A stretch of 64,000 nucleotides of DNA. Source: Paludibacteraceae bacterium. GTDB taxonomy: Bacteria; Bacteroidota; Bacteroidia; Bacteroidales; Paludibacteraceae. Where the stretch lies: NCBI GenBank assembly GCA_017439235.1, contig JAFSJN010000017.1, positions 1 through 64,000 on the forward strand. Direction: 5' to 3'. The position numbers and the translations under genes are program-made. Position 1 is the stretch's first letter. Each line of letters starts with the position of its first letter. Below are positions 1 to 64,000 of this stretch, in pieces. The notes under the pieces were generated by a model that was given only the letters and a program-made list of their open reading frames with translations, searched no databases and was not told the origin of the DNA.

Positions 1-2
1 GG

Positions 3-131
3 GGCGCATTGATGGGCGTCATCGGAATGATCATCGCTTTGCCGCTTACCACACTCGGTATCTCGTGTTACAAACACTACGTACTCCACGAACCTTTCAT
101 GTCCGAACAAATAGAAACAGCGAAAGTATGA
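3..131 (+). CDS. AI-2E family transporter (YdiK/PerM type), C-terminal end only
   Basis: This is the last 42 residues of a gene that enters from the left edge, in frame 3, ending at TGA 129-131. The peptide is one hydrophobic helix (GVIGMIIALPLTTLG) followed by a short polar cytoplasmic tail. The pattern 'ALxGVIGMIIALPLT' is characteristic of the last membrane segment of AI-2E/PerM family exporters. Only the end is visible, so the substrate cannot be judged. The stop overlaps the next start (ATGA), which suggests a shared transcript with the nitroreductase. Family assignment is moderate because it rests on one helix. Confidence 0.6.
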   Translation, partial: GALMGVIGMIIALPLTTLGISCYKHYVLHEPFMSEQIETAKV

Positions 132-712
132 AAAAACTAATCATCCTTGCATTAGCAGCAATTGGATTTGCTGCATGCAGTAATCACCCCGTTCAACAGA
201 ACAAGTCATTCATGGATTTAGCACGGCAGCGCTTTGCGGTGCGTGAGTATGCTCAGACACCTGTGGAGCAAGCTAAACTGGATTCGATCCTCGAAGCCGG
301 ACGTCTCGCTCCGACAGCCAAGAATGTGCAACCGCAGCATATCTACGTGCTGCAAAGTCCTGAGGCGATTGCCAAGATCAACGAACTGACCCGTTGTGCA
401 TATGGTGCACCGGTGGTGTTCCTCGTGTGCTACGACACCGATCTCGTATGGACCAAAGAAGATGGTACGAACTCCGGCGACATGGATTGCTCGATCGTTG
501 GTACGCACATGATGATGGAAGCTACCGAACTCGGACTCGGCACTTGCTGGGTCAAATGGTTCGATCCGGCCGAAGTAGCAGCCGCTTTCGAGTTACCGGC
601 TAACCACAAGCCATCTTTCCTGATGCCGTGCGGCTATGCCTCCGAGAATGCCAAACCGAGTGACCATCACTTCTCCCGCAAGCCCCTCAGCGAAACCGTA
701 ACGTATAAATAA
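128..712 (+). CDS. Nitroreductase-family lipoprotein
   Basis: This 194-aa protein starts at ATG 128, which overlaps the upstream stop as ATGA; an in-frame start at 65 would extend into the upstream gene and lose the signal peptide. Residues 1-17 form a lipoprotein signal (KKLIILALAAIGFAAC, lipobox Cys17). The rest is a short nitroreductase fold: FMDLARQRFAVREY near the start, GRLAPTAKNVQPQH as the flavin-binding segment, and a GLGTCWVKWF stretch. Family members bind FMN and reduce nitro compounds, quinones or flavins with NAD(P)H. An export signal on this fold is common in Bacteroidales but the partner and electron donor outside the cytoplasm are unknown. A glutathione peroxidase follows 13 bp later, so a redox-stress operon is plausible. 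Confidence 0.85.
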   Translation: MKKLIILALAAIGFAACSNHPVQQNKSFMDLARQRFAVREYAQTPVEQAKLDSILEAGRLAPTAKNVQPQHIYVLQSPEAIAKINELTRCAYGAPVVFLVCYDTDLVWTKEDGTNSGDMDCSIVGTHMMMEATELGLGTCWVKWFDPAEVAAAFELPANHKPSFLMPCGYASENAKPSDHHFSRKPLSETVTYK

Positions 713-725
713 AGACACATTCATT

Positions 726-1274
726 ATGGCAACAATTTATGATTTCAAAGTCCTCTCCAATAGGGGAAAAGAAGTAAATCTTGCAGATTATCAAGGTCAA
801 GTAATTCTTATCGTCAACACCGCCTCCAAGTGTGGTTTCACACCGCAGTACGACGGTCTTGAGGCGCTCTACAAGAAATATAAAGACCAGGGCTTCGTTA
901 TCCTTGGCTTCCCCTGCGACCAGTTCGCTAACCAGGAGCCGGGCAGCGATGAGCAAATCGAAGAGTTCTGCCGTCTCAACCACGGTGTAACCTTCCCGCT
1001 CATGGCAAAAAGCGATGTCAACGGGGCGAATGCGAATCCTATCTTTGAGTATCTCAAGGCACAAGCTCCAACTGAGGAATACAAAGGGCTCAAAGCGAAA
1101 GCCACCCACGCCATGCTTAAGCGCATCAGCAAGAGTGTGGAGAAAAAGAGCGATATCCTTTGGAACTTCACGAAGTTCCTCGTTTCCAAGGATGGCAAAA
1201 CCGTTCAACGCTTTGCACCGGTAGCCGAACCGAAGGACTTTGAGGCAAACATCGTCGCTGAATTGGCAAAATAA
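726..1274 (+). CDS. Glutathione peroxidase family protein (thiol peroxidase)
   Basis: This 182-aa protein reduces peroxides. Landmarks are NTASKCGFTPQY (peroxidatic Cys36, where some relatives have selenocysteine), LGFPCDQF near residue 60, and DILWNFTKFLV, which supplies the active-site Trp and Asn. No signal peptide is visible, so it is expected to be cytoplasmic. Bacteroidales generally lack glutathione, and enzymes of this type usually draw electrons from thioredoxin; that is family knowledge, not visible here. It lies 13 bp after the nitroreductase and 20 bp before a small winged-helix gene on the same strand. The full family length is present. Confidence 0.93.
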   Translation: MATIYDFKVLSNRGKEVNLADYQGQVILIVNTASKCGFTPQYDGLEALYKKYKDQGFVILGFPCDQFANQEPGSDEQIEEFCRLNHGVTFPLMAKSDVNGANANPIFEYLKAQAPTEEYKGLKAKATHAMLKRISKSVEKKSDILWNFTKFLVSKDGKTVQRFAPVAEPKDFEANIVAELAK

Positions 1275-1294
1275 CAATAAATCTATTTAACATC

Positions 1295-1468
1295 ATGAAA
1301 GAGCAAGTATTGAAAGCCATGCGTGAGTTCGGGCAGCCCGTCAACGCAGGCAAAATCGCGGAGATCACCGGCATCGACCGCAAGGAAGTGGACAAAGCGT
1401 TTGCAGAACTGAAGAAGGAAGGTGCAATTATCTCTCCGGTTCGTTGCAAATGGGCTCCGGCTAAGTAA
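1295..1468 (+). CDS. Small winged-helix DNA-binding protein (57 aa)
   Basis: A 57-residue ORF starts at ATG 1295 with an A-rich leader and ends at TAA 1466-1468. The sequence reads as one winged helix: VLKAMREFGQPVNAGKIAEI, then a recognition helix (IDRKEVDKAFAELKKEG) and a wing ending SPVRCKWAPAK. Very similar stand-alone mini-regulators occur in Bacteroidales and methanogens; no target is known to me. The single Cys near the C-terminus (PVRCKW) appears to be a family feature and could be a metal or redox sensor, which is inference. The stop shares bases with the next ATG (TAATG), so it is coupled to the ZIP remnant. Confidence 0.75.
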   Translation: MKEQVLKAMREFGQPVNAGKIAEITGIDRKEVDKAFAELKKEGAIISPVRCKWAPAK

Positions 1469-1635
1469 TGACCACTCTTTTAATAGGTTTACTCATCCCT
1501 CTGTTAGGCACAATGCTCGGGGCCGCGTTCGTGTTCTTTATGAAACGCGACATGCCCGAGCGCCTGCAGAAGGCTTTACTCGGCTTTGCACTTGGCTTCG
1601 TCCTGATGATGGTTCTGGACGTGGTAATGGGATAA
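1468..1635 (+). pseudogene. ZIP-family metal transporter reduced to its two ends (55 aa)
   Basis: The ORF starts in the TAATG overlap and encodes 55 residues. Residues 1-40 match the start of bacterial ZIP zinc transporters (IGLLIPLLGTMLGAAFVFFM, then LQKALLGFA at the beginning of TM2). Residues 41-55 (LGFVLMMVLDVVMG) match the end of the last membrane helix of the same family, usually written GFVLMMVLDVALG. About 200 residues of the middle are absent and the reading frame is intact across the junction. The repeat ggctttgcacttggctt lies at the junction and could have mediated the deletion. A functional transporter is not possible. It is either a real in-frame deletion or an assembly collapse. 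Confidence 0.7.
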
Positions 1636-1650
1636 AAAAAACTCCTCAAA

Positions 1651-1683
1651 TTTAACTTTCTCGGGTTTGCTGCATCTTATAGG
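1651..1683 (+). promoter_or_regulatory. ECF-sigma type promoter upstream of the UGSC gene
   Basis: The block begins TTTAACTTT (ECF -35, AAC core) and ends TGCATCTTATAGG (-10 region). It matches position for position, 28 of 33 bases with no gap, the block at 7970-8002 in front of the ECF sigma operon. Seven-base inverted arms GTTTGCT (1665-1671) and AGCAAAC (1688-1694) flank the -10. The start codon at 1712 lies 28 bp downstream. Confidence 0.65.
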
Positions 1684-1711
1684 TGTGAGCAAACATTAAA
1701 TATATCCGTAT

Positions 1712-3829
1712 ATGAGAAGAAACGCTTTTATCTTTCAACTTTTGACTTTTGGCTTGCTGATGCTGAGTATTCCGAGTTTCGGACGCGTCATCTGTGACAC
1801 GACTTGTCATGCGCCCGAAGATGAGTTCCGCAATTTTGCTGTCGTATCGCCCGTCGGGCGCAGTATGGTGACGCATATCGAGCAAGCACCGCGTCTGACG
1901 ACCCTTGATAACAAAACCATCGCCATCGTCGGTGTCAGTTTTATGGCGCATGTAACACACCCCGAACTGAAACGTATCATTGAAGAGAACTACTCGAACG
2001 TGACCGTTCTCCTGACTGATGTGATGGGTTATGCGGGTCCGTACGCCGGTATGGGTATCGATCGTCAGCAAGCGAAAGAGTTCAAGCAGAAACTGATAGA
2101 TTATCACGTAGATGCAGTTATCTGCGGCAACGGCGGTTGCGGTATCTGCACACCCAAAGAGACAGGTTCCGCGATTGCAGCGGAGTACCTCGGCATCCCG
2201 GCCGTCGTGGTGGCAGGACCGGGTTTTACCGACCAAGCCAAATACACGGCGTATAACAACGGCGTAGCTGTTCTGCGTACCGCCGAGTACCCGGGTGCTT
2301 TTGCCACGCACACCGAGCAGCAATTGATTGACAATACCCGCAATGTCACCTGGCCGCAAATCCTTGCCGGACTCACTACGCCGATCACGCAAGCGGAGAT
2401 AGACGCCGCCAAGAATGCCGACCACGGCGACTTGCGCGACGATGTGTTCTGGGGTGACATCCGCAAGATCGATTCATTCTTTGTATCCATGCAATGGTCG
2501 GACGGTCTGCCGTTCGTGCCGCCCACATACGAAGAGGCGAACCGTTACCTCGAGTACTGCGATTACGCTTGGCATGAGACGGTGGTTGTCATGCCCGGCG
2601 CGTACCGCAACATCACCGCTTGGCACGTAGCCGTCAACGCCATCATGGCGGGCTGCAAACCCGAATACATGCCGCTGCTCATCGCCATGACCAAAGCGAT
2701 GGCGGGTCCTGAGTTCCGCCGCACACTCCTCTCCACGCATGCTTGGGCGCCGTACTGCATTATCAACGGTCCTATGGCACGCCAACTTGGTATAGATAAC
2801 GGACAGGGACAGATCAACGAACAGGCGAACATGTGTATCGGTCGCTTCCTCAACCTTGCTATTATGAATATGATGGGTTATTACGTCAAGTCCAACCGCA
2901 TGGGTACATTCGGATACCCGATGGCATGGTGTATTCTCGAAGACGATGCCGCCTGTCAGCGCGTAGGATGGGAGCCTTACCATGTGCAGCGCGGTCTCGG
3001 CATCAACGAATCGGCAGTTACCGTCACATCGGCACTCCTCTGGGGTAATAACATGGCTGTCTCAACACAAGACCCGCAGAAGATCATGCAACTTATTGCA
3101 TGGGACATCTCCCAACGCGGTCAGTGTGCCTTAGGCAGCAGCCAGCAGTTCACGCCGCGAACCATCCTGATTACCGAACCGACGGCGCGTATCCTCGCTA
3201 CCGAATACGAGACGTTGGACGAACTGGAAGACAGCCTTATCGTCTGGTCGCGCCGACCGGTTAAAGAACGTGCTTTTGCCAACCTCTACGCCAATACCGG
3301 CGGTCAGAAAGATTACACGATGAACCAATACACGCGCTGGATTGAGCAATCCGAAGGCGGTGCTACAACCACCACTCCGCCTTGGTACGACCGTGCGGAA
3401 GCGACTCAAAAGACCGTGCCCTGTATGCGCAAAGACTCCACTATCTTCATCATCACCGGCGACACGGCGCGTAACAAAGTGCAAGTGATGCCAGGCGGTA
3501 ATTTCTCCACCGCTGCTGTTGAAGTACCCGCCAAATGGGACTCGATTATGGCAGCCAAAGGCTATCCGACGCTCGAATCCATGTACCTCCCCGACTCCGG
3601 TGGCACAGCAACCGCGGCTCCTGTAGTCTCCGCTAATGGCAGTCCTGTTTCTTTCAACGGCAGAGAGATTGTCAACTCCGAGCACAAGAAAATAGCCATC
3701 TACGACGCCTCCGGCAAGATGGTCGGTCGTTCCAACACCCATTTCAGTATGCGTTCCCTTCCTTCCGGCGTCTATATGGTCTATGTCGCCGGCTACAAAG
3801 GCGTCGCCTGCAAAGTAGTCAAGAACTGA
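1712..3829 (+). CDS. Secreted UGSC-family redox protein with T9SS-like C-terminal domain
   Basis: A 705-aa exported protein. Residues 1-24 are a signal peptide. Residues ~60-230 look like a UGSC-family domain, named for a Sec-Gly-Ser-Cys motif; here the equivalent loop is GNGGCGICT with CGIC at 143-146, so both redox positions are Cys and no Sec codon is used. Residues ~245-600 resemble the large domain that accompanies UGSC proteins (SDGLPFVPPT, then AINAIMAGCKPEYMPL-like sequence and a GINES region). Residues ~640-705 end in a beta-sandwich tail (IAIYDASGKMVGRS, LPSGVYMVYV) of the T9SS type. The biochemical reaction of the family is not established. The N-terminal DNA for FQLLTFGLL contains a 'caacttttgactttt' low-complexity repeat. 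Regulation by the ECF factor at 8521 is inferred from the shared promoter. Confidence 0.75.
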   Translation: MRRNAFIFQLLTFGLLMLSIPSFGRVICDTTCHAPEDEFRNFAVVSPVGRSMVTHIEQAPRLTTLDNKTIAIVGVSFMAHVTHPELKRIIEENYSNVTVLLTDVMGYAGPYAGMGIDRQQAKEFKQKLIDYHVDAVICGNGGCGICTPKETGSAIAAEYLGIPAVVVAGPGFTDQAKYTAYNNGVAVLRTAEYPGAFATHTEQQLIDNTRNVTWPQILAGLTTPITQAEIDAAKNADHGDLRDDVFWGDIRKIDSFFVSMQWSDGLPFVPPTYEEANRYLEYCDYAWHETVVVMPGAYRNITAWHVAVNAIMAGCKPEYMPLLIAMTKAMAGPEFRRTLLSTHAWAPYCIINGPMARQLGIDNGQGQINEQANMCIGRFLNLAIMNMMGYYVKSNRMGTFGYPMAWCILEDDAACQRVGWEPYHVQRGLGINESAVTVTSALLWGNNMAVSTQDPQKIMQLIAWDISQRGQCALGSSQQFTPRTILITEPTARILATEYETLDELEDSLIVWSRRPVKERAFANLYANTGGQKDYTMNQYTRWIEQSEGGATTTTPPWYDRAEATQKTVPCMRKDSTIFIITGDTARNKVQVMPGGNFSTAAVEVPAKWDSIMAAKGYPTLESMYLPDSGGTATAAPVVSANGSPVSFNGREIVNSEHKKIAIYDASGKMVGRSNTHFSMRSLPSGVYMVYVAGYKGVACKVVKN

Positions 3830-3893
3830 ACTGCAAACTGAACCAAAATAAAACTAAAACTGAACCCAAAAACATAAATTCCAAAGAAAATGG

Positions 3894-3932
3894 CATACAA
3901 ATTTGCGTATGACATTTTTTTGTGTAACTTTG
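3894..3932 (+). promoter_or_regulatory. Hairpin plus sigma-ABfr promoter (TTTG-19-TAACTTTG)
   Basis: TTTG at 3902-3905 and TAACTTTG at 3925-3932 are separated by 19 bp. An imperfect hairpin (AATGGCATAC pairing with GTATGACATT, then a T run) overlaps the -33 box, so it may also terminate the UGSC transcript. Between 3830 and 3893 there is an AACTGAAC-type low-complexity repeat. Confidence 0.6.
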
Positions 3933-3984
3933 CAGCCGAAAGTTGCAAAGACAACTAAACAGGATAACAACCCCGATTTTAATT

Positions 3985-4122
3985 ATGGCGAATTCGCCAC
4001 AATTAGAAATAATGCAGGTCTTAGAATGTGGAAAGCAAGCGTATATTGAAAGGATAAAATCATCGTCCCCTCTCCGAGACATTATAGATGGAGCAATGTA
4101 TCTGCCAAACTTGACCGATTAA
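3985..4122 (+). CDS. Short hypothetical ORF (45 aa) in duplicated leader
   Basis: ATG 3985 to TAA 4120-4122, about 50 bp downstream of a good promoter. The product is a 45-residue hydrophilic peptide (MANSPQLEIMQVLECGKQ...) that I do not recognise. Its last ~20 codons fall inside the first copy of a ~90-bp repeat that recurs at 4480-4569, where the same DNA is out of frame. It may be a leader peptide, a broken gene or chance. Confidence 0.3.
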   Translation: MANSPQLEIMQVLECGKQAYIERIKSSSPLRDIIDGAMYLPNLTD

Positions 4123-4152
4123 AAACAACATTAAACAACATTACCGCCTATG
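4064..4152 (+). repeat. Direct repeat copy A (leader of DUF1016 gene)
   Basis: It begins CGTCCCCTCTCCGAGAC and runs to the ATG of the DUF1016 fragment. It matches copy B (4480-4569) at roughly 80% over ~88 bp, including GGAGCAATGTATC, CTTGACCGAT and ACCGCCTATG. Both copies place an ATG at the same distance (86 and 87 bp) from the first base. Confidence 0.75.
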
Positions 4153-4500
4153 ACAAAGGCCAATATACAACCGGCTCAACCCATCAGTGAGCAGTTCGTG
4201 GCTGAGATACGCCAGATTATCCGGCAAGCGCAGCAGAACGCAGTACGCAGTGTGGATTTCTGCCGTGTGCAGATGTATTGGAATCTGGGCAAACGAATCC
4301 TTGAAGAAGAACAGCAAGGCAAGGCGCGTGCCGAGTATGGATCGTATTTGATTAAGGACCTCGCACAACGCATTGAACCGGAATATGGCAGTGGTTTTGG
4401 AGAACGACAACTCAAATTCTGCCGGCAGTTTTATCGCGAATATCCAATTGTGAACACACTGCGTTCCCAATCCAGATACCGTCCCCTCTCCGAGACGTAA
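4150..4500 (+). pseudogene. DUF1016 (YhcG-like) N-terminal domain, truncated
   Basis: The 116-aa product matches the N-terminal domain of DUF1016/YhcG proteins (FVAEIRQIIRQAQQNAV, then VQMYWNLGKRILEEEQQGK, RAEYGSYLIKDLAQRIEPEYGSGFGERQL, FCRQFYREYPIVNTLRSQ). In intact members this leads into a PDDEXK nuclease-type domain of over 200 residues. Here homology stops abruptly at LRSQ and is replaced by SRYRPLSET, which is the start of repeat copy B read in this frame. The nuclease half is missing, so this is a remnant. Intact homologues are typical of mobile or defence-associated accessory DNA in Bacteroidota. Confidence 0.75.
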
Positions 4501-4569
4501 AAGAGGGAGCAATGTATCGGCCAATCTTGACCGATAAAAAAATATCAAATCAACCAACCACCGCCTATG
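4480..4569 (+). repeat. Direct repeat copy B, ending in an aborted start
   Basis: This is the second copy of the leader at 4064-4152. It also ends CCGCCTATG, but the frame that follows is ATG GCA TAA, so no protein follows. CCCTCT and AGAGGG inside this copy can pair. The arrangement suggests a former tandem pair of related genes, both now broken. Confidence 0.7.
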
Positions 4570-4636
4570 GCATAAAACAACAGACAAACAACATACATAA
4601 ATAAAGCGTAATAAGCCGAAAAGCTATAAAAATACA

Positions 4637-4684
4637 AAAAATGGCACTTTTATTTGCAAGTGTCATTTTTTTTGTGTAATTTTG
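4637..4684 (+). promoter_or_regulatory. Bidirectional terminator-like hairpin overlapping a promoter
   Basis: AATGGCACTT and AAGTGTCATT pair (9 of 10) with A and T runs on the two sides. The promoter TTTG (4653-4656), 20 bp, TAATTTTG (4677-4684) overlaps the right half. No convincing gene follows before the terminator at 4977-5010. Confidence 0.5.
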
Positions 4685-4976
4685 CTGCGCAAAATGAATC
4701 GTGCCCTTGTGGCTAAGAAAGTTTTGCTGTATTTAGTTCACGCCGAGGGTATATGTCTTTCGGGTGGGGGTAAATACAGGACATATTGAAAAAGGCGTCT
4801 TACGCGCTTTGTTTTGGCTTCTCAGAATCTGGTAAATTCACAAATAATCCAAAACATTGCAGCACAAGATGCTCATTGGTATGTAAATAATGTACGCGCA
4901 TAGTGCGCGCATTTATACATACGGCGTGGGCTTCAGTGTTGTTGTTTGGATTAGAAGGCAATACCAGAGCCTTGAG

Positions 4977-5010
4977 AAGCGGAACAGCAAGATTGCAGTC
5001 CCGCTTTTTT
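4977..5010 (+). terminator. Rho-independent terminator
   Basis: AAGCGGAACAGCAA pairs with TTGCAGTCCCGCTT (12 of 14) around a GA loop and runs into six T residues. It is correctly oriented for a + strand transcript starting near 4690. Confidence 0.65.
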
Positions 5011-5180
5011 GTGTATGTATATACCCTCGAGATTGTCTCGACATAGTACCGATTCGATTCTCTCTCGTTAGTGTCTCGCCAGTCTGATTTGGACAAATAT
5101 AGGAGTCAAAAAAAATAAAATATAAACGGAGAATGCCGAAAATCCGATAAAGAGTAGGCGAAACTAAAATCTAAATTAAC

Positions 5181-5948
5181 ATGTTAAACAAATTTACTCC
5201 AGATGTGTGTAAACGTTTAGAGTATTACGTTTACCGTCTCATTGATCCTCGTACAGGGCAGACGTTTTATGTAGGAAAAGGCAAAAATAATAGAGTCTTT
5301 GCTCACGCTCATGACGCCCTGAAAGACTACGAAGGTCAAAATTACTTCATCCAAGAAGAAGACGATGACCTTTCTGCAAAAGTCAAACAGATTCGCAGTA
5401 TTCATGATGCCGGTTTGGAGGTAATCATGGTTATTCATCGTTGGGGATTAGATGAAGAGACTGCTTACGAAGTAGAAGCTGCCCTTATTGAGGCTTATGC
5501 AGGTTTGACTAATCAACAATTAGGTCACGGAAGTAGCCGAGGAGTATCAAATGTGCAAACAATTCAGCACGTATTAAGTTTAGAGGAATTTGATGATTCC
5601 AATGCACTTGATAATGAGTATATGATTATCAAAATCAAACAAGAGTTCCTTGATTTACATGGCGGAGACATCTATGCTACAGCGCGTAGCGCTTGGGCTG
5701 TGAATCCTCAAAGAGCGCAAGCATGTAAATATATTCTTGTAAGTTTATATGGCGAAGTTGTCGCTATTTTCAAGAATGCGCGATGGACACCATGTCCAAC
5801 CGTGGCAGGTAGATATGAGTTTGATGCAGAACCTGCTGATCCTATAGTTGATGCCAGCATTATTAATCGTTATCTGCACAAACTTTTGCCGGAACGATAT
5901 ATGAAGAAAGGAGTCCAATCACCTTTCTTATATCAATCAAAGAAATAA
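5181..5948 (+). CDS. GIY-YIG nuclease-domain protein (COG3680/LEM-3-like)
   Basis: A 255-aa protein. Residues ~14-110 form a GIY-YIG domain: YYVYRLIDPRTGQTFYVGKGK contains the two beta strands of the motif, and EVEAALIEAYAGLTNQQLGHGS carries the metal-binding Glu in the characteristic place for the COG3680/LEM-3-like subgroup. The C-terminal half (residues ~125-255) is a separate domain with HGGDIYATARSAWAVNPQRAQ, seen in this subgroup and of unknown function. Enzymes of this fold cut DNA with one divalent metal. Base composition is AT-richer than the core genes nearby, and it sits next to other accessory genes, suggesting transfer. Biological role unknown. Confidence 0.8.
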   Translation: MLNKFTPDVCKRLEYYVYRLIDPRTGQTFYVGKGKNNRVFAHAHDALKDYEGQNYFIQEEDDDLSAKVKQIRSIHDAGLEVIMVIHRWGLDEETAYEVEAALIEAYAGLTNQQLGHGSSRGVSNVQTIQHVLSLEEFDDSNALDNEYMIIKIKQEFLDLHGGDIYATARSAWAVNPQRAQACKYILVSLYGEVVAIFKNARWTPCPTVAGRYEFDAEPADPIVDASIINRYLHKLLPERYMKKGVQSPFLYQSKK

Positions 5949-5973
5949 TTAACTTTTAAAATTGTATATCATT

Positions 5974-7735
5974 ATGAAAAAGAAAATTTTTACTTTATTA
6001 CTCGCTATTGTAGCAAGTGTAGGATTCGTATTCGCTGAAAGCGGCAGCTGCGGCGATAACCTTACATGGAACTTGACTGGTGGAGTTCTAACCATCAGCG
6101 GCACAGGAGCAATGAATGATTATAATAGTGGCACTAGTGTTCCATGGTACACTTATCGTTCTTCTATAACATCTGCGATTGTGGAGAACGGTGTCACCAG
6201 CATTGGAGATAATGCGTTCTATCAATGCGTCGATTTGACCTCTGTTACGATTCCCAATAGCGTCACAGTCATTGGATATCTTGCTTTCTATGAATGCAGC
6301 AGTTTGACCTCTGTGACGATTCCCAACAGCGTCACAGGGCATTGGAAGTGGTGCTTTCTGTAAGTGCAGCGGTTTGACCTCTGTGACGATTCCCAATAGT
6401 GTCACAAGTATTAGTGAGGGTGCTTTCTCTACTTGCACCGGTTTGACCTCTGTGACGATTGAAGCAGAAACACCGCCGACATTGGGTGGGTCGGGTCCTT
6501 TTAATAGTACCAATATTTGTCCGATATATGTACCTTGTGGCACAATAGATGCATATAAAACGGCATGGTCAAATTATGCTTCTCGGATAAAATATGCTCC
6601 ATTACCATACAAAATAACCACACATGCAGAAAATGGAAATGTTAATATCGCAAGTTTAGGAAATTATACTACTTGCGACACGGAACCTTATTATAAACTG
6701 ACAGCCGTTCCGAACTATGGTTATCATTTCACACAATGGTCAGATGGTTTGAAAGACAATCCGCGTATTTTCCAAATAACCAAAGACACTACATTTACCG
6801 CAGAATTTGCGTATGACCGCGTAGGTACTTGCGGAAAAAACTTTGCACTTACATGGTCGTATGACCACAGTACAAAGGTACTGACCATCGGCAATGCCGG
6901 CGAGTTTACGGAGAACATGCAGTTTGGCGCAGAAGCGCCGGGCGAGATGGAAGAACTGGTTATCGGCAATAACGTCACCGCCATCGGCGCAAATGCTTTT
7001 GCCAACATCAGCACGCTGAAGAAAGTAACCATCGGTGAGTCAGTGAAGACCATCGGCGAGCAAGCGTTCTTTAACTGCGTGAACCTCGAAACAATCTTCA
7101 ACTACCGCCCGACACCTACCAATGCATATAGCACGGCCTTTGACGGAGTGGATAAGTTTGAATGCAAACTGTACGTTCTGACCGGTTCGATTGATATGTA
7201 CAAAGCTGCTGCTGTTTGGCGTGATTTCTACTATACCTATGCCATCGGAGCCGAAGAAACTACCATGACTACGAATGATGTAACGGTAGAACCGCAGGAC
7301 AATGCTGCGACAGTTACATGGCCGACAAGCAACAATGCCGCCACTTATACCATCCAAATTACCAAAGATGGTGTAGTCTTCTGTACGTTGATCTTCAATG
7401 CTAATGGTCAGTTGACAGGTATTGCTTTTGCGCCTTCTCGCGAAGGACAGTCTCATGCTCCTGCGGCTCTTATGACCGCAAACGGCTTGCAGTTTACGGT
7501 AACGGGCTTGAGCAGCGGTACGCAATACGGTTATAACTTAACCGCTAAAGATGCCAATGATCAAACTGTTGCTACCTATTCCGGAGAGTTCACCACGACA
7601 AGCGAAGGTACTGCTACAGGGGTTGAAAATGTACCAAGTGACAATGTACCATGTACAAAGGTTATTCATAACGGACAGATCTACATCCTCCGCGGGGAGA
7701 AGGTGTATACCTTGCAGGGACAAGAGGTAAAATAA
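5974..7735 (+). pseudogene. BspA-type leucine-rich repeat surface protein, frameshifted
   Basis: The first segment (5974-6363) has a signal peptide (KKKIFTLLLAIVASVGFVFA) and BspA/LRR_5 repeats of the type TSVTIPNSVTxIGxxAFxxC. The second (6374-7735) continues the repeats, then a bacterial-repeat domain (HAENGNVNIAS...FTQWSDG), a second LRR pair, an FN3-like domain and a tail KVIHNGQIYILR...QGQEVK. The DNA repeat TTTGACCTCTGTGACGATT recurs at 6234, 6303, 6373 and 6442, giving periods of 69, 70 and 69 bp; the odd unit carries one extra base (AGGGC near 6336-6340). Restoring the frame gives one secreted protein of about 586 residues. Start at ATG 5974; upstream in-frame TTG ignored. The last 25 residues resemble those of the giant protein at 52099, suggesting a common export tail. 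Confidence 0.8.
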
Positions 7736-7781
7736 CCCCTTTCGCTCTCTCGATAACCCGATAACTCGATCTATCGGAACT

Positions 7782-7819
7782 CCTGCCTGCTCCACCACCG
7801 AGCAGGCAGGTTCTTTCTT
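7782..7819 (+). terminator. Rho-independent terminator after the BspA-like gene
   Basis: CCTGCCTGCTC (7782-7792) pairs perfectly with GAGCAGGCAGG (7800-7810) and is followed by TTCTTTCTT. Confidence 0.85.
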
Positions 7820-7867
7820 CGTCTGTTTCGTTCGAAACAATCGTTCGAATGCAATGAGATAAGAAAT

Positions 7868-7917
7868 AATCGTGCCCTTGCGGCTAAGAAATAATCGTGC
7901 CCCTCGCGGCTAAGAAT
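7868..7917 (+). repeat. Tandem pair of a dispersed ~25-bp repeat
   Basis: AATCGTGCCCTTGCGGCTAA occurs at 7868 and, with CCCTCG in place of CCTTG, at 7893; a third copy with one change is at 4697-4720 (AATCGTGCCCTTGTGGCTAA). All three are intergenic in the accessory part of the window. Confidence 0.75.
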
Positions 7918-7969
7918 TGTATTCGGACACGGCTTTGCCGTTTCTTCTTTGTATTTTTTTGCATCTCCT

Positions 7970-8002
7970 TTTAACTTTTTCCCTTTTGTTGCATCTTATA
8001 GG
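7970..8002 (+). promoter_or_regulatory. ECF-sigma autoregulatory promoter
   Basis: TTTAACTTTTTC (-35 with AAC core) and TGCATCTTATAGG (-10 region) have the same spacing as the block at 1651-1683. Perfect 9-bp inverted arms TTGCATCTT (7989-7997) and AAGATGCAA (8012-8020) straddle the -10, a possible operator or transcript-start hairpin. It drives the Spy-like, sigma and membrane-partner genes. Confidence 0.65.
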
Positions 8003-8092
8003 AAAAGGCACAAGATGCAATGGTACAATTTTTGTCATACCATAACTGAAAATGTTTTATAGGTTTTTGTCTATTATCAAAACAACAATACT

Positions 8093-8524
8093 ATGCGGAA
8101 GATGATAATTATCGCCATGACGATGCTTATGGCAATCAGTTTGAACGCGCAACAAGCGGGAGGAAACGGGCAGACAGGAAACCGACAGCAAGCTATGCAG
8201 CGGATCGAACAGCAGGTGCAACATTACAGCGAGGCCTTTGCTCTGAATGAGGAACAAGCAGAGCAGTTCGGCACACTCTACAAGGCGTACAACAAACAAA
8301 TGCGCGCTATCCATGACCAATATCGGCATGAAAGGACGGCGGAAGGAGTGACCATGACCGATGAACAGGTCGAGAAGCGTATTCTGGACAATTTTGCGCA
8401 GAGCCGCGCTATTCTGGATGTGCGCGAAGAGTATTACAAAGAGTTCCGTAAAATCCTCACGCCTTCGCAAATCAACCAGATTTACGAGGACGAGAAAGCC
8501 CGCCGAGCGCAGATGAGACGATGA
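8093..8524 (+). CDS. Spy/CpxP-like periplasmic protein, first gene of the ECF operon
   Basis: A 143-aa exported protein: signal peptide MRKMIIIAMTMLMAISLNAQ, then an almost wholly helical, Gln/Glu-rich body. The sequence RILDNFAQSRAILDVREEYYKEFRKILTPSQINQIYEDE fits the Spy/CpxP/LTXXQ pattern (a 'LTPxQ' turn between long helices). Relatives are periplasmic chaperones or sensors for envelope stress and metals, and in several systems they control an ECF sigma factor. Its stop overlaps the sigma factor start (ATGA), supporting joint function. The specific signal is unknown. Confidence 0.7.
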   Translation: MRKMIIIAMTMLMAISLNAQQAGGNGQTGNRQQAMQRIEQQVQHYSEAFALNEEQAEQFGTLYKAYNKQMRAIHDQYRHERTAEGVTMTDEQVEKRILDNFAQSRAILDVREEYYKEFRKILTPSQINQIYEDEKARRAQMRR

Positions 8525-9033
8525 GACTTTTGGCACATAGTGTGACGACGGAACAACTGATAGAGCAGTATCAGCGACCGCTCTATTGGCATATCCGGCG
8601 CATGGTGGTCAGCCATGACGACACGCAAGATGTGCTGCAAGAGACCTTCATTCAGATTCATACGCACCTCAACGAACTGCGCCAAGCGGATTCCGAACGG
8701 GCATGGGTCTATCGGATAGCCACGAATGAAGCACTCCAATGGTTGCGGTCCAAACATGAGTTTCTTTCTTTTGAAGACGAAGACGCTTCACCGCTCATCA
8801 ATACACTCATGGCAGACAGTTATACCGACACAGGCGATGCACTGGTGCTGTTGATGCAGGAAGCCATCCTCACGCTGCCGACCATGCAGCGCACAGTCTT
8901 TAACCTCCGTTATTACGACGAACTGCCGTATGAAGAGATAGCGTCCGTCACCGGTTCATCCGTCGGAGCCGCCAAGACCAACTATCATTTCGCCAAAGAA
9001 AAAATCACTAACTATATACTCGCACACCAATGA
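8521..9033 (+). CDS. ECF-type RNA polymerase sigma factor
   Basis: A 170-aa sigma-70 family protein with only regions 2 and 4. Region 2 covers residues ~15-75 (YQRPLYWHIRRMVVSHDDTQDVLQETFIQI, the DDxxDxxQETF core, then AWVYRIATNEALQWL). Region 4 covers ~110-165 (LPTMQRTVFNLRYYDELPYEEIASVTGSSVGAAKTNYHFAKEKI), with the DNA-reading helix at SVGAAKTNYHFA. It is translationally coupled on both sides (ATGA overlaps). The promoter at 7970 has ECF architecture and is probably its own target. The same motif at 1651 points to the UGSC gene as a regulon member. Confidence 0.9.
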   Translation: MRLLAHSVTTEQLIEQYQRPLYWHIRRMVVSHDDTQDVLQETFIQIHTHLNELRQADSERAWVYRIATNEALQWLRSKHEFLSFEDEDASPLINTLMADSYTDTGDALVLLMQEAILTLPTMQRTVFNLRYYDELPYEEIASVTGSSVGAAKTNYHFAKEKITNYILAHQ

Positions 9034-9362
9034 AACAAGATATTTTTACACAAGTAGGCAAACGCACTCCGTTCCGCACGCCGGAATGGTTCTTTGAACA
9101 GCAGGAACAGACGCTTAAAAAAGCGATTAGCAGTCAGAAATCAGTAGTCAGACCGCTGCATCGCAAGTGGTGGTATGCAGTCGCAGCCTGTGCGCTTTTA
9201 CTCATTGCCATCTATCCGGTGATGCAACTGGTTCATTCATCGTCTGATTCGTTAGCTCCGGTCCCCGACACCGCACCTGTTTATAGCCAGACTTCGACCG
9301 CTTCTGATGATTGGTCCGACTTCGCCGAAGCGGATGTCTTTCTCGATAATATGAATTGGTAA
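9030..9362 (+). CDS. Small single-span membrane protein, probable partner of the ECF factor
   Basis: A 110-aa protein overlapping the sigma gene by ATGA. Residues 1-50 are cytosolic and basic (FRTPEWFFEQQEQTLKKAI), residues ~52-70 are one membrane helix (WWYAVAACALLLIAIYPVM), and the outer part ends in an acidic WSDFAEADVFLDNMNW tail. Position and topology match short anti-sigma-like proteins of Bacteroidales ECF operons, though no zinc-binding HxxxCxxC motif is visible, so the anti-sigma role is inferred from context. The DNA for SSQKSVVRP holds an AGTCAGAAATCAGTAGTCAG low-complexity repeat of the kind more often seen between genes. Confidence 0.65.
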   Translation: MKQDIFTQVGKRTPFRTPEWFFEQQEQTLKKAISSQKSVVRPLHRKWWYAVAACALLLIAIYPVMQLVHSSSDSLAPVPDTAPVYSQTSTASDDWSDFAEADVFLDNMNW

Positions 9363-9452
9363 GTTTTTGCAAAGTAACACCGACCAAGCCTCACTAATCA
9401 GGTTAAAATTTCCAACTCTATTTGAAAAAATATTAAAATTTCTGTAATTTTT

Positions 9453-9485
9453 CTTGTGTATTTGAAAAAAAATGTAGTATCTTTG
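9453..9485 (+). promoter_or_regulatory. Promoter CTTG-21-TATCTTTG
   Basis: CTTG 9453-9456 and TATCTTTG 9478-9485. The transcript would carry a ~175-nt leader, including the YjbR-like remnant, before the winged-helix gene at 9666. The rest of 9363-9665 shows no intact gene. Confidence 0.5.
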
Positions 9486-9569
9486 CGGCAAATTTTAAAG
9501 GCGAGCCCTCTTCCCCTGGGAGTTCTCTGCTATTCTATAAAGCCCCTAAAATTTTAGAACTGGTGAAGA

Positions 9570-9657
9570 ATGTATAAAATGTACATCGACGATTATCGTG
9601 AATATTGCCTTTCATTGGGCATACGAAATTGTCAAAGCCAAATATAGCAAGAAGTAG
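9570..9657 (+). pseudogene. MmcQ/YjbR-like gene remnant (both ends, middle lost)
   Basis: ATG 9579 (or 9570) opens MYIDDYREYCLSLG, like the start of many Bacteroidales MmcQ/YjbR proteins. One frame over, the DNA then reads AYEIVKAKYSKK-stop (TAG 9655-9657), like the end of that family. The middle (~90 residues) is missing and the frame shifts at the junction. A second copy of the tail, with only silent differences over KAKYSKK, lies at 14147-14191. Confidence 0.5.
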
Positions 9658-9665
9658 TAGTATTT

Positions 9666-10268
9666 ATGTATATCACAATCGTTAACAACATAGAGATTAA
9701 CCGCGAACTACGCAGTGTGCGCAAGGATGGTCAAGAGATTCATCTGACAGGCCTGGAATACGGCCTGTTGGACTATCTCTCTAATCACGCCAACCGCATC
9801 TGTTCGCGCAGGGAGATACTGGATCATGTGTGGGGGACGCGTTTTCAGTACGACACCGGCACCATCGATGTGCACCTCAATGCCTTGCGCCGTAAACTCG
9901 GGTGGTCGGCTAAGCAACCCATCGAGAGTATCCGAGGCATAGGGTTGATCTTGCATACTACGCGCCCCCAAGAGGAGGTCTCACCGCTGATGATACTGGC
10001 CGATGATTGGCTCCGAGCTCACGAGAACGAACTCCGAGCGCACGGTTTGACCGTTCAGTTGCACCTCACGCCTTGGGTGAACACGCTTACGATTCATCCG
10101 GATAGTCTGCATAAGTGGTTGGATGCTTCGCTCGAGACACTCATACCCACTGCGCAAACAGGTTTCTTATGCCCTTCTTCTCGCCTAACTATGCATCATT
10201 TTTCACTCTCTTTGGACATAAATGGCACCATTACGGAGCTGCGGACACCAATCTTAAGAAATTCTTAA
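9666..10268 (+). CDS. OmpR-type winged-helix protein without receiver domain
   Basis: A 200-aa protein. Residues 1-96 form the DNA-binding domain of OmpR/PhoB regulators (IHLTGLEYGLLDYLSNHANRI, SRREILDHVWG, GTIDVHLNALRRKLG, IESIRGIGLIL), but there is no phosphorylated receiver in front of it. Residues ~105-180 (LRAHENELRAHGLTVQLHL, HPDSLHKWLDASLETLIPTA) look like the segment leading into and including the N-box of a histidine kinase ATPase domain, without its glycine boxes. It may be a single-component regulator with a vestigial sensor half, or a fusion created by deletion between a regulator and kinase gene pair. DNA target unknown. Confidence 0.65.
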   Translation: MYITIVNNIEINRELRSVRKDGQEIHLTGLEYGLLDYLSNHANRICSRREILDHVWGTRFQYDTGTIDVHLNALRRKLGWSAKQPIESIRGIGLILHTTRPQEEVSPLMILADDWLRAHENELRAHGLTVQLHLTPWVNTLTIHPDSLHKWLDASLETLIPTAQTGFLCPSSRLTMHHFSLSLDINGTITELRTPILRNS

Positions 10269-10326
10269 GCAAAGTTTAAGAAAAAAGCAGTACCTTTGCC
10301 GCCGGATTTTGAAACGCAAAGGTATT

Positions 10327-10743
10327 ATGATTAAAAACCATATCGACAAACGATTTCTATACCTTGTAGCTGCGGCTATTTGGGGTGTTCCCGGTTTGAT
10401 GATTGCGCTGAAAGGCATTCGCGCCTATACTGCCATGCCGGCAGATGAGTTATGGTGGCTTTGTTTGATCACGTTGGGCGTCCTGATTAGCTTTATTTGG
10501 ATGTTCCAACGCATTGTGAACAGGTATTGTAACCTTATAGCGGCGTTACCGGACCAAACCACCATCGGGCATACTTTCCCTCTTCGAGGATGGGTGTTGA
10601 TTGTGTGTATGTCCAGCCTTGGTATAGCCCTTAAATTTATTCCTTGCATACCGACAGAATTTACCGCATCTTTCTATTCCGGTCTTGGTCCGGCTCTTTT
10701 ATTTGCCGGTTTCTTATTTATTAAAAGGTATATAACACGATGA
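10327..10743 (+). CDS. Four-helix inner-membrane protein, unknown function
   Basis: A 138-aa protein from ATG 10327, preferred over the TTG at 10309 that lies close behind the -7 box TACCTTTG (10291-10298). Four hydrophobic segments are visible (around FLYLVAAAIWGVPGLMIAL, LCLITLGVLISFIWMF, WVLIVCMSSLGIALKFI and GLGPALLFAGFLF). I do not recognise the family. Its stop overlaps the ATG of the decayed outer-membrane protein gene (ATGA at 10740), so the two were likely co-translated. Confidence 0.6.
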   Translation: MIKNHIDKRFLYLVAAAIWGVPGLMIALKGIRAYTAMPADELWWLCLITLGVLISFIWMFQRIVNRYCNLIAALPDQTTIGHTFPLRGWVLIVCMSSLGIALKFIPCIPTEFTASFYSGLGPALLFAGFLFIKRYITR

Positions 10744-11384
10744 GAGCAAAGGTACTATTTATATGTTGTTTGCGTGCGGGTTGTGCGCGCAGGTGGGCGA
10801 GGGCATTGAGAAGAACAAGGTCTATCAAGGTTTTTCCGGTGGAATGATGCTGCACGGGCTATCTATTCGGTCAGGACGCAAACGCCCCCAAGACCTTAGA
10901 CGGTCGTTTGTGCTCACCTCAAGGTGCGTTGTTCGGTATTGGCGGTGCCTTGCGTGTGCATCTATGAAAACATCTGCGCACAGGTTTTGAAGGCTTCGTA
11001 AGCACGATGCCAAGCAACATGACCGATTGCCATGATGTACTCAAAAACGGCAGTTATATGCGTGTCGGTTGTGGTGGCGTATTGGAGGATTGCTGTTGGC
11101 GATTGGACAAAGCCTGGCCGTATATCGGTGGCACGATCGGCGGCGGTTCGATGAAAGGCTTGTACATCCTGGACGGTGATCAGAACAGCTGGACGCAGGA
11201 TGCCAACAGCACTTTCCACAAGAAATCGTTTTTCTATGTCACACCCTACGTCGGCTGCGATTATTGTCTCACGCGCAAGGTGCATATCACCTTCCGCCTT
11301 GATTGGATGTTGGCTTTCCATAAAAGCGAATTATGTCTACCAACCGGACCACGTCTCTATTTCGGCTTTATGTTTTGTCACTAA
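10740..11384 (+). pseudogene. Decayed secreted/outer-membrane beta-barrel-like protein gene
   Basis: Three lesions break one reading path. It starts at ATG 10740 (MRAKVLFICC, a signal peptide) in frame 3, must change frame near 10768 to read LFACGLCAQVGEGIEKNKVYQGFSGGMMLH, then lacks two bases near 10855 (CTGCACGGGCTAT where GGMMLHTGYLFG is expected) and returns to the first frame for GYLFGQDANAPKTLDGR. In-frame TGA at 10965-10967 follows, after which KHLRTGFEGFVSTMPSNM runs on to 11384. The rebuilt product is ~215 residues with Gly- and aromatic-rich beta strands ending RLYFGFMFCH, like small outer-membrane barrels. Function unknown. Confidence 0.7.
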
Positions 11385-11386
11385 AT

Positions 11387-11467
11387 GTCTAAATGGCTAA
11401 ATAAATGGTACATGGTAAATGACTAAATGGTAAATGGTTTTATGGTAAATGAACAAATGGTAAATGT
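11387..11467 (+). repeat. AT-rich minisatellite (AAATGGTAAATG type)
   Basis: Seven or so irregular units built from aaatgg, taaatg and gtaaatgg fill the gap between the decayed gene and DUF4491. The longer in-frame start at 11427 lies inside it and would translate the repeat. Confidence 0.8.
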
Positions 11468-11471
11468 TTTT

Positions 11472-11768
11472 ATGAACTTCGAAGGAATTCTTTTGGGCGC
11501 AGCGGCGTTCCTGTGTATCGGACTTTTTCACCCGCTGGTTATCAAAGCGGAGTACTATTTCGGTGTCAAGTCCTGGTGGGCGTTTCTCATCGTCGGTTTA
11601 TTGGCGGCAGGCGGTTCGTTATTCGTAGAAAACACGTATATCTCTATCTTTTTGGGCATCTTTGCTTTCTCAGCCTTATGGGGGATTGGCGAAGTGTTTC
11701 ACCAGCGTGAGCGTGTCCGAAAAGGTTGGTTTCCAATGAATCCCAAACGCAAGAATGAGTATAAATAA
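11472..11768 (+). CDS. DUF4491 family membrane protein
   Basis: A 98-aa protein with three hydrophobic stretches (EGILLGAAAFLCIGLFHPLVI, WWAFLIVGLLAAGGSLFV, ISIFLGIFAFSALWGIGEVF) and a basic end (QRERVRKGWFPMNPKRK), matching DUF4491 in full. ATG 11472 (MNFEGILLG) is chosen over 11427 because the extra 15 codons are repeat DNA. Function of DUF4491 is unknown; it is widespread in gut Bacteroidales and Clostridia. Confidence 0.85.
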   Translation: MNFEGILLGAAAFLCIGLFHPLVIKAEYYFGVKSWWAFLIVGLLAAGGSLFVENTYISIFLGIFAFSALWGIGEVFHQRERVRKGWFPMNPKRKNEYK

Positions 11769-11781
11769 TGACTGCAAAAGC

Positions 11782-11831
11782 AAAAAAATCCCGTATAATC
11801 TTGCGTATATGGGATTTTTTGGGTACCTTTG
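11782..11831 (+). promoter_or_regulatory. Terminator-like hairpin merged with TonB receptor promoter
   Basis: AAAAAAATCCC-G-TAT pairs with ATA-T-GGGATTTTTT (11782-11820). The loop side supplies CTTG (11800-11803), 20 bp before TACCTTTG (11824-11831). The start codon at 11863 follows a ~28-nt leader. Confidence 0.65.
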
Positions 11832-11862
11832 CGCCCGATTTTCAAAACGGGTATATATAAGA

Positions 11863-14142
11863 ATGAGAAAAAATAGATGGATATTAGTCTTTGCGCTGCT
11901 TTGCGTTGTGCCCTTATGGGCGCAGGATGAGTTTGACGCGCACTTGGTCGGACACGTGCTGGATGAGAAGACAGGGGAGCATTTGCCGTACGTGAATGTA
12001 CAGGTCAAAGGTACGAATATTGGCACCGTTACCGACGAGTCTGGGCACTATTTTCTGAAGAATCTGCCGATAGGTAGGCTGACGATCGTTTTTTCCTACG
12101 TAGGATACGAGACGGAGGAGTTGCCGGTAAACATAACGGAGCACACGACGACGGAGTTGAAGGCCGTGATCCGTGAGGTATCGCAGCAACTGAATAGTGT
12201 CGTGGTGACGGCTAACCGCTATGCTACCAAACGGCAAGAGGCAGCAACCATCGTTAATGTACTGTCGCCGACGATGTTTGAAACAACGGCTGTCACATGT
12301 GCAGCGGACGTCCTTAGTTTTCAGCCGGGTTTGCGTGTGGAGAATACGTGTTCCAACTGCGGCAAAACGGAGCTGCGTATCAATGGCCTGCAAGGGCAGT
12401 ATACGCAGATATTGATGGATAGTCGTCCCGTCTTCTCGTCGATGGCGGCCGTCTATGGCTTGGAGCAAGTACCTACTGCTATGATAGATCGTATTGAAGT
12501 AGTCCGTGGCGGAGGATCGGCGATGTACGGCGCGAATGCGATTGCTGGCGTGGTGAATGTCATCACCAAGGAACCGGTTCGTAACTTCGTGAACCTATCC
12601 AACACCAGCCATATCAACGAACATGCGGGATATGATATCCATACCGACCTCAACGCGTCAGTAATGAGTGAGAACCGCAAGGTAGGTGCGTACCTCTTTG
12701 CTACTCACCGCACGCGAAGCGAGTATGACCGCGACAATGACGGTTTCAGCGAACTGCCCAAACTGCGTGCCACAACTGCCGGCGCACGGGCGTTTTTCAA
12801 GACCAGCGCGTATAGCAAGATCACACTCGAATACCATCATACCACGGATTTCCGCCGCGGAGGAAACCGGTTGGATCTCGAACCGCATCAAGCGGATATC
12901 GCGGAGCAACTGCGCCATAATATCGATGCCGGTTCGTTGGCGTTCGACTGGTTCTCGCCGGATAACAAGCATTTCGTTTCGGCCTATTCAGCCCTCCAGC
13001 ATATCGGACGCGAGAGCTATTTCGGTACGGGTAGAGACACCGCCGCATATGGGCGAAGTACGGACTTGACGTCCATCACCGGTTTGCAATACCGCTTCTC
13101 CTATCCCTGCGGACGAGCCAAAGGCGATTTGAGTGTCGGTGCGGAGTATAACTACAATGGTATGCACGATAGGATGTTGGGCTATCAGCGTGATTTGAAA
13201 CAAGATGTACATGTGGTAGGCGCGTACGCGCAGAACGAATGGAAAGGTAATCAATGGAGCGTGCTCATCGGCGCACGATTGGAGAAGCATAATTTCCTGA
13301 CCAAACCGGTATGTACCCCTCGTGCGACTTTCCGATATACGCCTATCGATGGTCTGGTGTTACGCGCCGGCTACAGCAGCGGTTACCGCGCTCCGCAGGC
13401 CTACGACGAGGATCTGCATGTAGCGGCTGTCGGAGGACAAGTGTCGCTTATCACGCTTGACCCGGACCTGCAACCCGAGTACTCGCATAGCGCTACGCTG
13501 AGTGCCGATTGGTATCGCCAGTTTGGCCAATGGGAAGTGAACCTAACCGCAGAAGGATTCTATACCTACCTGCAGGATATCTTTATGCTCCGCGAGAACG
13601 GAAAGGACGCGATGGGTAATCTGCTCTTTGTCCGTACGAACGCGAAAGCTGCGTGGGTGGGTGGCCTGAATATAGAAGGGAAAGTGAACTACGGCACGCT
13701 TGTCTTGTTTCAGATCGGCTATACGTATCAGCAGAGCCGATATACGGTCCCCCAACAATGGAGTCCGAGCGTAGCGGCGAATACCCGGATGTTACGTACG
13801 CCGGATCACTACGGCTATGTGCTGCTGGATGTGAAACCCGTCAAAGATTTTACAATCTCCATCAATGGAAAGGCAACCGGTTCCATGCCCGTGCCGCACC
13901 TCGCAGGGTACATCCTCAGGGATGAAGAAACGCTGGCACCGAGTTTCTGGGATTTGGGCATTCGTTTGGCATACGATGTGCACCTCTACAAACATTATTG
14001 CTTGGAAATCAGTTGCGGTGTGAAGAACGTCCTCGACCAATACCAACGCGATATCGACAAAGGGGAGTTTCGCGATGCCAGTTATATCTATGGTCCCTCT
14101 ATGCCTCGCACCTATTTTGTCGGTCTGACTCTCAAGATTTAA
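11863..14142 (+). CDS. TonB-dependent outer-membrane receptor
   Basis: A 759-aa protein starting at ATG 11863 (signal peptide RKNRWILVFALLCVVPLWAQ); the upstream start at 11755 is inside the promoter. Residues ~27-105 form a carboxypeptidase-regulatory-like domain (GHVLDEKTGEHLPYVNVQV). Residues ~120-240 are the plug (SVVVTANRYATKRQ, ADVLSFQPGLRVENTCSNCGKTEL, IDRIEVVRGGGSAMYGANAIAGVVNVITK). The remainder is a 22-strand-type barrel ending TYFVGLTLKI. No SusD partner is present, so it is more like a metal or cofactor receptor than a glycan receptor. The CSNCGKTEL cysteine pair in the plug recurs in a Bacteroidales subgroup; ligand unknown. Confidence 0.92.
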   Translation: MRKNRWILVFALLCVVPLWAQDEFDAHLVGHVLDEKTGEHLPYVNVQVKGTNIGTVTDESGHYFLKNLPIGRLTIVFSYVGYETEELPVNITEHTTTELKAVIREVSQQLNSVVVTANRYATKRQEAATIVNVLSPTMFETTAVTCAADVLSFQPGLRVENTCSNCGKTELRINGLQGQYTQILMDSRPVFSSMAAVYGLEQVPTAMIDRIEVVRGGGSAMYGANAIAGVVNVITKEPVRNFVNLSNTSHINEHAGYDIHTDLNASVMSENRKVGAYLFATHRTRSEYDRDNDGFSELPKLRATTAGARAFFKTSAYSKITLEYHHTTDFRRGGNRLDLEPHQADIAEQLRHNIDAGSLAFDWFSPDNKHFVSAYSALQHIGRESYFGTGRDTAAYGRSTDLTSITGLQYRFSYPCGRAKGDLSVGAEYNYNGMHDRMLGYQRDLKQDVHVVGAYAQNEWKGNQWSVLIGARLEKHNFLTKPVCTPRATFRYTPIDGLVLRAGYSSGYRAPQAYDEDLHVAAVGGQVSLITLDPDLQPEYSHSATLSADWYRQFGQWEVNLTAEGFYTYLQDIFMLRENGKDAMGNLLFVRTNAKAAWVGGLNIEGKVNYGTLVLFQIGYTYQQSRYTVPQQWSPSVAANTRMLRTPDHYGYVLLDVKPVKDFTISINGKATGSMPVPHLAGYILRDEETLAPSFWDLGIRLAYDVHLYKHYCLEISCGVKNVLDQYQRDIDKGEFRDASYIYGPSMPRTYFVGLTLKI

Positions 14143-14146
14143 TATC

Positions 14147-14191
14147 GCGTACCGCAAATTCAAAGCTAAATATAGTAAGAAGAAAATATGA
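14147..14191 (+). pseudogene. Second YjbR-like C-terminal tail
   Basis: Between the TonB gene stop and the carbonic anhydrase start, one frame reads AYRKFKAKYSKKKI and stops at TGA 14189-14191, overlapping the next ATG as ATGA. Over the 23 bases of TCAAAGCnAAATATAGnAAGAAG it differs from the remnant at 9655 only at two silent third positions, which implies both were coding. Confidence 0.4.
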
Positions 14192-14730
14192 TTAACCAGA
14201 TTATTGATTACAACCGCTCATTTGTAGAGCGGAAAGGCTACGAGCCGTTCATTACCGATAAGTACCCGGACAAGAAACTGGCGGTACTCACCTGCATGGA
14301 TACGCGTCTGATGGAGTTGCTTCCGGCAGCACTGGGTCTCAAGAACGGGGATGCCAAGATCATCAAGAATGCAGGCGGACTAATCATCACGCCGTTTGAT
14401 TCGGCAATGCGTAGTTTGATAGTCGCTATCTACGAACTGGGAGTAGAGGAGATTATGGTGGTAGCCCATTCGCAATGCGGTGCATGTCACATGAGTTATG
14501 CGCATTTTCACCATGTAATGAAAGCTCGTGGCATCAAGGATGAGACGCTGGATACTATTCGCGAGTGTGGCATCGATCTCAATCATTGGCTCGAAGGCTT
14601 CCGTGACACAGAGACCTCTGTCCGCAAGACCGTCAAGACTATCCAGACTCATCCGCTCATTCCGAAAGACGTCACCGTCCGCGGATTTATCATTGACTCC
14701 GTAACAGGAGAATTACAAGAGATTGAATAA
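14188..14730 (+). CDS. Beta-class carbonic anhydrase
   Basis: A 180-aa enzyme that interconverts CO2 and bicarbonate. Zinc ligands and catalytic dyad are visible: CMDTR (Cys36, Asp38, Arg40) and HSQCGAC (His94, Cys97). It lacks the N-terminal arm of plant-type enzymes and is the short bacterial YtiB-like form. No signal peptide, so cytoplasmic. It follows the TonB receptor by 46 bp and precedes a cupin gene by 9 bp, but the receptor, anhydrase and cupin share no obvious pathway. Confidence 0.93.
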   Translation: MINQIIDYNRSFVERKGYEPFITDKYPDKKLAVLTCMDTRLMELLPAALGLKNGDAKIIKNAGGLIITPFDSAMRSLIVAIYELGVEEIMVVAHSQCGACHMSYAHFHHVMKARGIKDETLDTIRECGIDLNHWLEGFRDTETSVRKTVKTIQTHPLIPKDVTVRGFIIDSVTGELQEIE

Positions 14731-14739
14731 TGAAGTAAT

Positions 14740-15105
14740 ATGAAAAAAGAAATTAAAACAACAGAACTCATCCGCACGTTGCAGAGTTGGGATGGCGTTG
14801 CTTTGCCGGACTTCCCCAAAGGAAAACCGGAATTGACAGTATTACGTATGACATTCTCCGAAGGAGCCGTGACAGGCTGGCACCACCATACTGCCGTAAA
14901 CTACGGCATTGTTGAACAAGGCGACTTGACCATCGTCTGCCAAGACGGTAAGGAACGCACTTTCCATGAAGGCGAGGCGCTGGTCGAAGTAGTGGGCACT
15001 ATCCATCGTGGAGAGAACCGCAGTTCCAAACCCGTCATCCTCAATATGTTCTACTTCGCCGAACCCGGACAAGTATTAACCATCCAACATCCGGAGATAC
15101 AATGA
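14740..15105 (+). CDS. Small cupin-domain protein
   Basis: A 121-aa single-domain cupin. GWHHHTAVNYGIVEQGDLTI gives cupin motif 1 (two or three His ligands and a Glu-like position) and GTIHRGEN gives the motif 2 His. It is expected to bind one divalent metal. No catalytic role can be assigned from sequence alone. ATG overlap with the next gene (15102-15105) suggests co-translation with the metallo-hydrolase. Confidence 0.85.
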   Translation: MKKEIKTTELIRTLQSWDGVALPDFPKGKPELTVLRMTFSEGAVTGWHHHTAVNYGIVEQGDLTIVCQDGKERTFHEGEALVEVVGTIHRGENRSSKPVILNMFYFAEPGQVLTIQHPEIQ

Positions 15106-16166
15106 AAACAACTATCACCATCGTTTGTATTCTTATTGTGCTGAGTGGTATCGCGCTGGCTGTGTTGTCGCACCCTGCTTTCGGGCTGTGGCGACATGTG
15201 TCGAAAGAGCGGATACAGGCCTCACCGAACTACCGAGACGGGATGTTCCAGAACCAAGAACCGACGCCGCAGTTCACGGGTGACACTGCAAGCACGAGGT
15301 ATACATTATGGCGTTTTTTAACGAACAAAGACACGCTGCGTGTGCCGAACGAACCGATACAAGCCGTCAAGACCGGCCTTAAGAACCTGCCTACCGATAG
15401 CGATTGGCTCGTGTGGTTCGGACATTCGTCGTACTTGTTCTGCTTGAACGGCAAGCGATACCTTGTGGATCCTGTGCTGAAGCCTGAGTGGCCTGCGACG
15501 CTGATGATGAAACCTTTTGCGGGCACCGACATCTACAGACCGGACGACCTACCGGACATCGATGTGCTTATTATCACGCACGAACATTGGGATCACATGG
15601 ATTACGCAACCCTGCGCGACATCCGTGACCGCGTGAAACACGTTATTTGTCCGCTCGGCATCGCCGATTATCTGCGCTATTGGGGCTACGCTGACGAACA
15701 AATCACGGAGATGGATTGGGCGGAGGAATTAAAAATTAAAAATTACGAATTAAAAATTTCTTGCTTGCCTAGTCGGCACTTCAGTAATAGATTGTTAGGC
15801 AAGCGAAATCAGACACTCTGGGCATCGTTCATAGTCGAAGCCGGTGGTCGCAAGGTCTATATCGGTGGTGACGGAGGTTATGACAAGCGGTTTGCGGAGA
15901 TACACGAACGCTTTGGAGCCGTTGATTTGGCGCTATTGGAGAACGGACAATACAATGCCAACTGGAAATATGTCCACACCACGCCGGAAGACCTCGAAAA
16001 GGTCATCTTGGACCTCCAAGCCAAACAGGTCTTTACCGTTCACCATAACAAATTCGCCCTTTCTATTCATCCATGGTATGAGCCGGAGAGCGTGGTACAA
16101 GATATCGCAACCAAACATAACATCAACCTATTGGATGCTCCGATAGGAACAGTAGTAAATTTTTGA
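15102..16166 (+). CDS. Metallo-beta-lactamase-fold hydrolase (UlaG/NAPE-PLD-like)
   Basis: A 354-aa protein with an N-terminal membrane anchor (TITIVCILIVLSGIALAVL) and an MBL domain from residue ~100: WFGHSSYLF, then the metal motif THEHWDHMD, a distal His in SRHF, the Asp in GGDGGY, and the final His in VHHNKFAL. Membrane-anchored members such as NAPE-PLD hydrolyse phospholipid headgroups, so an envelope lipid substrate is possible but unproven. Residues ~210-221 (LKIKNYELKI) are encoded by an AT-only microrepeat (15727-15759) that looks inserted in frame. The ATG overlaps the cupin stop. Confidence 0.88.
   Translation: MKTTITIVCILIVLSGIALAVLSHPAFGLWRHVSKERIQASPNYRDGMFQNQEPTPQFTGDTASTRYTLWRFLTNKDTLRVPNEPIQAVKTGLKNLPTDSDWLVWFGHSSYLFCLNGKRYLVDPVLKPEWPATLMMKPFAGTDIYRPDDLPDIDVLIITHEHWDHMDYATLRDIRDRVKHVICPLGIADYLRYWGYADEQITEMDWAEELKIKNYELKISCLPSRHFSNRLLGKRNQTLWASFIVEAGGRKVYIGGDGGYDKRFAEIHERFGAVDLALLENGQYNANWKYVHTTPEDLEKVILDLQAKQVFTVHHNKFALSIHPWYEPESVVQDIATKHNINLLDAPIGTVVNF
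15727..15759 (+). repeat. AT-rich microrepeat inside the MBL gene
   Basis: Three units of aattaaaaatt separated by one or two bases, in frame. The same repeat type lies in ispD (36210-36240) and between ispD and the next gene (36455-36484). Confidence 0.75.
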
Positions 16167-16168
16167 AG

Positions 16169-17326
16169 ATGAAAATAGGTATATACGGAGGATCGTTTAA
16201 TCCGATACATTATGGACATATAGGTTTGGTGAAGTGGGTTGCTGAGCATAGCGACCTGGATGAAGTGTGGCTAATGGTGAGCCCGAATAACCCGCTGAAA
16301 ATGAATGCCGACCTGATGGGTAAGTTTGACCTAAGGACCAACTATTCGGCGCGCGTGTCGGCGGCAGAGAAAGTGCTGGCCGAAGTGGTGTGCACGAAGG
16401 TGCTACGGGTGAGCGATTTTGAGAACGGATTACCTCGCCCGAGTTATACGGCCAATACCTTGAGGGAGTTACAGAAGGCATATCCGGAAGATGAGTTCTC
16501 GTTGATAATAGGTGCAGATAACTGGGCGCTGATGGAGCAATGGCGCGAGTATGAATATGTGCTGTCTAATTATCGTATCTTCGTCTATCCGCGTCAGGGG
16601 GTGGCGATGGGTGTGCGCCCGGAGTTGCCGAAAGGGAAGGTGATTTTTTGCGAGGGAGCACCATTGTATGATGTGTCGAGTACGGAAATGCGGGCGAAAG
16701 ACCGTTCGCGTGAGGAATTGGCCAATACATGGACACATCTGTTGGCACTGATAGGAGCGATAGGCGTGTCTGGACCGCTTATTCGGCTGGCCGTAGACAG
16801 GGGAGCTCTGGCAATTGTGGGGACGGTATTGTTTATCGCGGGCATGCTGCTGATGTTCACGTCCTCGACACTATATCACGCCATCCAAAACCCCATTCAT
16901 AAGACGAGGCTCCGCGTGTTTGACCATGTGTCAATCTACGCAATGATAGCAGGTTCGTATTCACTGCTCTGCGTGTATGTGGTAGGCGGTTGGATGGGTT
17001 GGACGCTGTTCGGTTTTCTGTGGGCATGCGTGCTGGCAGGAACAATTGGTAAGTTTGTAGCCCTCGGTCGGTATCCCCGTTTGTCATTGAGTTTGTACCT
17101 GTTGATGGGCTGGGTGGCGTTGCTGATTATGAGGCCGATGTGGTTGCAGTTGTCTCATGCAGCGTTTTGGTGGATACTGACGGAAGGATTGTTGTACACC
17201 GGCGGCGCGTATTTCTTCCGCGGCGATGAGCAACATCGTTACTGGCATGCTATATGGCATGTGTTTATCGTTCTCGGGGCGCTATGTCACACGATAGCTA
17301 CGTGGTTGATTTTGACGAACGGATAA
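16169..17326 (+). CDS. nadD: NadD fused to hemolysin III family membrane protein
   Basis: A 385-aa fusion. Residues 1-175 are nicotinate-mononucleotide adenylyltransferase: GGSFNPIHYGH (nucleotide-binding, ~7-17), IIGADNW (113-119) and VSSTEMR (169-175, the ISSTxxR motif). The final ~15-20 residues of a normal NadD are missing. From residue ~179 (SREELANTWTH) the sequence is a complete hemolysin III/PAQR-like protein with seven membrane segments, SSTLYHAI, FDHVSIYAMIAGSY and HAIWHVFIVLGALCH metal-site motifs. NadD makes deamido-NAD, an essential step, and no second copy is in the window. I start at ATG 16169, just after the MBL stop. The junction lies near 16690-16705. It is either a true fusion or a product of deletion between neighbours. 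Confidence 0.8.
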   Translation: MKIGIYGGSFNPIHYGHIGLVKWVAEHSDLDEVWLMVSPNNPLKMNADLMGKFDLRTNYSARVSAAEKVLAEVVCTKVLRVSDFENGLPRPSYTANTLRELQKAYPEDEFSLIIGADNWALMEQWREYEYVLSNYRIFVYPRQGVAMGVRPELPKGKVIFCEGAPLYDVSSTEMRAKDRSREELANTWTHLLALIGAIGVSGPLIRLAVDRGALAIVGTVLFIAGMLLMFTSSTLYHAIQNPIHKTRLRVFDHVSIYAMIAGSYSLLCVYVVGGWMGWTLFGFLWACVLAGTIGKFVALGRYPRLSLSLYLLMGWVALLIMRPMWLQLSHAAFWWILTEGLLYTGGAYFFRGDEQHRYWHAIWHVFIVLGALCHTIATWLILTNG

Positions 17327-17331
17327 AGGAT

Positions 17332-17979
17332 ATGGATCGGTATACTATAGGAAAGATATGTAAGTTTCTGTTCCGTTTGCACTACGATATTCGTGTGACG
17401 GGCGAAGAGTTATTGCGTGACAAGGCGACACATCTGGTGATGCCCAATCATACGGCGTATGTAGATCCGCTGTTGTTGTTTTCACAGGAGTGGTGGTTAC
17501 CAATTCGTCCGTTGACGGATGAGCTGTTTATGCGGCATTGGTTATTTGGGCGTATCATCCGTAAGGCGGATGCTATCGAGGTGCCGGATTTAGGAAAGAG
17601 TGCGATGAGTCGCGAAGAAGGAGCAATGGTCGCCGGGCAGTTGAGCCGAATAGCGATAGACAGTTTGGCGGAAGGGAAGGAGTTGTGTTTCTATCCTTCC
17701 GGGCATGTCAAAACGGTGGATAAGGAGATTATCGGCAATCGCCGCATGGCGTATGAGGTCTGCCGCGAGTTACCGGCTGGTGTGAAGGTCGTGTTGTGCC
17801 GCATGCGAGGGTTGGAAAGCAGCCGTTGGTCGAAGTTGCGGCCGAAGAAATGGAAGTGGCGCCGCACGGTAACGATGCATTTTGAGGACCATACGGAGGA
17901 TGTACGTCATTGGGCGCAGACACTTTCCCGCCGTGAGTTTAACGAACGACTAGAGGAGTGGTATAATCAACCTCAGTAA
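17332..17979 (+). CDS. plsC: 1-acyl-sn-glycerol-3-phosphate acyltransferase-like protein
   Basis: A 215-aa protein starting at ATG 17332, six bases after the upstream stop; the longer start at 17254 overlaps the hemolysin domain. It carries the acyltransferase catalytic block NHTAYVD (HxxxxD, residues ~42-48) and the glycerophosphate-binding-like FYPSG. Such enzymes add the second acyl chain in phospholipid synthesis at the membrane. The C-terminus is rich in Arg/Lys/Trp (RPKKWKWRR). The exact acceptor (lysophosphatidate or another lyso-lipid) cannot be told. Confidence 0.8.
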   Translation: MDRYTIGKICKFLFRLHYDIRVTGEELLRDKATHLVMPNHTAYVDPLLLFSQEWWLPIRPLTDELFMRHWLFGRIIRKADAIEVPDLGKSAMSREEGAMVAGQLSRIAIDSLAEGKELCFYPSGHVKTVDKEIIGNRRMAYEVCRELPAGVKVVLCRMRGLESSRWSKLRPKKWKWRRTVTMHFEDHTEDVRHWAQTLSRREFNERLEEWYNQPQ

Positions 17980-18012
17980 CGCAGTATTACAAAAAAACGA
18001 AATAATATGATT

Positions 18013-18501
18013 ATGAAACGAATTGTATTGGCACTCCTTTGTGCCGCATGTATGACAACTATGGAAGCAAAATCATTAGTGGCGTATTTCTCTGCCACCG
18101 GTACTACCCAAGCTGCAGCAGAACGCCTGGCCAAGCAACACAATGCCCAACTTTGGGAGATTGAACCTGCGCAGCCATATACCGCAGCAGACCTTGATTG
18201 GCGCAATGATAAGTCCCGCTCATCCATAGAGATGAATGACCCGGACGAGCGCCCGGCTATCAAACAATGTACGGATATCACTCCGTACGACACTATCTAT
18301 GTCGGTTTTCCGATATGGTGGGGCATCTGTCCGCGTATCATCAACTCGTGGCTCGACAATAACTTACCGCAGCTTGAAGCCAAAACGCTCATCCCGTTTG
18401 CTACCAGCGGAAGCAGCGGAATAGGGGAAGCGGAAAGGTATCTTAAAAAGACCTATCCCACGCTGAAATGGCAAAAAGGCATATTACTGAACAACCGCTA
18501 A
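18013..18501 (+). CDS. Exported flavodoxin
   Basis: A 162-aa protein (ATG 18013, with another at 18007). Signal peptide MKRIVLALLCAACMTTMEA; mature part starts SLVAYFSATGTTQAAAERLA, the FMN phosphate-binding loop of flavodoxins, then YDTIYVGFPIWWGICPRIINSWL and TSGSSGIGEAE for the isoalloxazine-binding loops. It ends soon after WQKGILLNNR, slightly shorter than usual. Exported flavodoxins of this type are common in Bacteroidales; the partner is unknown. A terminator follows. Confidence 0.85.
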   Translation: MKRIVLALLCAACMTTMEAKSLVAYFSATGTTQAAAERLAKQHNAQLWEIEPAQPYTAADLDWRNDKSRSSIEMNDPDERPAIKQCTDITPYDTIYVGFPIWWGICPRIINSWLDNNLPQLEAKTLIPFATSGSSGIGEAERYLKKTYPTLKWQKGILLNNR

Positions 18502-18558
18502 ATGAGCACATCTGTCTCGGGAAAAATACTGACAGAGAGCGTGTGAGAACATAAAAAA

Positions 18559-18610
18559 CGACCTTCGGGTCGCTTTTTTTTTGAAATATCAAAAATTTTG
18601 TGTAATTTTG
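18559..18610 (+). promoter_or_regulatory. Terminator whose T-tract is the -33 box of ileS
   Basis: CGACC (18559-18563), loop TTCG, GGTCG (18568-18572) and a T run form a rho-independent terminator. The end of the T run gives TTTG (18580-18583), 19 bp before TAATTTTG (18603-18610). The ileS start is at 18630. Confidence 0.8.
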
Positions 18611-18629
18611 CGCCCGAAAACGAAATAGT

Positions 18630-21600
18630 ATGAAGCATTTTAACGAATACAAACAACTGAATCTGCCGGCATTGAGTCGTGAGGTGCTGGCGCAATGGGA
18701 GCAAGAACATCTATTTGAACAGAGTGTCGCTACTCGCGAAGGACATCCTCAATTTCTATTCTTCGAAGGTCCTCCTTCGGCTAACGGTATGCCCGGCATT
18801 CACCACGTCATGGCCCGCACGATAAAAGACACTTTCTGCCGCTATAAGACGATGCAGGGTTATCAGGTGCGCCGTAAGGCCGGATGGGACACCCACGGCC
18901 TGCCCGTTGAGTTAGGTGTGGAGAAGATGCTCCACATCACCAAAGAGGATATCGGTAAGAAGATATCGGTAGACGACTACAACGCTGCCTGCCGTCACGA
19001 GGTGATGAAATATACCAAAGAGTGGACCAACCTGACCAAACAGATGGGTTATTGGGTGGACTTAGACAATCCGTATATCACCTACGACAATAAATATATT
19101 GAGACCTTGTGGTTCCTGCTGAAGGAACTCTACAAGAAAGGCTACCTCTACAAGGGATACACTATCCAGCCCTATTCGCCTGCTGCAGGAACAGGATTGA
19201 GTTCGCACGAGTTGAACCAGCCCGGTTGCTATCGCGACGTTAAGGACCTGACATGTACTGCCAAGTTCCATCTCAAAGACGGTCGTTATATCATCGCGTG
19301 GACAACGACGCCGTGGACCTTGCCTTCGAATACCGCCCTCTGCGTAGGACCGAAGATCGACTACGTGGAGATCCAGTTGGAGACTGGGCAACATATCATT
19401 ATGGCGGAAGCACGTCTGAGTGCCTATTTCGAGAATGCCGAGATTGTAGCGCGTTACAAAGGTGCGGACCTGGTAGGATTGGAATATGAGCCGCTGTTCC
19501 CGTGGGTTAATCCCGGCGAAGGAGCCTATCGCGTTATCCCGGGTGACTATGTGACGACCGAAGATGGTACAGGTATCGTGCATATTGCTCCCACCTTTGG
19601 TGCGGACGATAAGAAAGTGGCCGATGCTGCCGGGGTGCCCGGTTTGTATATGCAGACCAAAAACTACGGTCCGCGTCCTATGGTAGACTTTACCGGTAAG
19701 TATTGGCGCGTAGAGGACCTCGACCCGGTGTGGTACAAAGAGAACGTCAATGATGCCTTATACAATAAGTACGCCGGCCGTTGGGTCAAGAATGCCTATG
19801 ACCCGCAGTTCACAGTGGATGGAAAGTACGATGAGGTGGCAGCCTCCAAGGCCGAGACATTGGACTTGCATCTGTGTCTGGAGATGAAAGCAGACGGTCG
19901 TTTGTTGCGCAGCGAGAAGCATGTGCACACCTATCCGCATTGCTGGCGCACGGATAAGCCTGTTCTTTACTACCCGTTGGACAGTTGGTTTATTAAATCG
20001 ACGATGGCCCGCGACGAGATGATTGCGCTCAATAAGACCATCAATTGGCAACCTGAGTCTACCGGTACGGGACGTTTTGGTAAATGGCTCGAGAACCTGA
20101 ACGACTGGAACCTTAGCCGTTCGCGCTATTGGGGCACGCCGCTGCCTATCTGGCGCACCGAAGATGGCAAAGAAGAAATCTGTATCGGCTCGATTGCAGA
20201 GTTATTCGCAGAGATAGACAAGTCTGTCAAGGCCGGCTTTATGAAAGCCAATCCCTGGCCTAAGCATAAGGTGGGAGACTACAGTAAGGAAAACTACGAC
20301 CCGTCGGTTATCGACCTGCATCGTCCTTACGTTGACAATATCATCCTTGTCTCGCCCAAGGGGCAACCCATGAAGCGCGAGTTAGACCTTATCGATGTAT
20401 GGTTCGACTCCGGTGCTATGCCGTATGCACAAAACCACTATCCGTTCGAGAATGCCGACCTGCCTTGCACGGCGGACTTTATATCCGAAGGTGTGGATCA
20501 GACACGCGGATGGTTCTTCACACTCCATGCTATCCACACGATGATAGAAGGTTCGGTGGCATACAAGAACGTTATCTCCAATGGACTGGTACTGGACAAG
20601 AACGGCAATAAGATGAGTAAACGTCTTGGTAATGCCGTTGATCCGTTTGGTGCATTGGATACCTACGGCGCAGATGCTGTACGATGGTATATGCTCACCA
20701 ACTCCAGTCCGTGGGAGAATCTGAAGTTCGACCCGGAAGGCGTAGACGAAGTGCGCCGTAAGTTCTTTGGCACGCTCTATAACACCTACGGATTCTTCGC
20801 CCTCTATGCGAATGTAGACGGCTGGGATAGTACGCCAAATCAGACTAACGAGACACAATCGACAGAGAATCGGAACGAGACTGCCAGCGGAGCATATGCG
20901 GAGATAGATCTGTGGGTGCTGTCTAAACTCAACTCACTCGTCAAAGAGGTAACCGAAGCCTACGAAGCTTACGAACCCACCAAAGCCGGTCGTGCCATCT
21001 CGGACTTCGTACAGGATGACCTGTCTAACTGGTACGTACGTCTGAACCGCAAGCGTTTCTGGGGAGGCGAAATGAATGCCGACAAACAGGCAGCCTACCA
21101 AACGCTGTATACCTGCCTTAAGACGGTTGCTCAACTGATGGCTCCTAATGCGCCGTTCTATGCCGACCGTCTGTACCGTGACCTCACCGGTCAAACCGTA
21201 CACTTGAGCGAATGGCCTAAGGTCAATGAAGCCCTCATCAATAATGCCTTGGAGCGTCAGATGTTCCTGGCACAACAGGCAACCTCGATGATACTGAGTC
21301 TGCGTAAGCGCGCCGAGAAGAACGTGCGCCAACCGCTGCAAAAAGCCGTTATCCCTACGCCGGACAAGGAGACCACCGATGCCCTATTACATGTGGCAGA
21401 CCTCATCAAATCGGAGGTGAACGTTAAAGAACTGATTATCGTGCCTGCCGAGCAATCGGAGATACGTCTGGTGAAGAAAATCAAACCGCAGTTTAAAGTG
21501 CTGGGCAAGAAAGTGGGTGCCGACATGAAAGCTGTAGCGGCGGAAATCAACGCCATGTCTCAAGACGACATAGCGCGCATGGAAACCGAAGGTTCATACA

Positions 21601-21983
21601 CCTTACACAATACACCTTACACCCTTATTCCAGAGGATGTGGATATTATCACCGAGGATATGCCCGGTTGGCTCGTTGCCAATAACGGCATACTGACGAT
21701 AGCCTTGGATATAGAACTTAACGATGCCCTCATCGAAGAAGGTGTGGCGCGCGAGTTGGTCAATCGTATCCAGAACTTGCGTAAGTCGTCCGGATTGGAG
21801 ATTACCGACCGCATCATCGTCACCCTACAAGACCGTCCTGAGATACACAACGCCGTACTCCACTGCGGAGAATATATCGCAAGCCAAGTGCTGGCGTCCA
21901 CTCTCGATTTGGCGTCCAACGTACAGGGAGACGTTCTCGAGATGGATGGATACACCGTAACTATTAACCTACAAAAAGCATAA
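18630..21983 (+). CDS. ileS: Isoleucyl-tRNA synthetase
   Basis: A 1117-aa class I synthetase that charges tRNA-Ile. The HIGH signature is PGIHH (residues ~55-59, in GPPSANGMPGIHHVMARTIKD), the editing domain spans ~195-400, KMSKR is at 661-665, and the anticodon-binding and C-terminal regions follow. It belongs to the longer bacterial/eukaryote-like IleRS branch found in Bacteroidota. Residues ~989-1001 (YTLHNTPYTL) are encoded by a TACACCTTACAC microrepeat not expected in the family, and a polar insert (NQTNETQSTENRNETASG) lies near residue 735. The gene has its own promoter. Confidence 0.97.
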   Translation: MKHFNEYKQLNLPALSREVLAQWEQEHLFEQSVATREGHPQFLFFEGPPSANGMPGIHHVMARTIKDTFCRYKTMQGYQVRRKAGWDTHGLPVELGVEKMLHITKEDIGKKISVDDYNAACRHEVMKYTKEWTNLTKQMGYWVDLDNPYITYDNKYIETLWFLLKELYKKGYLYKGYTIQPYSPAAGTGLSSHELNQPGCYRDVKDLTCTAKFHLKDGRYIIAWTTTPWTLPSNTALCVGPKIDYVEIQLETGQHIIMAEARLSAYFENAEIVARYKGADLVGLEYEPLFPWVNPGEGAYRVIPGDYVTTEDGTGIVHIAPTFGADDKKVADAAGVPGLYMQTKNYGPRPMVDFTGKYWRVEDLDPVWYKENVNDALYNKYAGRWVKNAYDPQFTVDGKYDEVAASKAETLDLHLCLEMKADGRLLRSEKHVHTYPHCWRTDKPVLYYPLDSWFIKSTMARDEMIALNKTINWQPESTGTGRFGKWLENLNDWNLSRSRYWGTPLPIWRTEDGKEEICIGSIAELFAEIDKSVKAGFMKANPWPKHKVGDYSKENYDPSVIDLHRPYVDNIILVSPKGQPMKRELDLIDVWFDSGAMPYAQNHYPFENADLPCTADFISEGVDQTRGWFFTLHAIHTMIEGSVAYKNVISNGLVLDKNGNKMSKRLGNAVDPFGALDTYGADAVRWYMLTNSSPWENLKFDPEGVDEVRRKFFGTLYNTYGFFALYANVDGWDSTPNQTNETQSTENRNETASGAYAEIDLWVLSKLNSLVKEVTEAYEAYEPTKAGRAISDFVQDDLSNWYVRLNRKRFWGGEMNADKQAAYQTLYTCLKTVAQLMAPNAPFYADRLYRDLTGQTVHLSEWPKVNEALINNALERQMFLAQQATSMILSLRKRAEKNVRQPLQKAVIPTPDKETTDALLHVADLIKSEVNVKELIIVPAEQSEIRLVKKIKPQFKVLGKKVGADMKAVAAEINAMSQDDIARMETEGSYTLHNTPYTLIPEDVDIITEDMPGWLVANNGILTIALDIELNDALIEEGVARELVNRIQNLRKSSGLEITDRIIVTLQDRPEIHNAVLHCGEYIASQVLASTLDLASNVQGDVLEMDGYTVTINLQKA

Positions 21984-21987
21984 GACA

Positions 21988-22407
21988 ATGAAACGCTTCT
22001 TTTATTTCGCAGCCCTCTGCTGCATGATCATGTTCACTTTCTCGTCTTGCGAGAAAGAAAAGGAGATAGGCACTACCGCCAACTTGTTTGGACGTTGGCA
22101 AGGTGTGACCGATTCGCAAGAATATATGGTCTTCTACTCTGATGTAGCAGAAGAAGGCTGGTATTGGGGTAAAGAATGGAACACCAATGACAAGACAGAG
22201 GACGACCTGGATGGTATGGACTATCATGGCAACGGTTGGTTTATGTGGCAGAAAGGTAAGAACTATATCACCATGCGCAACATGCTCAACGCCAGTGAGG
22301 CACAGGCCGCCATCGACCGTAAGTTGTCGGCGTTGGATGACAAAAACATGACGATAGTCAATAATCGCGGAGTAGCTATATCGTACACTAAAATAGGCGC
22401 TAAATGA
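21988..22407 (+). CDS. Small lipoprotein, lipocalin-like pattern
   Basis: A 139-aa protein with a lipoprotein signal (FAALCCMIMFTFSSC). The mature sequence has NLFGRWQGVTDSQEYMVFY, a GxW start often seen in lipocalin-like Bacteroidales lipoproteins, and ends in alternating strands. Family not certain. It sits 4 bp after ileS and overlaps the AsmA-like gene by ATGA, so all three are probably one transcript. Confidence 0.7.
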   Translation: MKRFFYFAALCCMIMFTFSSCEKEKEIGTTANLFGRWQGVTDSQEYMVFYSDVAEEGWYWGKEWNTNDKTEDDLDGMDYHGNGWFMWQKGKNYITMRNMLNASEAQAAIDRKLSALDDKNMTIVNNRGVAISYTKIGAK

Positions 22408-25400
22408 AACGCTTCTGGAAAATATTCGGCATCACGCTGGCATCGCTGATAGCCTTTGTGCTGCTGGTCGTCGGCTCGGTCGTCTATGTGGTCTTCACCC
22501 CTAAACGTCTTACGCCGATTGTCAATCAGGTGACCGACACCTTGGTGACCTGTCCGTATTCGATAGAGGAGGTCAACCTGACTTTCTTCCGTACCTTCCC
22601 CAACTTCGGCGTGGCGGTGCGCGGACTGTATGTCATTAATCCTATGGAGGGCGCTCCGTCCGATACCGTTCTCGCGGTGCCGGAACTGGTAGTCAGTGTA
22701 GACCTCAAGAAAGCCATCAAGGGCGACATCTTTATTCGTCACTTCTCGCTCAACGAGGTGGAGGCTAACCTCTACATAGCGGCTGACGGAAAGACCAACT
22801 TTGATGTACTGCGTCTGCCCGAGTCGTCGCCCAAGGACACCACAGATACCGTTCCCGGATGGCAGTTGCGCTCGTTGGGTTGGGAAGACGCTTTGCGCGT
22901 GAGTGCGCGTAAACTGTGCTTTGTTGACGAACCGGATACGATCTCTGCTTCGCTCAACAACCTGCAACTGACTATCGGCGAACTCTATCGCGATAACTGT
23001 CAGGGAGCCAAGATAGACCTGACGGCTCGTCAGATTGCCTGTGCACTTAAGGGCGTGCAATATGCCGACGGAGTAAACCTCAACCTCACGTTACCTGTCC
23101 TCTTAGCTGACGGTACCGAACGCGTCGTCATCGATGGAACGCAGGTAAGTGTCAATGAGTTTGAAATCCAATTAGACGGTATAGTAGGCACACCTTGTTT
23201 GTCTTCGGGTATCTACACCTGCGACCTCAACCTGAAAACCAACGATTGGCAAATCTCGTCTGTTCTGGCACTATTGCCGGAGCAGTATCGTTCGTTGATA
23301 CCTAAGGAGATAGAAGCCGACGGCAAGATTCACCTGCAAGCGCATGCCTATGGTCAATACGACAGCATCACGATGCCGTTGATAGATGCTCGTATTGCTC
23401 TTAAAGACGCTGCCGGTCATTACGACCTCAAGGTGCTGCCTTATCGTTTCCAAGCCCTCGCTGCCGATATAGCGGCACATGTGGACCTGAATAACAACAC
23501 CAAGACAACGGCAGACATCAAACGCTTGTACGCGCGTACCGGTGAGACATCCGTGACCTTGCAAGGCTCCGTACGTGATATCTTCCGTCATAAGAAAGAC
23601 TTTGACTTAGGCAATCCTTTATGCAACATGATTGCCGACATGAAAGTCAACATGGACGATGTCAACTGCTGGTTACCGCAGACGGAAGCACAATCGGCCT
23701 TGCACGGACGCTTAGCCGGTCGCGTAACACTCCTTACGCGTCTCAACGACATCTTGAACTTCAACCTCAATAAGATGAAGGTCAAGGGTGATTTGGCTAT
23801 TGATGCACTCAACGTACTATGGCAAGACTCGACGATGGCCACGGCCGACCGCATGACGATAGTTATGACCGCTCCGCGACCCAATATCTCCGACCCCAAT
23901 ATTCTTTCGGCTGACTGCTCTGTAGGACTGAAGAACCTGCATGCGTTAGTCTTACCGGCTAAGATGGATGCACTCGTGGACGGCGGTACATTGACGGGCG
24001 AAGTAGAGATAGATACCCAGGATACCACTCTCGTGCCGACCCTCGCTGCCGGCTTCGACTTAGGTGACCTGCGTTTCGTCTTAGACTCTATCTCCGCTCA
24101 CGCTGTAGCTCCTAAGGGTAAGGTCATGCTGACGGGTAGTCGTCGTAACAAAACTGTCCCACGCTTGAGTGTCGACTTCGCAGCACAGGCTATGCAAGCC
24201 AATATGGGCGAGGGATTGAAAGCCTCTTCCGGCATCATCAATATCGAGGCCAGAGCACTCTACAAAGCTGACGCCGACAATATACTGCTGAAATGGAATC
24301 CGCGTCTTAATTTTGAACTGCAGAACGCTCGCGCAGATATAGCTCTGTTGGGTACGCCTGTTGAGATACCGCAGATTAAATTTGCTTACTCCAACCGCGA
24401 ATGTGTCATTGACACCTCGCGTATCGTCTTAGGTAAGAGTGATTTCTCCTTGGGTGGCGAGTTTAAGAACCTCGGTCTATGGCTGCGCAAAGAGGGTGAG
24501 TTGACAGGTTCGTTACGCTTCACCAGCGATCGTACCGATGTCAACGAGTTGTTGACTATCGTTGACCAGGTCAATAAGTCGACCGGTAATGTAGCCCCAC
24601 AGGACTCGACAGCCACTGCTGCCACCAAACAGAACAAAGACAAAGACCCGTTCATGGTGCCCGAGCACGTTGACCTGACTTTGATGACCAATATTCGAAA
24701 TGCCTATGCCTTTGACCAACACCTCAAGAACTTAGGCGGACGTATCTATGTTCAGGACGGCAAACTCATCCTTGAGGAGATGGGCTTTGTCTGTGAGGCG
24801 GCCAAACTGCAACTCACAGCTATGTACCAGACACCGCGTCGCAATCACCTGTACGTCGGTTTCGATTACCATATGATCGATATAGACATCCAACAACTCA
24901 TCTCGATGATTCCGCAGTTGGATACGATGGTGCCTATGCTGCGTGAGTTCAAGGGGGGAGCACAGTTCCATATAGCGGCCGAGACTTATCTCAACTCCAA
25001 ATACGAGCCCAAGACCTCGACGCTACGCGGAGCATGCAGTGTGGAAGGTAAGAACCTGGTGCTGATGGATAGCAAGACTTTCTCGACAATATCCAAGATA
25101 TTGATGTTTAACCGCAAAACGGAGAACTTGATAGATAGTATATCGGTGCAGATAGCCTTGTATAAAGATGAGGTGACCGTCTATCCGTTCTGCGTAAGCA
25201 TCGACAACTATATGGCAGCTGTGGGCGGTAACCACTACCTGGATATGAACTTCAACTACCACGCTTCGCTGCTCAAACCGTTCTATATTGGTGTAGACGT
25301 GGGCGGCAACTTAGATGACCTGAAGATCAAAGCCGCCAAGTGTCGCTATGCCAAAGACTTCCGACCGCTCTTCCATAAAGATGCGGATACCCACAGCGCC

Positions 25401-25454
25401 GAACTGCGCCGTATTATCAGTTCCAGTTTGAAACGTAACGTCAAAATACAATAA
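22404..25454 (+). CDS. AsmA-like envelope protein
   Basis: A 1016-aa protein with one N-terminal membrane helix (residues ~6-31) and a very long periplasmic body. The start RLTPIVNQVTDTLVTCPYSIEEVNLTFFRTFPNFGVAVRGL and repeated 'LxGxV' beta strands match the AsmA family; the C-terminal ~250 residues include the conserved GGNHYLDMNFNYHASLLKPFYIGVDVGGNL region. Family members are thought to bridge the envelope and move phospholipids or affect outer-membrane assembly. Coupled to the lipoprotein upstream (ATGA) and only 2 bp from the peptidase downstream. Confidence 0.88.
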   Translation: MKRFWKIFGITLASLIAFVLLVVGSVVYVVFTPKRLTPIVNQVTDTLVTCPYSIEEVNLTFFRTFPNFGVAVRGLYVINPMEGAPSDTVLAVPELVVSVDLKKAIKGDIFIRHFSLNEVEANLYIAADGKTNFDVLRLPESSPKDTTDTVPGWQLRSLGWEDALRVSARKLCFVDEPDTISASLNNLQLTIGELYRDNCQGAKIDLTARQIACALKGVQYADGVNLNLTLPVLLADGTERVVIDGTQVSVNEFEIQLDGIVGTPCLSSGIYTCDLNLKTNDWQISSVLALLPEQYRSLIPKEIEADGKIHLQAHAYGQYDSITMPLIDARIALKDAAGHYDLKVLPYRFQALAADIAAHVDLNNNTKTTADIKRLYARTGETSVTLQGSVRDIFRHKKDFDLGNPLCNMIADMKVNMDDVNCWLPQTEAQSALHGRLAGRVTLLTRLNDILNFNLNKMKVKGDLAIDALNVLWQDSTMATADRMTIVMTAPRPNISDPNILSADCSVGLKNLHALVLPAKMDALVDGGTLTGEVEIDTQDTTLVPTLAAGFDLGDLRFVLDSISAHAVAPKGKVMLTGSRRNKTVPRLSVDFAAQAMQANMGEGLKASSGIINIEARALYKADADNILLKWNPRLNFELQNARADIALLGTPVEIPQIKFAYSNRECVIDTSRIVLGKSDFSLGGEFKNLGLWLRKEGELTGSLRFTSDRTDVNELLTIVDQVNKSTGNVAPQDSTATAATKQNKDKDPFMVPEHVDLTLMTNIRNAYAFDQHLKNLGGRIYVQDGKLILEEMGFVCEAAKLQLTAMYQTPRRNHLYVGFDYHMIDIDIQQLISMIPQLDTMVPMLREFKGGAQFHIAAETYLNSKYEPKTSTLRGACSVEGKNLVLMDSKTFSTISKILMFNRKTENLIDSISVQIALYKDEVTVYPFCVSIDNYMAAVGGNHYLDMNFNYHASLLKPFYIGVDVGGNLDDLKIKAAKCRYAKDFRPLFHKDADTHSAELRRIISSSLKRNVKIQ

Positions 25455-25456
25455 TT

Positions 25457-27559
25457 ATGAACCGACTGATTCGTTCTACATTCATCTTTAGTGTCGCACT
25501 TATGACTCTTTCCTGTGCTCGTCAGAATCCGTTCCTGACCGATATGAAGACTCCATACGGAGTACCTGCTTTCGACCAAATACAGTTGGAAGACTATATG
25601 CCTGCCTTTGAGGAAGGTATCGCTCGTCAACAGGCCGAGATAGAGGCTATCGTCAATAACCTCGATGCACCTACATTTGCCAATACAGTAGAAGCTCTGG
25701 ACCGCACCGGTATGCTCCTGGAGCAGGTGAGCGGCGCATTCTTCAATGTACTGGAAGCCGATGGTAACGCCGAGATGGATTCGATAGCCAATATTATAGC
25801 TCCGCGTTTGAGTGAGTTGAACGACGCTATAGTGATGAACGAAGCCCTTTTTGCCCGCATCAAGGCTGTATACGATGAACGCGACAATCTGGCTCTCACA
25901 CCAGAGCAGATGCGTCTGCTGACCGAGACCTATAAGTCGTTTGTCAATAACGGAGCCAACCTGCCGGCAGAGCAGAAAGAGCGCCTCAAACAAATCAATA
26001 GCGAGTTGGCTGTGCTCAGTCTGCGTTTTGGTCAGAATGTAGTGGCCGAGACGAATGCTTGTCAGCGTTTTATTACCGAAGAGGAACAACTGACCGGTCT
26101 GCCCGAGTCGGCTAAGGCTGCTGCGGCCGAAGAAGCTGCTGCGGCCGGTCATCCGGGAGAGTGGCTCTTTACACCCAAGCGCACCTCTTTCACGCCCGTA
26201 CTGCAGTATTGCTCCAACCGCGACCTACGTCAACAACTGCTCATGGACTACACCTCGCGGGGCAACCATGACAACGAGAACGATAACAAATCTGTCATTG
26301 TGCGTGAGATGCAACTGCGTATCGAAAAAGCCCGCCTCTTTGGGTACGACAACCCGGCTGACTATATCCTTGCTGACTGCATGGCAAAAGACCATCAGAC
26401 TGTTGACGCGTTCCTGCAAACGGTGTGGAAACCCAGTCTGCAAGCCGCTAAGCGGGAGGCTGCCGAGTTGCAACAACTCATGAACGAAGACCTGCCGGGC
26501 GAGCAACTGCAACCCTGGGACTGGTGGTATTATGCCGAGAAGTTGCGCAAAGCGAAATATGCCTTGGACGAAGAAGAACTCAAACCGTACTTCGAACTCA
26601 ATCACGTGATGAACGGAGCCTTCTGGTTGGCATACAACCTCTATGGCCTCAACTTCGAACCGCTGAACGACATGCCGGTGTACAATCCGGAAGTGAAGGT
26701 GTTTAAGGTAACCGACAACGACGGTTCGCTGGTGGGAATCCTCTATACCGACTATTTCCCGCGTGCCGGTAAACGTCCCGGAGCTTGGATGAATAATATC
26801 TGCCCGCAATATGTCGATGCTGACGGTGTTGACCATCGTCCGGTTATCATCAATGTAGGTAATTTCAATAAACCTACCAAAGATCAGCCCTCGCTGCTCT
26901 CGATGGATGATGTAGAGACCCTCTTCCACGAGTTTGGTCACGCTCTCCACGGACTGATGAGTAAGGCTCACTACAAACGCCTGAGCGGCACCAATACGCC
27001 GCGCGACTTTGTCGAGTTGCCCAGTCTGTTTATGGAGAACTACTGCTATGATCCGTATATCATGTCCATCTACGCCCGTCATTATCAGACCGGTGAGGTG
27101 ATGCCTATTGAGTTGGTGGAGAAAATCAATAAGGCCGGCAAGTTCAATCAGGGCTTTGTGACTACTGAACTGCTCAGCGCCTCTATTCTGGATATGGATT
27201 TCCACGAACTGACCTCAGCCGACGGACTGGATATCAATGCCTTTGAGGCTCAGAGTATGAAGAAGATGGGTATGATACCGCAGATTATTGTGCGCTATCG
27301 TCCTACTTTCTACAACCATATTTTTACTACCGGTTACGAAGCCGGTTACTATAGTTATACTTGGTCTGCGGTGCTGGATGCGGATGCATTTGCGGCGTTT
27401 AAGGAGACCGGTGATATCCTCGACCAGGCTACTGCCCGCCGTTTCCGCCACTTACTCGAACAGGGAGGTACACGCGATGCTCAGGAGTTGTATTTGGAGT
27501 TCCGCGGTAAGCCGGCTGATGCACAACACCTGCTGCGTAGAAAAGGATTTATAGAATAA
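25457..27559 (+). CDS. dcp: M3-family zinc metallopeptidase (dipeptidyl carboxypeptidase-like) lipoprotein
   Basis: A 700-aa peptidase. Lipoprotein signal with LSC lipobox (FIFSVALMTLSC), then the all-helical M3 fold. The zinc site is HEFGHALHG (His491, Glu492, His495) with the third ligand in ELPSLFMENYC. The mature start NPFLTDMKTPYGVPAFDQI is typical of Dcp/peptidyl-dipeptidase. It removes dipeptides from peptide C-termini, here probably in the periplasm. Same operon as the AsmA-like gene. Confidence 0.95.
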   Translation: MNRLIRSTFIFSVALMTLSCARQNPFLTDMKTPYGVPAFDQIQLEDYMPAFEEGIARQQAEIEAIVNNLDAPTFANTVEALDRTGMLLEQVSGAFFNVLEADGNAEMDSIANIIAPRLSELNDAIVMNEALFARIKAVYDERDNLALTPEQMRLLTETYKSFVNNGANLPAEQKERLKQINSELAVLSLRFGQNVVAETNACQRFITEEEQLTGLPESAKAAAAEEAAAAGHPGEWLFTPKRTSFTPVLQYCSNRDLRQQLLMDYTSRGNHDNENDNKSVIVREMQLRIEKARLFGYDNPADYILADCMAKDHQTVDAFLQTVWKPSLQAAKREAAELQQLMNEDLPGEQLQPWDWWYYAEKLRKAKYALDEEELKPYFELNHVMNGAFWLAYNLYGLNFEPLNDMPVYNPEVKVFKVTDNDGSLVGILYTDYFPRAGKRPGAWMNNICPQYVDADGVDHRPVIINVGNFNKPTKDQPSLLSMDDVETLFHEFGHALHGLMSKAHYKRLSGTNTPRDFVELPSLFMENYCYDPYIMSIYARHYQTGEVMPIELVEKINKAGKFNQGFVTTELLSASILDMDFHELTSADGLDINAFEAQSMKKMGMIPQIIVRYRPTFYNHIFTTGYEAGYYSYTWSAVLDADAFAAFKETGDILDQATARRFRHLLEQGGTRDAQELYLEFRGKPADAQHLLRRKGFIE

Positions 27560-27564
27560 TAGAG

Positions 27565-27909
27565 ATGAACTGGTCCTATTTCCTCACATGGCGTCTTCCG
27601 GTAGCCTTAGCCCTGGTGGCTTTGGCTGTATGGCCTATCCATAAGGCCTACCGGCTGTTGCGTATCGGGGATTTGGACATGATTGACCACGGGGCTATAG
27701 AAGAGTCGTTCTTGTCCACTTTGTTGATAGGCATAGCGGCGGCCTTCTTCCCCTGGACAGGCATTGCGGTTATCGGCGTATGGATAGCATTGCGGCATAA
27801 ATGGTTGCTCTCTATGCGAGCCTTCCTGGCCTCGCTGATAGCTATAGCGGTATGCGCTATGTGGTACGTGGTTATCCGGTATGCGGTACAATATTGGAAT
27901 ATTTTTTAA
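27565..27909 (+). CDS. Small membrane protein, unknown
   Basis: A 114-aa protein with three hydrophobic helices (LPVALALVALAVWPIHKAY, LSTLLIGIAAAFFPWTGIAVIGVW, FLASLIAIAVCAMWYVVIRY). Between the first two is a polar segment DLDMIDHGAIEESF. I do not recognise a family. It lies 5 bp after the peptidase and 11 bp before the glycosidase. Confidence 0.65.
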   Translation: MNWSYFLTWRLPVALALVALAVWPIHKAYRLLRIGDLDMIDHGAIEESFLSTLLIGIAAAFFPWTGIAVIGVWIALRHKWLLSMRAFLASLIAIAVCAMWYVVIRYAVQYWNIF

Positions 27910-27920
27910 CAACTGATACG

Positions 27921-30746
27921 ATGAAAAAAACACTAACTCTTTGTTTACTTCTCACGGCCATGTGGTCGTCCTTGTATGCTGATGTCAGTCCTAAACGCGA
28001 GTTCCGTGCTACCTGGCTGGCTACCGTACAGAGTATCGACTGGCCGTACGTCAAAGCTACCTCTTCAGGTAATATATTGACGCAGAAAAAAGAACTGACT
28101 GCCTACCTGGATAAGTTGGTGGCCGGTAATATGAATGCCTGCTGTTTGCAAGTGCGTTCGCTTAGCGATGCCTTGTACCAGTCGTCTTACGAACCCTGGG
28201 CCGCCTGTCTAACCGGCACACGCGGTCAAGACCCCGGTTATGATCCCCTGGCCTTTGCTGTTGCTGAAGCGCATAAACGTGGTCTGGAATTACATATCTG
28301 GGTCAATCCCTTCCGTGTCACCTCGTCCGGCAATGTTAAGGAGACGGACTTGGTGTATAAGAACTGCAAACAATGGCTGCTCAAATACGACAACGGCTCC
28401 TTCTCGGGCGTTATCATCGACCCCGGTTACCCGGAGGCGCGCGCGTATGTGAATAAGGTGTTGATGGAGATTATCAACAACTACGATGTCGACGGAATCA
28501 TCATGGATGACTATTTCTATCCTTACGGCGGTACTACTACCGAAGACGCCACCTCTCGCTCCTTGTATTGCCCATCAGGAGCCAATGTGGGCGATTGGAG
28601 ACGCTCCAATGTGGATAAGTCTATCAAGATGCTGTACGATAGCATACAGGCCGTTAAACCCTGGGTTCGCTTCGGTATGGGACCTTTCGGTATTTGGACT
28701 ACCCAATCGTCCGTTGCTACCAAATACGGTATTACCCTGCCTTCCGGCATCAACGGTCTGGACGACTATGCCGTACAGTTCTGCAACACGGTAGAATGGG
28801 TCAAGGGTGGTTATGTCGACTACATAGCACCGCAACTATATTGGGCAACAACTTCTTCCGGTCAGAGTTATCATCGTCTCTGCCAATGGTGGGGACAGAC
28901 CGTGTGCAAACACTTCTCTGACCTGCTGCCGGGCAATAAGCGCGTCGACTTCTTCGTTTCGCAAGCTGCTTATCGTTTTGATGCCGAGGAGATGGGGCTG
29001 GAAGTCGATGATAACCGTAAATACGACCAGTTAGGCGGTCCCGGTTCGGTATTTTATAATACCAACTCATACCTGGTACAGAGTCAGCAATCAGGAGATC
29101 GTGAGATGCACCTCAAATTGCGTCAGTCGCACTTTACCCAATATGCTCTGCCGCCTGCGATGGATTGGAAGACAGCTGTTACGTTGCCTGCTCCCACCAA
29201 TCTGCAGGTCAACGAAGGTACGCTGCAGTGGGAAGGCTCATGCGAACGCTATACCGTCTATGCTTGGCCGAAAGGACTGGATAAGGATATGGCGATGGAG
29301 TCGTCGCAATACCTGTTGGGCGTGACCTATTCCAACTCGTTTGCCCTGACCGATGTCTCCGATTTAGCCAACACCACACTGGCTGTATGCCCGTATGACC
29401 GCTTCGGTAATGAATATGCTCCTGCTATGTTTAACGAAGGCGAACAGAAGCCCTTCTACCGCATCCAGGTAGTATCCGATGATCCGGATATGGGTTCGGT
29501 AAGCGGTAGTGGTGAGTTTATTGAGGACTCGCGCGCCGTTATCATGGCTAAGCCTGTCTACGGTTATGAGTTTGTGCGCTGGAACGACGGCAACACCCTC
29601 AATCCGCGTCCGATAACCGTCAAGGCGAATGCTACCTACACGGCTTATTTCCGTACGATTCCTGCTCCCTCGCCCGAAACAGGTACTTTCTCCGTTACAT
29701 CGTTATGGTCGGTATCAGCTGCCACGTCGGGCTTTATGACTACCGACAACGCCAACCGCAGTATAGCTTACTATGCCGGCGAGGTATATGTCTCGGACGG
29801 AGCAACACATAAATATTCTATTCTGGACGCTGCTACTGGTCAACTCAAACAGCAGGTAGACCTGCCTAACGAGTACTTCCAATTCCATAACCTGCGCTTC
29901 ACCGAGGATGGTCAACTGCTCTTTGGTAATAGCGGTACAAATGCCAATTACCAATCTGTATATGCCGATGTGGAGGATCAAGTGACGTTGCTCAAGAAGA
30001 TGACGCATGCCGAGTTTGGACGCACGGATTATTTCTATCCATACGGTTCATGGGAAGGTAGCGGTTATGTACTCATGCTCAGTAATAATGGCGGTAAATT
30101 GCTCTATATGCCATTTGCCGGTGGCGAGTTGCTCAACGAGTCTGTTGTCTCGCACGAAGACCTGCCGGGTGGCACTTCGGCTAAGGCCGTTCCTGCTGAT
30201 GCCAATACCTGCTTTATCTCGGTACCCGGTAAGTCGATACGCCGTTATTCGGTATGGACGGGCGAACAGGTAGAGAGTTGGAAGCGTGTCAGCCCGACAC
30301 TCAATAAGACGATAACCGGTTGCGGTACTTTCCGCACGCACGGCCACGTATGCCTGATTACTCCGGTGGAGACCTTCGGTAGTTTTGAGGTGTGGGATAT
30401 CACCAACGGCATGGCTACGCCTACTCAATTAGTAACGGCTACACCCGCTCTGGGTAGCACGGAAAACGGTGCCTATACCGTCGACTTTGCTACACGCGTC
30501 AGCGGTAATAATGTCGATATCTTTGTCCTTGCTCCCAACAACGGCGTTGCTGCTTATCGTCTGACCTTTGCGCCGGCGAGTACGGGTATTACCGAGACTG
30601 TGGCCGACGGACGCCTCGAAGTCTATGACCTGCAGGGTCGTCTGCTGTTCAGCGGTACGGATACCGACCGCGAATGGTTCCACAGTCTGCAACCGGGCGT
30701 ATATATAATCCGCGAAGGAGACAACAGATATAAGATTTGCAAATAA
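27921..30746 (+). CDS. Secreted GHL10 (DigH-like) glycoside hydrolase with T9SS-like tail
   Basis: A 941-aa protein from ATG 27921 (signal peptide KKTLTLCLLLTAMWSSLYA). Residues ~20-400 are a GHL10 glycosidase: REFRATWLATVQSIDWP, then HIWVNPFRV and YDVDGIIMDDYFYP, with acidic residues at the barrel strand ends. The E. coli member DigH cleaves denuded peptidoglycan glycans. Residues ~515-577 are an InlB-like bacterial repeat (GSVSGSGEF...FVRWNDG). The next ~300 residues look like a beta-propeller, and the C-terminus (LEVYDLQGRLLFSG, LQPGVYIIREGDNRYKICK) is a T9SS-type sorting tail. An amidase is two genes downstream, which supports action on peptidoglycan. Confidence 0.85.
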   Translation: MKKTLTLCLLLTAMWSSLYADVSPKREFRATWLATVQSIDWPYVKATSSGNILTQKKELTAYLDKLVAGNMNACCLQVRSLSDALYQSSYEPWAACLTGTRGQDPGYDPLAFAVAEAHKRGLELHIWVNPFRVTSSGNVKETDLVYKNCKQWLLKYDNGSFSGVIIDPGYPEARAYVNKVLMEIINNYDVDGIIMDDYFYPYGGTTTEDATSRSLYCPSGANVGDWRRSNVDKSIKMLYDSIQAVKPWVRFGMGPFGIWTTQSSVATKYGITLPSGINGLDDYAVQFCNTVEWVKGGYVDYIAPQLYWATTSSGQSYHRLCQWWGQTVCKHFSDLLPGNKRVDFFVSQAAYRFDAEEMGLEVDDNRKYDQLGGPGSVFYNTNSYLVQSQQSGDREMHLKLRQSHFTQYALPPAMDWKTAVTLPAPTNLQVNEGTLQWEGSCERYTVYAWPKGLDKDMAMESSQYLLGVTYSNSFALTDVSDLANTTLAVCPYDRFGNEYAPAMFNEGEQKPFYRIQVVSDDPDMGSVSGSGEFIEDSRAVIMAKPVYGYEFVRWNDGNTLNPRPITVKANATYTAYFRTIPAPSPETGTFSVTSLWSVSAATSGFMTTDNANRSIAYYAGEVYVSDGATHKYSILDAATGQLKQQVDLPNEYFQFHNLRFTEDGQLLFGNSGTNANYQSVYADVEDQVTLLKKMTHAEFGRTDYFYPYGSWEGSGYVLMLSNNGGKLLYMPFAGGELLNESVVSHEDLPGGTSAKAVPADANTCFISVPGKSIRRYSVWTGEQVESWKRVSPTLNKTITGCGTFRTHGHVCLITPVETFGSFEVWDITNGMATPTQLVTATPALGSTENGAYTVDFATRVSGNNVDIFVLAPNNGVAAYRLTFAPASTGITETVADGRLEVYDLQGRLLFSGTDTDREWFHSLQPGVYIIREGDNRYKICK

Positions 30747-30779
30747 CACCACTTTACGAACCTTAAATAACTAATGCTT

Positions 30780-31613
30780 ATGAAAAAAACACTTCTTTCT
30801 CTGGCAGTCGTGCTCATGAGTATGGCTGCTGTAGCACAAGTATTGGAAGTGACGGGCATGCAACGCCTCGCTACTCCCGTTACTACCGATGCTAAGGTGG
30901 CTGGTATAGCGCCTGACGGCAGTTATATCCTGCTCACTTCGGCTTCTAACCAAGGCCTGACGCGTTTTGACCTCGCTACGGCCAAGGCTACCACCATCAC
31001 TACCGCTGCCGGCGCAGGGTACAATGTGCGCATCGCTGAAGGCGGTCGTCAGATTATCTTCCGGGAGACTACGGTAGGTAAAGACCACCTGCGTCGTCAC
31101 AACATGGTGCGCCTGAATATGGATACGCGTCGCCGTGCGGTTATTGCTCGTTCGCTGCGCGACATGTCGGCGCTCAAGAATGACGAAGCTCCCTCGATTA
31201 CTATCAACAACTGCCTGATGGAGTTGACCATCAACGGCGAGACCCGCACACTGGCTCCAAACGGCACGGACGGCAGTTATATCTGGCCTTCAATCAGTCC
31301 TGACGGCACTAAGATTTGTTACTACCTGGCCGGTAACGGATGCTGGGTATGCAATATCGACGGCTCCAATCCGCAATATATTGCCCACGACTGCCGTGCT
31401 GCCAAATGGTACAACAACGATGTCATCATCGCTATGGCTGACCACGATGACGGTCATTTCACTACCGAGTCCGCTATCGTAGCCTATACGCTGAACGGAA
31501 ATAAACAGGTGCTCACCGACAACTCGATGATAGCTATGTATCCCTATGCTATCGAAGGCGCTGTGGTCTTCTCTACCGAGGCCGGCGAGACCTATATTAT
31601 GAACGTTAAATAA
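30780..31613 (+). CDS. Secreted TolB/PD40-like beta-propeller protein
   Basis: A 277-aa protein (second of two close ATGs, 30774 and 30780) with signal peptide KKTLLSLAVVLMSMAAVAQ. Repeated SPDG/APDG blade motifs (GIAPDGSYILLTSA, PSISPDGTKICYYLAGNG) identify WD40-like PD40 blades as in TolB. It probably binds a partner or ligand and has no catalytic motif. Position between the glycosidase and amidase (8 bp from the latter) suggests it serves the same process. Confidence 0.8.
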   Translation: MKKTLLSLAVVLMSMAAVAQVLEVTGMQRLATPVTTDAKVAGIAPDGSYILLTSASNQGLTRFDLATAKATTITTAAGAGYNVRIAEGGRQIIFRETTVGKDHLRRHNMVRLNMDTRRRAVIARSLRDMSALKNDEAPSITINNCLMELTINGETRTLAPNGTDGSYIWPSISPDGTKICYYLAGNGCWVCNIDGSNPQYIAHDCRAAKWYNNDVIIAMADHDDGHFTTESAIVAYTLNGNKQVLTDNSMIAMYPYAIEGAVVFSTEAGETYIMNVK

Positions 31614-31621
31614 TAGCCGCC

Positions 31622-34600
31622 ATGAAACGTACAACACTTCTTTTGGCGCTTTGCGCCCTATTGGCGTTGCCGATGATGGCAACGGACCTGTCCGGCAAAC
31701 GTTTCTATATCAATCCCGGACACGGTAGTTTTGGACCCAATGATCGCCCGATGGCTACTATCCCTTATCCCAATCTGCCTACGACCGGCATGCCCGATAC
31801 CTGCGGATTCTACGAGACAAATACGAACCTATGGAAATGTCTTTACCTGGGACAACGCCTCAAAGAGGCCGGTGCTACGGTGCTCTTCTCGCGTACGAAG
31901 AATGGTCCTTGGCCGTATGCTAAGGTTAACGGAGACTATCCTGACTATACTACAGCAGGCTACAAAGCTCTGCCGGATTATGAGAAGTACAACCGCAACC
32001 TAACGGAGATTTGCGAGGAGGTAGAAGCCAACAATATCGACTACTTCATCTCTGTTCACTCCAATGCCGCTACCGACGGTTCTACAGCCAACTATCCGCT
32101 GTTCCTCTACCGTGGTAAGGACGGTCAGTCGGAAGAGGCTGTCGCCGGCAGTTATGCTAAGGCAGCTGCTTGTTGGGCTTATCGCAACGGCATTATGTTG
32201 TCCGGTATCGACCCGTCGACCTCGTATAAGACTTCTACCAACCTGCGTGGCGATATATCGTTCTACGGCAGCAGTTCGACGCGTACGTCGGCTTATTCCG
32301 GCAAACAGTATACCGGTTATCTGGGCGTACTCAAACACGGTGCTTCCGGTTACCTGGTAGAAGGTTATTTCCATACCTACCAACCGGCTCGTCACCGTGC
32401 CCTCAATCCTGATTATTGCCATCAGGAAGGCTTGGCTTACTACCGCGGTATCGTAGATTATTACAATGCCGGTAAGGATACCAAAGGCTACATCATGGGT
32501 ACCATCAAGGATGTCAACAACCGCATGAGCAACAACCTGTTCCAGTACTCGCCTCAGACTAACGACCAATGGGTGCCTTGTAACGGTGCCGTGGTAACGC
32601 TCTACAAGGGTGGCGTTAAGGTGGCTGACTACCAGGTGGATAATAACTACAACGGTATCTTCGTATTCGAGAATCTCGAACCCGGTAACGACTATACTCT
32701 CGATGCCGTTTGCGAGGGTTATCACCCGCTCACTGATGAGTATAAGACGCCTCTGACCGTTAAGGCTAACGAGACGACCTATCCCTTCATCTTCCTGGCC
32801 GATACATCGTGGACACCTCCTGCGGTTGTCTATCGCAACTATCCGGAGCCTGATCAGCCCGCATATCTGCAGGTAGCTTCGTCCTACGAGATGAAAGCGG
32901 TCTATACCGCCAATACTATTGTCGACATGGACGGACTCACTATCCGTCGTGTACTCTATCGCAACGGTTTGATGTATGTACTGGCTATTGACAACCAGCG
33001 CAATCCTGTCCTCTTAGAGGTCAATCCGGATACGCAAGCTATCGTTAGCGAGATACCTACCAACTTCTGCTCTGTAGCATCTACTGAAGGTTTCAAACTC
33101 AGCGACATAGCCTTTACGGCCGATGGTTACCTGGTTGGATGTAATATGGAGGCGGTGGCGTACACGCCGACAAACAAATGGAATATCTATAAATGGGAGA
33201 AAGGCGATACAGGATGGACCGGTGCCTTGTGGTTCAATACCACCAATAACGAGACCGCCGGTAACTTCCTCAACGCCATGGTTGGTGCTTCGCTCGCTTA
33301 TTCGGGTACTACGGCTGACGGTACACTCGTATCGGAGGCATATACGACCGGTTCGGACGCTCACAATATGCGTTTCGTTATCTATACTATCGTAGATAAT
33401 GCTTATGCCGGTGCCGTACGCAATGTGCCCGCTACCAATATCCCGTTGAGGGACTATGGTCATGAGATACAGATGGTGGTTTCTCCGCGCGACAGCACTC
33501 AGTTTGTCTTCTTCTCGCCCAATAAGAACGCGTTTGAATGGAAGGTCAATCCTACTACCAATACCGCGCCTACCATCGTTGGTACGATGCCTTTCCACAC
33601 CATTACCGCCAACTTCTTCCGCTATGCCGGTCGCAGTATGATGGCTTGCCCAGCAGAAGATGCACAAGGTAAGAACGTAGGTGTGGCTCTGTATGATATC
33701 ACGGAAGGTGTAGACAAGGCTGAGGCTATCGCTACTACAAATACTACGCTCGAGTCGGCTGCTGCAACCTACACGATGGCATGCGGTGCAGTCAACAATG
33801 CCGATATCACCCTCTTCCTGGCTAAGGACAACACCTTTGCTAAGTTCACTACCGAGGGGGTAGCACAGCCTGTTATTCCGCATATCAATGCCTACAACCT
33901 CCGCATGACGTACGATGCTAACGCTGCGGCATATACCTTCACGTATACCACCAACATGGCGGCAAATAGCGTAGCACTCAATCTCTACCAGGAAGGCACT
34001 CAGATAGGTTCTATCGCGTTGCCTGCTGCCGTCAAGGGTGATAATGAGGCTACTATCAATGTTAGTGAGTTACCCGACTTTACCGGCGAGGCTACGTGGG
34101 CTCTCGAACTGACCGCCGATGCTGTGGCTAACTGGGGACAACTATTCGCTGATAACTCGATGCTTCGCACCGGTACAACGCGCGTGTTCAATGCCGTAGA
34201 TAATAGCCCTGAATCTGACTATTTCGGTCGCCTCTATATTATGCGTCGTGCAGGCTCGTCCGGTTCGGCAGAACGTCCCTATAGCGGTCTGTATGCCTAT
34301 AATCAGGACTACACCTTAGTGAGCGAAAACCTGCTTAAGGGCGGCGTAGAGTTCGGTAACCCGGCTCGATTGAATGTCGCTCCCGACGGCTATGTCTACC
34401 AAGCCGATTGGTCGGATGGTTATTCGGGTGTATATGTTATCAATCCTGCCGATTTGGAAGGCACCTTTACGCAGTTCTTCCTGGGCACACGCAATAGTAG
34501 CGGTCTATTCACCAACAATGGTGTACAGGTCGGCAGTTCGTCACCCGGCTTGGGTATCTATGGCACCGGCGAGGACACCCGACTCATCGTTTACAACGAG

Positions 34601-35320
34601 GATGCCGGTGGTACATTGCCCGCTAACGGATTGGCTATCTACAATATCGGTCAAGCGGATGGCACGATGGCTCATTCGTGGGGTGTAGCTCCGTCGTCTA
34701 CTATCACGCTCACCATGCAGGCCAATACCGAAGGTACTCCTGTCGGCACCTCGCATGGTGTGTTCGTCAGCCAGCAACGTGCTTCGGGCAACAACAATAC
34801 TGCTGCTCCCTCGCTCATGTTCGTCGACTACAATGGTACGCTACAGATGGCTTCGTGCTACGACCCGTATAAGGAGATGATTGATGGTTCCGATGGCGGC
34901 GGTTATGCCGTTAGTGCCGATGAGAAGATGCTTGTTCTCCAAGGCGGTAAGAAACAGTTCTATGTCTTCGATATCGATTGGCAAGGCGATAAGCCGGTGC
35001 TCAACCTGCGCTACGAATATACCCATGGTATACAGACTATTCGCCAGATGAACTTCGACTTCGCCGGTAACCTCGTATGCTCCGGTGAGGCTGGGGTGCA
35101 TATCTTCACTATGCCGACCGACAATAATAGCGTTGTTGTACCTGCTAAGCAGTCACTCAAGGTCAGCAAGAACGGTTCGGGCACTGACCTCGAGACGCTC
35201 GAGCAGAATGGTCCGGCTGTCCTTGACCTCAGCCAACCGATGTATGACATCCTCGGCCGTCCTGTGGACGCTCACTACCGCGGCATCGTCATCCAAAACG
35301 GTAATAAGTTCCTCAGATAA
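31622..35320 (+). CDS. Large secreted N-acetylmuramoyl-L-alanine amidase
   Basis: A 1232-aa exported protein. Signal peptide to residue ~20. Residues ~25-280 are an Amidase_3 domain with zinc ligands His34 (NPGHGSFG), Glu65 (FYETNTNL) and His146 (SVHSNA) and the late EGYFH motif; it cuts the lactyl-L-Ala bond of peptidoglycan stems. Residues ~288-395 are a carboxypeptidase-regulatory-like beta-sandwich (GTIKDV...VTLYKGG...FENLEPG). The remaining ~830 residues are beta-rich, with no domain I can name. The end (MYDILGRPVDAHYRGIVIQ) is a T9SS-like tail. A terminator follows at 35342. Confidence 0.9.
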   Translation: MKRTTLLLALCALLALPMMATDLSGKRFYINPGHGSFGPNDRPMATIPYPNLPTTGMPDTCGFYETNTNLWKCLYLGQRLKEAGATVLFSRTKNGPWPYAKVNGDYPDYTTAGYKALPDYEKYNRNLTEICEEVEANNIDYFISVHSNAATDGSTANYPLFLYRGKDGQSEEAVAGSYAKAAACWAYRNGIMLSGIDPSTSYKTSTNLRGDISFYGSSSTRTSAYSGKQYTGYLGVLKHGASGYLVEGYFHTYQPARHRALNPDYCHQEGLAYYRGIVDYYNAGKDTKGYIMGTIKDVNNRMSNNLFQYSPQTNDQWVPCNGAVVTLYKGGVKVADYQVDNNYNGIFVFENLEPGNDYTLDAVCEGYHPLTDEYKTPLTVKANETTYPFIFLADTSWTPPAVVYRNYPEPDQPAYLQVASSYEMKAVYTANTIVDMDGLTIRRVLYRNGLMYVLAIDNQRNPVLLEVNPDTQAIVSEIPTNFCSVASTEGFKLSDIAFTADGYLVGCNMEAVAYTPTNKWNIYKWEKGDTGWTGALWFNTTNNETAGNFLNAMVGASLAYSGTTADGTLVSEAYTTGSDAHNMRFVIYTIVDNAYAGAVRNVPATNIPLRDYGHEIQMVVSPRDSTQFVFFSPNKNAFEWKVNPTTNTAPTIVGTMPFHTITANFFRYAGRSMMACPAEDAQGKNVGVALYDITEGVDKAEAIATTNTTLESAAATYTMACGAVNNADITLFLAKDNTFAKFTTEGVAQPVIPHINAYNLRMTYDANAAAYTFTYTTNMAANSVALNLYQEGTQIGSIALPAAVKGDNEATINVSELPDFTGEATWALELTADAVANWGQLFADNSMLRTGTTRVFNAVDNSPESDYFGRLYIMRRAGSSGSAERPYSGLYAYNQDYTLVSENLLKGGVEFGNPARLNVAPDGYVYQADWSDGYSGVYVINPADLEGTFTQFFLGTRNSSGLFTNNGVQVGSSSPGLGIYGTGEDTRLIVYNEDAGGTLPANGLAIYNIGQADGTMAHSWGVAPSSTITLTMQANTEGTPVGTSHGVFVSQQRASGNNNTAAPSLMFVDYNGTLQMASCYDPYKEMIDGSDGGGYAVSADEKMLVLQGGKKQFYVFDIDWQGDKPVLNLRYEYTHGIQTIRQMNFDFAGNLVCSGEAGVHIFTMPTDNNSVVVPAKQSLKVSKNGSGTDLETLEQNGPAVLDLSQPMYDILGRPVDAHYRGIVIQNGNKFLR

Positions 35321-35341
35321 TCCTATCTGCACATAATTAAG

Positions 35342-35399
35342 AAAAAGCGGCCGCGTGGTCGCTTTTTTTTTGATATATCAAAAATATTTTGTACCTCCG
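35342..35399 (+). promoter_or_regulatory. Terminator fused to a weak promoter-like site
   Basis: GCGGCC and GGTCGC pair around GCGT and run into T residues: a rho-independent terminator for the amidase operon. The T-tract ends TTTG (35369-35372), 19 bp before TACCTCCG (35392-35399), a -7 box with two mismatches. It may start a transcript across the structured region that follows. Confidence 0.6.
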
Positions 35400-35690
35400 A
35401 CCTCCTCCGTTGATAGTAGGAGCCATCCTATGCGGAAGCCGCTCCTTCCGAAAGCGGAAGGACGCTCTGCCCTTCGAAAGTCCGGTCGCGTCCTGCTGTG
35501 CATACGCCGAGGTAAGTGTGTCTTGGGCGCTCGTGTCGTGCCTACACTTCCGATTATCGTTAGCTTGCGCTCATGCGCAGATAGTATATGCCCTCTCGCG
35601 ACAATGGATGCCACGCATATATTTACGCTATCTGCATAGCCCTATAGCTAACGATAATCGCAGAATTTCATTCTGCAGCGCCAAAAACAC
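35400..35690 (+). ncRNA. Candidate structured non-coding RNA
   Basis: No ORF here resembles a protein, but complementary arms are dense. TCCTTCCG/CGGAAGGA (35443-35450/35455-35462) has an AAAG loop. GGACGC (35460-35465) pairs with GCGTCC (35488-35493). A 15-bp perfect clamp CGATTATCGTTAGCT (35551-35565) pairs with 35646-35660. Inside it are GCAGATAG (35577-35584)/CTATCTGC (35628-35635) and TATATGC (35585-35591)/GCATATA (35615-35621), with an alternative TGCGC-TCAT-GCGCA at 35566-35579. Finally GCAGAAT-TTC-ATTCTGC spans 35660-35676. It does not match RNase P, 6S or tmRNA signatures that I can recall. The ispD promoter follows at 35700-35731. Confidence 0.4.
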
Positions 35691-35699
35691 ACTAAAAAA

Positions 35700-35731
35700 T
35701 TTGCGTATGTGCAATTTTTGTAGTACCTTTG
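35700..35731 (+). promoter_or_regulatory. ispD promoter (TTTG-20-TACCTTTG)
   Basis: TTTG 35700-35703, extended as TTTGCGTATGTG, and TACCTTTG 35724-35731 with 20-bp spacing. Confidence 0.8.
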
Positions 35732-35765
35732 CACGCTCGATATGGTCTATTGGATGAACCGGAAC

Positions 35766-36461
35766 ATGAAGAATATAGCCGTCATATTAGCCGGAGGTGC
35801 AGGAAAACGTGCCGGAGAGGGGCTGCCTAAGCAGTTTAGGAAACTATCTGACGGGCGCACCGTCTTGGAGACCTGCGTAGCAGCATTTGAGGCACACGAG
35901 AGCATCGACGAGATAGCTATCGTCATGCTCCGCGACTACCTGCCGCAGGCGCAGACCATAGCCCGACAGGCCGGATGGCACAAGGTGAACTATTGGATAG
36001 CCGGCGGCCGCGAACGCTGGGAGAGTAGTCTGTTCGCCGCCAAGACACTGCAACAGGCAATGAACGCTAACGGAGACAACGAATGCAATATCCTTCTGCA
36101 TGACTGCGCACGCCCCTTTGTCTCCGAGGCTATCATTACCCGCGTATGCCAAGCCTTGATGGACTATCAGGCGGTAAGCGTGGCAGTGCCCGTGACGGAC
36201 ACTATATATGAAATTAAAAATTCAAAATTACAAATTAATAGTATACCACCGCGGGAGACCCTAATGCGGGCGCAGACACCCCAAGCCTTCCGTTTGTCGC
36301 TCTTGCTGCGGGCCTATGAAAAGGCCGAAGAGGAAGCATTGCAGCACGTGACCGATGATGCCGGAGTTATTCACACCTTCCTGCCTGATGAGAAGATAGG
36401 AATAGTAGCCGGCGAAGAAACGAATAGAAAACTTACCTATGAAGAGGATTTTCGGAATTAA
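35766..36461 (+). CDS. ispD: IspD/TarI-family cytidylyltransferase
   Basis: A 231-aa nucleotidyltransferase. AVILAGGAGKRAGEGLPKQF is the CTP-binding loop, LLHDCARPFVS holds the substrate-binding DxARP motif, and MRAQTPQAFRL the third conserved block. IspD makes CDP-methylerythritol in isoprenoid synthesis; TarI-type ribitol-phosphate enzymes are close relatives and not excluded. I choose ATG 35766 over 35742 and 35754 because the promoter ends at 35731 and homology begins at KNIAVILAGG. The loop EIKNSKLQINSI is encoded by an AT microrepeat (36210-36240), and the stop codon lies in another copy of it. Confidence 0.85.
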   Translation: MKNIAVILAGGAGKRAGEGLPKQFRKLSDGRTVLETCVAAFEAHESIDEIAIVMLRDYLPQAQTIARQAGWHKVNYWIAGGRERWESSLFAAKTLQQAMNANGDNECNILLHDCARPFVSEAIITRVCQALMDYQAVSVAVPVTDTIYEIKNSKLQINSIPPRETLMRAQTPQAFRLSLLLRAYEKAEEEALQHVTDDAGVIHTFLPDEKIGIVAGEETNRKLTYEEDFRN

Positions 36462-36484
36462 GAATTAAAAATTAGGAATTAAAA
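36455..36484 (+). repeat. AT microrepeat spanning the ispD stop
   Basis: GAATTAAGAATTAAAAATTA and the following GGAATTAAAAATG form the whole gap between ispD and the HAD phosphatase. The same type is present inside ispD (36210-36240) and the MBL gene (15727-15759). Confidence 0.75.
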
Positions 36485-37021
36485 ATGATAAAGTTATTAT
36501 TAACCGATGTAGACGGATGTATGACGGACGGTAGTATGTACTATACTGCTGCCGGGGATGAGCTCAAGCGCTTCTGCGTGTACGACGGAATGGGTATCGT
36601 CATGCTGCGCAAGGCCGGCGTGCCCTGTGGTATACTGACCAGCGAGACCACCGAGATTGTCCGTCACCGTGCCCGCAAGTTAGGGCTGGAATACCTTTAT
36701 ATGGGTGTCGGTCGCCAGAAAGACCACAGTGAGGTCCTCCGTTTTGCTCCGGCTACGGAAGATCCGGTACGACTGCCCTTCCGCAGTAAGTTGCAGGCCG
36801 CCCAAGAGATTTGTGACGAGTTAGGCATCACATTAGCTGACGTGTGCTTTGTGGGCGACGACATCAACGATGTAGAACTGCTCCGCGCCGTAGGTATGCC
36901 CGTTTGTCCGGCTAACGCTCGTCCTGAGGTCTTGGCCGTTCCCGGCATCCTATGCCTGACGCATAAAGGCGGAGACGGGGCCATACGCGAATTGACAGAC
37001 CGTTTATTAGCAAAGATATGA
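36485..37021 (+). CDS. KdsC-like HAD phosphatase
   Basis: A 178-aa C0-type HAD enzyme with no cap domain. LLLTDVDGCMTDG (catalytic Asp8 and Asp10), ILTSETTEIV, and CFVGDDINDVELL are HAD motifs I-IV of the KdsC (3-deoxy-octulosonate-8-phosphate phosphatase) group, which forms Kdo for lipid A. An insertion of about 20 residues (APATEDPVRLPFRSKL) separates motif III from the usual KdsC arrangement, so another sugar phosphate is possible. Overlaps ftsH by ATGA. Confidence 0.8.
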   Translation: MIKLLLTDVDGCMTDGSMYYTAAGDELKRFCVYDGMGIVMLRKAGVPCGILTSETTEIVRHRARKLGLEYLYMGVGRQKDHSEVLRFAPATEDPVRLPFRSKLQAAQEICDELGITLADVCFVGDDINDVELLRAVGMPVCPANARPEVLAVPGILCLTHKGGDGAIRELTDRLLAKI

Positions 37022-38913
37022 GTAAAGAAAACAAAGTAAATAAGAGTCGTAAACCCCAACCCAAACGTAACTGGGGATGGGTTTGGTATATCATCTTAGT
37101 AGGGGCTGCGCTGTTCTTCTTCTATTCACCCAAAGATAAACAGGTGCGTAAAGAACTCAGTTATACCCAACTATGTGCCTATATAGAGAACGACATGGTG
37201 GCTGACATAACGGTGTCGGATGACCGCAAGATAAAAGCTACCATCCGGCCGCAACACTACGTGGTGGTGTTCGGCACACGCGATGCGGGTGAGAAAGTCA
37301 AAGGCGTCATCACAACCCAGACGGGTAGCGTAGAGGAGTTCGGTAAGTATATCGACGGCATCAACGCTACGCGTAAGCAGCAAGGCCAAGCACCCGTGAA
37401 CGTGAGTTATGAGGATTCGCGCGACATGTGGTATATCGTGTTGGTCAATGTGTTGCCGTTTGTGCTTATCTTCCTGTTCTTTGTATGGATGGGACGCGGC
37501 ATGGGCAACCTCGGCGGCTCGATATTCGGCGTAGGAAAGGCCAAAGCACAGATCTTCGATAAGGACAAGACCGACAAGGTCACCTTTAAAGACGTCGCTG
37601 GAATGGAAGGTGCCAAAGAAGAGGTGCAGGAGATTGTGGCCTTCCTCAAGAATCCCCAAAAATATACCGAGTTGGGCGGTAAGATACCTAAGGGAGCGTT
37701 GTTAGTCGGCCCTCCGGGTACCGGTAAGACACTCTTGGCTAAGGCCGTGGCCGGAGAAGCCGATGTGCCCTTCTTCAGTATGTCGGGGTCCGACTTTGTA
37801 GAGATGTTTGTGGGTGTAGGTGCCAGTCGTGTACGTGACCTCTTCCGCCAGGCTAAGGAGAAAGCTCCGGCTATCATCTTTATCGACGAGATAGACGCTG
37901 TCGGTCGTGCCCGCGGTAAGAATATCATGACCGGAGGTAACGACGAACGCGAGTCCACACTCAACCAATTGCTCACCGAGATGGACGGCTTTGGCACTAA
38001 CAGCGGCGTCATCATCTTAGCTGCCACCAACCGCGCTGATGTGCTAGATAGCGCCTTGCTGCGTGCCGGACGTTTCGACCGCCAGATACATGTCGAGTTA
38101 CCCGACCTCAAAGAACGCAAGGAGATATTCCAAGTACACCTCAAACCCATCAAACTGGATAAGTCGGTAGACGTGGACTTCTTAGCCAAGCAGACACCCG
38201 GTTTCTCGGGGGCGGATATCGCCAATGTATGCAACGAAGCGGCGCTGATAGCTGCCCGTAACAACAAGAAACAGGTGGGCAAACAGGACTTCAACGACGC
38301 TGTCGACCGTATCATTGGCGGTCTGGAGCGCAAGAGCAAGATCATGACCGAAGAAGAGAAACGCAGTATCGCCTATCACGAGGCCGGTCATGCTACCGTC
38401 TCGTGGTTGTTGCCGCACGCCAATCCGTTGGTTAAGGTCACTATCGTCCCGCGCGGACAGGCTTTAGGAGCTGCTTGGTACCTGCCAGAAGAACGCAGTC
38501 TGACCAACAAAGAACACCTATTAGACGAACTCTGTTCGCTCTTGGGCGGTCGTGCCGCCGAAGAGGTCTTCCTCAAACAGACCTCTACCGGTGCCCTCAA
38601 CGACTTGGAACGCGCCACTAAACAGGCCTACGCCATGGTCGCCTATTACGGTATGAGCGATAAACTCAAGAATATGAGTTATTACGACTCCACCGGTCGC
38701 GGCGAGTACAGTCTGCAGCGTCCCTATTCGGAGAAGACTGCCGAGACGATAGACAAGGAGACCCAGGTGATTATCAACGAACAGATGCAGCGGGCACGCG
38801 AACTGCTGACCGAGCACCGCGAGCAACATAATGCTTTGGCCGACCTGTTGGTAGAACGCGAAGTCATCACCCACGAAGATGTAGAACGTATCTTAGGACC
38901 CAGAAATAGTTAA
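37018..38913 (+). CDS. ftsH: ATP-dependent zinc metalloprotease FtsH
   Basis: A 631-aa membrane protease. Two membrane helices (~20-36 and ~138-158) flank a periplasmic loop. The AAA+ domain carries Walker A GPPGTGKT (231-238) and Walker B FIDEID (288-293), and the second region of homology is [10 protein letters not shown]. The protease zinc site is HEAGH (454-458). It extracts and degrades membrane and regulatory proteins, including enzymes of lipid A synthesis in other bacteria. A basic N-terminal extension ([15 protein letters not shown]) precedes the first helix. Length is normal. Confidence 0.97.
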
Positions 38914-38932
38914 TACCTAAAATATAGAGCTT

Positions 38933-41737
38933 ATGAAACGCTTAGCATTAATCTTTGCCCTGGTAGCCATAGTGGGCTATATGGGAGCGCAGAACGACGT
39001 CAAGATGCCTGTCGACCCGAAAGTGCGCGTAGGACATCTGGATAACGGCTTAACGTATTATATCCGTCATAACGAGCAACCCAAACAGCGTTGTGAGTTT
39101 CATATCGCTCAGGCGGTAGGAGCCGTATTGGAAGAGGATCATCAGAACGGTCTGGCTCACTTCCTCGAGCACATGGCCTTCAACGGCACGCAACACTTCC
39201 CCGGCAAGGGTATTATCAACTATTTCGAATCGGTAGGTGTCAACTTCGGCGGCAATATCAATGCCTACACCAGTATCGACGAGACGGTCTATCGCCTCAG
39301 CGATGTGCCGACTATCCGCGAGGGCATCGTCGACTCCGCCTTGCTAGTTATGCACGACTGGGCTTGTGGTCTGCTACTCTTGGACGAGGAGATAGATGCC
39401 GAGCGTGGCGTCATCCGTGAAGAATGGCGTACAGGCGCTAATGCCAATCGCCGTATGTGGAAAGAGGGACGTAAACAGATGTTCCCCGGCAGTCAGTATG
39501 CTAAACGCGATATCATCGGCGACACCGCCGTCATCAATAACTTTGCCTACCAGGCTCTGCGCGACTATTACCATAAATGGTATGGTCCCGACAACCAGGC
39601 CATCATTGTAGTGGGTGACATCGATGTAGACGTTATCGAACGTAAGATACAAGCGCTGTGGGCTGACGTACCGGCCCGCGAGAATAGGGGCGAGCGTCCT
39701 ATCTATTCCGTTGACGACAATAACGAGCCTATCGTCTCTATCGTTAAGGATGCCGAGGCGCAACGCAGCATGCTGGTAGTGTACTACAAACACGATGCTC
39801 TTCCCAAAGAGACCAGAGGTTCGCTGGCGCATTATCTGCATCAGATAGTCTTCCGCCTGGTGACCAATATCATGTCTGAGCGTTTTGATGCTATCGCTAT
39901 CGATCCCGATGCTCCTATCTTAGGGGGGGCGGTGTATGAGACCGACTTAGTCAAGCAAAAAGACGCACTGGAAGGCATCGTAGTAGCTAAACAAGGCAAA
40001 GAACGTGAGGCCTACGATGTGCTGCTCACGGAGATGGAGCGTATGCGTCGTTACGGCTTTACGGCCTCCGAAGTAGAGCGTGCCAAACAAGAGTTGCTCA
40101 CATGGTTTGAGAAGGCGTACAACGAACGCGATAACCAAAAGAACCGCACGCTGGCACAAGAGTGCATCCGCAACTTCTTAGACGACGAACCGATGCCGGG
40201 TATAGAGATGGAATTCAAAGTGGTACAACAATTCCTGTCTACGCTCAGTCCTGTCGTCCTGTCCCGCGCCGTAGCCGACCTCATGCCCGAGACGAACGTC
40301 ATCCTCAGTTTCCAAGGTCCGGAAAAAGAAGGTATCACCCTGCCCGATAGAGAAGAGGCATTGAGTAAGTTTGCCGCTATCCGTCATGCCGAGATAGCCG
40401 CTCCCGAGGAGGAAGAGCTGATTACCGACCTGGTAGACAATGACCCGACACCCGGCACTATCGTGCGCCGCGAGAAGAATGAGGCTATCGGTACTACCGA
40501 ATGGACCTTAAGCAACGGCGTCAAAATAGCAATCCTGCCTACCGAATGGAAGAAAGATGAGATACTGATGAAAGCTTACTCCGAAGGAGGCCGTTCGTTG
40601 GTGGCTACCGAAGACCTGCCGTCGGCAGACTTGGCTACGGCTATGGTAGAATATATGGGATTGGGTAAGTTCTCGATGACCGACCTACAGAAGGCCCTCA
40701 GCGGTAAACAGGTCAGCACCGACTTCAATATCAACGGTTATTCGGAACAGGTAAGCGGTTCGTCTACCGTTAAAGACCTGGAGACAATGCTCCAATTGGT
40801 ATACCTGCAGTTCACCTCGCTGCGCCGAGACGAGAAAGCCTTCCGTGCCGTTCTTAATATGCTCGAGCAGCAGTTGCAAAACAAGGAGAAGAACCACAAA
40901 GGTATCTGGCGCGACTCCATCAGCATGATGAACTCCTGCCATTCGCCGCGTACTATCCTCATCAACGAAGAGAACCTGAAGAAAGTGGACTTGGATAAGT
41001 GTCTGGCTATCCACCGCGAGCGCTTTGCTAATGCAGCGGACTTTATGTTCCTCTTTGTGGGTAATATCAATCCCGATGACCCGGCTACAGAGAAGATTAT
41101 CTGTCAATGGATAGGTGGTCTGCCTACTACCGACGAGCGCGAGCAAGCCAAAGATGACGGCGTACGTATGCCGAAGGGCAAGGTATCCAACTATTTCATG
41201 CGCGATATGCAGATACGCACCGCCAGCAACTACATCAATTACCATTCGTATAAGATGCCTTATTCGCTGGCTATGGACGTGAATATGGAGATGATTGGCC
41301 GTATTCTGTCCACACGCTACTTAGAGTCTATACGTGAGAAGGAAGGCGGCAGTTACGGAGTGGGTTGTTATGGTGTGGCCGGTCGTTATCCCGTAGACAA
41401 TGTCAAACTCATTATGTCCTTCGATACCGACCCGCTCAAGCAGATGAAGTTGATGAAGATTATTCATAAAGAGGTGAAGACGATTGTGCAACGCGGACCG
41501 TTGGCTTCTGACCTGCAGAAGGAGAAAGCCTCGATGCTCAAAGATCTGGAGGAAGACCGCGAGAAGAACCAGTGGTGGTTGAATACCGTACTATACGATT
41601 ACTATCGTTATGGCCTCAACAACCTCACGGACTATCAGCCCGCAGTAGAAGCCATCACCGCTAAGACGGTGAAGGCTACCCTTAAGCGATTGGTTAAGGA
41701 AAAGAACGTAACTGAAGTAGTTATGTTGCCGGAGTAA
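38933..41737 (+). CDS. M16 zinc protease, two-domain type
   Basis: A 934-aa pitrilysin-family protease. A signal peptide (RLALIFALVAIVGYMGAQ) is followed by two M16 halves. The first half has the inverted zinc motif HFLEH (76-80) with the third ligand Glu in EIDAERGVIREEW, the second half has no zinc site, as usual. Expected to be periplasmic and to degrade peptides. Its last 17 bp overlap the 3' end of lpxB on the other strand. Confidence 0.93.
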   Translation: MKRLALIFALVAIVGYMGAQNDVKMPVDPKVRVGHLDNGLTYYIRHNEQPKQRCEFHIAQAVGAVLEEDHQNGLAHFLEHMAFNGTQHFPGKGIINYFESVGVNFGGNINAYTSIDETVYRLSDVPTIREGIVDSALLVMHDWACGLLLLDEEIDAERGVIREEWRTGANANRRMWKEGRKQMFPGSQYAKRDIIGDTAVINNFAYQALRDYYHKWYGPDNQAIIVVGDIDVDVIERKIQALWADVPARENRGERPIYSVDDNNEPIVSIVKDAEAQRSMLVVYYKHDALPKETRGSLAHYLHQIVFRLVTNIMSERFDAIAIDPDAPILGGAVYETDLVKQKDALEGIVVAKQGKEREAYDVLLTEMERMRRYGFTASEVERAKQELLTWFEKAYNERDNQKNRTLAQECIRNFLDDEPMPGIEMEFKVVQQFLSTLSPVVLSRAVADLMPETNVILSFQGPEKEGITLPDREEALSKFAAIRHAEIAAPEEEELITDLVDNDPTPGTIVRREKNEAIGTTEWTLSNGVKIAILPTEWKKDEILMKAYSEGGRSLVATEDLPSADLATAMVEYMGLGKFSMTDLQKALSGKQVSTDFNINGYSEQVSGSSTVKDLETMLQLVYLQFTSLRRDEKAFRAVLNMLEQQLQNKEKNHKGIWRDSISMMNSCHSPRTILINEENLKKVDLDKCLAIHRERFANAADFMFLFVGNINPDDPATEKIICQWIGGLPTTDEREQAKDDGVRMPKGKVSNYFMRDMQIRTASNYINYHSYKMPYSLAMDVNMEMIGRILSTRYLESIREKEGGSYGVGCYGVAGRYPVDNVKLIMSFDTDPLKQMKLMKIIHKEVKTIVQRGPLASDLQKEKASMLKDLEEDREKNQWWLNTVLYDYYRYGLNNLTDYQPAVEAITAKTVKATLKRLVKEKNVTEVVMLPE

Positions 41738-42830
41738 GTTCGGTAATGATACGTGCAGCATTCTCGGCGGCCGGTTGGTTGCCGAGAATGTTATTTATAT
41801 CCCTATAGTCTGCTTCCATCCGTGCGCGGTAATCCTGATCGCCAAGTAGGCGTGTCAGTTCGGTGCGTATATCGCGCTTGGTAAAATGGAAGGCCACCAA
41901 TTCGCGTATCACTTCGCGTCCCGGAATGATGTTGACCAAGGTGAAGTGCGGGATACGGAAGATGAGCGGTTTGAGCCAACCTAAGTAGCGTGCTAACGCA
42001 ATATAGTACACCGCCGTCTGCGGGCAACCTAATAGGGCCGTCTCCAGGGTGGCAGTACCCGAGTTGACCACCGCTGCCTCCGCACGGCTGACCAGTGCGT
42101 AGGTGTTGCGTGTCAGTTCTTCGCCTTGCAGGTAACGCGCATAGAAACAGTCGTCTATACCCGGCGCAGCTGTTACGGCAATGCGGTAATCGGGCGGACA
42201 CACTTCCCGTGCTGCGGCTAACATCACGGGCAGACAATGACGTATCTCACTCGGACGCGAACCCGGGAGCAGGGCTATCACCTTTTCCCGCTCTGACAAA
42301 ACCGAATTTGCTTGCTTCCAAGCGCGAATGCTGTCCATGGTAGGATTGCCTACATAGGTACATTGGTAACCATACTTGGCGTAGAAAGCCGGTTCGAAGG
42401 GGAAGATACCTAATATAAGGTCCGAATAACGTGCGATAGCATGTACGCGCCAGGTCTTCCACGCCCAAATCTTTGGCGGTATATAATAGACGACGCGCGT
42501 ATGGGGTAGGTGCTCCTTGCAGAAACGCGCTATCTTGAGGTTAAACGACGGGTAATCGATGAGGATGAGTACATCCGGCTGCTCGCGGAGTAAGCCTTCC
42601 TTAGCGATGCGGAAGTTTTGACGGATAGTGCGCAGATTGGCTAATACCGCCAGCACACCCATAAAAGCCATCTTTCTGTAGTCTTGCAACAACTCGCATC
42701 CTTCGGCACGCATCTTGTCGCCCCCCAGACCGATAAACTCGGCCTCGGCGTCACGCGTGCGTAAGGCGTGTATCAGATTAGAGGCGTGTAAATCGCCACT
42801 GGCTTCTCCGGCTATCAGGAAATACTTCAT
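41721..42830 (-). CDS. lpxB: Lipid-A-disaccharide synthase
   Basis: A 369-aa GT-B glycosyltransferase (GT19) that joins UDP-diacylglucosamine and lipid X in lipid A synthesis. Landmarks are IAGEASGDLHASNLI at the N-terminus, DYPSFNLKIA, YYIPPKIWAW, YVGNPTMD, LLPGSRPSEI and VNSGTATLETALLG. No membrane anchor is present; the family is peripheral on the inner membrane. Last gene of a long minus-strand run. Its 3' end collides with the M16 gene (17-bp overlap) and no terminator is visible between them. Confidence 0.96.
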   Translation of the reverse strand: MKYFLIAGEASGDLHASNLIHALRTRDAEAEFIGLGGDKMRAEGCELLQDYRKMAFMGVLAVLANLRTIRQNFRIAKEGLLREQPDVLILIDYPSFNLKIARFCKEHLPHTRVVYYIPPKIWAWKTWRVHAIARYSDLILGIFPFEPAFYAKYGYQCTYVGNPTMDSIRAWKQANSVLSEREKVIALLPGSRPSEIRHCLPVMLAAAREVCPPDYRIAVTAAPGIDDCFYARYLQGEELTRNTYALVSRAEAAVVNSGTATLETALLGCPQTAVYYIALARYLGWLKPLIFRIPHFTLVNIIPGREVIRELVAFHFTKRDIRTELTRLLGDQDYRARMEADYRDINNILGNQPAAENAARIITELTPAT

Positions 42831-42834
42831 TCGT

Positions 42835-43113
42835 CTATATGGTTAGTAGTGTAGCACCAATCATGTACGGCATAGCCCCAATAAGCACTCCTTTACTCAG
42901 GCGCCAGGTGTCGGTAGTATAAAATACAAATACCAACGCCATATTAGGGAAGACGCTCAACAGCAGCAATTTGCTCATCGTGGGATAGATAGCGCTGCCC
43001 AACTGGCGGATGGCGTTCCATAGATGAAAATTATCTATGTACACTACGCAAAACAACAAGGGCAAGAGCAATCCTAGGGTGATGCCTATCCAATATCGGT
43101 CAAAGCGCTGCAT
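42835..43113 (-). CDS. Small two- to three-helix membrane protein
   Basis: A 92-aa protein (MQRFDRYWIGITLGLLLPLLFCVVY at the start, with a second span LLLLSVFPNMALVFVFY and a third ending MIGATLLTI). It overlaps the surE stop by 14 bp and is 4 bp from lpxB. Similar small proteins sit between surE and lpxB in other Bacteroidales, so it is probably real and conserved by position. Function unknown. Confidence 0.75.
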   Translation of the reverse strand: MQRFDRYWIGITLGLLLPLLFCVVYIDNFHLWNAIRQLGSAIYPTMSKLLLLSVFPNMALVFVFYTTDTWRLSKGVLIGAMPYMIGATLLTI

Positions 43114-43837
43114 AGGCCGTCATATCTACGGTGCAGGGTTGTATACTAATATATCCGTGTTCCAACGCATATTGGTCGGTGTCCTCCGTTTCCGGCTCGT
43201 CGTTGACCATATAACCGGTCAGTTGATAGGCTGTCTCACCGTTGTCGAGCGTCACCGGTTCCATCTCTTTCTCCCAATGACTGCGACACTGGCGGCACCA
43301 TTTAATGCCGTGTATCTCGCCCTTGGGGGCATTGATATTGTAGCATCCGGCAGGTATACCTTCATCGATGAGGTGTTGGATAATCTGCGGTATGTAGGGG
43401 CTCATAGGCTCAAAGTCGGCATCTAAGTCATGGTCATCGATGGAGAAGCCGATAGCGGGTATGCCGTTCTCTACTGCTACAAAGCAGGCGCCCATCGTGC
43501 CCGAATAGATGATGTTGATGGCGGCATTCGAACCGTGGTTGATGCCGGACAGCACCAAGTCTATCTGCCGCGGGTCACCGCCGAAGAGCACATTGATGGC
43601 CAGTTTGATGCAGTCGCTGGGCGTGCCGCTGGTGACGTAGACATCGGCATCGGGCAGTTCGGTCGTCTCTATCTTGCGCAGCGTCATCGGCTTAGTAGAG
43701 GTGACCGCGTTGCTCATCGCACTGCGTGCACCATCCGGCGCCAGTACGGTGACGTGACCGAACTGCGACGCTACGCGTGCCAGGAGCATGATGCCCTTGG
43801 AGCCCCAGCCGTCGTCGTTGGTAATCAGGATATTCAT
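43100..43837 (-). CDS. surE: 5'/3'-nucleotidase SurE
   Basis: A 245-aa metal-dependent phosphatase of nucleoside monophosphates. The signature ILITNDDGWGSKGIMLLA (metal-binding Asp pair at the N-terminus), PDGARSAMSNAVT and VLSGINHGSNAAINIIYSGTMGA are all present. Its gene lies 4 bp after glmM and overlaps the small membrane protein gene. Confidence 0.96.
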   Translation of the reverse strand: MNILITNDDGWGSKGIMLLARVASQFGHVTVLAPDGARSAMSNAVTSTKPMTLRKIETTELPDADVYVTSGTPSDCIKLAINVLFGGDPRQIDLVLSGINHGSNAAINIIYSGTMGACFVAVENGIPAIGFSIDDHDLDADFEPMSPYIPQIIQHLIDEGIPAGCYNINAPKGEIHGIKWCRQCRSHWEKEMEPVTLDNGETAYQLTGYMVNDEPETEDTDQYALEHGYISIQPCTVDMTAYAAL

Positions 43838-43841
43838 GTTG

Positions 43842-45227
43842 TTATTGTTGCATGAGGGCGTGTACGCGGTCGATAATCTGTCCGGCTAACTGGTCGGCAC
43901 GCAGCATCGTGACGGCCTCGCTATAGACGCGGATGATAGGTTCGGTATTTGACTTGCGCAGGTGTACCCAGCCTTCTTCAAAGTCAATCTTCACACCGTC
44001 ACGCGTATCGATGCGTTCGTCTTTGTACAGCGTCTTGATGCTGTCTAATATAGCATCTACATCGGTGTCGGGTGTCAGGTCGATGCGGTTCTTGGAGATC
44101 TGGTACTCCGGCAGGCGCTGTTTCCATTCGCTTACCTTGAGTCCGTTCTCCGTCAGGGCCGACAGGAAGAGGGCCACACCTACCAATGCATCGCGACCGT
44201 AATGACAGGCGGGATAGATGACGCCGCCGTTACCTTCACCGCCGATGACGGCGTTGACACGCTTCATCTCGGTAACTACATTTACCTCGCCTACCGCACT
44301 GGCCGAGTATTGTCCGCCGTGGGCTACCGTTACGTCTCTCAGGGCGCGTGAAGAGGACAGGTTGCTGACCGTATTGCCGCAGGTATGCGAGAGCACATAG
44401 TCGGCCACGCTGACCAAAGTATATTCTTCTACAAACATCTCTCCGTTCTCGCATACGATAGCCAGACGGTCGACATCCGGGTCTACGACAAATCCCACAT
44501 CGGCTTTACCTTGACGCAAGAGGTCACTTATCTCGGTCAGGTGTTTGGGGAGCGGTTCAGGATTATGCGCAAAATGGCCTGTCGGTTCGCAGTTTAGACG
44601 AATGATATTCTTCACACCCAGAGCCTCCAGCATAGCCGGTATGGCGATGCCGCCTACCGAGTTAACGCAGTCGACGGCTACGGTAAAGTTGCGTTTAGCA
44701 ATGGCCTCTGCATGCACGAGCGGCAAGGCTAAGACTTGACGAATATGATAGTCCAGATAGTCTTTGTGAGTAATCGAACCTAAGTTATCCACCTCGGCAA
44801 AGACGAAGTCTTCGCGTTCAGCGATAGCTAATACTTCTTTGCCCTCGGCATCGTTGAGAAACTCGCCCAACTCGTTAAGCAGTTTGAGGGCGTTCCATTG
44901 TTTGGGATTATGACTGGCGGTCAGGATGATACCTCCTGCCGCTTTCTCGCCGGTGACGGCCAGTTCGGTCGTAGGGGTACTGGCAAGACCTATATTGACT
45001 ACATTATAGCCCATTCCCATAAGGGTGGAGCAAACTAATCCGTCCACCATCGGGCCGGATATACGGGCGTCGCGCCCTACTACGATTGTGTTATTGTCGG
45101 GCATTTGAGCTCGGCGTTGGGTGGCATAAGCCGCCGTAAAACGGACGATATCCACAGGACTCAGTCCTTCTCCTACGCGGCCGCCTATGGTGCCGCGAAT
45201 ACCGGAAATGCTTTTGACAAGACTCAT
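43842..45227 (-). CDS. glmM: Phosphoglucosamine mutase
   Basis: A 461-aa alpha-D-phosphohexomutase. ISGIRGTIGG at the N-terminus, TASHNPKQWN with the phosphorylated Ser105, metal loop DPDVDRLAI, sugar loop GGEGNGGV and phosphate-binding RKSNTEPIIRVY are visible. GlmM turns glucosamine-6-phosphate into glucosamine-1-phosphate for cell-wall and lipid A precursors, which fits the neighbouring lpxB. Phosphomannomutase activity cannot be excluded. Confidence 0.9.
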   Translation of the reverse strand: MSLVKSISGIRGTIGGRVGEGLSPVDIVRFTAAYATQRRAQMPDNNTIVVGRDARISGPMVDGLVCSTLMGMGYNVVNIGLASTPTTELAVTGEKAAGGIILTASHNPKQWNALKLLNELGEFLNDAEGKEVLAIAEREDFVFAEVDNLGSITHKDYLDYHIRQVLALPLVHAEAIAKRNFTVAVDCVNSVGGIAIPAMLEALGVKNIIRLNCEPTGHFAHNPEPLPKHLTEISDLLRQGKADVGFVVDPDVDRLAIVCENGEMFVEEYTLVSVADYVLSHTCGNTVSNLSSSRALRDVTVAHGGQYSASAVGEVNVVTEMKRVNAVIGGEGNGGVIYPACHYGRDALVGVALFLSALTENGLKVSEWKQRLPEYQISKNRIDLTPDTDVDAILDSIKTLYKDERIDTRDGVKIDFEEGWVHLRKSNTEPIIRVYSEAVTMLRADQLAGQIIDRVHALMQQ

Positions 45228-45239
45228 GATATAGATGTT

Positions 45240-45779
45240 TTAATAACGTTTGATGCGGAAGGTAAAGTCATACCCGTAGGGCGTAACTGAACTGTTGTCG
45301 TCTACAAAGCCCAACTTACTGGGGACGATGAGTTTGCACACAGTACCCGGGTATTTCATAAACTCCACGGCTACGTGCCAGGCTTCACAGGCGCGTGCGT
45401 CACTCAGGTTGCCCTGTTGGAAGACGAGCGGATAACCTGCCTCATCGGTATTCCAATAGCTGACTGTATCGGGATAGGAGGTGAGGGTATATTTCTTGTA
45501 GCGCACGATAATCTCGTCGCCGGCCTTGACGGCTTGTGCCGTCGTGTCGCCTTGCTCTACGATGTGGATATACAGATTCGTGTAGCCGGATATCTTATAG
45601 TAGTTCTTCTCGCCCCATTCGTCGGGTACGTGACTGTAGACTACTATATTCTCGCGATCGATATAGTCGGCAATCTGTCGTTTCTCTTTCTTGAGCAACT
45701 TAGAGTAGGTGGTGTTGGTGCATCCGATAGCCATCATAGCGGCTATCATGAGGACTGCTATTTGAAACAGTTTACGCAT
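45240..45779 (-). CDS. DUF4827 lipoprotein (FKBP-like)
   Basis: A 179-aa lipoprotein (MIAAMMAIGC lipobox). The body matches DUF4827: YDYIDREN-like start (IADYIDRENIVVYSHVPDEWGEKNYYKISGYTNLYIHI...), AVKAGDEIIVRYKKYTL and the closing PSKLGFVDDNSSVTPYGYDFTFRI. It resembles a degenerate FKBP fold. Role unknown. Downstream of another FKBP-like lipoprotein (10-bp gap), as often in Bacteroidales. Confidence 0.85.
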   Translation of the reverse strand: MRKLFQIAVLMIAAMMAIGCTNTTYSKLLKKEKRQIADYIDRENIVVYSHVPDEWGEKNYYKISGYTNLYIHIVEQGDTTAQAVKAGDEIIVRYKKYTLTSYPDTVSYWNTDEAGYPLVFQQGNLSDARACEAWHVAVEFMKYPGTVCKLIVPSKLGFVDDNSSVTPYGYDFTFRIKRY

Positions 45780-45788
45780 AGTATATAA

Positions 45789-46301
45789 TTATTCTTCTAT
45801 TAGCAATTCTATTTGTACATTCGTATAAGGCTTGACGCGTCCGTTGCCGATAGCGCCGTAGGCCATATACCACGGAGCGACTATCTGTACCGAGTCGCCC
45901 GGTCGCGTCAGTGGCAGCAGGTCGTCGATGGCGGGTAGGAGTCCGCTTTTTTCTATCTGAACGTTGGTTTGCTTATCTTCTATCAGGCTGCCGTCCATCT
46001 GGCGAATCTGTAGCCGCAGTCGGCGTTCGCCTGTCGTCACGGGGGTACGGTCGTCGATGTTGATGCCCCGCACCCAGTAGTTCTCGTCGGTGAGGACATA
46101 GCCTTCTTGCGCTAAGTAGGTCAGGCTACGATCGGCTTCTTCGGCCATGCGACGATTGAGGTCCACCATCTGCACAACGGTCGTGTCGGTCGTGTCGGTC
46201 TGACGGGTACGCTGACTGGGACGCTGCGCACCGGTGGACGAACAAGCAACCAACATAGTGGCCATCAGACAGAGGATAATATGTCGTGTCGCTTTACTCA
46301 T
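45789..46301 (-). CDS. FKBP-type peptidyl-prolyl isomerase-like lipoprotein
   Basis: A 170-aa lipoprotein (LCLMATMLVAC lipobox) with an N-terminal helical part (VVQMVDLNRRMAEEADRSLTYLAQEGYVL) and a C-terminal FKBP-like fold (PAIDDLLPLTRPGDSVQIVAPWYMAYGAIGNGRVKPYTNVQIELLI). The YG..G.. and IP..T positions are only partly kept, so isomerase activity is uncertain. It resembles gliding-associated PPIases (GldI type) of Bacteroidota. ATG overlap with the HTCS stop (46298-46301). Confidence 0.8.
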   Translation of the reverse strand: MSKATRHIILCLMATMLVACSSTGAQRPSQRTRQTDTTDTTVVQMVDLNRRMAEEADRSLTYLAQEGYVLTDENYWVRGINIDDRTPVTTGERRLRLQIRQMDGSLIEDKQTNVQIEKSGLLPAIDDLLPLTRPGDSVQIVAPWYMAYGAIGNGRVKPYTNVQIELLIEE

Positions 46302-49300
46302 TTGCTATGTAGCCGTTTGTATTCGGTAGGCGTAACACCCATCATCTGTTTGAAGCACTTACTGAAGTAGCGCGAGTCGTTCATACCGATCATATAGGTG
46401 ACCTCGGTAACATTATATTGCTGCATCTCCAGCAGTTGGGCGGCGCGTTTGATGCGTACCTCGCGGATGAACTCTACGGGACTCAGACCTGTCAGACCTT
46501 TCAGTCGGTTGAAGAAGACCGTCCTACCCAAAGCCATATGCGATACCAGGTCGTCCACGGTCAGGCAGTTGTTGTCCATTTCCTTCTCCATAAAGTTGAG
46601 CAACTGGGCGAGGAATATCTCGTCCGGCGACTGCTGCACTTTGTTGATGTCCATCTTGAGCAGTTGCGAGCGATACAGTTCGCGCAGTTGTTCGCGTTGT
46701 GCCAACAAGTTACGCACGCGGGCAGTCATATACTCCGGCGAGAAGGGCTTGGTGATATAATCGTCAGCGCCCTTGTCCAGGCCTTCCAACTGACTCTCTA
46801 TAGCCGTCTTGGCGGTCAGTAGGATGACGGGTATATGTGCCAGGTTCTCGTCCTGCTTGATGCGTTGTGTGAGTTCCAATCCGTCCATGTTTGGCATCAT
46901 CAAGTCGGTGATGACCAAGTCGGGTCCTTGGTTTTGGATGATATCCAATGCCTGTACACCGTCTTCGGCGGTGACGATACGGTAACTGTCGGCAAAGATA
47001 TTTTGCATAAACAGCCGCATATCCTCGCTGTCGTCTACTACGACGATGAGCTTCTTGGCATCATCCACGGAGATGGTATTGAGGTCGGGTAGGGGTTCGA
47101 TAGCGGTGTCTTTACGTATGGAGTCGTCTACAATCATATCCACCTCGTTGCCGAAGTGCTCGTGTCCTTTGCGCAGCATGACGATAAAGGTGCTGCCGCG
47201 TCCTACTTCGCTCTCTACCTCTATGTAACCCTTATGCAGGTCGACTAATTCTTTGGTCAGGTTAAGTCCTATACCTGTGCCGGGTTGATTGCCGGTATTG
47301 CGCAACTCGTTATGACTCTGGAAGCGGGTGAATAGGATACTGCGTTTATCTTTCGGTATACCCGGTCCGGTATCCTGCACGCTGATGACTACAAACTCCT
47401 CTTTCTCGGTCAATCGGATAGTGATGCTGCCGCCGGCGGGAGTGTACTTAAAGGCATTACTGAGCAGGTTGAAAAGGATGATATCCGTCTTGTCGCGGTC
47501 CACCCATGCTACGGCATCGGCGGCTTGCAGGTCCCAAGTATAGGTAATATGTTTATCCGCAGCTTCCTTATTGAAATGCGCGGCCGTCTGCTCGATAAGT
47601 TCGCTCATGCGGGTAGACTGAATTTTGAGTCGCAGTTGGTGTTGCTGCAGTTTGCGGAAGTCCAATAACTCGTTAACCAGTCGCAGCATGCGTTTGCTGT
47701 TGCTGCTCACTATCTCCAGTTGTTCGCGTACGGAGCCGGACAGACGTTCGGTATGTAAGATATTGTCTACAGGTCCGGAGATAAGGGTGAGCGGCGTGCG
47801 CAATTCGTGACTGATATTGGTGAAGAAGCGCAACTTGATGTCGGTTACTTTTTGTTCTACTGCTACCTCTTGCCGCAGAGCGCTGGCGGTGTTGAAAGCA
47901 TGCACGGCCAGTACGGCCAGCAGCGAGAGCACGAAGAGTACAATCAGTACGACGTACCACGACTGCCAGGCGGGGCGTCGGATAGTGATAGGATAGGAGA
48001 GCACCTGTGAACTCCATTCGCCTTCGCTGTTGGTGCCGGCTATTTGGAAGATATACTTGCCCGCTCCGAGGTTGGTGTACGATACCTCGTGTCGCGTGCC
48101 GTCGCTACGCCATTCTTTATCGGCGCCGCTCATGCGGTAGCGGTATTGTATCTTCTCGGGTGCCACATAGTCTAAGGCGGCAAAGCGGATAGTGACAGCT
48201 TTGGGGTTGGGACGGTCGATGCCGGTAATGACGATAGGCGGTATATACGACGAGCGCGTTATCTGATCCGGCGTGAAGCGGCAGTAACCATGGTTATAAC
48301 CAAAGGCTATGTCATCACCTATGCGCACGGCCTTAGCTTCGGTAAAGTACGCATCGCGGTCGCCGGTCAGTACGTCATAGTGTTGGTGGGTATTGCTGCG
48401 CGGGTTGTAACGCACTATACCTTTCTCGCCCGTCATCCACAGGTCGCCGTCGTGATCAACGGCTAAGGCCAAGATGATATCGTGCTCTATAGGCACTGTC
48501 GTCAATCCAGGTTGGTCAATATCTACGCGCAGCAGTCCTCCTCCGAAGGTGCCGGCCCATACTTGTCCGCTGCGGTCGATAGCGAGGCAGCGTACGTCGT
48601 GATAAGGCAGTAGACTATCGCCTATGAGTAGGCCGTCGGTCGTAGCGGCTATGAGGGTGCGGCGGGTGTAGAGCAAGTCGCGCACTTTCAGGTGCGGGAA
48701 GAGGTGACGTTGGGCATTATCGGTGATGTCCCATATGCCGTCGTCGTAAGTACCGATAAACAGGTGTCCGTCGGCCTCGAGGATAGCGTATACATCGGCT
48801 TGACCGCAGGGCGTGGGAGTACCGATGACGCCGCGCCCCTTAGTACCTAATAATAACCCGCGTGATGTGCGCGTAGCGCAATAGATACGTCGGCGGTCTT
48901 TGACGTAAGTGGTCAGTTGTCCGTCTTTGACTAAGAAGGCTCTGACCTCACCACTCGGGTCGTCCGTTGTACGCATGTCGACTAAGTCGAAGGGCTGCGG
49001 ATTGAGGTCTATACGGTCGATGCCTTTGTCGTAGGTGGAGAGCCAAAGTATGCCTTGCCGGTCGATATAGGCGGTGTGAATCATATTGGTCACACCTTCC
49101 ATTCGTCCGTTGACGATATGTCCGAATGGCCATTCCAGTTCGTCGCGCTCATAGTTATAGCGTGAGAAACCTCCTCCGGTAGGGTTGACCCACAGGTTGC
49201 CGTCTTTATCTTCCAGCATGAGGAAGTTGCGCCGCAACTGGCCTTCGTAGCGTGGGTCGAGCGCCGGCGTGAAGCGTTTCCATTGTCCGTTGCGGTAACG

Positions 49301-49738
49301 CGATATACCCGGTTGGTCGTCTATGGCCCACACGATGTCGTGCCGGTCGATGTAAATGGAGTCGGTCTCGAGGGTCAGCGGTGGTCCTTTGCGTCCTGTC
49401 GGAATCATCTTTCCGTCCGTGAGCGTATAGCACGTATTATCGTAGGTCTGGATGATCAGTTGCCCCTGCTCTTCCCACAGGTTGATGATACGTCCGTCGT
49501 GTGCGCTATTGGGATCCGGGGAGGAAGGCTGATAAGTAGTAAACGTATAACCGTCAAAGCGGTTCAGCCCTGCCCATGTGCCGAACCACATATAGCCTAT
49601 GCTGTCCTGCAGGATGGTATTGACGGTATTCTGACTCAGTCCGTCCTCTACCGAGTAATGGCGAATAACATAATGCACCTCGGCGGGCAAGGTCATTGCC
49701 CACAGCAGAAGAAGCAGTATGTATCTCGCGCGTCGCAT
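46298..49738 (-). CDS. Hybrid two-component system sensor/regulator (HTCS)
   Basis: A 1146-aa one-protein signalling system. Signal peptide 1-20; beta-propeller sensor blades ~25-495 (VEDGLSQNTVNTILQD, GYMWFGTWAGLNRF); Y_Y_Y domain ~505-587; membrane helix ~594-614; HisKA with His644 (NISHELRTPL); HATPase ~745-855 (NLLSNAFKYTPAGG, DTGPGIP, GTGIGL); receiver with Asp945 (VITDLMMPNMDGL); AraC-type HTH ~1045-1146. Most HTCS genes sit beside susC/susD glycan loci and sense oligosaccharides; here none is near, and it lies inside a cell-wall/cofactor gene run. The sensor part is shorter than the usual ~750 residues. Ligand and target unknown. Confidence 0.92.
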   Translation of the reverse strand: MRRARYILLLLLWAMTLPAEVHYVIRHYSVEDGLSQNTVNTILQDSIGYMWFGTWAGLNRFDGYTFTTYQPSSPDPNSAHDGRIINLWEEQGQLIIQTYDNTCYTLTDGKMIPTGRKGPPLTLETDSIYIDRHDIVWAIDDQPGISRYRNGQWKRFTPALDPRYEGQLRRNFLMLEDKDGNLWVNPTGGGFSRYNYERDELEWPFGHIVNGRMEGVTNMIHTAYIDRQGILWLSTYDKGIDRIDLNPQPFDLVDMRTTDDPSGEVRAFLVKDGQLTTYVKDRRRIYCATRTSRGLLLGTKGRGVIGTPTPCGQADVYAILEADGHLFIGTYDDGIWDITDNAQRHLFPHLKVRDLLYTRRTLIAATTDGLLIGDSLLPYHDVRCLAIDRSGQVWAGTFGGGLLRVDIDQPGLTTVPIEHDIILALAVDHDGDLWMTGEKGIVRYNPRSNTHQHYDVLTGDRDAYFTEAKAVRIGDDIAFGYNHGYCRFTPDQITRSSYIPPIVITGIDRPNPKAVTIRFAALDYVAPEKIQYRYRMSGADKEWRSDGTRHEVSYTNLGAGKYIFQIAGTNSEGEWSSQVLSYPITIRRPAWQSWYVVLIVLFVLSLLAVLAVHAFNTASALRQEVAVEQKVTDIKLRFFTNISHELRTPLTLISGPVDNILHTERLSGSVREQLEIVSSNSKRMLRLVNELLDFRKLQQHQLRLKIQSTRMSELIEQTAAHFNKEAADKHITYTWDLQAADAVAWVDRDKTDIILFNLLSNAFKYTPAGGSITIRLTEKEEFVVISVQDTGPGIPKDKRSILFTRFQSHNELRNTGNQPGTGIGLNLTKELVDLHKGYIEVESEVGRGSTFIVMLRKGHEHFGNEVDMIVDDSIRKDTAIEPLPDLNTISVDDAKKLIVVVDDSEDMRLFMQNIFADSYRIVTAEDGVQALDIIQNQGPDLVITDLMMPNMDGLELTQRIKQDENLAHIPVILLTAKTAIESQLEGLDKGADDYITKPFSPEYMTARVRNLLAQREQLRELYRSQLLKMDINKVQQSPDEIFLAQLLNFMEKEMDNNCLTVDDLVSHMALGRTVFFNRLKGLTGLSPVEFIREVRIKRAAQLLEMQQYNVTEVTYMIGMNDSRYFSKCFKQMMGVTPTEYKRLHSK

Positions 49739-50616
49739 TATTTTGCAGTATCGGCTAGGTGCACCATATATTGTCCGTAGGCGGTCTTCATCTCCTGTCC
49801 TAAGTTACGCAGTTGATCTGAGCTTATCCATCCGTTGCGCCAAGCTATCTCTTCAATGCAGGCTACGTAGAAGCCCTGACGGTTCTGGATAGTAGCGATA
49901 AAGTTGCCGGCATCCAGCAGGCTGTCGCAGTTACCGGTGTCGAGCCAGGCGAAGCCGCGTCCGAAGAGTTTGACTTGCAATGTACCTTCGTTCAGGTAGC
50001 ATTTATTGAGGTCGGTTATCTCATATTCGCCGCGTGCACTGGGTTTGAGGGCTGCGGCTTTAGCGCAGACGGTACTGTCGTAGAAATATAATCCGGGCAC
50101 CGCGTAGTTACTCTTTGGTTGCTGGGGTTTCTCTTCCAGACTCAGCACTTTGCCGTTAGCGTCGAACTCCACTACGCCGTAGGCACGCGGGTCACGCACT
50201 TCGTAACCGAAGATACAAGCGCCGCCATCGCGTTCGGTCTGCTCAACAGCCTCTTTGAGCATCGTGCGGAAACCCTGACCATAGAACATGTTGTCGCCTA
50301 AGATGAGGCAGCCCGGTTCGCCATTCAGGAACTCGGCTCCTAATACAAAGGCTTGTGCCAGGCCGTTGGGAACCAGTTGTACCTTGTAGCTGAGTTTCAT
50401 ACCCAGTCGGCTGCCGTCGCCCAACAGTTCTTCGAACATAGGCAGGTCGCGCGGCGTAGAGATAATCAATACCTCGCGTATGCCGGCAAGCATAAGGGAT
50501 GACAAGGGATAATAGATCATTGGCTTGTCATATACGGGCATGATTTGTTTACTGATTGCTTTACTGAGAGGGTACAACCTTGTTGCACTGCCTCCGGCAA
50601 GAATAATACCTTTCAT
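49738..50616 (-). CDS. rmlA: Glucose-1-phosphate thymidylyltransferase
   Basis: A 292-aa nucleotidyltransferase that makes dTDP-glucose, the first step to dTDP-rhamnose. Signature GGSATRLYPLSKAISKQIMPVYDKPMIYYPLSSLM, GDNMFYGQGF and EEKPQQPKSNYAVPGLYFYD are present. The other rml genes are not in the window. The start codon shares a base with the HTCS stop region on the same strand, and the ThiL gene lies 13 bp upstream. Confidence 0.95.
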   Translation of the reverse strand: MKGIILAGGSATRLYPLSKAISKQIMPVYDKPMIYYPLSSLMLAGIREVLIISTPRDLPMFEELLGDGSRLGMKLSYKVQLVPNGLAQAFVLGAEFLNGEPGCLILGDNMFYGQGFRTMLKEAVEQTERDGGACIFGYEVRDPRAYGVVEFDANGKVLSLEEKPQQPKSNYAVPGLYFYDSTVCAKAAALKPSARGEYEITDLNKCYLNEGTLQVKLFGRGFAWLDTGNCDSLLDAGNFIATIQNRQGFYVACIEEIAWRNGWISSDQLRNLGQEMKTAYGQYMVHLADTAK

Positions 50617-50629
50617 ATGGTGTATTGTT

Positions 50630-51703
50630 TTATTCGTGTTGTTCGGGGAAGGCTTGCCAGCCTTGTGCCCGCAGTTGTATTTCTTCGCCGTTGCGTCCTA
50701 CGAGTACGGCACCCAATTCGGGTTTGGTAATATGTCCGACAATATATATGTCGTCTAAGGGAATCAGTTTCTCGTAATCGCTCAGTGGGCAGGTGAAGAG
50801 CAGTTCATAGTCTTCGCCTCCGTTGAGGGCGCAGGTGACGATGTTGAGATTCATCTCTTCGGCTACGACGGCTGCCTGGTAGTCGATAGGTATCTTATCC
50901 TCGTATATAGCGCATCCTACGCCGGATTGCTTACAAATATGCATCAGTTCGCTGCTCAGGCCGTCACTTATGTCCATCATCGCGGTGGGGTGTATGCCGG
51001 CTTTGCGCAGGGCTTCTACTATGTCGCGTCGTGCTTCTGGCTTGAGTTGGCGTTCGAGCAGGTATTCGCGTCCCTCAAAGGCGGCTATGTTATCGCCGCT
51101 GACGGCGCCGCGTTGTGCTATACGTTCGCGCTCGAGCAGTTGCAGGCCTAAGTAGGCGCTGCCTAAGTTACCGCTCACGCATATCAGGTCGTTGACCTGT
51201 GCGCCGCTGCGGCGGATGATATCTTTCTCGTCGGCTATGCCCAGACAGGTGATAGCTATCGTCATGCCGGTCATCGAGGCCGAGGTGTCGCCGCCTACCA
51301 GGTCTACGCCGTAGCGCTCACACGCCAGACGTATGCCGCTGTACAGCTCTTCTACCTGTTCTACGCCAAAGCGGGCTGACAGGCCTAAGCCGACGGTTAT
51401 CTGAGTGGGAGTGCCGTTCATGGCGTATATATCGGAGAAGTTGACCACGGCGGCCTTGTAACCCAAATGTTTGAGGGGAACGTATTCTAAGTTGAAGTGC
51501 ACACCTTCTAACAATAGGTCTGTCGTCACTAAGACGCGTCTTTTGTCCTTGCTCTGTACTCCTTGTTCAAAATCCAATATCGCCGCATCGTCTCCTACGC
51601 CGAGGACGGTGGAGGGTTGTTGCGGCTGAATATCTTTTGTCAGGCGTTCGATAAGTCCGAACTCCCCTAAGGTGTTGATTTGTGTTGTTTGCGACTCGTT
51701 CAT
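50630..51703 (-). CDS. thiL: Thiamine-monophosphate kinase
   Basis: A 357-aa kinase (AIR synthase fold) producing thiamine pyrophosphate. VLGVGDDAAIL, FSDIYAMNGTPTQITVGLGL and LVGGDTSAS are the ATP/metal motifs, and MDISDGLSSEL the second acidic site. I start at ATG 51703; a longer reading to 51733 would start inside the promoter, whose -7 box TACCTTTG is at 51738-51731 on this strand. First gene of the minus-strand run down to lpxB. Confidence 0.94.
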   Translation of the reverse strand: MNESQTTQINTLGEFGLIERLTKDIQPQQPSTVLGVGDDAAILDFEQGVQSKDKRRVLVTTDLLLEGVHFNLEYVPLKHLGYKAAVVNFSDIYAMNGTPTQITVGLGLSARFGVEQVEELYSGIRLACERYGVDLVGGDTSASMTGMTIAITCLGIADEKDIIRRSGAQVNDLICVSGNLGSAYLGLQLLERERIAQRGAVSGDNIAAFEGREYLLERQLKPEARRDIVEALRKAGIHPTAMMDISDGLSSELMHICKQSGVGCAIYEDKIPIDYQAAVVAEEMNLNIVTCALNGGEDYELLFTCPLSDYEKLIPLDDIYIVGHITKPELGAVLVGRNGEEIQLRAQGWQAFPEQHE

Positions 51704-51730
51704 AAAAAGCCTACTTCTGTAATTTGGGTG

Positions 51731-51762
51731 CAAAGGTACATAAAATTTTGCATTTATGCAAA
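51731..51762 (-). promoter_or_regulatory. thiL promoter
   Basis: On the minus strand TTTG (51762-51759, extended TTTGCATAAATG), 20 bp, then TACCTTTG (51738-51731). It would drive the nine-gene run to lpxB. Confidence 0.8.
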
Positions 51763-51808
51763 TTTTATTTAGGATTTAATATTTATGATTTATGATTTTG
51801 AAACACAT

Positions 51809-51842
51809 CCACCCAAGTCCGTCGTGTGACGAACTCGGGTGG
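51809..51842 (-). terminator. Strong hairpin after the 40-aa peptide gene
   Basis: Minus strand CCACCCGAGTTCGTC, loop ACAC, GACGGACTTGGGTGG: 15 pairs, two of them G-T. Only a weak T run follows (ATGTGTTT), so it may slow or end transcription before the thiL promoter. Confidence 0.55.
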
Positions 51843-51883
51843 AAGAGTGTTGATGGCGTTTATTAGACGCCTAATGCGCAAGG

Positions 51884-52006
51884 TTAATCGCCGTTTCCGT
51901 TGTATTCGTTCTGGTCGATGCTGACTCCTTGCGTGCCTCCGAACTGAACCATTAAGGGATCAAGTTCTACGCGCTCCGTGCGCGGGTTATAGTATTGTTT
52001 CTTCAT
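51884..52006 (-). CDS. 40-residue peptide gene with its own promoter
   Basis: ATG at 52006 (alternative 52021, five residues longer) to TAA 51884. The peptide starts MKKQYYNPRTERVELDPLMV and ends GVSIDQNEYNGNGD. This layout (MKK, Tyr/Pro, a 'PxxExxxL' helix, then a Gly-rich polar tail) resembles the many small Bacteroidales peptides of unknown role that occur as short single genes. A well-spaced promoter (TACCTTTG at 52044-52037) lies ~30 bp before the start and a strong hairpin follows the stop. It has no signal peptide. Expression is likely; function unknown. Confidence 0.6.
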   Translation of the reverse strand: MKKQYYNPRTERVELDPLMVQFGGTQGVSIDQNEYNGNGD

Positions 52007-52036
52007 AATCTTCAGTGTCATTCCCAAATTCGGCTG

Positions 52037-52085
52037 CAAAGGTACGGCAAAATTTTGATATATGCAAATTTTTGCCGTACTTTTG
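52037..52085. promoter_or_regulatory. Divergent promoter pair in an inverted repeat
   Basis: Minus: TTTG 52068-52065, 20 bp, TACCTTTG 52044-52037, serving the 40-aa peptide. Plus: TTTG 52054-52057, 20 bp, TACTTTTG 52078-52085, pointing into the 3' end of the giant gene. GTACGGCAAAA and TTTTGCCGTAC arms make the region symmetric and may also act as terminator for the giant gene. Confidence 0.65.
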
Positions 52086-52098
52086 TGCCATTTTGGTG

Positions 52099-55000
52099 TT
52101 ATTTCATCAACTGACCTTGAGCGTTATACATCTTACCGTCGCGGAGGATGTAGAGTTGACCGTTCATGATCACTTTCTGCGTACCTTCAGCGTCGAACTC
52201 GAAGTAGTTCTGCAGGTCAGTCGTGCTGCCATTGTTGCCACCGATGCCCAAACGACGACGAACAGGAGCGTTAGCCGGATCGTTCACTTCGAGCGGAGTG
52301 GTCGGCATCTCGGTCAAGTCGATGTATGCGCGATAAGCAGCCAAGGTTGCACCCGGACCGCAGCGACGCAGTTTCTTTTGAGCGATGACGTACTTGTCGG
52401 TCAGGCTACCTGCGGCCATATCGGTGAAGGTACCATACATACCGCGATAAGGTGTCGGGTCGGTAACCGTATTAGCATTAACATCCTGCAATAATACAAT
52501 GAAGGTCGTATCGGCTACGTAAACGTACGGTTTACCGGCTTCCAGTGTTCCGGTCTCTTCAATGAAGTATGCGAAGCCCGGGCCTTGGTAGTCAGCCTTG
52601 TAGAAGGTGCCACCGAAGCGATCCGTAGTTGCTACATCGAACGGCAAGCAGACGGTACCTATACCACCCAGTTGCAGATTAGCACGAGACTCATCAGCAG
52701 CGGTGAACTCAATCTTCGAGATACGGATATATTGGTCTACACCGGTACCATCGTTCTTAACACCCATAAGCGTTACTTCGCCCGGTTGAACATAAGCAGC
52801 ATAGGTCTTAACATCTGTCTCGCTAGCAGAAGATTCTGTAGATAAATAGTTGTTAATCTTCAGACGACGATTGTTGGTTCCGTTATCCGAGAACTCAACG
52901 GTTACCTTACCGGGAACAGTTACATTGAACTTAATGTGACCGCCCTTAGCATACCATCTGGTGCTGTTTCCAGTCAGAGCCTCTTGACCACTAAAGATTA
53001 AAGCTTGCGAGTTAAACTCAGCATCATTCTTCAGTTTCTTACCTTCATCATCAATATTGGCCATGAGTTGTTCAACATTCTTTGTCTCAGGTAGAATCTT
53101 CTGCATGGTTTCAGCTGCATTAGCCCAGTTCCAGGTGGTAGAAGCAGTAACATCTACTTGCGGGAGATCATGTTTAACAGCGAAGTTAACCGTGTAAACT
53201 TTTGTTACCGTCTGATCTTCCGATTTAACCGTAACGGTTGAACTTGCAGCGTAGCTTACAAACTCAGTTGCATTATCAATAGTTACATTTGCATAGCCGC
53301 CCATAGTAGCCGTTGCAGCAAGAGCCGGAACATCGGTCGTTCCCTTAGCCAACTCTACGTCATAGGTATAAACACCATCTTCCAACGTGATAGCTGTTCC
53401 GCCGTAACTCAATGCCATCAAGGTAGCGTCGTTCGTTACGCGATAGCCAAGTTCAGCTTCGTCAGAAGTTACAGAAGTATTTTGGTGACCTGCAAGAACA
53501 TTGGTTACTACTACATAGTACGTACCCTCGGTTGTGGTCGTCAGCGTAGCAGCGTCAGTACCTACTTCCTCGTCGTCACCTACGGTAGCTTTCTTATACC
53601 ACTGGTAATGGAGCGTACCCTCAGTAACCGTAGCCACAACGGTTGCGGTCATGTCACCCGGATTAAACGTATGGTTTGTAGCAGGTTGAGTTTCAATAAC
53701 CGGAGTAGCAGCCTTTGGTAATTCGAATGCAATGTTGGTGTACTTCACATTCGAAGTCGTAGAAGGAACAATATACCAAGGATTGGTGGTTTCTGTCAAC
53801 TCAAACTCTGCAGTACCTGCTGCAGTGATTTCCGTTGCAGTTGTACCATCCTCATTAGGATTCTGAGATACGTAGTACTTCGCAGTATTCGTAGTAACCT
53901 TCAGCAATACAGGAGATGAAATCGAGAACGATATATTCTTCGTCGTTTGGAATTCAGTACTATTAAGCACTTTGTAGTTGCTTCCAGTTTCCATCGTTAA
54001 ACCGTCATATACTACTCCTGTATTAGTCGGAGCAAATACACGACCTACATTCAGGTTGAGCGAGTAACCTGCCTCACCTGCCTGTTTAACCGGGGCACCA
54101 TCATCTACAACTTTCACTTGCAGCACCTTAATATTTGTATTCTTCGTGAATACATACATTGTGCGGTTTACTTCGCTATTGTAAGTGTAGTACGGAGTCT
54201 CGAAGCGTTCTTTGGACGGAACATCAATAGTGATCTCATTTCCTTCCGCAATTGCAGTTTCACCCTCTGCAATCTTTTGCAGAACGAGTTGCTGAGCACT
54301 CGAGTTTGTATTATACAATACAAATTTAATCTTCGTCTGATTAGTTCTTGCATTGTAAACAATATACTTATTCGCACCGGATTGATTAATAACCGTGCTT
54401 GCCGTGCTACCGAATGTTACGCAGTTATGATCTGCGGCATCGAAGTTAACCGTACCAGCTGTTACGGCAGTGATAAAGTCTGTTGTGTTTACATTACCTT
54501 CACCGTCCAACAGTTTGATCACACCTGTCTCGGCAGCCCAAACAGCGTAGAAGTTCTTTGCTGCACTGATAGTAAACGAAGTTACGTCAACTACATCGCC
54601 GCCTGCGGTCTCTGCCCAACCTTGGAAGATATAATCCTCTTTCGTCGGATCAGCAGGAACATCACCGGCTGCAATGCTCGTACCATCTTCAACCTCAAGG
54701 GTTTCCAGCAAGGTCTCACCGTCATAGAACTTAACGGCATGTTTCTGTACGTCGCGCGTGAGCGTGATAGTATATACGGTGTAGTCACCATCCTTATCGG
54801 TAAGTTTGTAGGAGTTCGGACCTTCAACCCAAGCGCTACCGTCGTTAACTACGATAGAGTTAGTTGCAGCAGCCGCATTCCAAACGATCGTCGGAACAAC
54901 AGTCAGAGCAGCCAAGTTAGCATCGTAAGGAATTGTAACAGAAACTGTCTTATTTGCCTCGTCAATAACACCGTTACGACCATTGATCGTAATAGCCGTC

Positions 55001-58000
55001 AAGGTGGGATTGATAACGCGAGTAACCTCCATTACCGACGGACCACCATTCCACTTATTACCGTCTGTACGAACAATGTACAACTCTTTGTGACCATTTA
55101 CCGCAGCCGGCATTGTAATGTAATAATCCTTATTCTCATCACATTTCTCTTCGGTATCGAACAAGAATACGGATGCGTCTTTGTCTGCATATACATACGC
55201 TGTCGCATCTTGAGAATTTTGGTAAGTACTCATATTTAAGTGGAGTACATCACCTTCTTGGAAGTTCTCTGTAGCCTTAACACCGAAATACTTACCGCTA
55301 CCGCCTAAGTTCATACCAGAACTCAAATTGATGGTTAGTTCGTCTCCATCTGGGTACAAACCTGTTTGGGTACCCTTTGTTTGGCTTGTCGGAGTAATCT
55401 TCACCAGGCAAACGCCATCCTTCGGCATTACGGTAAACTTACCGGTTACAGGATCTAGCGGAGCAGGAACGAAGCCTTCTGCGCTATTCTCATTCGAAAC
55501 CGGAGCATCAAACGAACCACCGGAGATGAAGTGATCTACATCAACCGTTGAAACCTCACCGGTGAAGTCACCGCCCTTGACTGCCAAGTCTACTTGCGGA
55601 GCTGGATCGTTAACCTGCGGGTTGGACTCATTGAGAGCCTTCACACCATTGAACGTACCGCCGTTGATAGTAACAGAGATGTCTTTCTTCGTAGTGTGCT
55701 GTGCGATAGCAATAGCAGCACCGCTGGTAGTCGAACCACTGCCGTTCGGATTGCAAGAGAACTCAGTTGCGGTTGCGGTGAAGGTACCATCATTGATTAC
55801 TAATGTACCCGCGCGCATCTCGATTGCAGCATCCACACCAGTCAAGCTTCCGTTGTTAACCGTCAATGTACCTACCTGCGGATGGTAAATGGCAATACCT
55901 ACTGTACCGGTAATCGTACCACCATTAATTGTGATTTGTGTATTCGGACGGCTTCCGTTACCGGTAATACCATAATAGTAACCGGTGAACGTACCACCAT
56001 TGATTACCAGAACTGCCGGATTAGTTGCATCATCGCCAGCCTTCGTCAATGCAATAGCTGCATAAGCCTTCTCTCCGGCAACAATCGAACCTGCATCCGG
56101 ATCGCTGGAGTCATTGATCGTCAGGCTTGCACCATTGTGTACAAGGATAACACCACTCGGAAGAGTCTCAGTACCGGTGTACTCAATCTTGTGGCCTGCC
56201 AAGTCAATAGTAGCCGTTACGCCGGCTGCAATCTCAATCTGAGCTGTTACATCAATATCCTGTAATAGAACAATCTCGCCATCAGCAGCGTGTGTCAAAG
56301 CCTCAGCGAACGTTGTGTAATAAGCATCACCAATGCGAGCCACATTGCTATTATCAAGCCATTGAGCCGTAACGGTTACATTCGATGCGGGCATGGTAAA
56401 CTTGCCCTCCGAAACGGCGACGTCATCATTGTTGGCATCTTTTACCGTCCATCCGCTCCATACATAGCCGGTCGCAGGAGTAAACGTGTTAGCAAGAAGT
56501 GTTACTTCATCGCCAGCTACATACGCATTAGCGTCCGTCATATCGTCCGAACCATGCTCACCTGCTGCATAAGCAACCGTGTAGGTCGGAACAAACTCTA
56601 CTTTATAGAAACGAAGCATATTCGCCGGAGTACCTGTTTGCATTTCAAAACCTGCAATCAGCACATCACCGGCTGCTACATTATGAGAATATGTCTTAGC
56701 CGTTGTATTCTTCGAACCATCTTCCTCTGCTGTCGGAGCATAAGAACCATTGACATCCGTGATACGCGGAGCACGAGCAATATCTTTGCCTCCTGTATTA
56801 GAGAAGGTAACAGTTACGCGACCCGGAATCGTCGTATTGAACTTCAACTCATGTCCTTGCGCATATTTGCTGTCACGATAATAGTGCTGCAACTTACCTG
56901 CAATAGCGAGAGCATTAAAGCCAGCATCCCAAGTTACATCCGCATTCGCCAAAACAATCATATCATTCTGTCCTAATGTTCCATATGCTGCATCAGCTGC
57001 ATCTTTCCAGTTCCAAGTCGTTGCAGCAGAGATAGAAGTCAAACTCTCAATACCTGCTGTTGAACTATAGGTCAAAACGATGGTCTTCAGAATGTTGTCT
57101 CCTTGCTTCAGATACAGGTTCACATCAGTCTCTGCTACATCCAGCAGCGACTTATACGAAACCGTAACCTCCGTATCTGCAATAGCACCGGCTGTCGGAG
57201 TGACAGAAGCGGTACTCAGCGTAATGCCATCTACTTCGGATGCCAAAACAAGCTTTACTAAATCATCGCCTAAGTTCGCACCGGAGAAGGTGAAGTTCTT
57301 CGAATCCGTAGCAACCTTATTAGAAGTCAACGTCAAAGCCGTAGTCTCGGTATAGATTGTCGGAACTGCCGGAGCATTAACCGTTACATGGAAGTAATGC
57401 GAAGTAGCAGTACCCTGCGAGTTGGTAGCCACGCAGTAGTAATACAAATCGCTTGCTACATTATTAGCCGGAGTGTAACTTGCACTCTGCGCGCCTTCAA
57501 TAGCGGTTGCACCATCTGTACTTGCACTGCTATTAGAATACCACTGATACGTCGGAGTCGGATAACCCGATGCCGTAATCTCCAGCGGAGCAATCACGTC
57601 ATTGAGGTCATATACCGCAGCCTGATCTGCATCCGGAGCCGAAATACTTGGAGCTGAAGGAGTAGGAATATTCTGAACTTTACCACAAACCTTCAGCGGT
57701 TTACCTATACGATAATCATTTGCACTTGAACCATAAGCGTAAATTTTTATGGTTACCGTACCTTGATAAGCCTTTACACTACTCGTGAAATTAAATTGAT
57801 GTGCAGTACCCGGATCACTATTGCTTCCCTGCTCATAATTCAACGAGTCCTTAGTGCCTTCAGTATCACTAACAACAATCTCAAACGTTTTAGAATTGTA
57901 GACTGCTACCATTTTGGTTACAACGCTGTCGAGAACAAACTCTTTGCCGTTTGCAACGTCAAAAGTCACATATACATATTTACCTTGAACCTTAGTTGCA

Positions 58001-59409
58001 GGGGTTTCCAATTTAGGAGAACTTGCAGTCTTTCCACCTCCAGAACGAGTAGCAATCTCAACTGCTGTAAATCCTACGAGGTTAGAAATCGAAGCAGAGT
58101 TATCTTCCTTACTTGCCGTAGCCAAAGAAGTTTGGCTTGTTCCAACTGCAACATTGTAGATAATCGTAGCAGAACCCGTTGCAGGATAAGTAACAACCAT
58201 AGTAGCCTCTTTCGAAACAGCCTTATAGTTAGCATCAGCAGGTTGAGTAGCCACAATAACATACGAACCTTCCTTGGTCGCTGTGAAGTTGCTGCCACTT
58301 ACGGTTGCATCCTCAGAAGCCACCTTCAAAGCGAAAGTAACTGCGCTTGTGTTCTGCGATGTAAACAAACCGCTCAAATCCAAAGCACTTGCACCTACTA
58401 CATAAGCACTGTTAGAGAACGTTGCTGTCGGGTCAGTTTTGGCTGTTTCCCACTGTGCCGTAAGTTCTACATCAGACGTGCCCATCGTATATTCTGCGCC
58501 GCCGAGATACGTCTTAGTACCATCATTCCAACCTGCAAACTGTTGTCCACTCGGAGCAGTAATACTTGTTGTACCATCATGAAGCGTAAACTTAGCATTT
58601 TCTGCTACATCAGCCTGCGTTGGTGTCGTTCCCGTACCGCCATTGAGGTCGTATGTGACAGAATGCTTTGTGACAGTAGCTGGTGTAAATGACACCGATT
58701 CATAGCAGAATATCTTACCAGCGCCTGTTCCAGATGATCCATAATAGAATTTAATTACCGCTTCACCATCTGTCAAATCTGTAGTTTTTACCGTATAACT
58801 GACAGTATAACGGCATTTTTTATTAGTTGCGTCAGATCGAGATGACGAAAGAGTCAACGCATCTCCAGTTCCTGATAGATAGTTACTTGTCGTGTATGCT
58901 GTTGCGTATGCTACATTATCAATTTTTGCTGCAAGATTCGGCACCACATCAACATCGGTATTCGTATTATTATTCACAATCAATGTAATGGTTCCTGCCG
59001 AATTAACATGAACTGCTAAACAGTGACGCTGCAAAACAAGACCAGACATTGACCATACAGGCGTATTACCCTCACTATTTCCCCACTTGTTATTCTTCGC
59101 GGTGCCATCTTTACCTGTCACAATATCGGCGGCATAGCAAGGATAAGTAACATCTGTAGACCATGCTTGCGTTCCTTTCGAAGCAGTTCCAGTTGCATTT
59201 TCAAATACTTTAACACCATTATACCAATAGCAAGTGGCGTTAGACATACTGCCAAAACTATCAAATGTTACAGTGCCCGTAATAGATTTATTATCTGTTG
59301 TTGTGCTGGCCGCTCCCCACATCTGACCGATGCCCAGTGTGAAGAGGAGGAGAAGGGTGGGGAGCCACCGCCCCTTCGGGGTTAATAAATTAGAAATTGT
59401 GTTTCTCAT
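52099..59409 (-). CDS. Giant modular secreted protein (~2436 aa) with T9SS-like tail
   Basis: Starts at ATG 59409 (another ATG at 59415). Signal peptide to ~34 (TLLLLFTLGIGQMWGA). In order: beta-sandwich ~36-250; InlB-like repeat ~252-322; Ig-like parts; Ig with PTYQWY ~626; a 145-residue 'TTWNW' domain ~799-943; InlB-like repeat ~945-1020; right-handed beta-helix ~1025-1315 (repeated INGGTxTG strands); InlB-like repeat ~1556-1626; Ig with LHYQWY ~1939; second 'TTWNW' domain ~2093-2241; C-terminal region with tail VIMNGQLYILR...QGQLMK. No catalytic residues recognised, so an adhesin or polysaccharide-binding surface protein is the likeliest reading. Composition is more AT-rich than neighbours. 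Confidence 0.85.
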   Translation of the reverse strand: MRNTISNLLTPKGRWLPTLLLLFTLGIGQMWGAASTTTDNKSITGTVTFDSFGSMSNATCYWYNGVKVFENATGTASKGTQAWSTDVTYPCYAADIVTGKDGTAKNNKWGNSEGNTPVWSMSGLVLQRHCLAVHVNSAGTITLIVNNNTNTDVDVVPNLAAKIDNVAYATAYTTSNYLSGTGDALTLSSSRSDATNKKCRYTVSYTVKTTDLTDGEAVIKFYYGSSGTGAGKIFCYESVSFTPATVTKHSVTYDLNGGTGTTPTQADVAENAKFTLHDGTTSITAPSGQQFAGWNDGTKTYLGGAEYTMGTSDVELTAQWETAKTDPTATFSNSAYVVGASALDLSGLFTSQNTSAVTFALKVASEDATVSGSNFTATKEGSYVIVATQPADANYKAVSKEATMVVTYPATGSATIIYNVAVGTSQTSLATASKEDNSASISNLVGFTAVEIATRSGGGKTASSPKLETPATKVQGKYVYVTFDVANGKEFVLDSVVTKMVAVYNSKTFEIVVSDTEGTKDSLNYEQGSNSDPGTAHQFNFTSSVKAYQGTVTIKIYAYGSSANDYRIGKPLKVCGKVQNIPTPSAPSISAPDADQAAVYDLNDVIAPLEITASGYPTPTYQWYSNSSASTDGATAIEGAQSASYTPANNVASDLYYYCVATNSQGTATSHYFHVTVNAPAVPTIYTETTALTLTSNKVATDSKNFTFSGANLGDDLVKLVLASEVDGITLSTASVTPTAGAIADTEVTVSYKSLLDVAETDVNLYLKQGDNILKTIVLTYSSTAGIESLTSISAATTWNWKDAADAAYGTLGQNDMIVLANADVTWDAGFNALAIAGKLQHYYRDSKYAQGHELKFNTTIPGRVTVTFSNTGGKDIARAPRITDVNGSYAPTAEEDGSKNTTAKTYSHNVAAGDVLIAGFEMQTGTPANMLRFYKVEFVPTYTVAYAAGEHGSDDMTDANAYVAGDEVTLLANTFTPATGYVWSGWTVKDANNDDVAVSEGKFTMPASNVTVTAQWLDNSNVARIGDAYYTTFAEALTHAADGEIVLLQDIDVTAQIEIAAGVTATIDLAGHKIEYTGTETLPSGVILVHNGASLTINDSSDPDAGSIVAGEKAYAAIALTKAGDDATNPAVLVINGGTFTGYYYGITGNGSRPNTQITINGGTITGTVGIAIYHPQVGTLTVNNGSLTGVDAAIEMRAGTLVINDGTFTATATEFSCNPNGSGSTTSGAAIAIAQHTTKKDISVTINGGTFNGVKALNESNPQVNDPAPQVDLAVKGGDFTGEVSTVDVDHFISGGSFDAPVSNENSAEGFVPAPLDPVTGKFTVMPKDGVCLVKITPTSQTKGTQTGLYPDGDELTINLSSGMNLGGSGKYFGVKATENFQEGDVLHLNMSTYQNSQDATAYVYADKDASVFLFDTEEKCDENKDYYITMPAAVNGHKELYIVRTDGNKWNGGPSVMEVTRVINPTLTAITINGRNGVIDEANKTVSVTIPYDANLAALTVVPTIVWNAAAATNSIVVNDGSAWVEGPNSYKLTDKDGDYTVYTITLTRDVQKHAVKFYDGETLLETLEVEDGTSIAAGDVPADPTKEDYIFQGWAETAGGDVVDVTSFTISAAKNFYAVWAAETGVIKLLDGEGNVNTTDFITAVTAGTVNFDAADHNCVTFGSTASTVINQSGANKYIVYNARTNQTKIKFVLYNTNSSAQQLVLQKIAEGETAIAEGNEITIDVPSKERFETPYYTYNSEVNRTMYVFTKNTNIKVLQVKVVDDGAPVKQAGEAGYSLNLNVGRVFAPTNTGVVYDGLTMETGSNYKVLNSTEFQTTKNISFSISSPVLLKVTTNTAKYYVSQNPNEDGTTATEITAAGTAEFELTETTNPWYIVPSTTSNVKYTNIAFELPKAATPVIETQPATNHTFNPGDMTATVVATVTEGTLHYQWYKKATVGDDEEVGTDAATLTTTTEGTYYVVVTNVLAGHQNTSVTSDEAELGYRVTNDATLMALSYGGTAITLEDGVYTYDVELAKGTTDVPALAATATMGGYANVTIDNATEFVSYAASSTVTVKSEDQTVTKVYTVNFAVKHDLPQVDVTASTTWNWANAAETMQKILPETKNVEQLMANIDDEGKKLKNDAEFNSQALIFSGQEALTGNSTRWYAKGGHIKFNVTVPGKVTVEFSDNGTNNRRLKINNYLSTESSASETDVKTYAAYVQPGEVTLMGVKNDGTGVDQYIRISKIEFTAADESRANLQLGGIGTVCLPFDVATTDRFGGTFYKADYQGPGFAYFIEETGTLEAGKPYVYVADTTFIVLLQDVNANTVTDPTPYRGMYGTFTDMAAGSLTDKYVIAQKKLRRCGPGATLAAYRAYIDLTEMPTTPLEVNDPANAPVRRRLGIGGNNGSTTDLQNYFEFDAEGTQKVIMNGQLYILRDGKMYNAQGQLMK

Positions 59410-59750
59410 AAGCATTAATTTTTTAGTTAGTAAAAAATGGTTATTTTGTTTTTGATGTGACTACTTTTTGCGCTGCAAAGATATATAAATTATTTTATAT
59501 ATGCAAATAATTGTCCCTTTTTCAGGCATTTACGGCAATTTGTGCACACAATTTGGCAATTTTTCCATACTTTAACGGGCCGACTACGAGACTGGAATGA
59601 GACTTTAACGAGAGTAAAAGAAGAGCGAAGAGGGGGCGGGCGCACTAATGGCGGATACTATTCGCACCCGCACTCGCCATTGGGTTCCTACGAACCCTCG
59701 TAAATGACTCGTTCCAGTCTCGTTCCAGTCTCGTTCCAGTCTCGTTCACA
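59410..59750. repeat. 341-bp gap: promoter plus repeat-rich structured DNA
   Basis: The giant gene's promoter on the minus strand is TTTG 59508-59505, 20 bp, TATCTTTG 59484-59477. Next is 59580-59750: CGAGACTGGAATGAGAC (59587-59603) complements (one G-T) the tandem 11-bp units TCTCGTTCCAG at 59707-59747 (3.7 copies). Between them lie AATGGCG/CGCCATT (59647-59653/59675-59681) and GGGTTC-CTAC-GAACCC (59682-59697). No ORF is supported. Confidence 0.65.
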
Positions 59751-60449
59751 TCAGATGGGGAACCACACAAAAACGGCGGCGTCCCAGATAGCGTGACTGA
59801 GAATCAACATCGGCAAACGGCGGGGAAACAACCAGTACAGCGTGCACCAGATAAGACCGCACACCAATGCCGACATAATGAGCATGAAATTGAAGGAGAA
59901 AAGATGAATAATCGTATACAAAAATATAGACAACGCAAGTGCCACTAATCCTCTGGCACTCAGTCGGTCACGCAGGGTCGATTCCTTGCCGACAAGCCAC
60001 TCCGTCAGAGTGCGTTGGACATACCCGCGCCAGAAGATTTCTTCTGCCGGACCGATAAGGCAAAACAGCAGCGCCGCTATCGCCTCCGGACGCCAACCGT
60101 CCCTAAGACTGTATACATTATTTACCTGTACACGCGCAAAGGACGGGAATAGCCATTGCGACACTTTATCGCCTATCCAGAATACACCCCACAACGCTGC
60201 GGCTAAAGCCACTGCTTCTACCGCCATCAGCATTATCTCGTCGCTGCGATATCGCACATCCTGAAGCGGATTACCGCCCCACAGGCACGCTATAGTAATC
60301 AACATCGCAGCAGCTACCGGCATGCCGTACCAGAACGGCACCCACGAATGCGTCCACGGACTGAACATCACCGTCCATAGCACCAGAGCCAGACCAAAAG
60401 CAAGGCTCAGACGAACGATGCGTTTATCGCTTATAGGGCAAAATGACAT
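59751..60449 (-). CDS. CPBP-family intramembrane protease
   Basis: A 232-aa protein with about seven membrane helices. The Rce1/CPBP motifs are GPAEEIFWRGYVQRTL (EExxxR) and LSHAIWD (HxxxD-like), with TIIHLF between them. Bacterial members cleave within membranes or process small peptides; the substrate here is unknown. Its start overlaps the menA stop (60431-60449), which indicates one transcript. Confidence 0.88.
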   Translation of the reverse strand: MSFCPISDKRIVRLSLAFGLALVLWTVMFSPWTHSWVPFWYGMPVAAAMLITIACLWGGNPLQDVRYRSDEIMLMAVEAVALAAALWGVFWIGDKVSQWLFPSFARVQVNNVYSLRDGWRPEAIAALLFCLIGPAEEIFWRGYVQRTLTEWLVGKESTLRDRLSARGLVALALSIFLYTIIHLFSFNFMLIMSALVCGLIWCTLYWLFPRRLPMLILSHAIWDAAVFVWFPI

Positions 60450-61336
60450 ACGATAAATCCTGCCGTCAGCAGGAAAGTGTTAATCAGTTGATATTGAGCC
60501 GTCGATACGTCTAACGTAGCTATCTTTTCCGGAGCGGGCAACGTGCTCATGCGCTTAATCAGTCCTATCGCCGGAACAAGTGTCGGCAGGGCAAAACACA
60601 GCATCAGCCACGGCATACGACCGAAGGCAAGACATACGCTCACCCAAATAACCGGCATCAGCACCTCCAGATAGTACACTATCCTACTGGCGCGCGCACC
60701 AATCAGCATAGCAAAGGTACGAATCTTGGCATTGCCGTCGCAAGCTGCGTCGCGCGAGTTATTGGCATGCAAGACCGCTACCGTTACCGTGGCAAACGCT
60801 AAGGTCACCCACAGCGCGTCGCACAACATATATGCCTCCGGACCCATGATAGACGGGTGCTCCGGCAATACGGCATACGCGGTACCCAACGTAGGAATAA
60901 TACCAAAAGTGAACAAAATATCCAAGTCCCCCAAAGCGTGAAATTTGAACCACGGATAGAAGGCCGCCAAGAATGCGCCAATAGCTCCGTATAACAGCAA
61001 CTCCCATCCGGTGAACAGCATCATGAGCAGTCCGTTAACGGATGCTACGGCCAGCATCACCAAGCCGAACACGTGCACCTCGTGCGCCGTCATCGAACCG
61101 CCCGTAATAGCCGAACCGCCCACTTCGGGATTGGTGTCTACGCCCTTGCGGAAATCGTAGTAATCCGAGATAAGATTACCCGCCGCATGAAAGAGCATAT
61201 TACCTACTAAAGCCCACAACGCCAACAGCCAATCAACGGTATAGCCGCGGAGCATTAAATATGTGGCGGTCAGGATAACAGGAGCCGCCGAGACAGGGAA
61301 CGACCAAGGTCGCATTGCTATAATCCAACGTTTCAT
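60431..61336 (-). CDS. menA: 1,4-dihydroxy-2-naphthoate polyprenyltransferase
   Basis: A 301-aa UbiA-family prenyltransferase of menaquinone synthesis. AAGNLISDYYDFRKGVDT carries the first Asp-rich NDxxD-type motif, and ANNSRDAACDGNAKIRT the second. About eight membrane helices follow. ATG 61336 (MKRWIIAMRPWSFPVS) is chosen; the longer frame runs through the divergent promoter. The minus -7 box TACTTTTG ends only four bases before the ATG, so the mRNA is probably leaderless. The polyprenyl synthetase at 62361 could supply its side-chain substrate. Confidence 0.93.
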   Translation of the reverse strand: MKRWIIAMRPWSFPVSAAPVILTATYLMLRGYTVDWLLALWALVGNMLFHAAGNLISDYYDFRKGVDTNPEVGGSAITGGSMTAHEVHVFGLVMLAVASVNGLLMMLFTGWELLLYGAIGAFLAAFYPWFKFHALGDLDILFTFGIIPTLGTAYAVLPEHPSIMGPEAYMLCDALWVTLAFATVTVAVLHANNSRDAACDGNAKIRTFAMLIGARASRIVYYLEVLMPVIWVSVCLAFGRMPWLMLCFALPTLVPAIGLIKRMSTLPAPEKIATLDVSTAQYQLINTFLLTAGFIVCHFAL

Positions 61337-61340
61337 GCTG

Positions 61341-61388
61341 CAAAAGTACAAAAAAATTTGCATATATGCAAAAAAAAGTATATCTTTG
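61341..61388. promoter_or_regulatory. Divergent menA/ddl promoters sharing a palindrome
   Basis: TTTGCATATATGCAAA (61357-61372) supplies both -33 boxes. Plus: TTTG 61357-61360, 20 bp, TATCTTTG 61381-61388. Minus: TTTG 61372-61369, 20 bp, TACTTTTG 61348-61341. Start codons lie 8 and 4 bp beyond the -7 boxes. Confidence 0.8.
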
Positions 61389-61396
61389 CCGACTAA

Positions 61397-62368
61397 ATGA
61401 AAAGAAAAATTGCAATAGTAGCCGGAGGCGACAGCTCCGAGCACGATGTTTCGCTGCGTAGCGCGGCGGGAATAATGTCATTTATCGACCTCGACAGGTA
61501 CGACGCCGAGGTGGTCGAGTTACAGGGCGCTGACTACGATACCCTGGGTCGTTTACGCGATTTCGACTTCGCTTTTATCACCATTCACGGCACACCCGGC
61601 GAGAATGGTCTGCTGCAGGGCTACCTCGATATGATGCATATCCCGTACTCCTGCTGCGGCGTACTGGCGGCTGCGCTGACCTTCAATAAGTTCACCTGCA
61701 ACCATTACCTGCAGGGCTTCGGTTTCCGCATCGCCAAGAGCGTCCTCTTGCGTAAGCCCATAGGAAGCATAGGAATCCTAGGATGCCTGGATTCCGTCGG
61801 CGGCGTAGACGGCCTGATTAAAGAAGTCGGCCTGCCGTGCTTTATTAAGAGTAACGTCGGCGGCTCGTCCTTCGGTTGCACCAAGGTGAAGACCAAAGAC
61901 GCCGTCATCCCCGCTATCGAGTTGGCATTCAAAGAAGGCGACGAGGTTATCTGCGAGTCGTTCATGCAAGGTACCGAAGTGACCTGCGGCGTGTACAAGA
62001 CCCGCAACAAAGCCGTGGCTTTCCCCATCACCGAGGTGGTTACCGCCAATGAGTTCTTCGACTACGATGCCAAATACAACGGCCAGGTGGACGAGATAAC
62101 TCCTGCCCGCGTGCCCGATGCCGTGCGCGACGAGGTACAAGCCCAGACGCTGAAGATTTACGACATAGTAGGTGCACAAGGCATCATCCGTGTCGACTGG
62201 ATACTGACGCCCAATACCGAGAGTCCGCTCGGTGTAGATGTCAACCTGTTGGAAGTGAATACTACACCCGGTATGACCGCCACGAGTTTTATCCCGCAGC
62301 AGGTACGTGCCGCCGGAATAGACATCAAAGATGTCCTAACCGACATCATAGAGAACCACTATGATTGA
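61397..62368 (+). CDS. ddl: D-alanine--D-alanine ligase
   Basis: A 323-aa ATP-grasp enzyme forming the D-Ala-D-Ala end of peptidoglycan stems. IAIVAGGDSSEHDVSLRSA is the N-terminal signature, IKSNVGGSSFGCTKV the ATP-grasp loop, GTEVTCGVY and RVDWIL... EVNTTPGMTATSFIPQQ the metal and substrate parts. Length is normal. The promoter leaves a 5' leader of only a few bases. The 3' end overlaps the polyprenyl synthetase start by 8 bp. Confidence 0.95.
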   Translation: MKRKIAIVAGGDSSEHDVSLRSAAGIMSFIDLDRYDAEVVELQGADYDTLGRLRDFDFAFITIHGTPGENGLLQGYLDMMHIPYSCCGVLAAALTFNKFTCNHYLQGFGFRIAKSVLLRKPIGSIGILGCLDSVGGVDGLIKEVGLPCFIKSNVGGSSFGCTKVKTKDAVIPAIELAFKEGDEVICESFMQGTEVTCGVYKTRNKAVAFPITEVVTANEFFDYDAKYNGQVDEITPARVPDAVRDEVQAQTLKIYDIVGAQGIIRVDWILTPNTESPLGVDVNLLEVNTTPGMTATSFIPQQVRAAGIDIKDVLTDIIENHYD

Positions 62369-63266
62369 TATCAACCGCGAAATAGCTGCCCTCGATTGGC
62401 AACGTGAACCGCTGGGACTATACGAGCCTATCGGCTACACCTTAGCGGCCGGTGGCAAACGTCTGCGTCCTACCTTAGCGCTGACGGCTAGTCGCATCTT
62501 TGGCGGCAACGAACAAGAGGTGATACCCGCAGCCTTGGCCTTAGAGGTGTTTCACAACTTCACCCTGCTGCACGACGATGTGATGGACAAAGCCCAAGTG
62601 CGTCGCGGACGACCCTGCGTGCACATTAAATGGGATGAGAACACCGCCATCCTCAGTGGTGACCAGATGTTGATAGAAGCGTATAAACTGCTTGCTCAAC
62701 TGCCCGCAGACCGTCTGCCCGAAGTGCTGCGACTCTTCAATACGATGGCTACGGAGATTTGCGAAGGGCAACAACGCGATGTAGACCTGGCCCAAGCCGC
62801 GAGTGCCGAGATAGCCGATTATATGCTGATGATTAGGCAAAAGACTGCCGTCCTCCTGGCCACCGCCCTGCAGATAGGCGCCTATATGGCCGGAGCCGAC
62901 AAGGCGGCACAGCAAGCCTTATATGAATACGGCATACGCGTTGGACTGGCCTTCCAGTTACAGGACGACTACTTAGACTGCTTCGGCGACGAACGCACCT
63001 TCGGTAAAGCCATCGGAGGCGACATACGCGAGGGCAAGAAGACCTGGATGTGGTTGCAAGCCCGCGCCAAAGGGATGCCCGATACGCAGGGCAATGTAGA
63101 ACGCACCTTAGCCGAATACCGTCGCTTAGGCATCGACACGATGGCGCACGCCGAGATACAACGTCTCACCGACGAGGCGCAGACTTATCTGGAGTCCTTA
63201 CCGCGCAACGAGGCTACGGACACCTTACGACGCATGGCTGAACAATTAGTAACAAGAATGAATTAG
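62361..63266 (+). CDS. Polyprenyl diphosphate synthase
   Basis: A 301-aa trans-isoprenyl diphosphate synthase. The first Asp-rich motif is LLHDDVMD (DDVMD 72-76), the second FQLQDDYLDCFGD (DDYLD 202-206), with GGKRLRP at 31-37 for IPP binding. Chain length cannot be set with confidence from these positions; short-chain (FPP/GGPP) or menaquinone side-chain synthesis are both possible. ATG overlaps ddl. Confidence 0.92.
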   Translation: MIDINREIAALDWQREPLGLYEPIGYTLAAGGKRLRPTLALTASRIFGGNEQEVIPAALALEVFHNFTLLHDDVMDKAQVRRGRPCVHIKWDENTAILSGDQMLIEAYKLLAQLPADRLPEVLRLFNTMATEICEGQQRDVDLAQAASAEIADYMLMIRQKTAVLLATALQIGAYMAGADKAAQQALYEYGIRVGLAFQLQDDYLDCFGDERTFGKAIGGDIREGKKTWMWLQARAKGMPDTQGNVERTLAEYRRLGIDTMAHAEIQRLTDEAQTYLESLPRNEATDTLRRMAEQLVTRMN

Positions 63267-63268
63267 AT

Positions 63269-64000
63269 ATGCCTTACAGAAGACTTCCTAACACCGACCA
63301 GGCTCGTTTGACGGCCTTGCAGAAAGCCGTTCAAAAAGCCAGCGAAGCCGATTTTACCGAGCAGGTCATCCGCTACCAGACCTTGTCGAAGGCACAGACC
63401 TTCCTGGCGCAGTTCCTCAATGTGGTCACCCAATACCACCAGAACTTCAACTCCAAGGTCAGCGCCAATAAACAGTACCGCCACCAGGTGCAGAATGCCC
63501 GAATGTATATCTCGCATTTTATTCAGGTACTCAACTTAGCCGTCATCCGCGGCGAGATACGCAAGGACCAGAAAGAGCTATACAAACTCGATCCCGAATC
63601 GCATATCCTGCCCGACTTGAGTAGCGAAGAGGACTTGCTGGTGTGGGGACAAAATATCATCGACGGCGAGAACGAGCGCGTCAGACAGGGCGGATTCCCT
63701 ATCTACAATCCCGCTATCAATAAGGTGAAAGTGCACTACGACATCTTCAAGGAACGTCAGGTGAACCAGCGTATTCACGTTAAGTCCACCAGCCGCATCT
63801 ACGAAGACCTGGAGACGCTGCGCAAGGAAGCTGACGCTATTATCTTAGAACTCTGGAACCAGATAGAGGAGTTCTACCGCAACGAACTGCCATACGCGCG
63901 TATGCGCTTATGCGAAGAATATGGTGTGAGGTATTACTACCGCACGGGTGAAAAAAAACTGTCGGCCGAAACCGACAGAAAGTTAAAATCGATGATGGAC
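63269..64000 (+). CDS. Hypothetical helical protein, 3' end beyond the window
   Basis: An open frame from ATG 63269 (MPYRRLPNTDQARLTALQ) to the right edge, 244 residues so far with no stop. The sequence is highly charged and helical (ADFTEQVIRYQTLSKAQTFLAQFLNVVTQYHQNFNSKV), with a middle segment HILPDLSSEEDLLVWGQNIIDGENERV and a later coiled-coil-like LEELRKEADAI-type region ending YYYRTGEKKLS. Similar unnamed proteins occur across Bacteroidales. No function can be given. It starts 2 bp after the synthase stop. Confidence 0.8.
   Translation, partial: MPYRRLPNTDQARLTALQKAVQKASEADFTEQVIRYQTLSKAQTFLAQFLNVVTQYHQNFNSKVSANKQYRHQVQNARMYISHFIQVLNLAVIRGEIRKDQKELYKLDPESHILPDLSSEEDLLVWGQNIIDGENERVRQGGFPIYNPAINKVKVHYDIFKERQVNQRIHVKSTSRIYEDLETLRKEADAIILELWNQIEEFYRNELPYARMRLCEEYGVRYYYRTGEKKLSAETDRKLKSMMD

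Follow-up and report, generated by a model that had tools for sequence, protein, structure and literature searches.

Two closely matching blocks in the genome of a rumen-type Paludibacteraceae bacterium, one preceding a gene for a predicted exported, cysteine-rich protein and the other an ECF sigma factor operon, raise the question of whether the sigma factor controls both units. The window, by which we mean the whole 64,000-nucleotide stretch of DNA analysed, carries these blocks on the forward strand at 1651..1683 and 7970..8002.

Matching blocks and their occurrence in the genome

The two blocks align without gaps with 28 of 33 bases identical, which reproduces the match described in a sequence-only reading of this DNA. 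That reading had also found nothing else in the window resembling them, and the closest other 33-mer to either block, on both strands of the window, indeed shares only 21 of 33 bases. An all-versus-all scan of same-strand 33-mers in the window at 28 or more identities gives ten collapsed pairs: the promoter pair, four from within the repeats of an LRR gene, and five further pairs. Identity at that level is therefore not unique by itself, and placement and conservation must decide.

The repeat corresponds to an element of two conserved boxes, TTAACTTT-N11-TGCATC, in the geometry AAC-N16-CATC. In the predicted ECF-type promoter upstream of the UGSC gene, the -35 TTAAC lies at 1652-1656 and the -10 CATC at 1673-1676, with 16 bases between them. 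The corresponding boxes of the predicted promoter upstream of the Spy-sigma-anti-sigma operon are at 7971-7975 and 7992-7995. The spacing of both blocks fits that of ECF promoters (SigW/RpoE consensus).

The assembly of this genome comprises 1,485,886 bases and is 76.93% complete. Within it, the full pattern TTAACTTT-N11-TGCATCTTATAGG at up to three mismatches matches only the two window sites, and the reversed-pattern control has zero matches. A search with relaxed spacing (TTAAC-N14..18-CATCTTA) again recovers only these two. Neither search detected further regulon members in this genome, although both would miss sites with weaker boxes or within the missing quarter of the genome.

Genes downstream of the two sites

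The first site precedes a gene (1712..3829, forward strand) for a predicted exported UGSC-domain protein of 705 amino acids, assigned by PF24696 (E=2.2e-15; 57.6 bits against a Pfam gathering score of 25) and by alignment with relatives. The protein has a signal-like N terminus, as judged by eye, and a CGIC motif. It scores 36.9 bits against a cut-off of 125 for the NF041046 equivalog, and we class it only as a PF24696-domain relative. A T9SS C-terminal sorting domain is borderline (TIGR04183, 23.1 bits versus a cut-off of 23; PF18962, 20.4 versus 27). PMC2398784 places UGSC proteins, including a UGSC/Unknown_1 fusion, among the major selenoprotein families of ocean metagenomes, and PMC13188914 counts them among selenoproteins whose biological functions are largely uncharacterised. 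The window protein resembles the family as PMC2398784 presents it in that CGIC is found where the family has UxxC (placed by eye), with a further conserved region behind. However, it differs in carrying Cys rather than Sec, in its signal-like N terminus and T9SS-like tail, and in falling below the NCBIfam cut-off. PF24696 was detected in 1 of 395 genomes of a phylum sample, and the full protein in 2 of 295 genomes of an order sample; apart from the genome studied here, the only hit is a member of another family (G412). Its UGSC relative (55%) follows a different ECF-like sequence, as seen by eye, and a 41%-identical sigma factor is encoded on another of its contigs.

The second site precedes three genes on the forward strand. 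The gene at 8093..8524 encodes a Spy/CpxP-like (LTXXQ) periplasmic protein of 143 amino acids (PF07813, 24.9 bits versus a cut-off of 24.3). The product of 8521..9033, 170 amino acids in length, is an ECF sigma factor, with Sigma-70 regions 2 and 4 exceeding curated cut-offs (PF04542, 50.7 bits versus 24; PF08281, 53.4 versus 25.7; TIGR02937, 82.9 versus 42.9). The overlapping gene at 9030..9362 encodes a single-span membrane protein of 110 amino acids that matches no family in Pfam or NCBIfam, and that, from its position and layout, is probably the anti-sigma factor. In an alignment of 12 members, the residues named in its predicted periplasmic tail WxxFAxADxF (codons 9312..9341) are invariant in all 12. 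The same trio is present in the 13 other genomes of the genus with intact sigma genes, and 12 of 14 order-level loci have the order sigma, anti-sigma-like, Spy-like, as judged by eye.

In CnrYXH-type systems, an ECF sigma factor is paired with a single-span anti-sigma factor and a periplasmic metal sensor of the Metal_resist/LTXXQ class, and the target is an efflux pump. Under our proposed reading, the window would share the periplasmic LTXXQ-class helper, the single-span anti-sigma factor and the ECF sigma factor, but its target would be UGSC rather than an efflux pump. By sequence, the Spy-like protein does not qualify as a CnrX-type metal sensor: PF13801 (Metal_resist) scores 23.4 against a cut-off of 29.2, and no relevant PDB match was found. 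A search by sequence for solved structures related to UGSC likewise returned nothing relevant.

A closer counterpart is the CirY/CirZ-Spy system of Phocaeicola vulgatus, in which, according to PMC13114119, an ECF sigma factor and anti-sigma factor are co-transcribed with a Spy-like gene, and deleting the anti-sigma gene induces most strongly that same operon together with two genes next to it. The likeness is one of gene content: the sigma, single-span anti-sigma and Spy/CpxP-like genes at 8093-9362 are adjacent on one strand, as expected of a Bacteroidales cassette of the CirYZ-Spy type. The published order is sigma-anti-sigma-Spy, whereas the window has Spy-sigma-anti-sigma. The CirY/CirZ-Spy regulon is small, local and self-including by expression, and here the promoter census points to a regulon of that kind. 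The sequence-only reading knew of no description of such a circuit. For the circuit including UGSC, the open-licence papers searched do not contradict this, and the excerpts of PMC12596196 name no such circuit, but PMC13114119 already describes, in P. vulgatus, an ECF/anti-sigma/Spy cassette whose small regulon includes itself. What is new here is the promoter code, the UGSC effector and the Spy-first order.

Conservation, linkage and apparent loss within the genus

We searched 178 genomes of the genus, which are draft MAGs. The site heads all 13 testable intact sigma operons; in a 14th genome with an intact sigma gene (G019), the operon stops at a contig edge and is left out of the 13. It also lies upstream of 7 of 11 intact UGSC genes, and an eighth, in G019, is located behind the anti-sigma gene. 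UGSC matches occur in 23 genomes, from which the 11 exclude four broken or contig-cut genes (G111, G174, G189, G074), six remnants (G196, G080, G147, G168, G077, G142) and two tail-only matches judged unrelated (G020, G067). Sigma matches number 16, of which a fragment (G077) and a sequence of 42% identity (G080) are not in the intact set.

The exact core occurs at 11 sites in the 14 sigma-positive genomes, each of them ahead of Spy, UGSC or what remains of a UGSC gene, and nowhere in 14 sigma-negative genomes (95-100% complete), which were selected for completeness and exclude genomes with scars or UGSC sites. At exactly one mismatch, the sigma-positive set has seven places, of which three are Spy promoters (G095, G128, G185), one is a UGSC promoter in decay with the final ten codons of UGSC behind it (G070, C90:10690), and three are unexplained. 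The sigma-negative set has nine such places in 8 of its 14 genomes, so matches at one mismatch are at background; a reversed control for the core pattern gives nine matches in the 28 genomes. The full pattern has 23 matches in the genus. Two of these were discounted beforehand as chance matches, one within a coding gene that we read as Mrp-like (G003) and one that overlaps an unrelated ORF at its start (G121). Full-pattern sites are found in 20 genomes, nine of which lack an intact sigma gene, namely seven with UGSC sites or scars and the two taken as chance. When UGSC loci were retrieved from a second collection by protein alone, 10 of 13 had the core (at most one mismatch) before UGSC. One of these loci, L134, matches no locus of the genus sample and has the exact core, and most of the other 12 come from MAGs that are also in the genus sample. 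The sequence-only reading had named as refuting a motif not enriched before genes in this genome or in relatives; that condition does not hold. Upstream of sigma orthologs in 12 order-level stretches outside the genus, the motif was not seen; the best of these (L017) has 11 of 14 box positions, equalled by 5 of 50 shuffles, and the scores of the others are equalled by at least 26 of 50.

The two units are also linked by position. In G105, G092 and G098, a single site is followed by UGSC-Spy-sigma-anti-sigma as one run, and the order is Spy-sigma-anti-sigma-UGSC in G019. In G073 both promoters remain as scars, whereas the two units themselves appear to have been lost. An intact UGSC gene accompanies an intact sigma gene in 6 of 178 genomes versus 0.87 expected (Fisher 2.8e-5, uncorrected for kinship). 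One of these is G187, where they are on separate contigs and UGSC has no site before it. Among the 14 genomes whose sigma gene is intact, eight have no intact UGSC gene, and 5 of the 11 that carry an intact UGSC gene are without an intact sigma ortholog. Of these five, G106 and G023 have no recognisable site before UGSC, whereas G177, G109 and G032 still have it.

A probable small autoregulated circuit and its alternatives

It is very likely that the ECF sigma factor encoded at 8521-9033 uses these two blocks as promoters, driving its own operon and UGSC. Our best reading, with equally high confidence, is an autoregulated ECF switch of which UGSC is the only other target detected, and the two sites, the sigma operon and UGSC very probably constitute one small dedicated stress-response circuit. 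The basis is the two sites, their conservation and placement before both units, the single runs in several relatives and the apparent joint loss in one. On these points the regulon put forward by the sequence-only reading is supported, without the conserved role for inverted arms that went with it.

Another sigma factor or a DNA-binding regulator could instead read the element and control both units, the neighbouring ECF sigma factor having other targets. We regard this as unlikely, if worth keeping in mind: sigma binding to the element is predicted from sequence, and the UGSC site persists in the three genomes just named. Yet the ECF spacing, the site at the head of every testable sigma operon and the missing exact core in the chosen sigma-negative genomes speak against it, and two of the three exceptions bear traces of lost genes. 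G109 (97% complete) retains the last 25 sigma residues and the anti-sigma gene directly after UGSC, and G032 (76%) has an empty Spy promoter, although the core of its UGSC site is intact and the site not visibly decayed. The third, G177 (97%), has an altered -10 core.

It is quite improbable that the two sites share no regulation and that the second merely arose as a copy of a promoter fragment when this region, rich in insertions and deletions, was rearranged. The region does turn over fast, with gene remnants, clean deletions and unrelated genes between the two units. However, when UGSC-type and Spy-type sites are compared, identity is 96% for the -35 box and 85% for the -10 region, versus 57% for the spacer and 39% and 27% for the flanks, and UGSC-type sites persist in relatives with UGSC proteins up to about 25% different from that of the window. 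Conservation is 1.74 bits per column in the boxes, and 0.64 and 0.45 in the flanks. A longer duplication as the source of both blocks is ruled out, because the boxes are conserved and the flanks much less so. Least credible of all is that the block is not a promoter read by a sigma factor but works as an RNA or operator by means of the inverted arms. The arms are placed as previously claimed (7 bp at 1665/1688, 9 bp at 7989/8012), and mononucleotide shuffles reach these lengths in only 5 of 200 and 2 of 200 cases. But when 17 sites of relatives were searched for perfect arms of at least 4 bp with a loop of no more than 20, the best measured 4-6 bp in 16 of them and one site had none, while both boxes stay fixed, so an operator or hairpin is not favoured. 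Partial echoes are visible by eye at the same place in close relatives (8 of 9 in G148; 5 bp in G070 and G105).

In the autoregulated circuit that we favour, the 110-amino-acid protein would keep the sigma factor at the membrane, and the Spy-like protein, together with the conserved anti-sigma tail, would report envelope stress from the periplasm, unless the Spy-like protein serves as an output chaperone rather than as a sensor. The released sigma factor would guide RNA polymerase to TTAAC-N16-CATC and activate its own operon, a positive autoregulation, as well as UGSC, whose exported product, with its redox-type CGIC motif, presumably counters thiol- or metal-type damage by repair or detoxification. 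Tentatively, and with somewhat less than even confidence, we suggest a one-target ECF sigma factor that serves itself and this single exported effector, with four genes behind one or two promoters being fused, split and lost as a unit. The envelope insult might then perhaps come from a rumen poison that is thiol-reactive or of metal type.

A Cys-form UGSC protein under a dedicated stress sigma factor with a Spy-like partner would provide a regulatory handle on UGSC function, since the signal that frees the sigma factor should be what UGSC handles. The element also offers a testable promoter code for one group of ECF sigma factors, of which the Bacteroidales have many, and the proposed regulon is of a size that allows its fusion, splitting and loss to be traced through a genus.

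The two putative promoter blocks and their genes

Two copies of a putative two-box ECF promoter lie at 1651-1683, before the UGSC gene, and at 7970-8002, before a Spy-sigma-anti-sigma operon. The sequence-only reading had described them as matching blocks without a counterpart elsewhere in the window, and both statements hold: 28 of 33 positions are identical, and no other 33-mer in the window exceeds 21. A search for the full pattern with three mismatches allowed locates only these two sites in the assembly that holds the window (23 contigs, 1,485,886 bases, 76.93% complete; reversed control, 0), and the relaxed form TTAAC-N14..18-CATCTTA likewise matches nowhere else. The regulon looks limited to two transcription units. 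The AAC-N16-CATC spacing fits the ECF promoter consensus. Inverted arms around the blocks, also described in that reading, are not fully conserved in relatives.

The UGSC gene (1712-3829) encodes a presumably exported CxxC protein that matches PF24696 well above the cut-off, with a T9SS tail that just passes and, by eye, a signal-like N terminus. Seven cysteines (C28, C32, C143, C146, C315, C407 and C415) are invariant in all 13 aligned proteins, a pattern that would suit thiol or metal chemistry. UGSC loci from named public records (n = 13) comprise two Bacteroidales MAGs and 11 titled as Paludibacteraceae MAGs; titles or isolate names place all of these 11 in a sheep, goat, cattle or deer digestive tract. 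The operon consists of a Spy-like (LTXXQ) gene at 8093-8524, an ECF sigma factor gene at 8521-9033, and a gene at 9030-9362 for a 110-amino-acid protein without a family match, which we take for the anti-sigma factor on the basis of position, gene overlap and a single hydrophobic segment noted by eye.

Conservation and placement of the element in the genus

A motif scan of relatives, which the earlier reading had proposed as a check, came out in its favor: with two mismatches allowed, the full pattern has 23 sites spread over 20 of the 178 genus genomes scanned (reversed control, 2). Eight sites precede UGSC (truncated in genome G111 and running off the contig in G189), eight precede Spy, and one, in G168, precedes a UGSC remnant that continues into Spy. 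Four are scars, promoters whose genes are gone (two in G073, one each in G032 and G151), and two, in G003 and G121, are taken as chance. Three further sites have at least three mismatches to the full pattern yet an exact core: before Spy in G187 and before UGSC in G174 and G098. Over 20 sites, information averages 1.74 bits per column in the boxes, 1.06 in the spacer, 0.64 in the 25 bases upstream and 0.45 in the 30 bases downstream, part of this conservation being explained by shared descent of the genomes.

Intact sigma orthologs are present in 14 genomes. In 13 of these the site heads the operon and is followed immediately by Spy, or else by a UGSC in the same direction or the G168 remnant; in the fourteenth, G019, the contig ends about 40 bases before Spy. 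The site also precedes 7 of 11 intact UGSC genes (G000, G105, G092, G032, G109, G177 and G098). The G019 UGSC sits behind the anti-sigma gene, inside the sigma operon, and intact UGSC genes in G106, G023 and G187 have no site in front. The 14 sigma-positive genomes contain 11 exact cores, all of them promoters of a UGSC or Spy unit; none is present in 14 sigma-negative genomes chosen at 95-100% completeness, a set that omits seven with UGSC-type sites or scars (G032, G073, G109, G111, G151, G177 and G189). One-mismatch core matches are present in both sets. In a separate collection of 13 UGSC loci, gathered by protein similarity alone, 10 have the core at up to one mismatch before UGSC. One of these, L134, has an exact core and matches none of the genome loci; the other 12 are mostly the same MAGs as above.

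In locus L142 (genome G412, from another family), a UGSC relative 55% identical has a different ECF-like sequence upstream, TTAAAC ... GGTCATATAGG, by eye; ECF control of UGSC may therefore extend beyond the genus.

Proposed working and relation to known cassettes

Judged from sequence, the sigma/anti-sigma/Spy trio is a Bacteroidales cassette. In 12 of 14 order-level loci, inspected by eye, the sigma gene is followed by an anti-sigma-like gene and then by a Spy-like one; in the genus of the window Spy is first. CirYZ-Spy of Phocaeicola vulgatus is a similar cassette, and deletion of its anti-sigma factor causes the cassette to drive itself and two neighbors (PMC13114119). By analogy, freed sigma factor would drive its own operon and UGSC. 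All 12 aligned relatives share the anti-sigma C-terminal tail WxxFAxADxF (9312-9341), and the middle of the protein is variable. The tail is possibly a sensor or protease contact, and may touch Spy or a protease in the periplasm. A loosely similar tail is seen by eye in several order-level anti-sigma factors.

The cassette type is already known; the promoter code, the UGSC effector and the different gene order are new. Among the open-licence PMC papers listed for UGSC, no description of such a regulon appeared, and none was listed on ECF sigma factors in Paludibacteraceae.

Linkage, splitting and loss of the two units

Six of 178 genomes combine an intact UGSC with an intact sigma gene, versus 0.87 expected (Fisher 2.8e-5, kinship ignored). 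G105, G092 and G098 have a single run of UGSC, Spy, sigma and anti-sigma in which UGSC and Spy are 30-42 bases apart; the order in G019 is Spy-sigma-anti-sigma-UGSC. What remains behind UGSC in G109 is the end of sigma (its last 25 residues) and then anti-sigma, Spy being gone. The window's units are split by an LRR gene, a GIY-YIG gene and what we read as a truncated YhcG-like ORF. G070 shares this split layout, with an LRR gene in between, and of its UGSC a decayed promoter and the final ten codons are left. G073 (80% complete) has apparently lost both units and kept both promoters, and its UGSC 5' flank joins directly onto the UGSC 3' flank.

The truncated ORF, YhcG/DUF1016-like by eye, lies at 4150-4500 between UGSC and the GIY-YIG gene. 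The corresponding position in G073 holds a longer ORF of similar appearance, which makes the interval between the units a candidate hot spot for insertions. The LRR gene (5962-7735), BspA-like in our reading, is in two frames (5962-6363 and 6374-7735), split around 6340-6374, and is either broken or an assembly error. An intergenic stretch recurs at about 3880-3935 and 4640-4685, and in G070, G073, G032 and G151; by eye, its short inverted repeat, T run and then TGTAACTTTGC resemble a terminator that runs into a promoter of the housekeeping type.

Intact sigma is missing from 5 of the 11 genomes with intact UGSC, and three of these five (G109, G032 and G177) still keep the site; the genomes are drafts, and gene absence may reflect assembly. 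The site might be read by something other than this sigma factor, in keeping with the intact core of the UGSC site in G032. We read the three cases as recent sigma losses, because G109 retains the sigma remnant, G032 has an empty Spy promoter and G177 has a changed -10 core. Intact UGSC is missing from 8 of 14 sigma-positive genomes; the cassette can therefore be kept for its own sake. In loci L099, L100, L114, L115 and L124, UGSC or sigma genes are short end remnants or are cleanly excised between promoter and 3' flank. Such remnants and clean removals in several relatives suggest that the function is costly or niche and is often lost.
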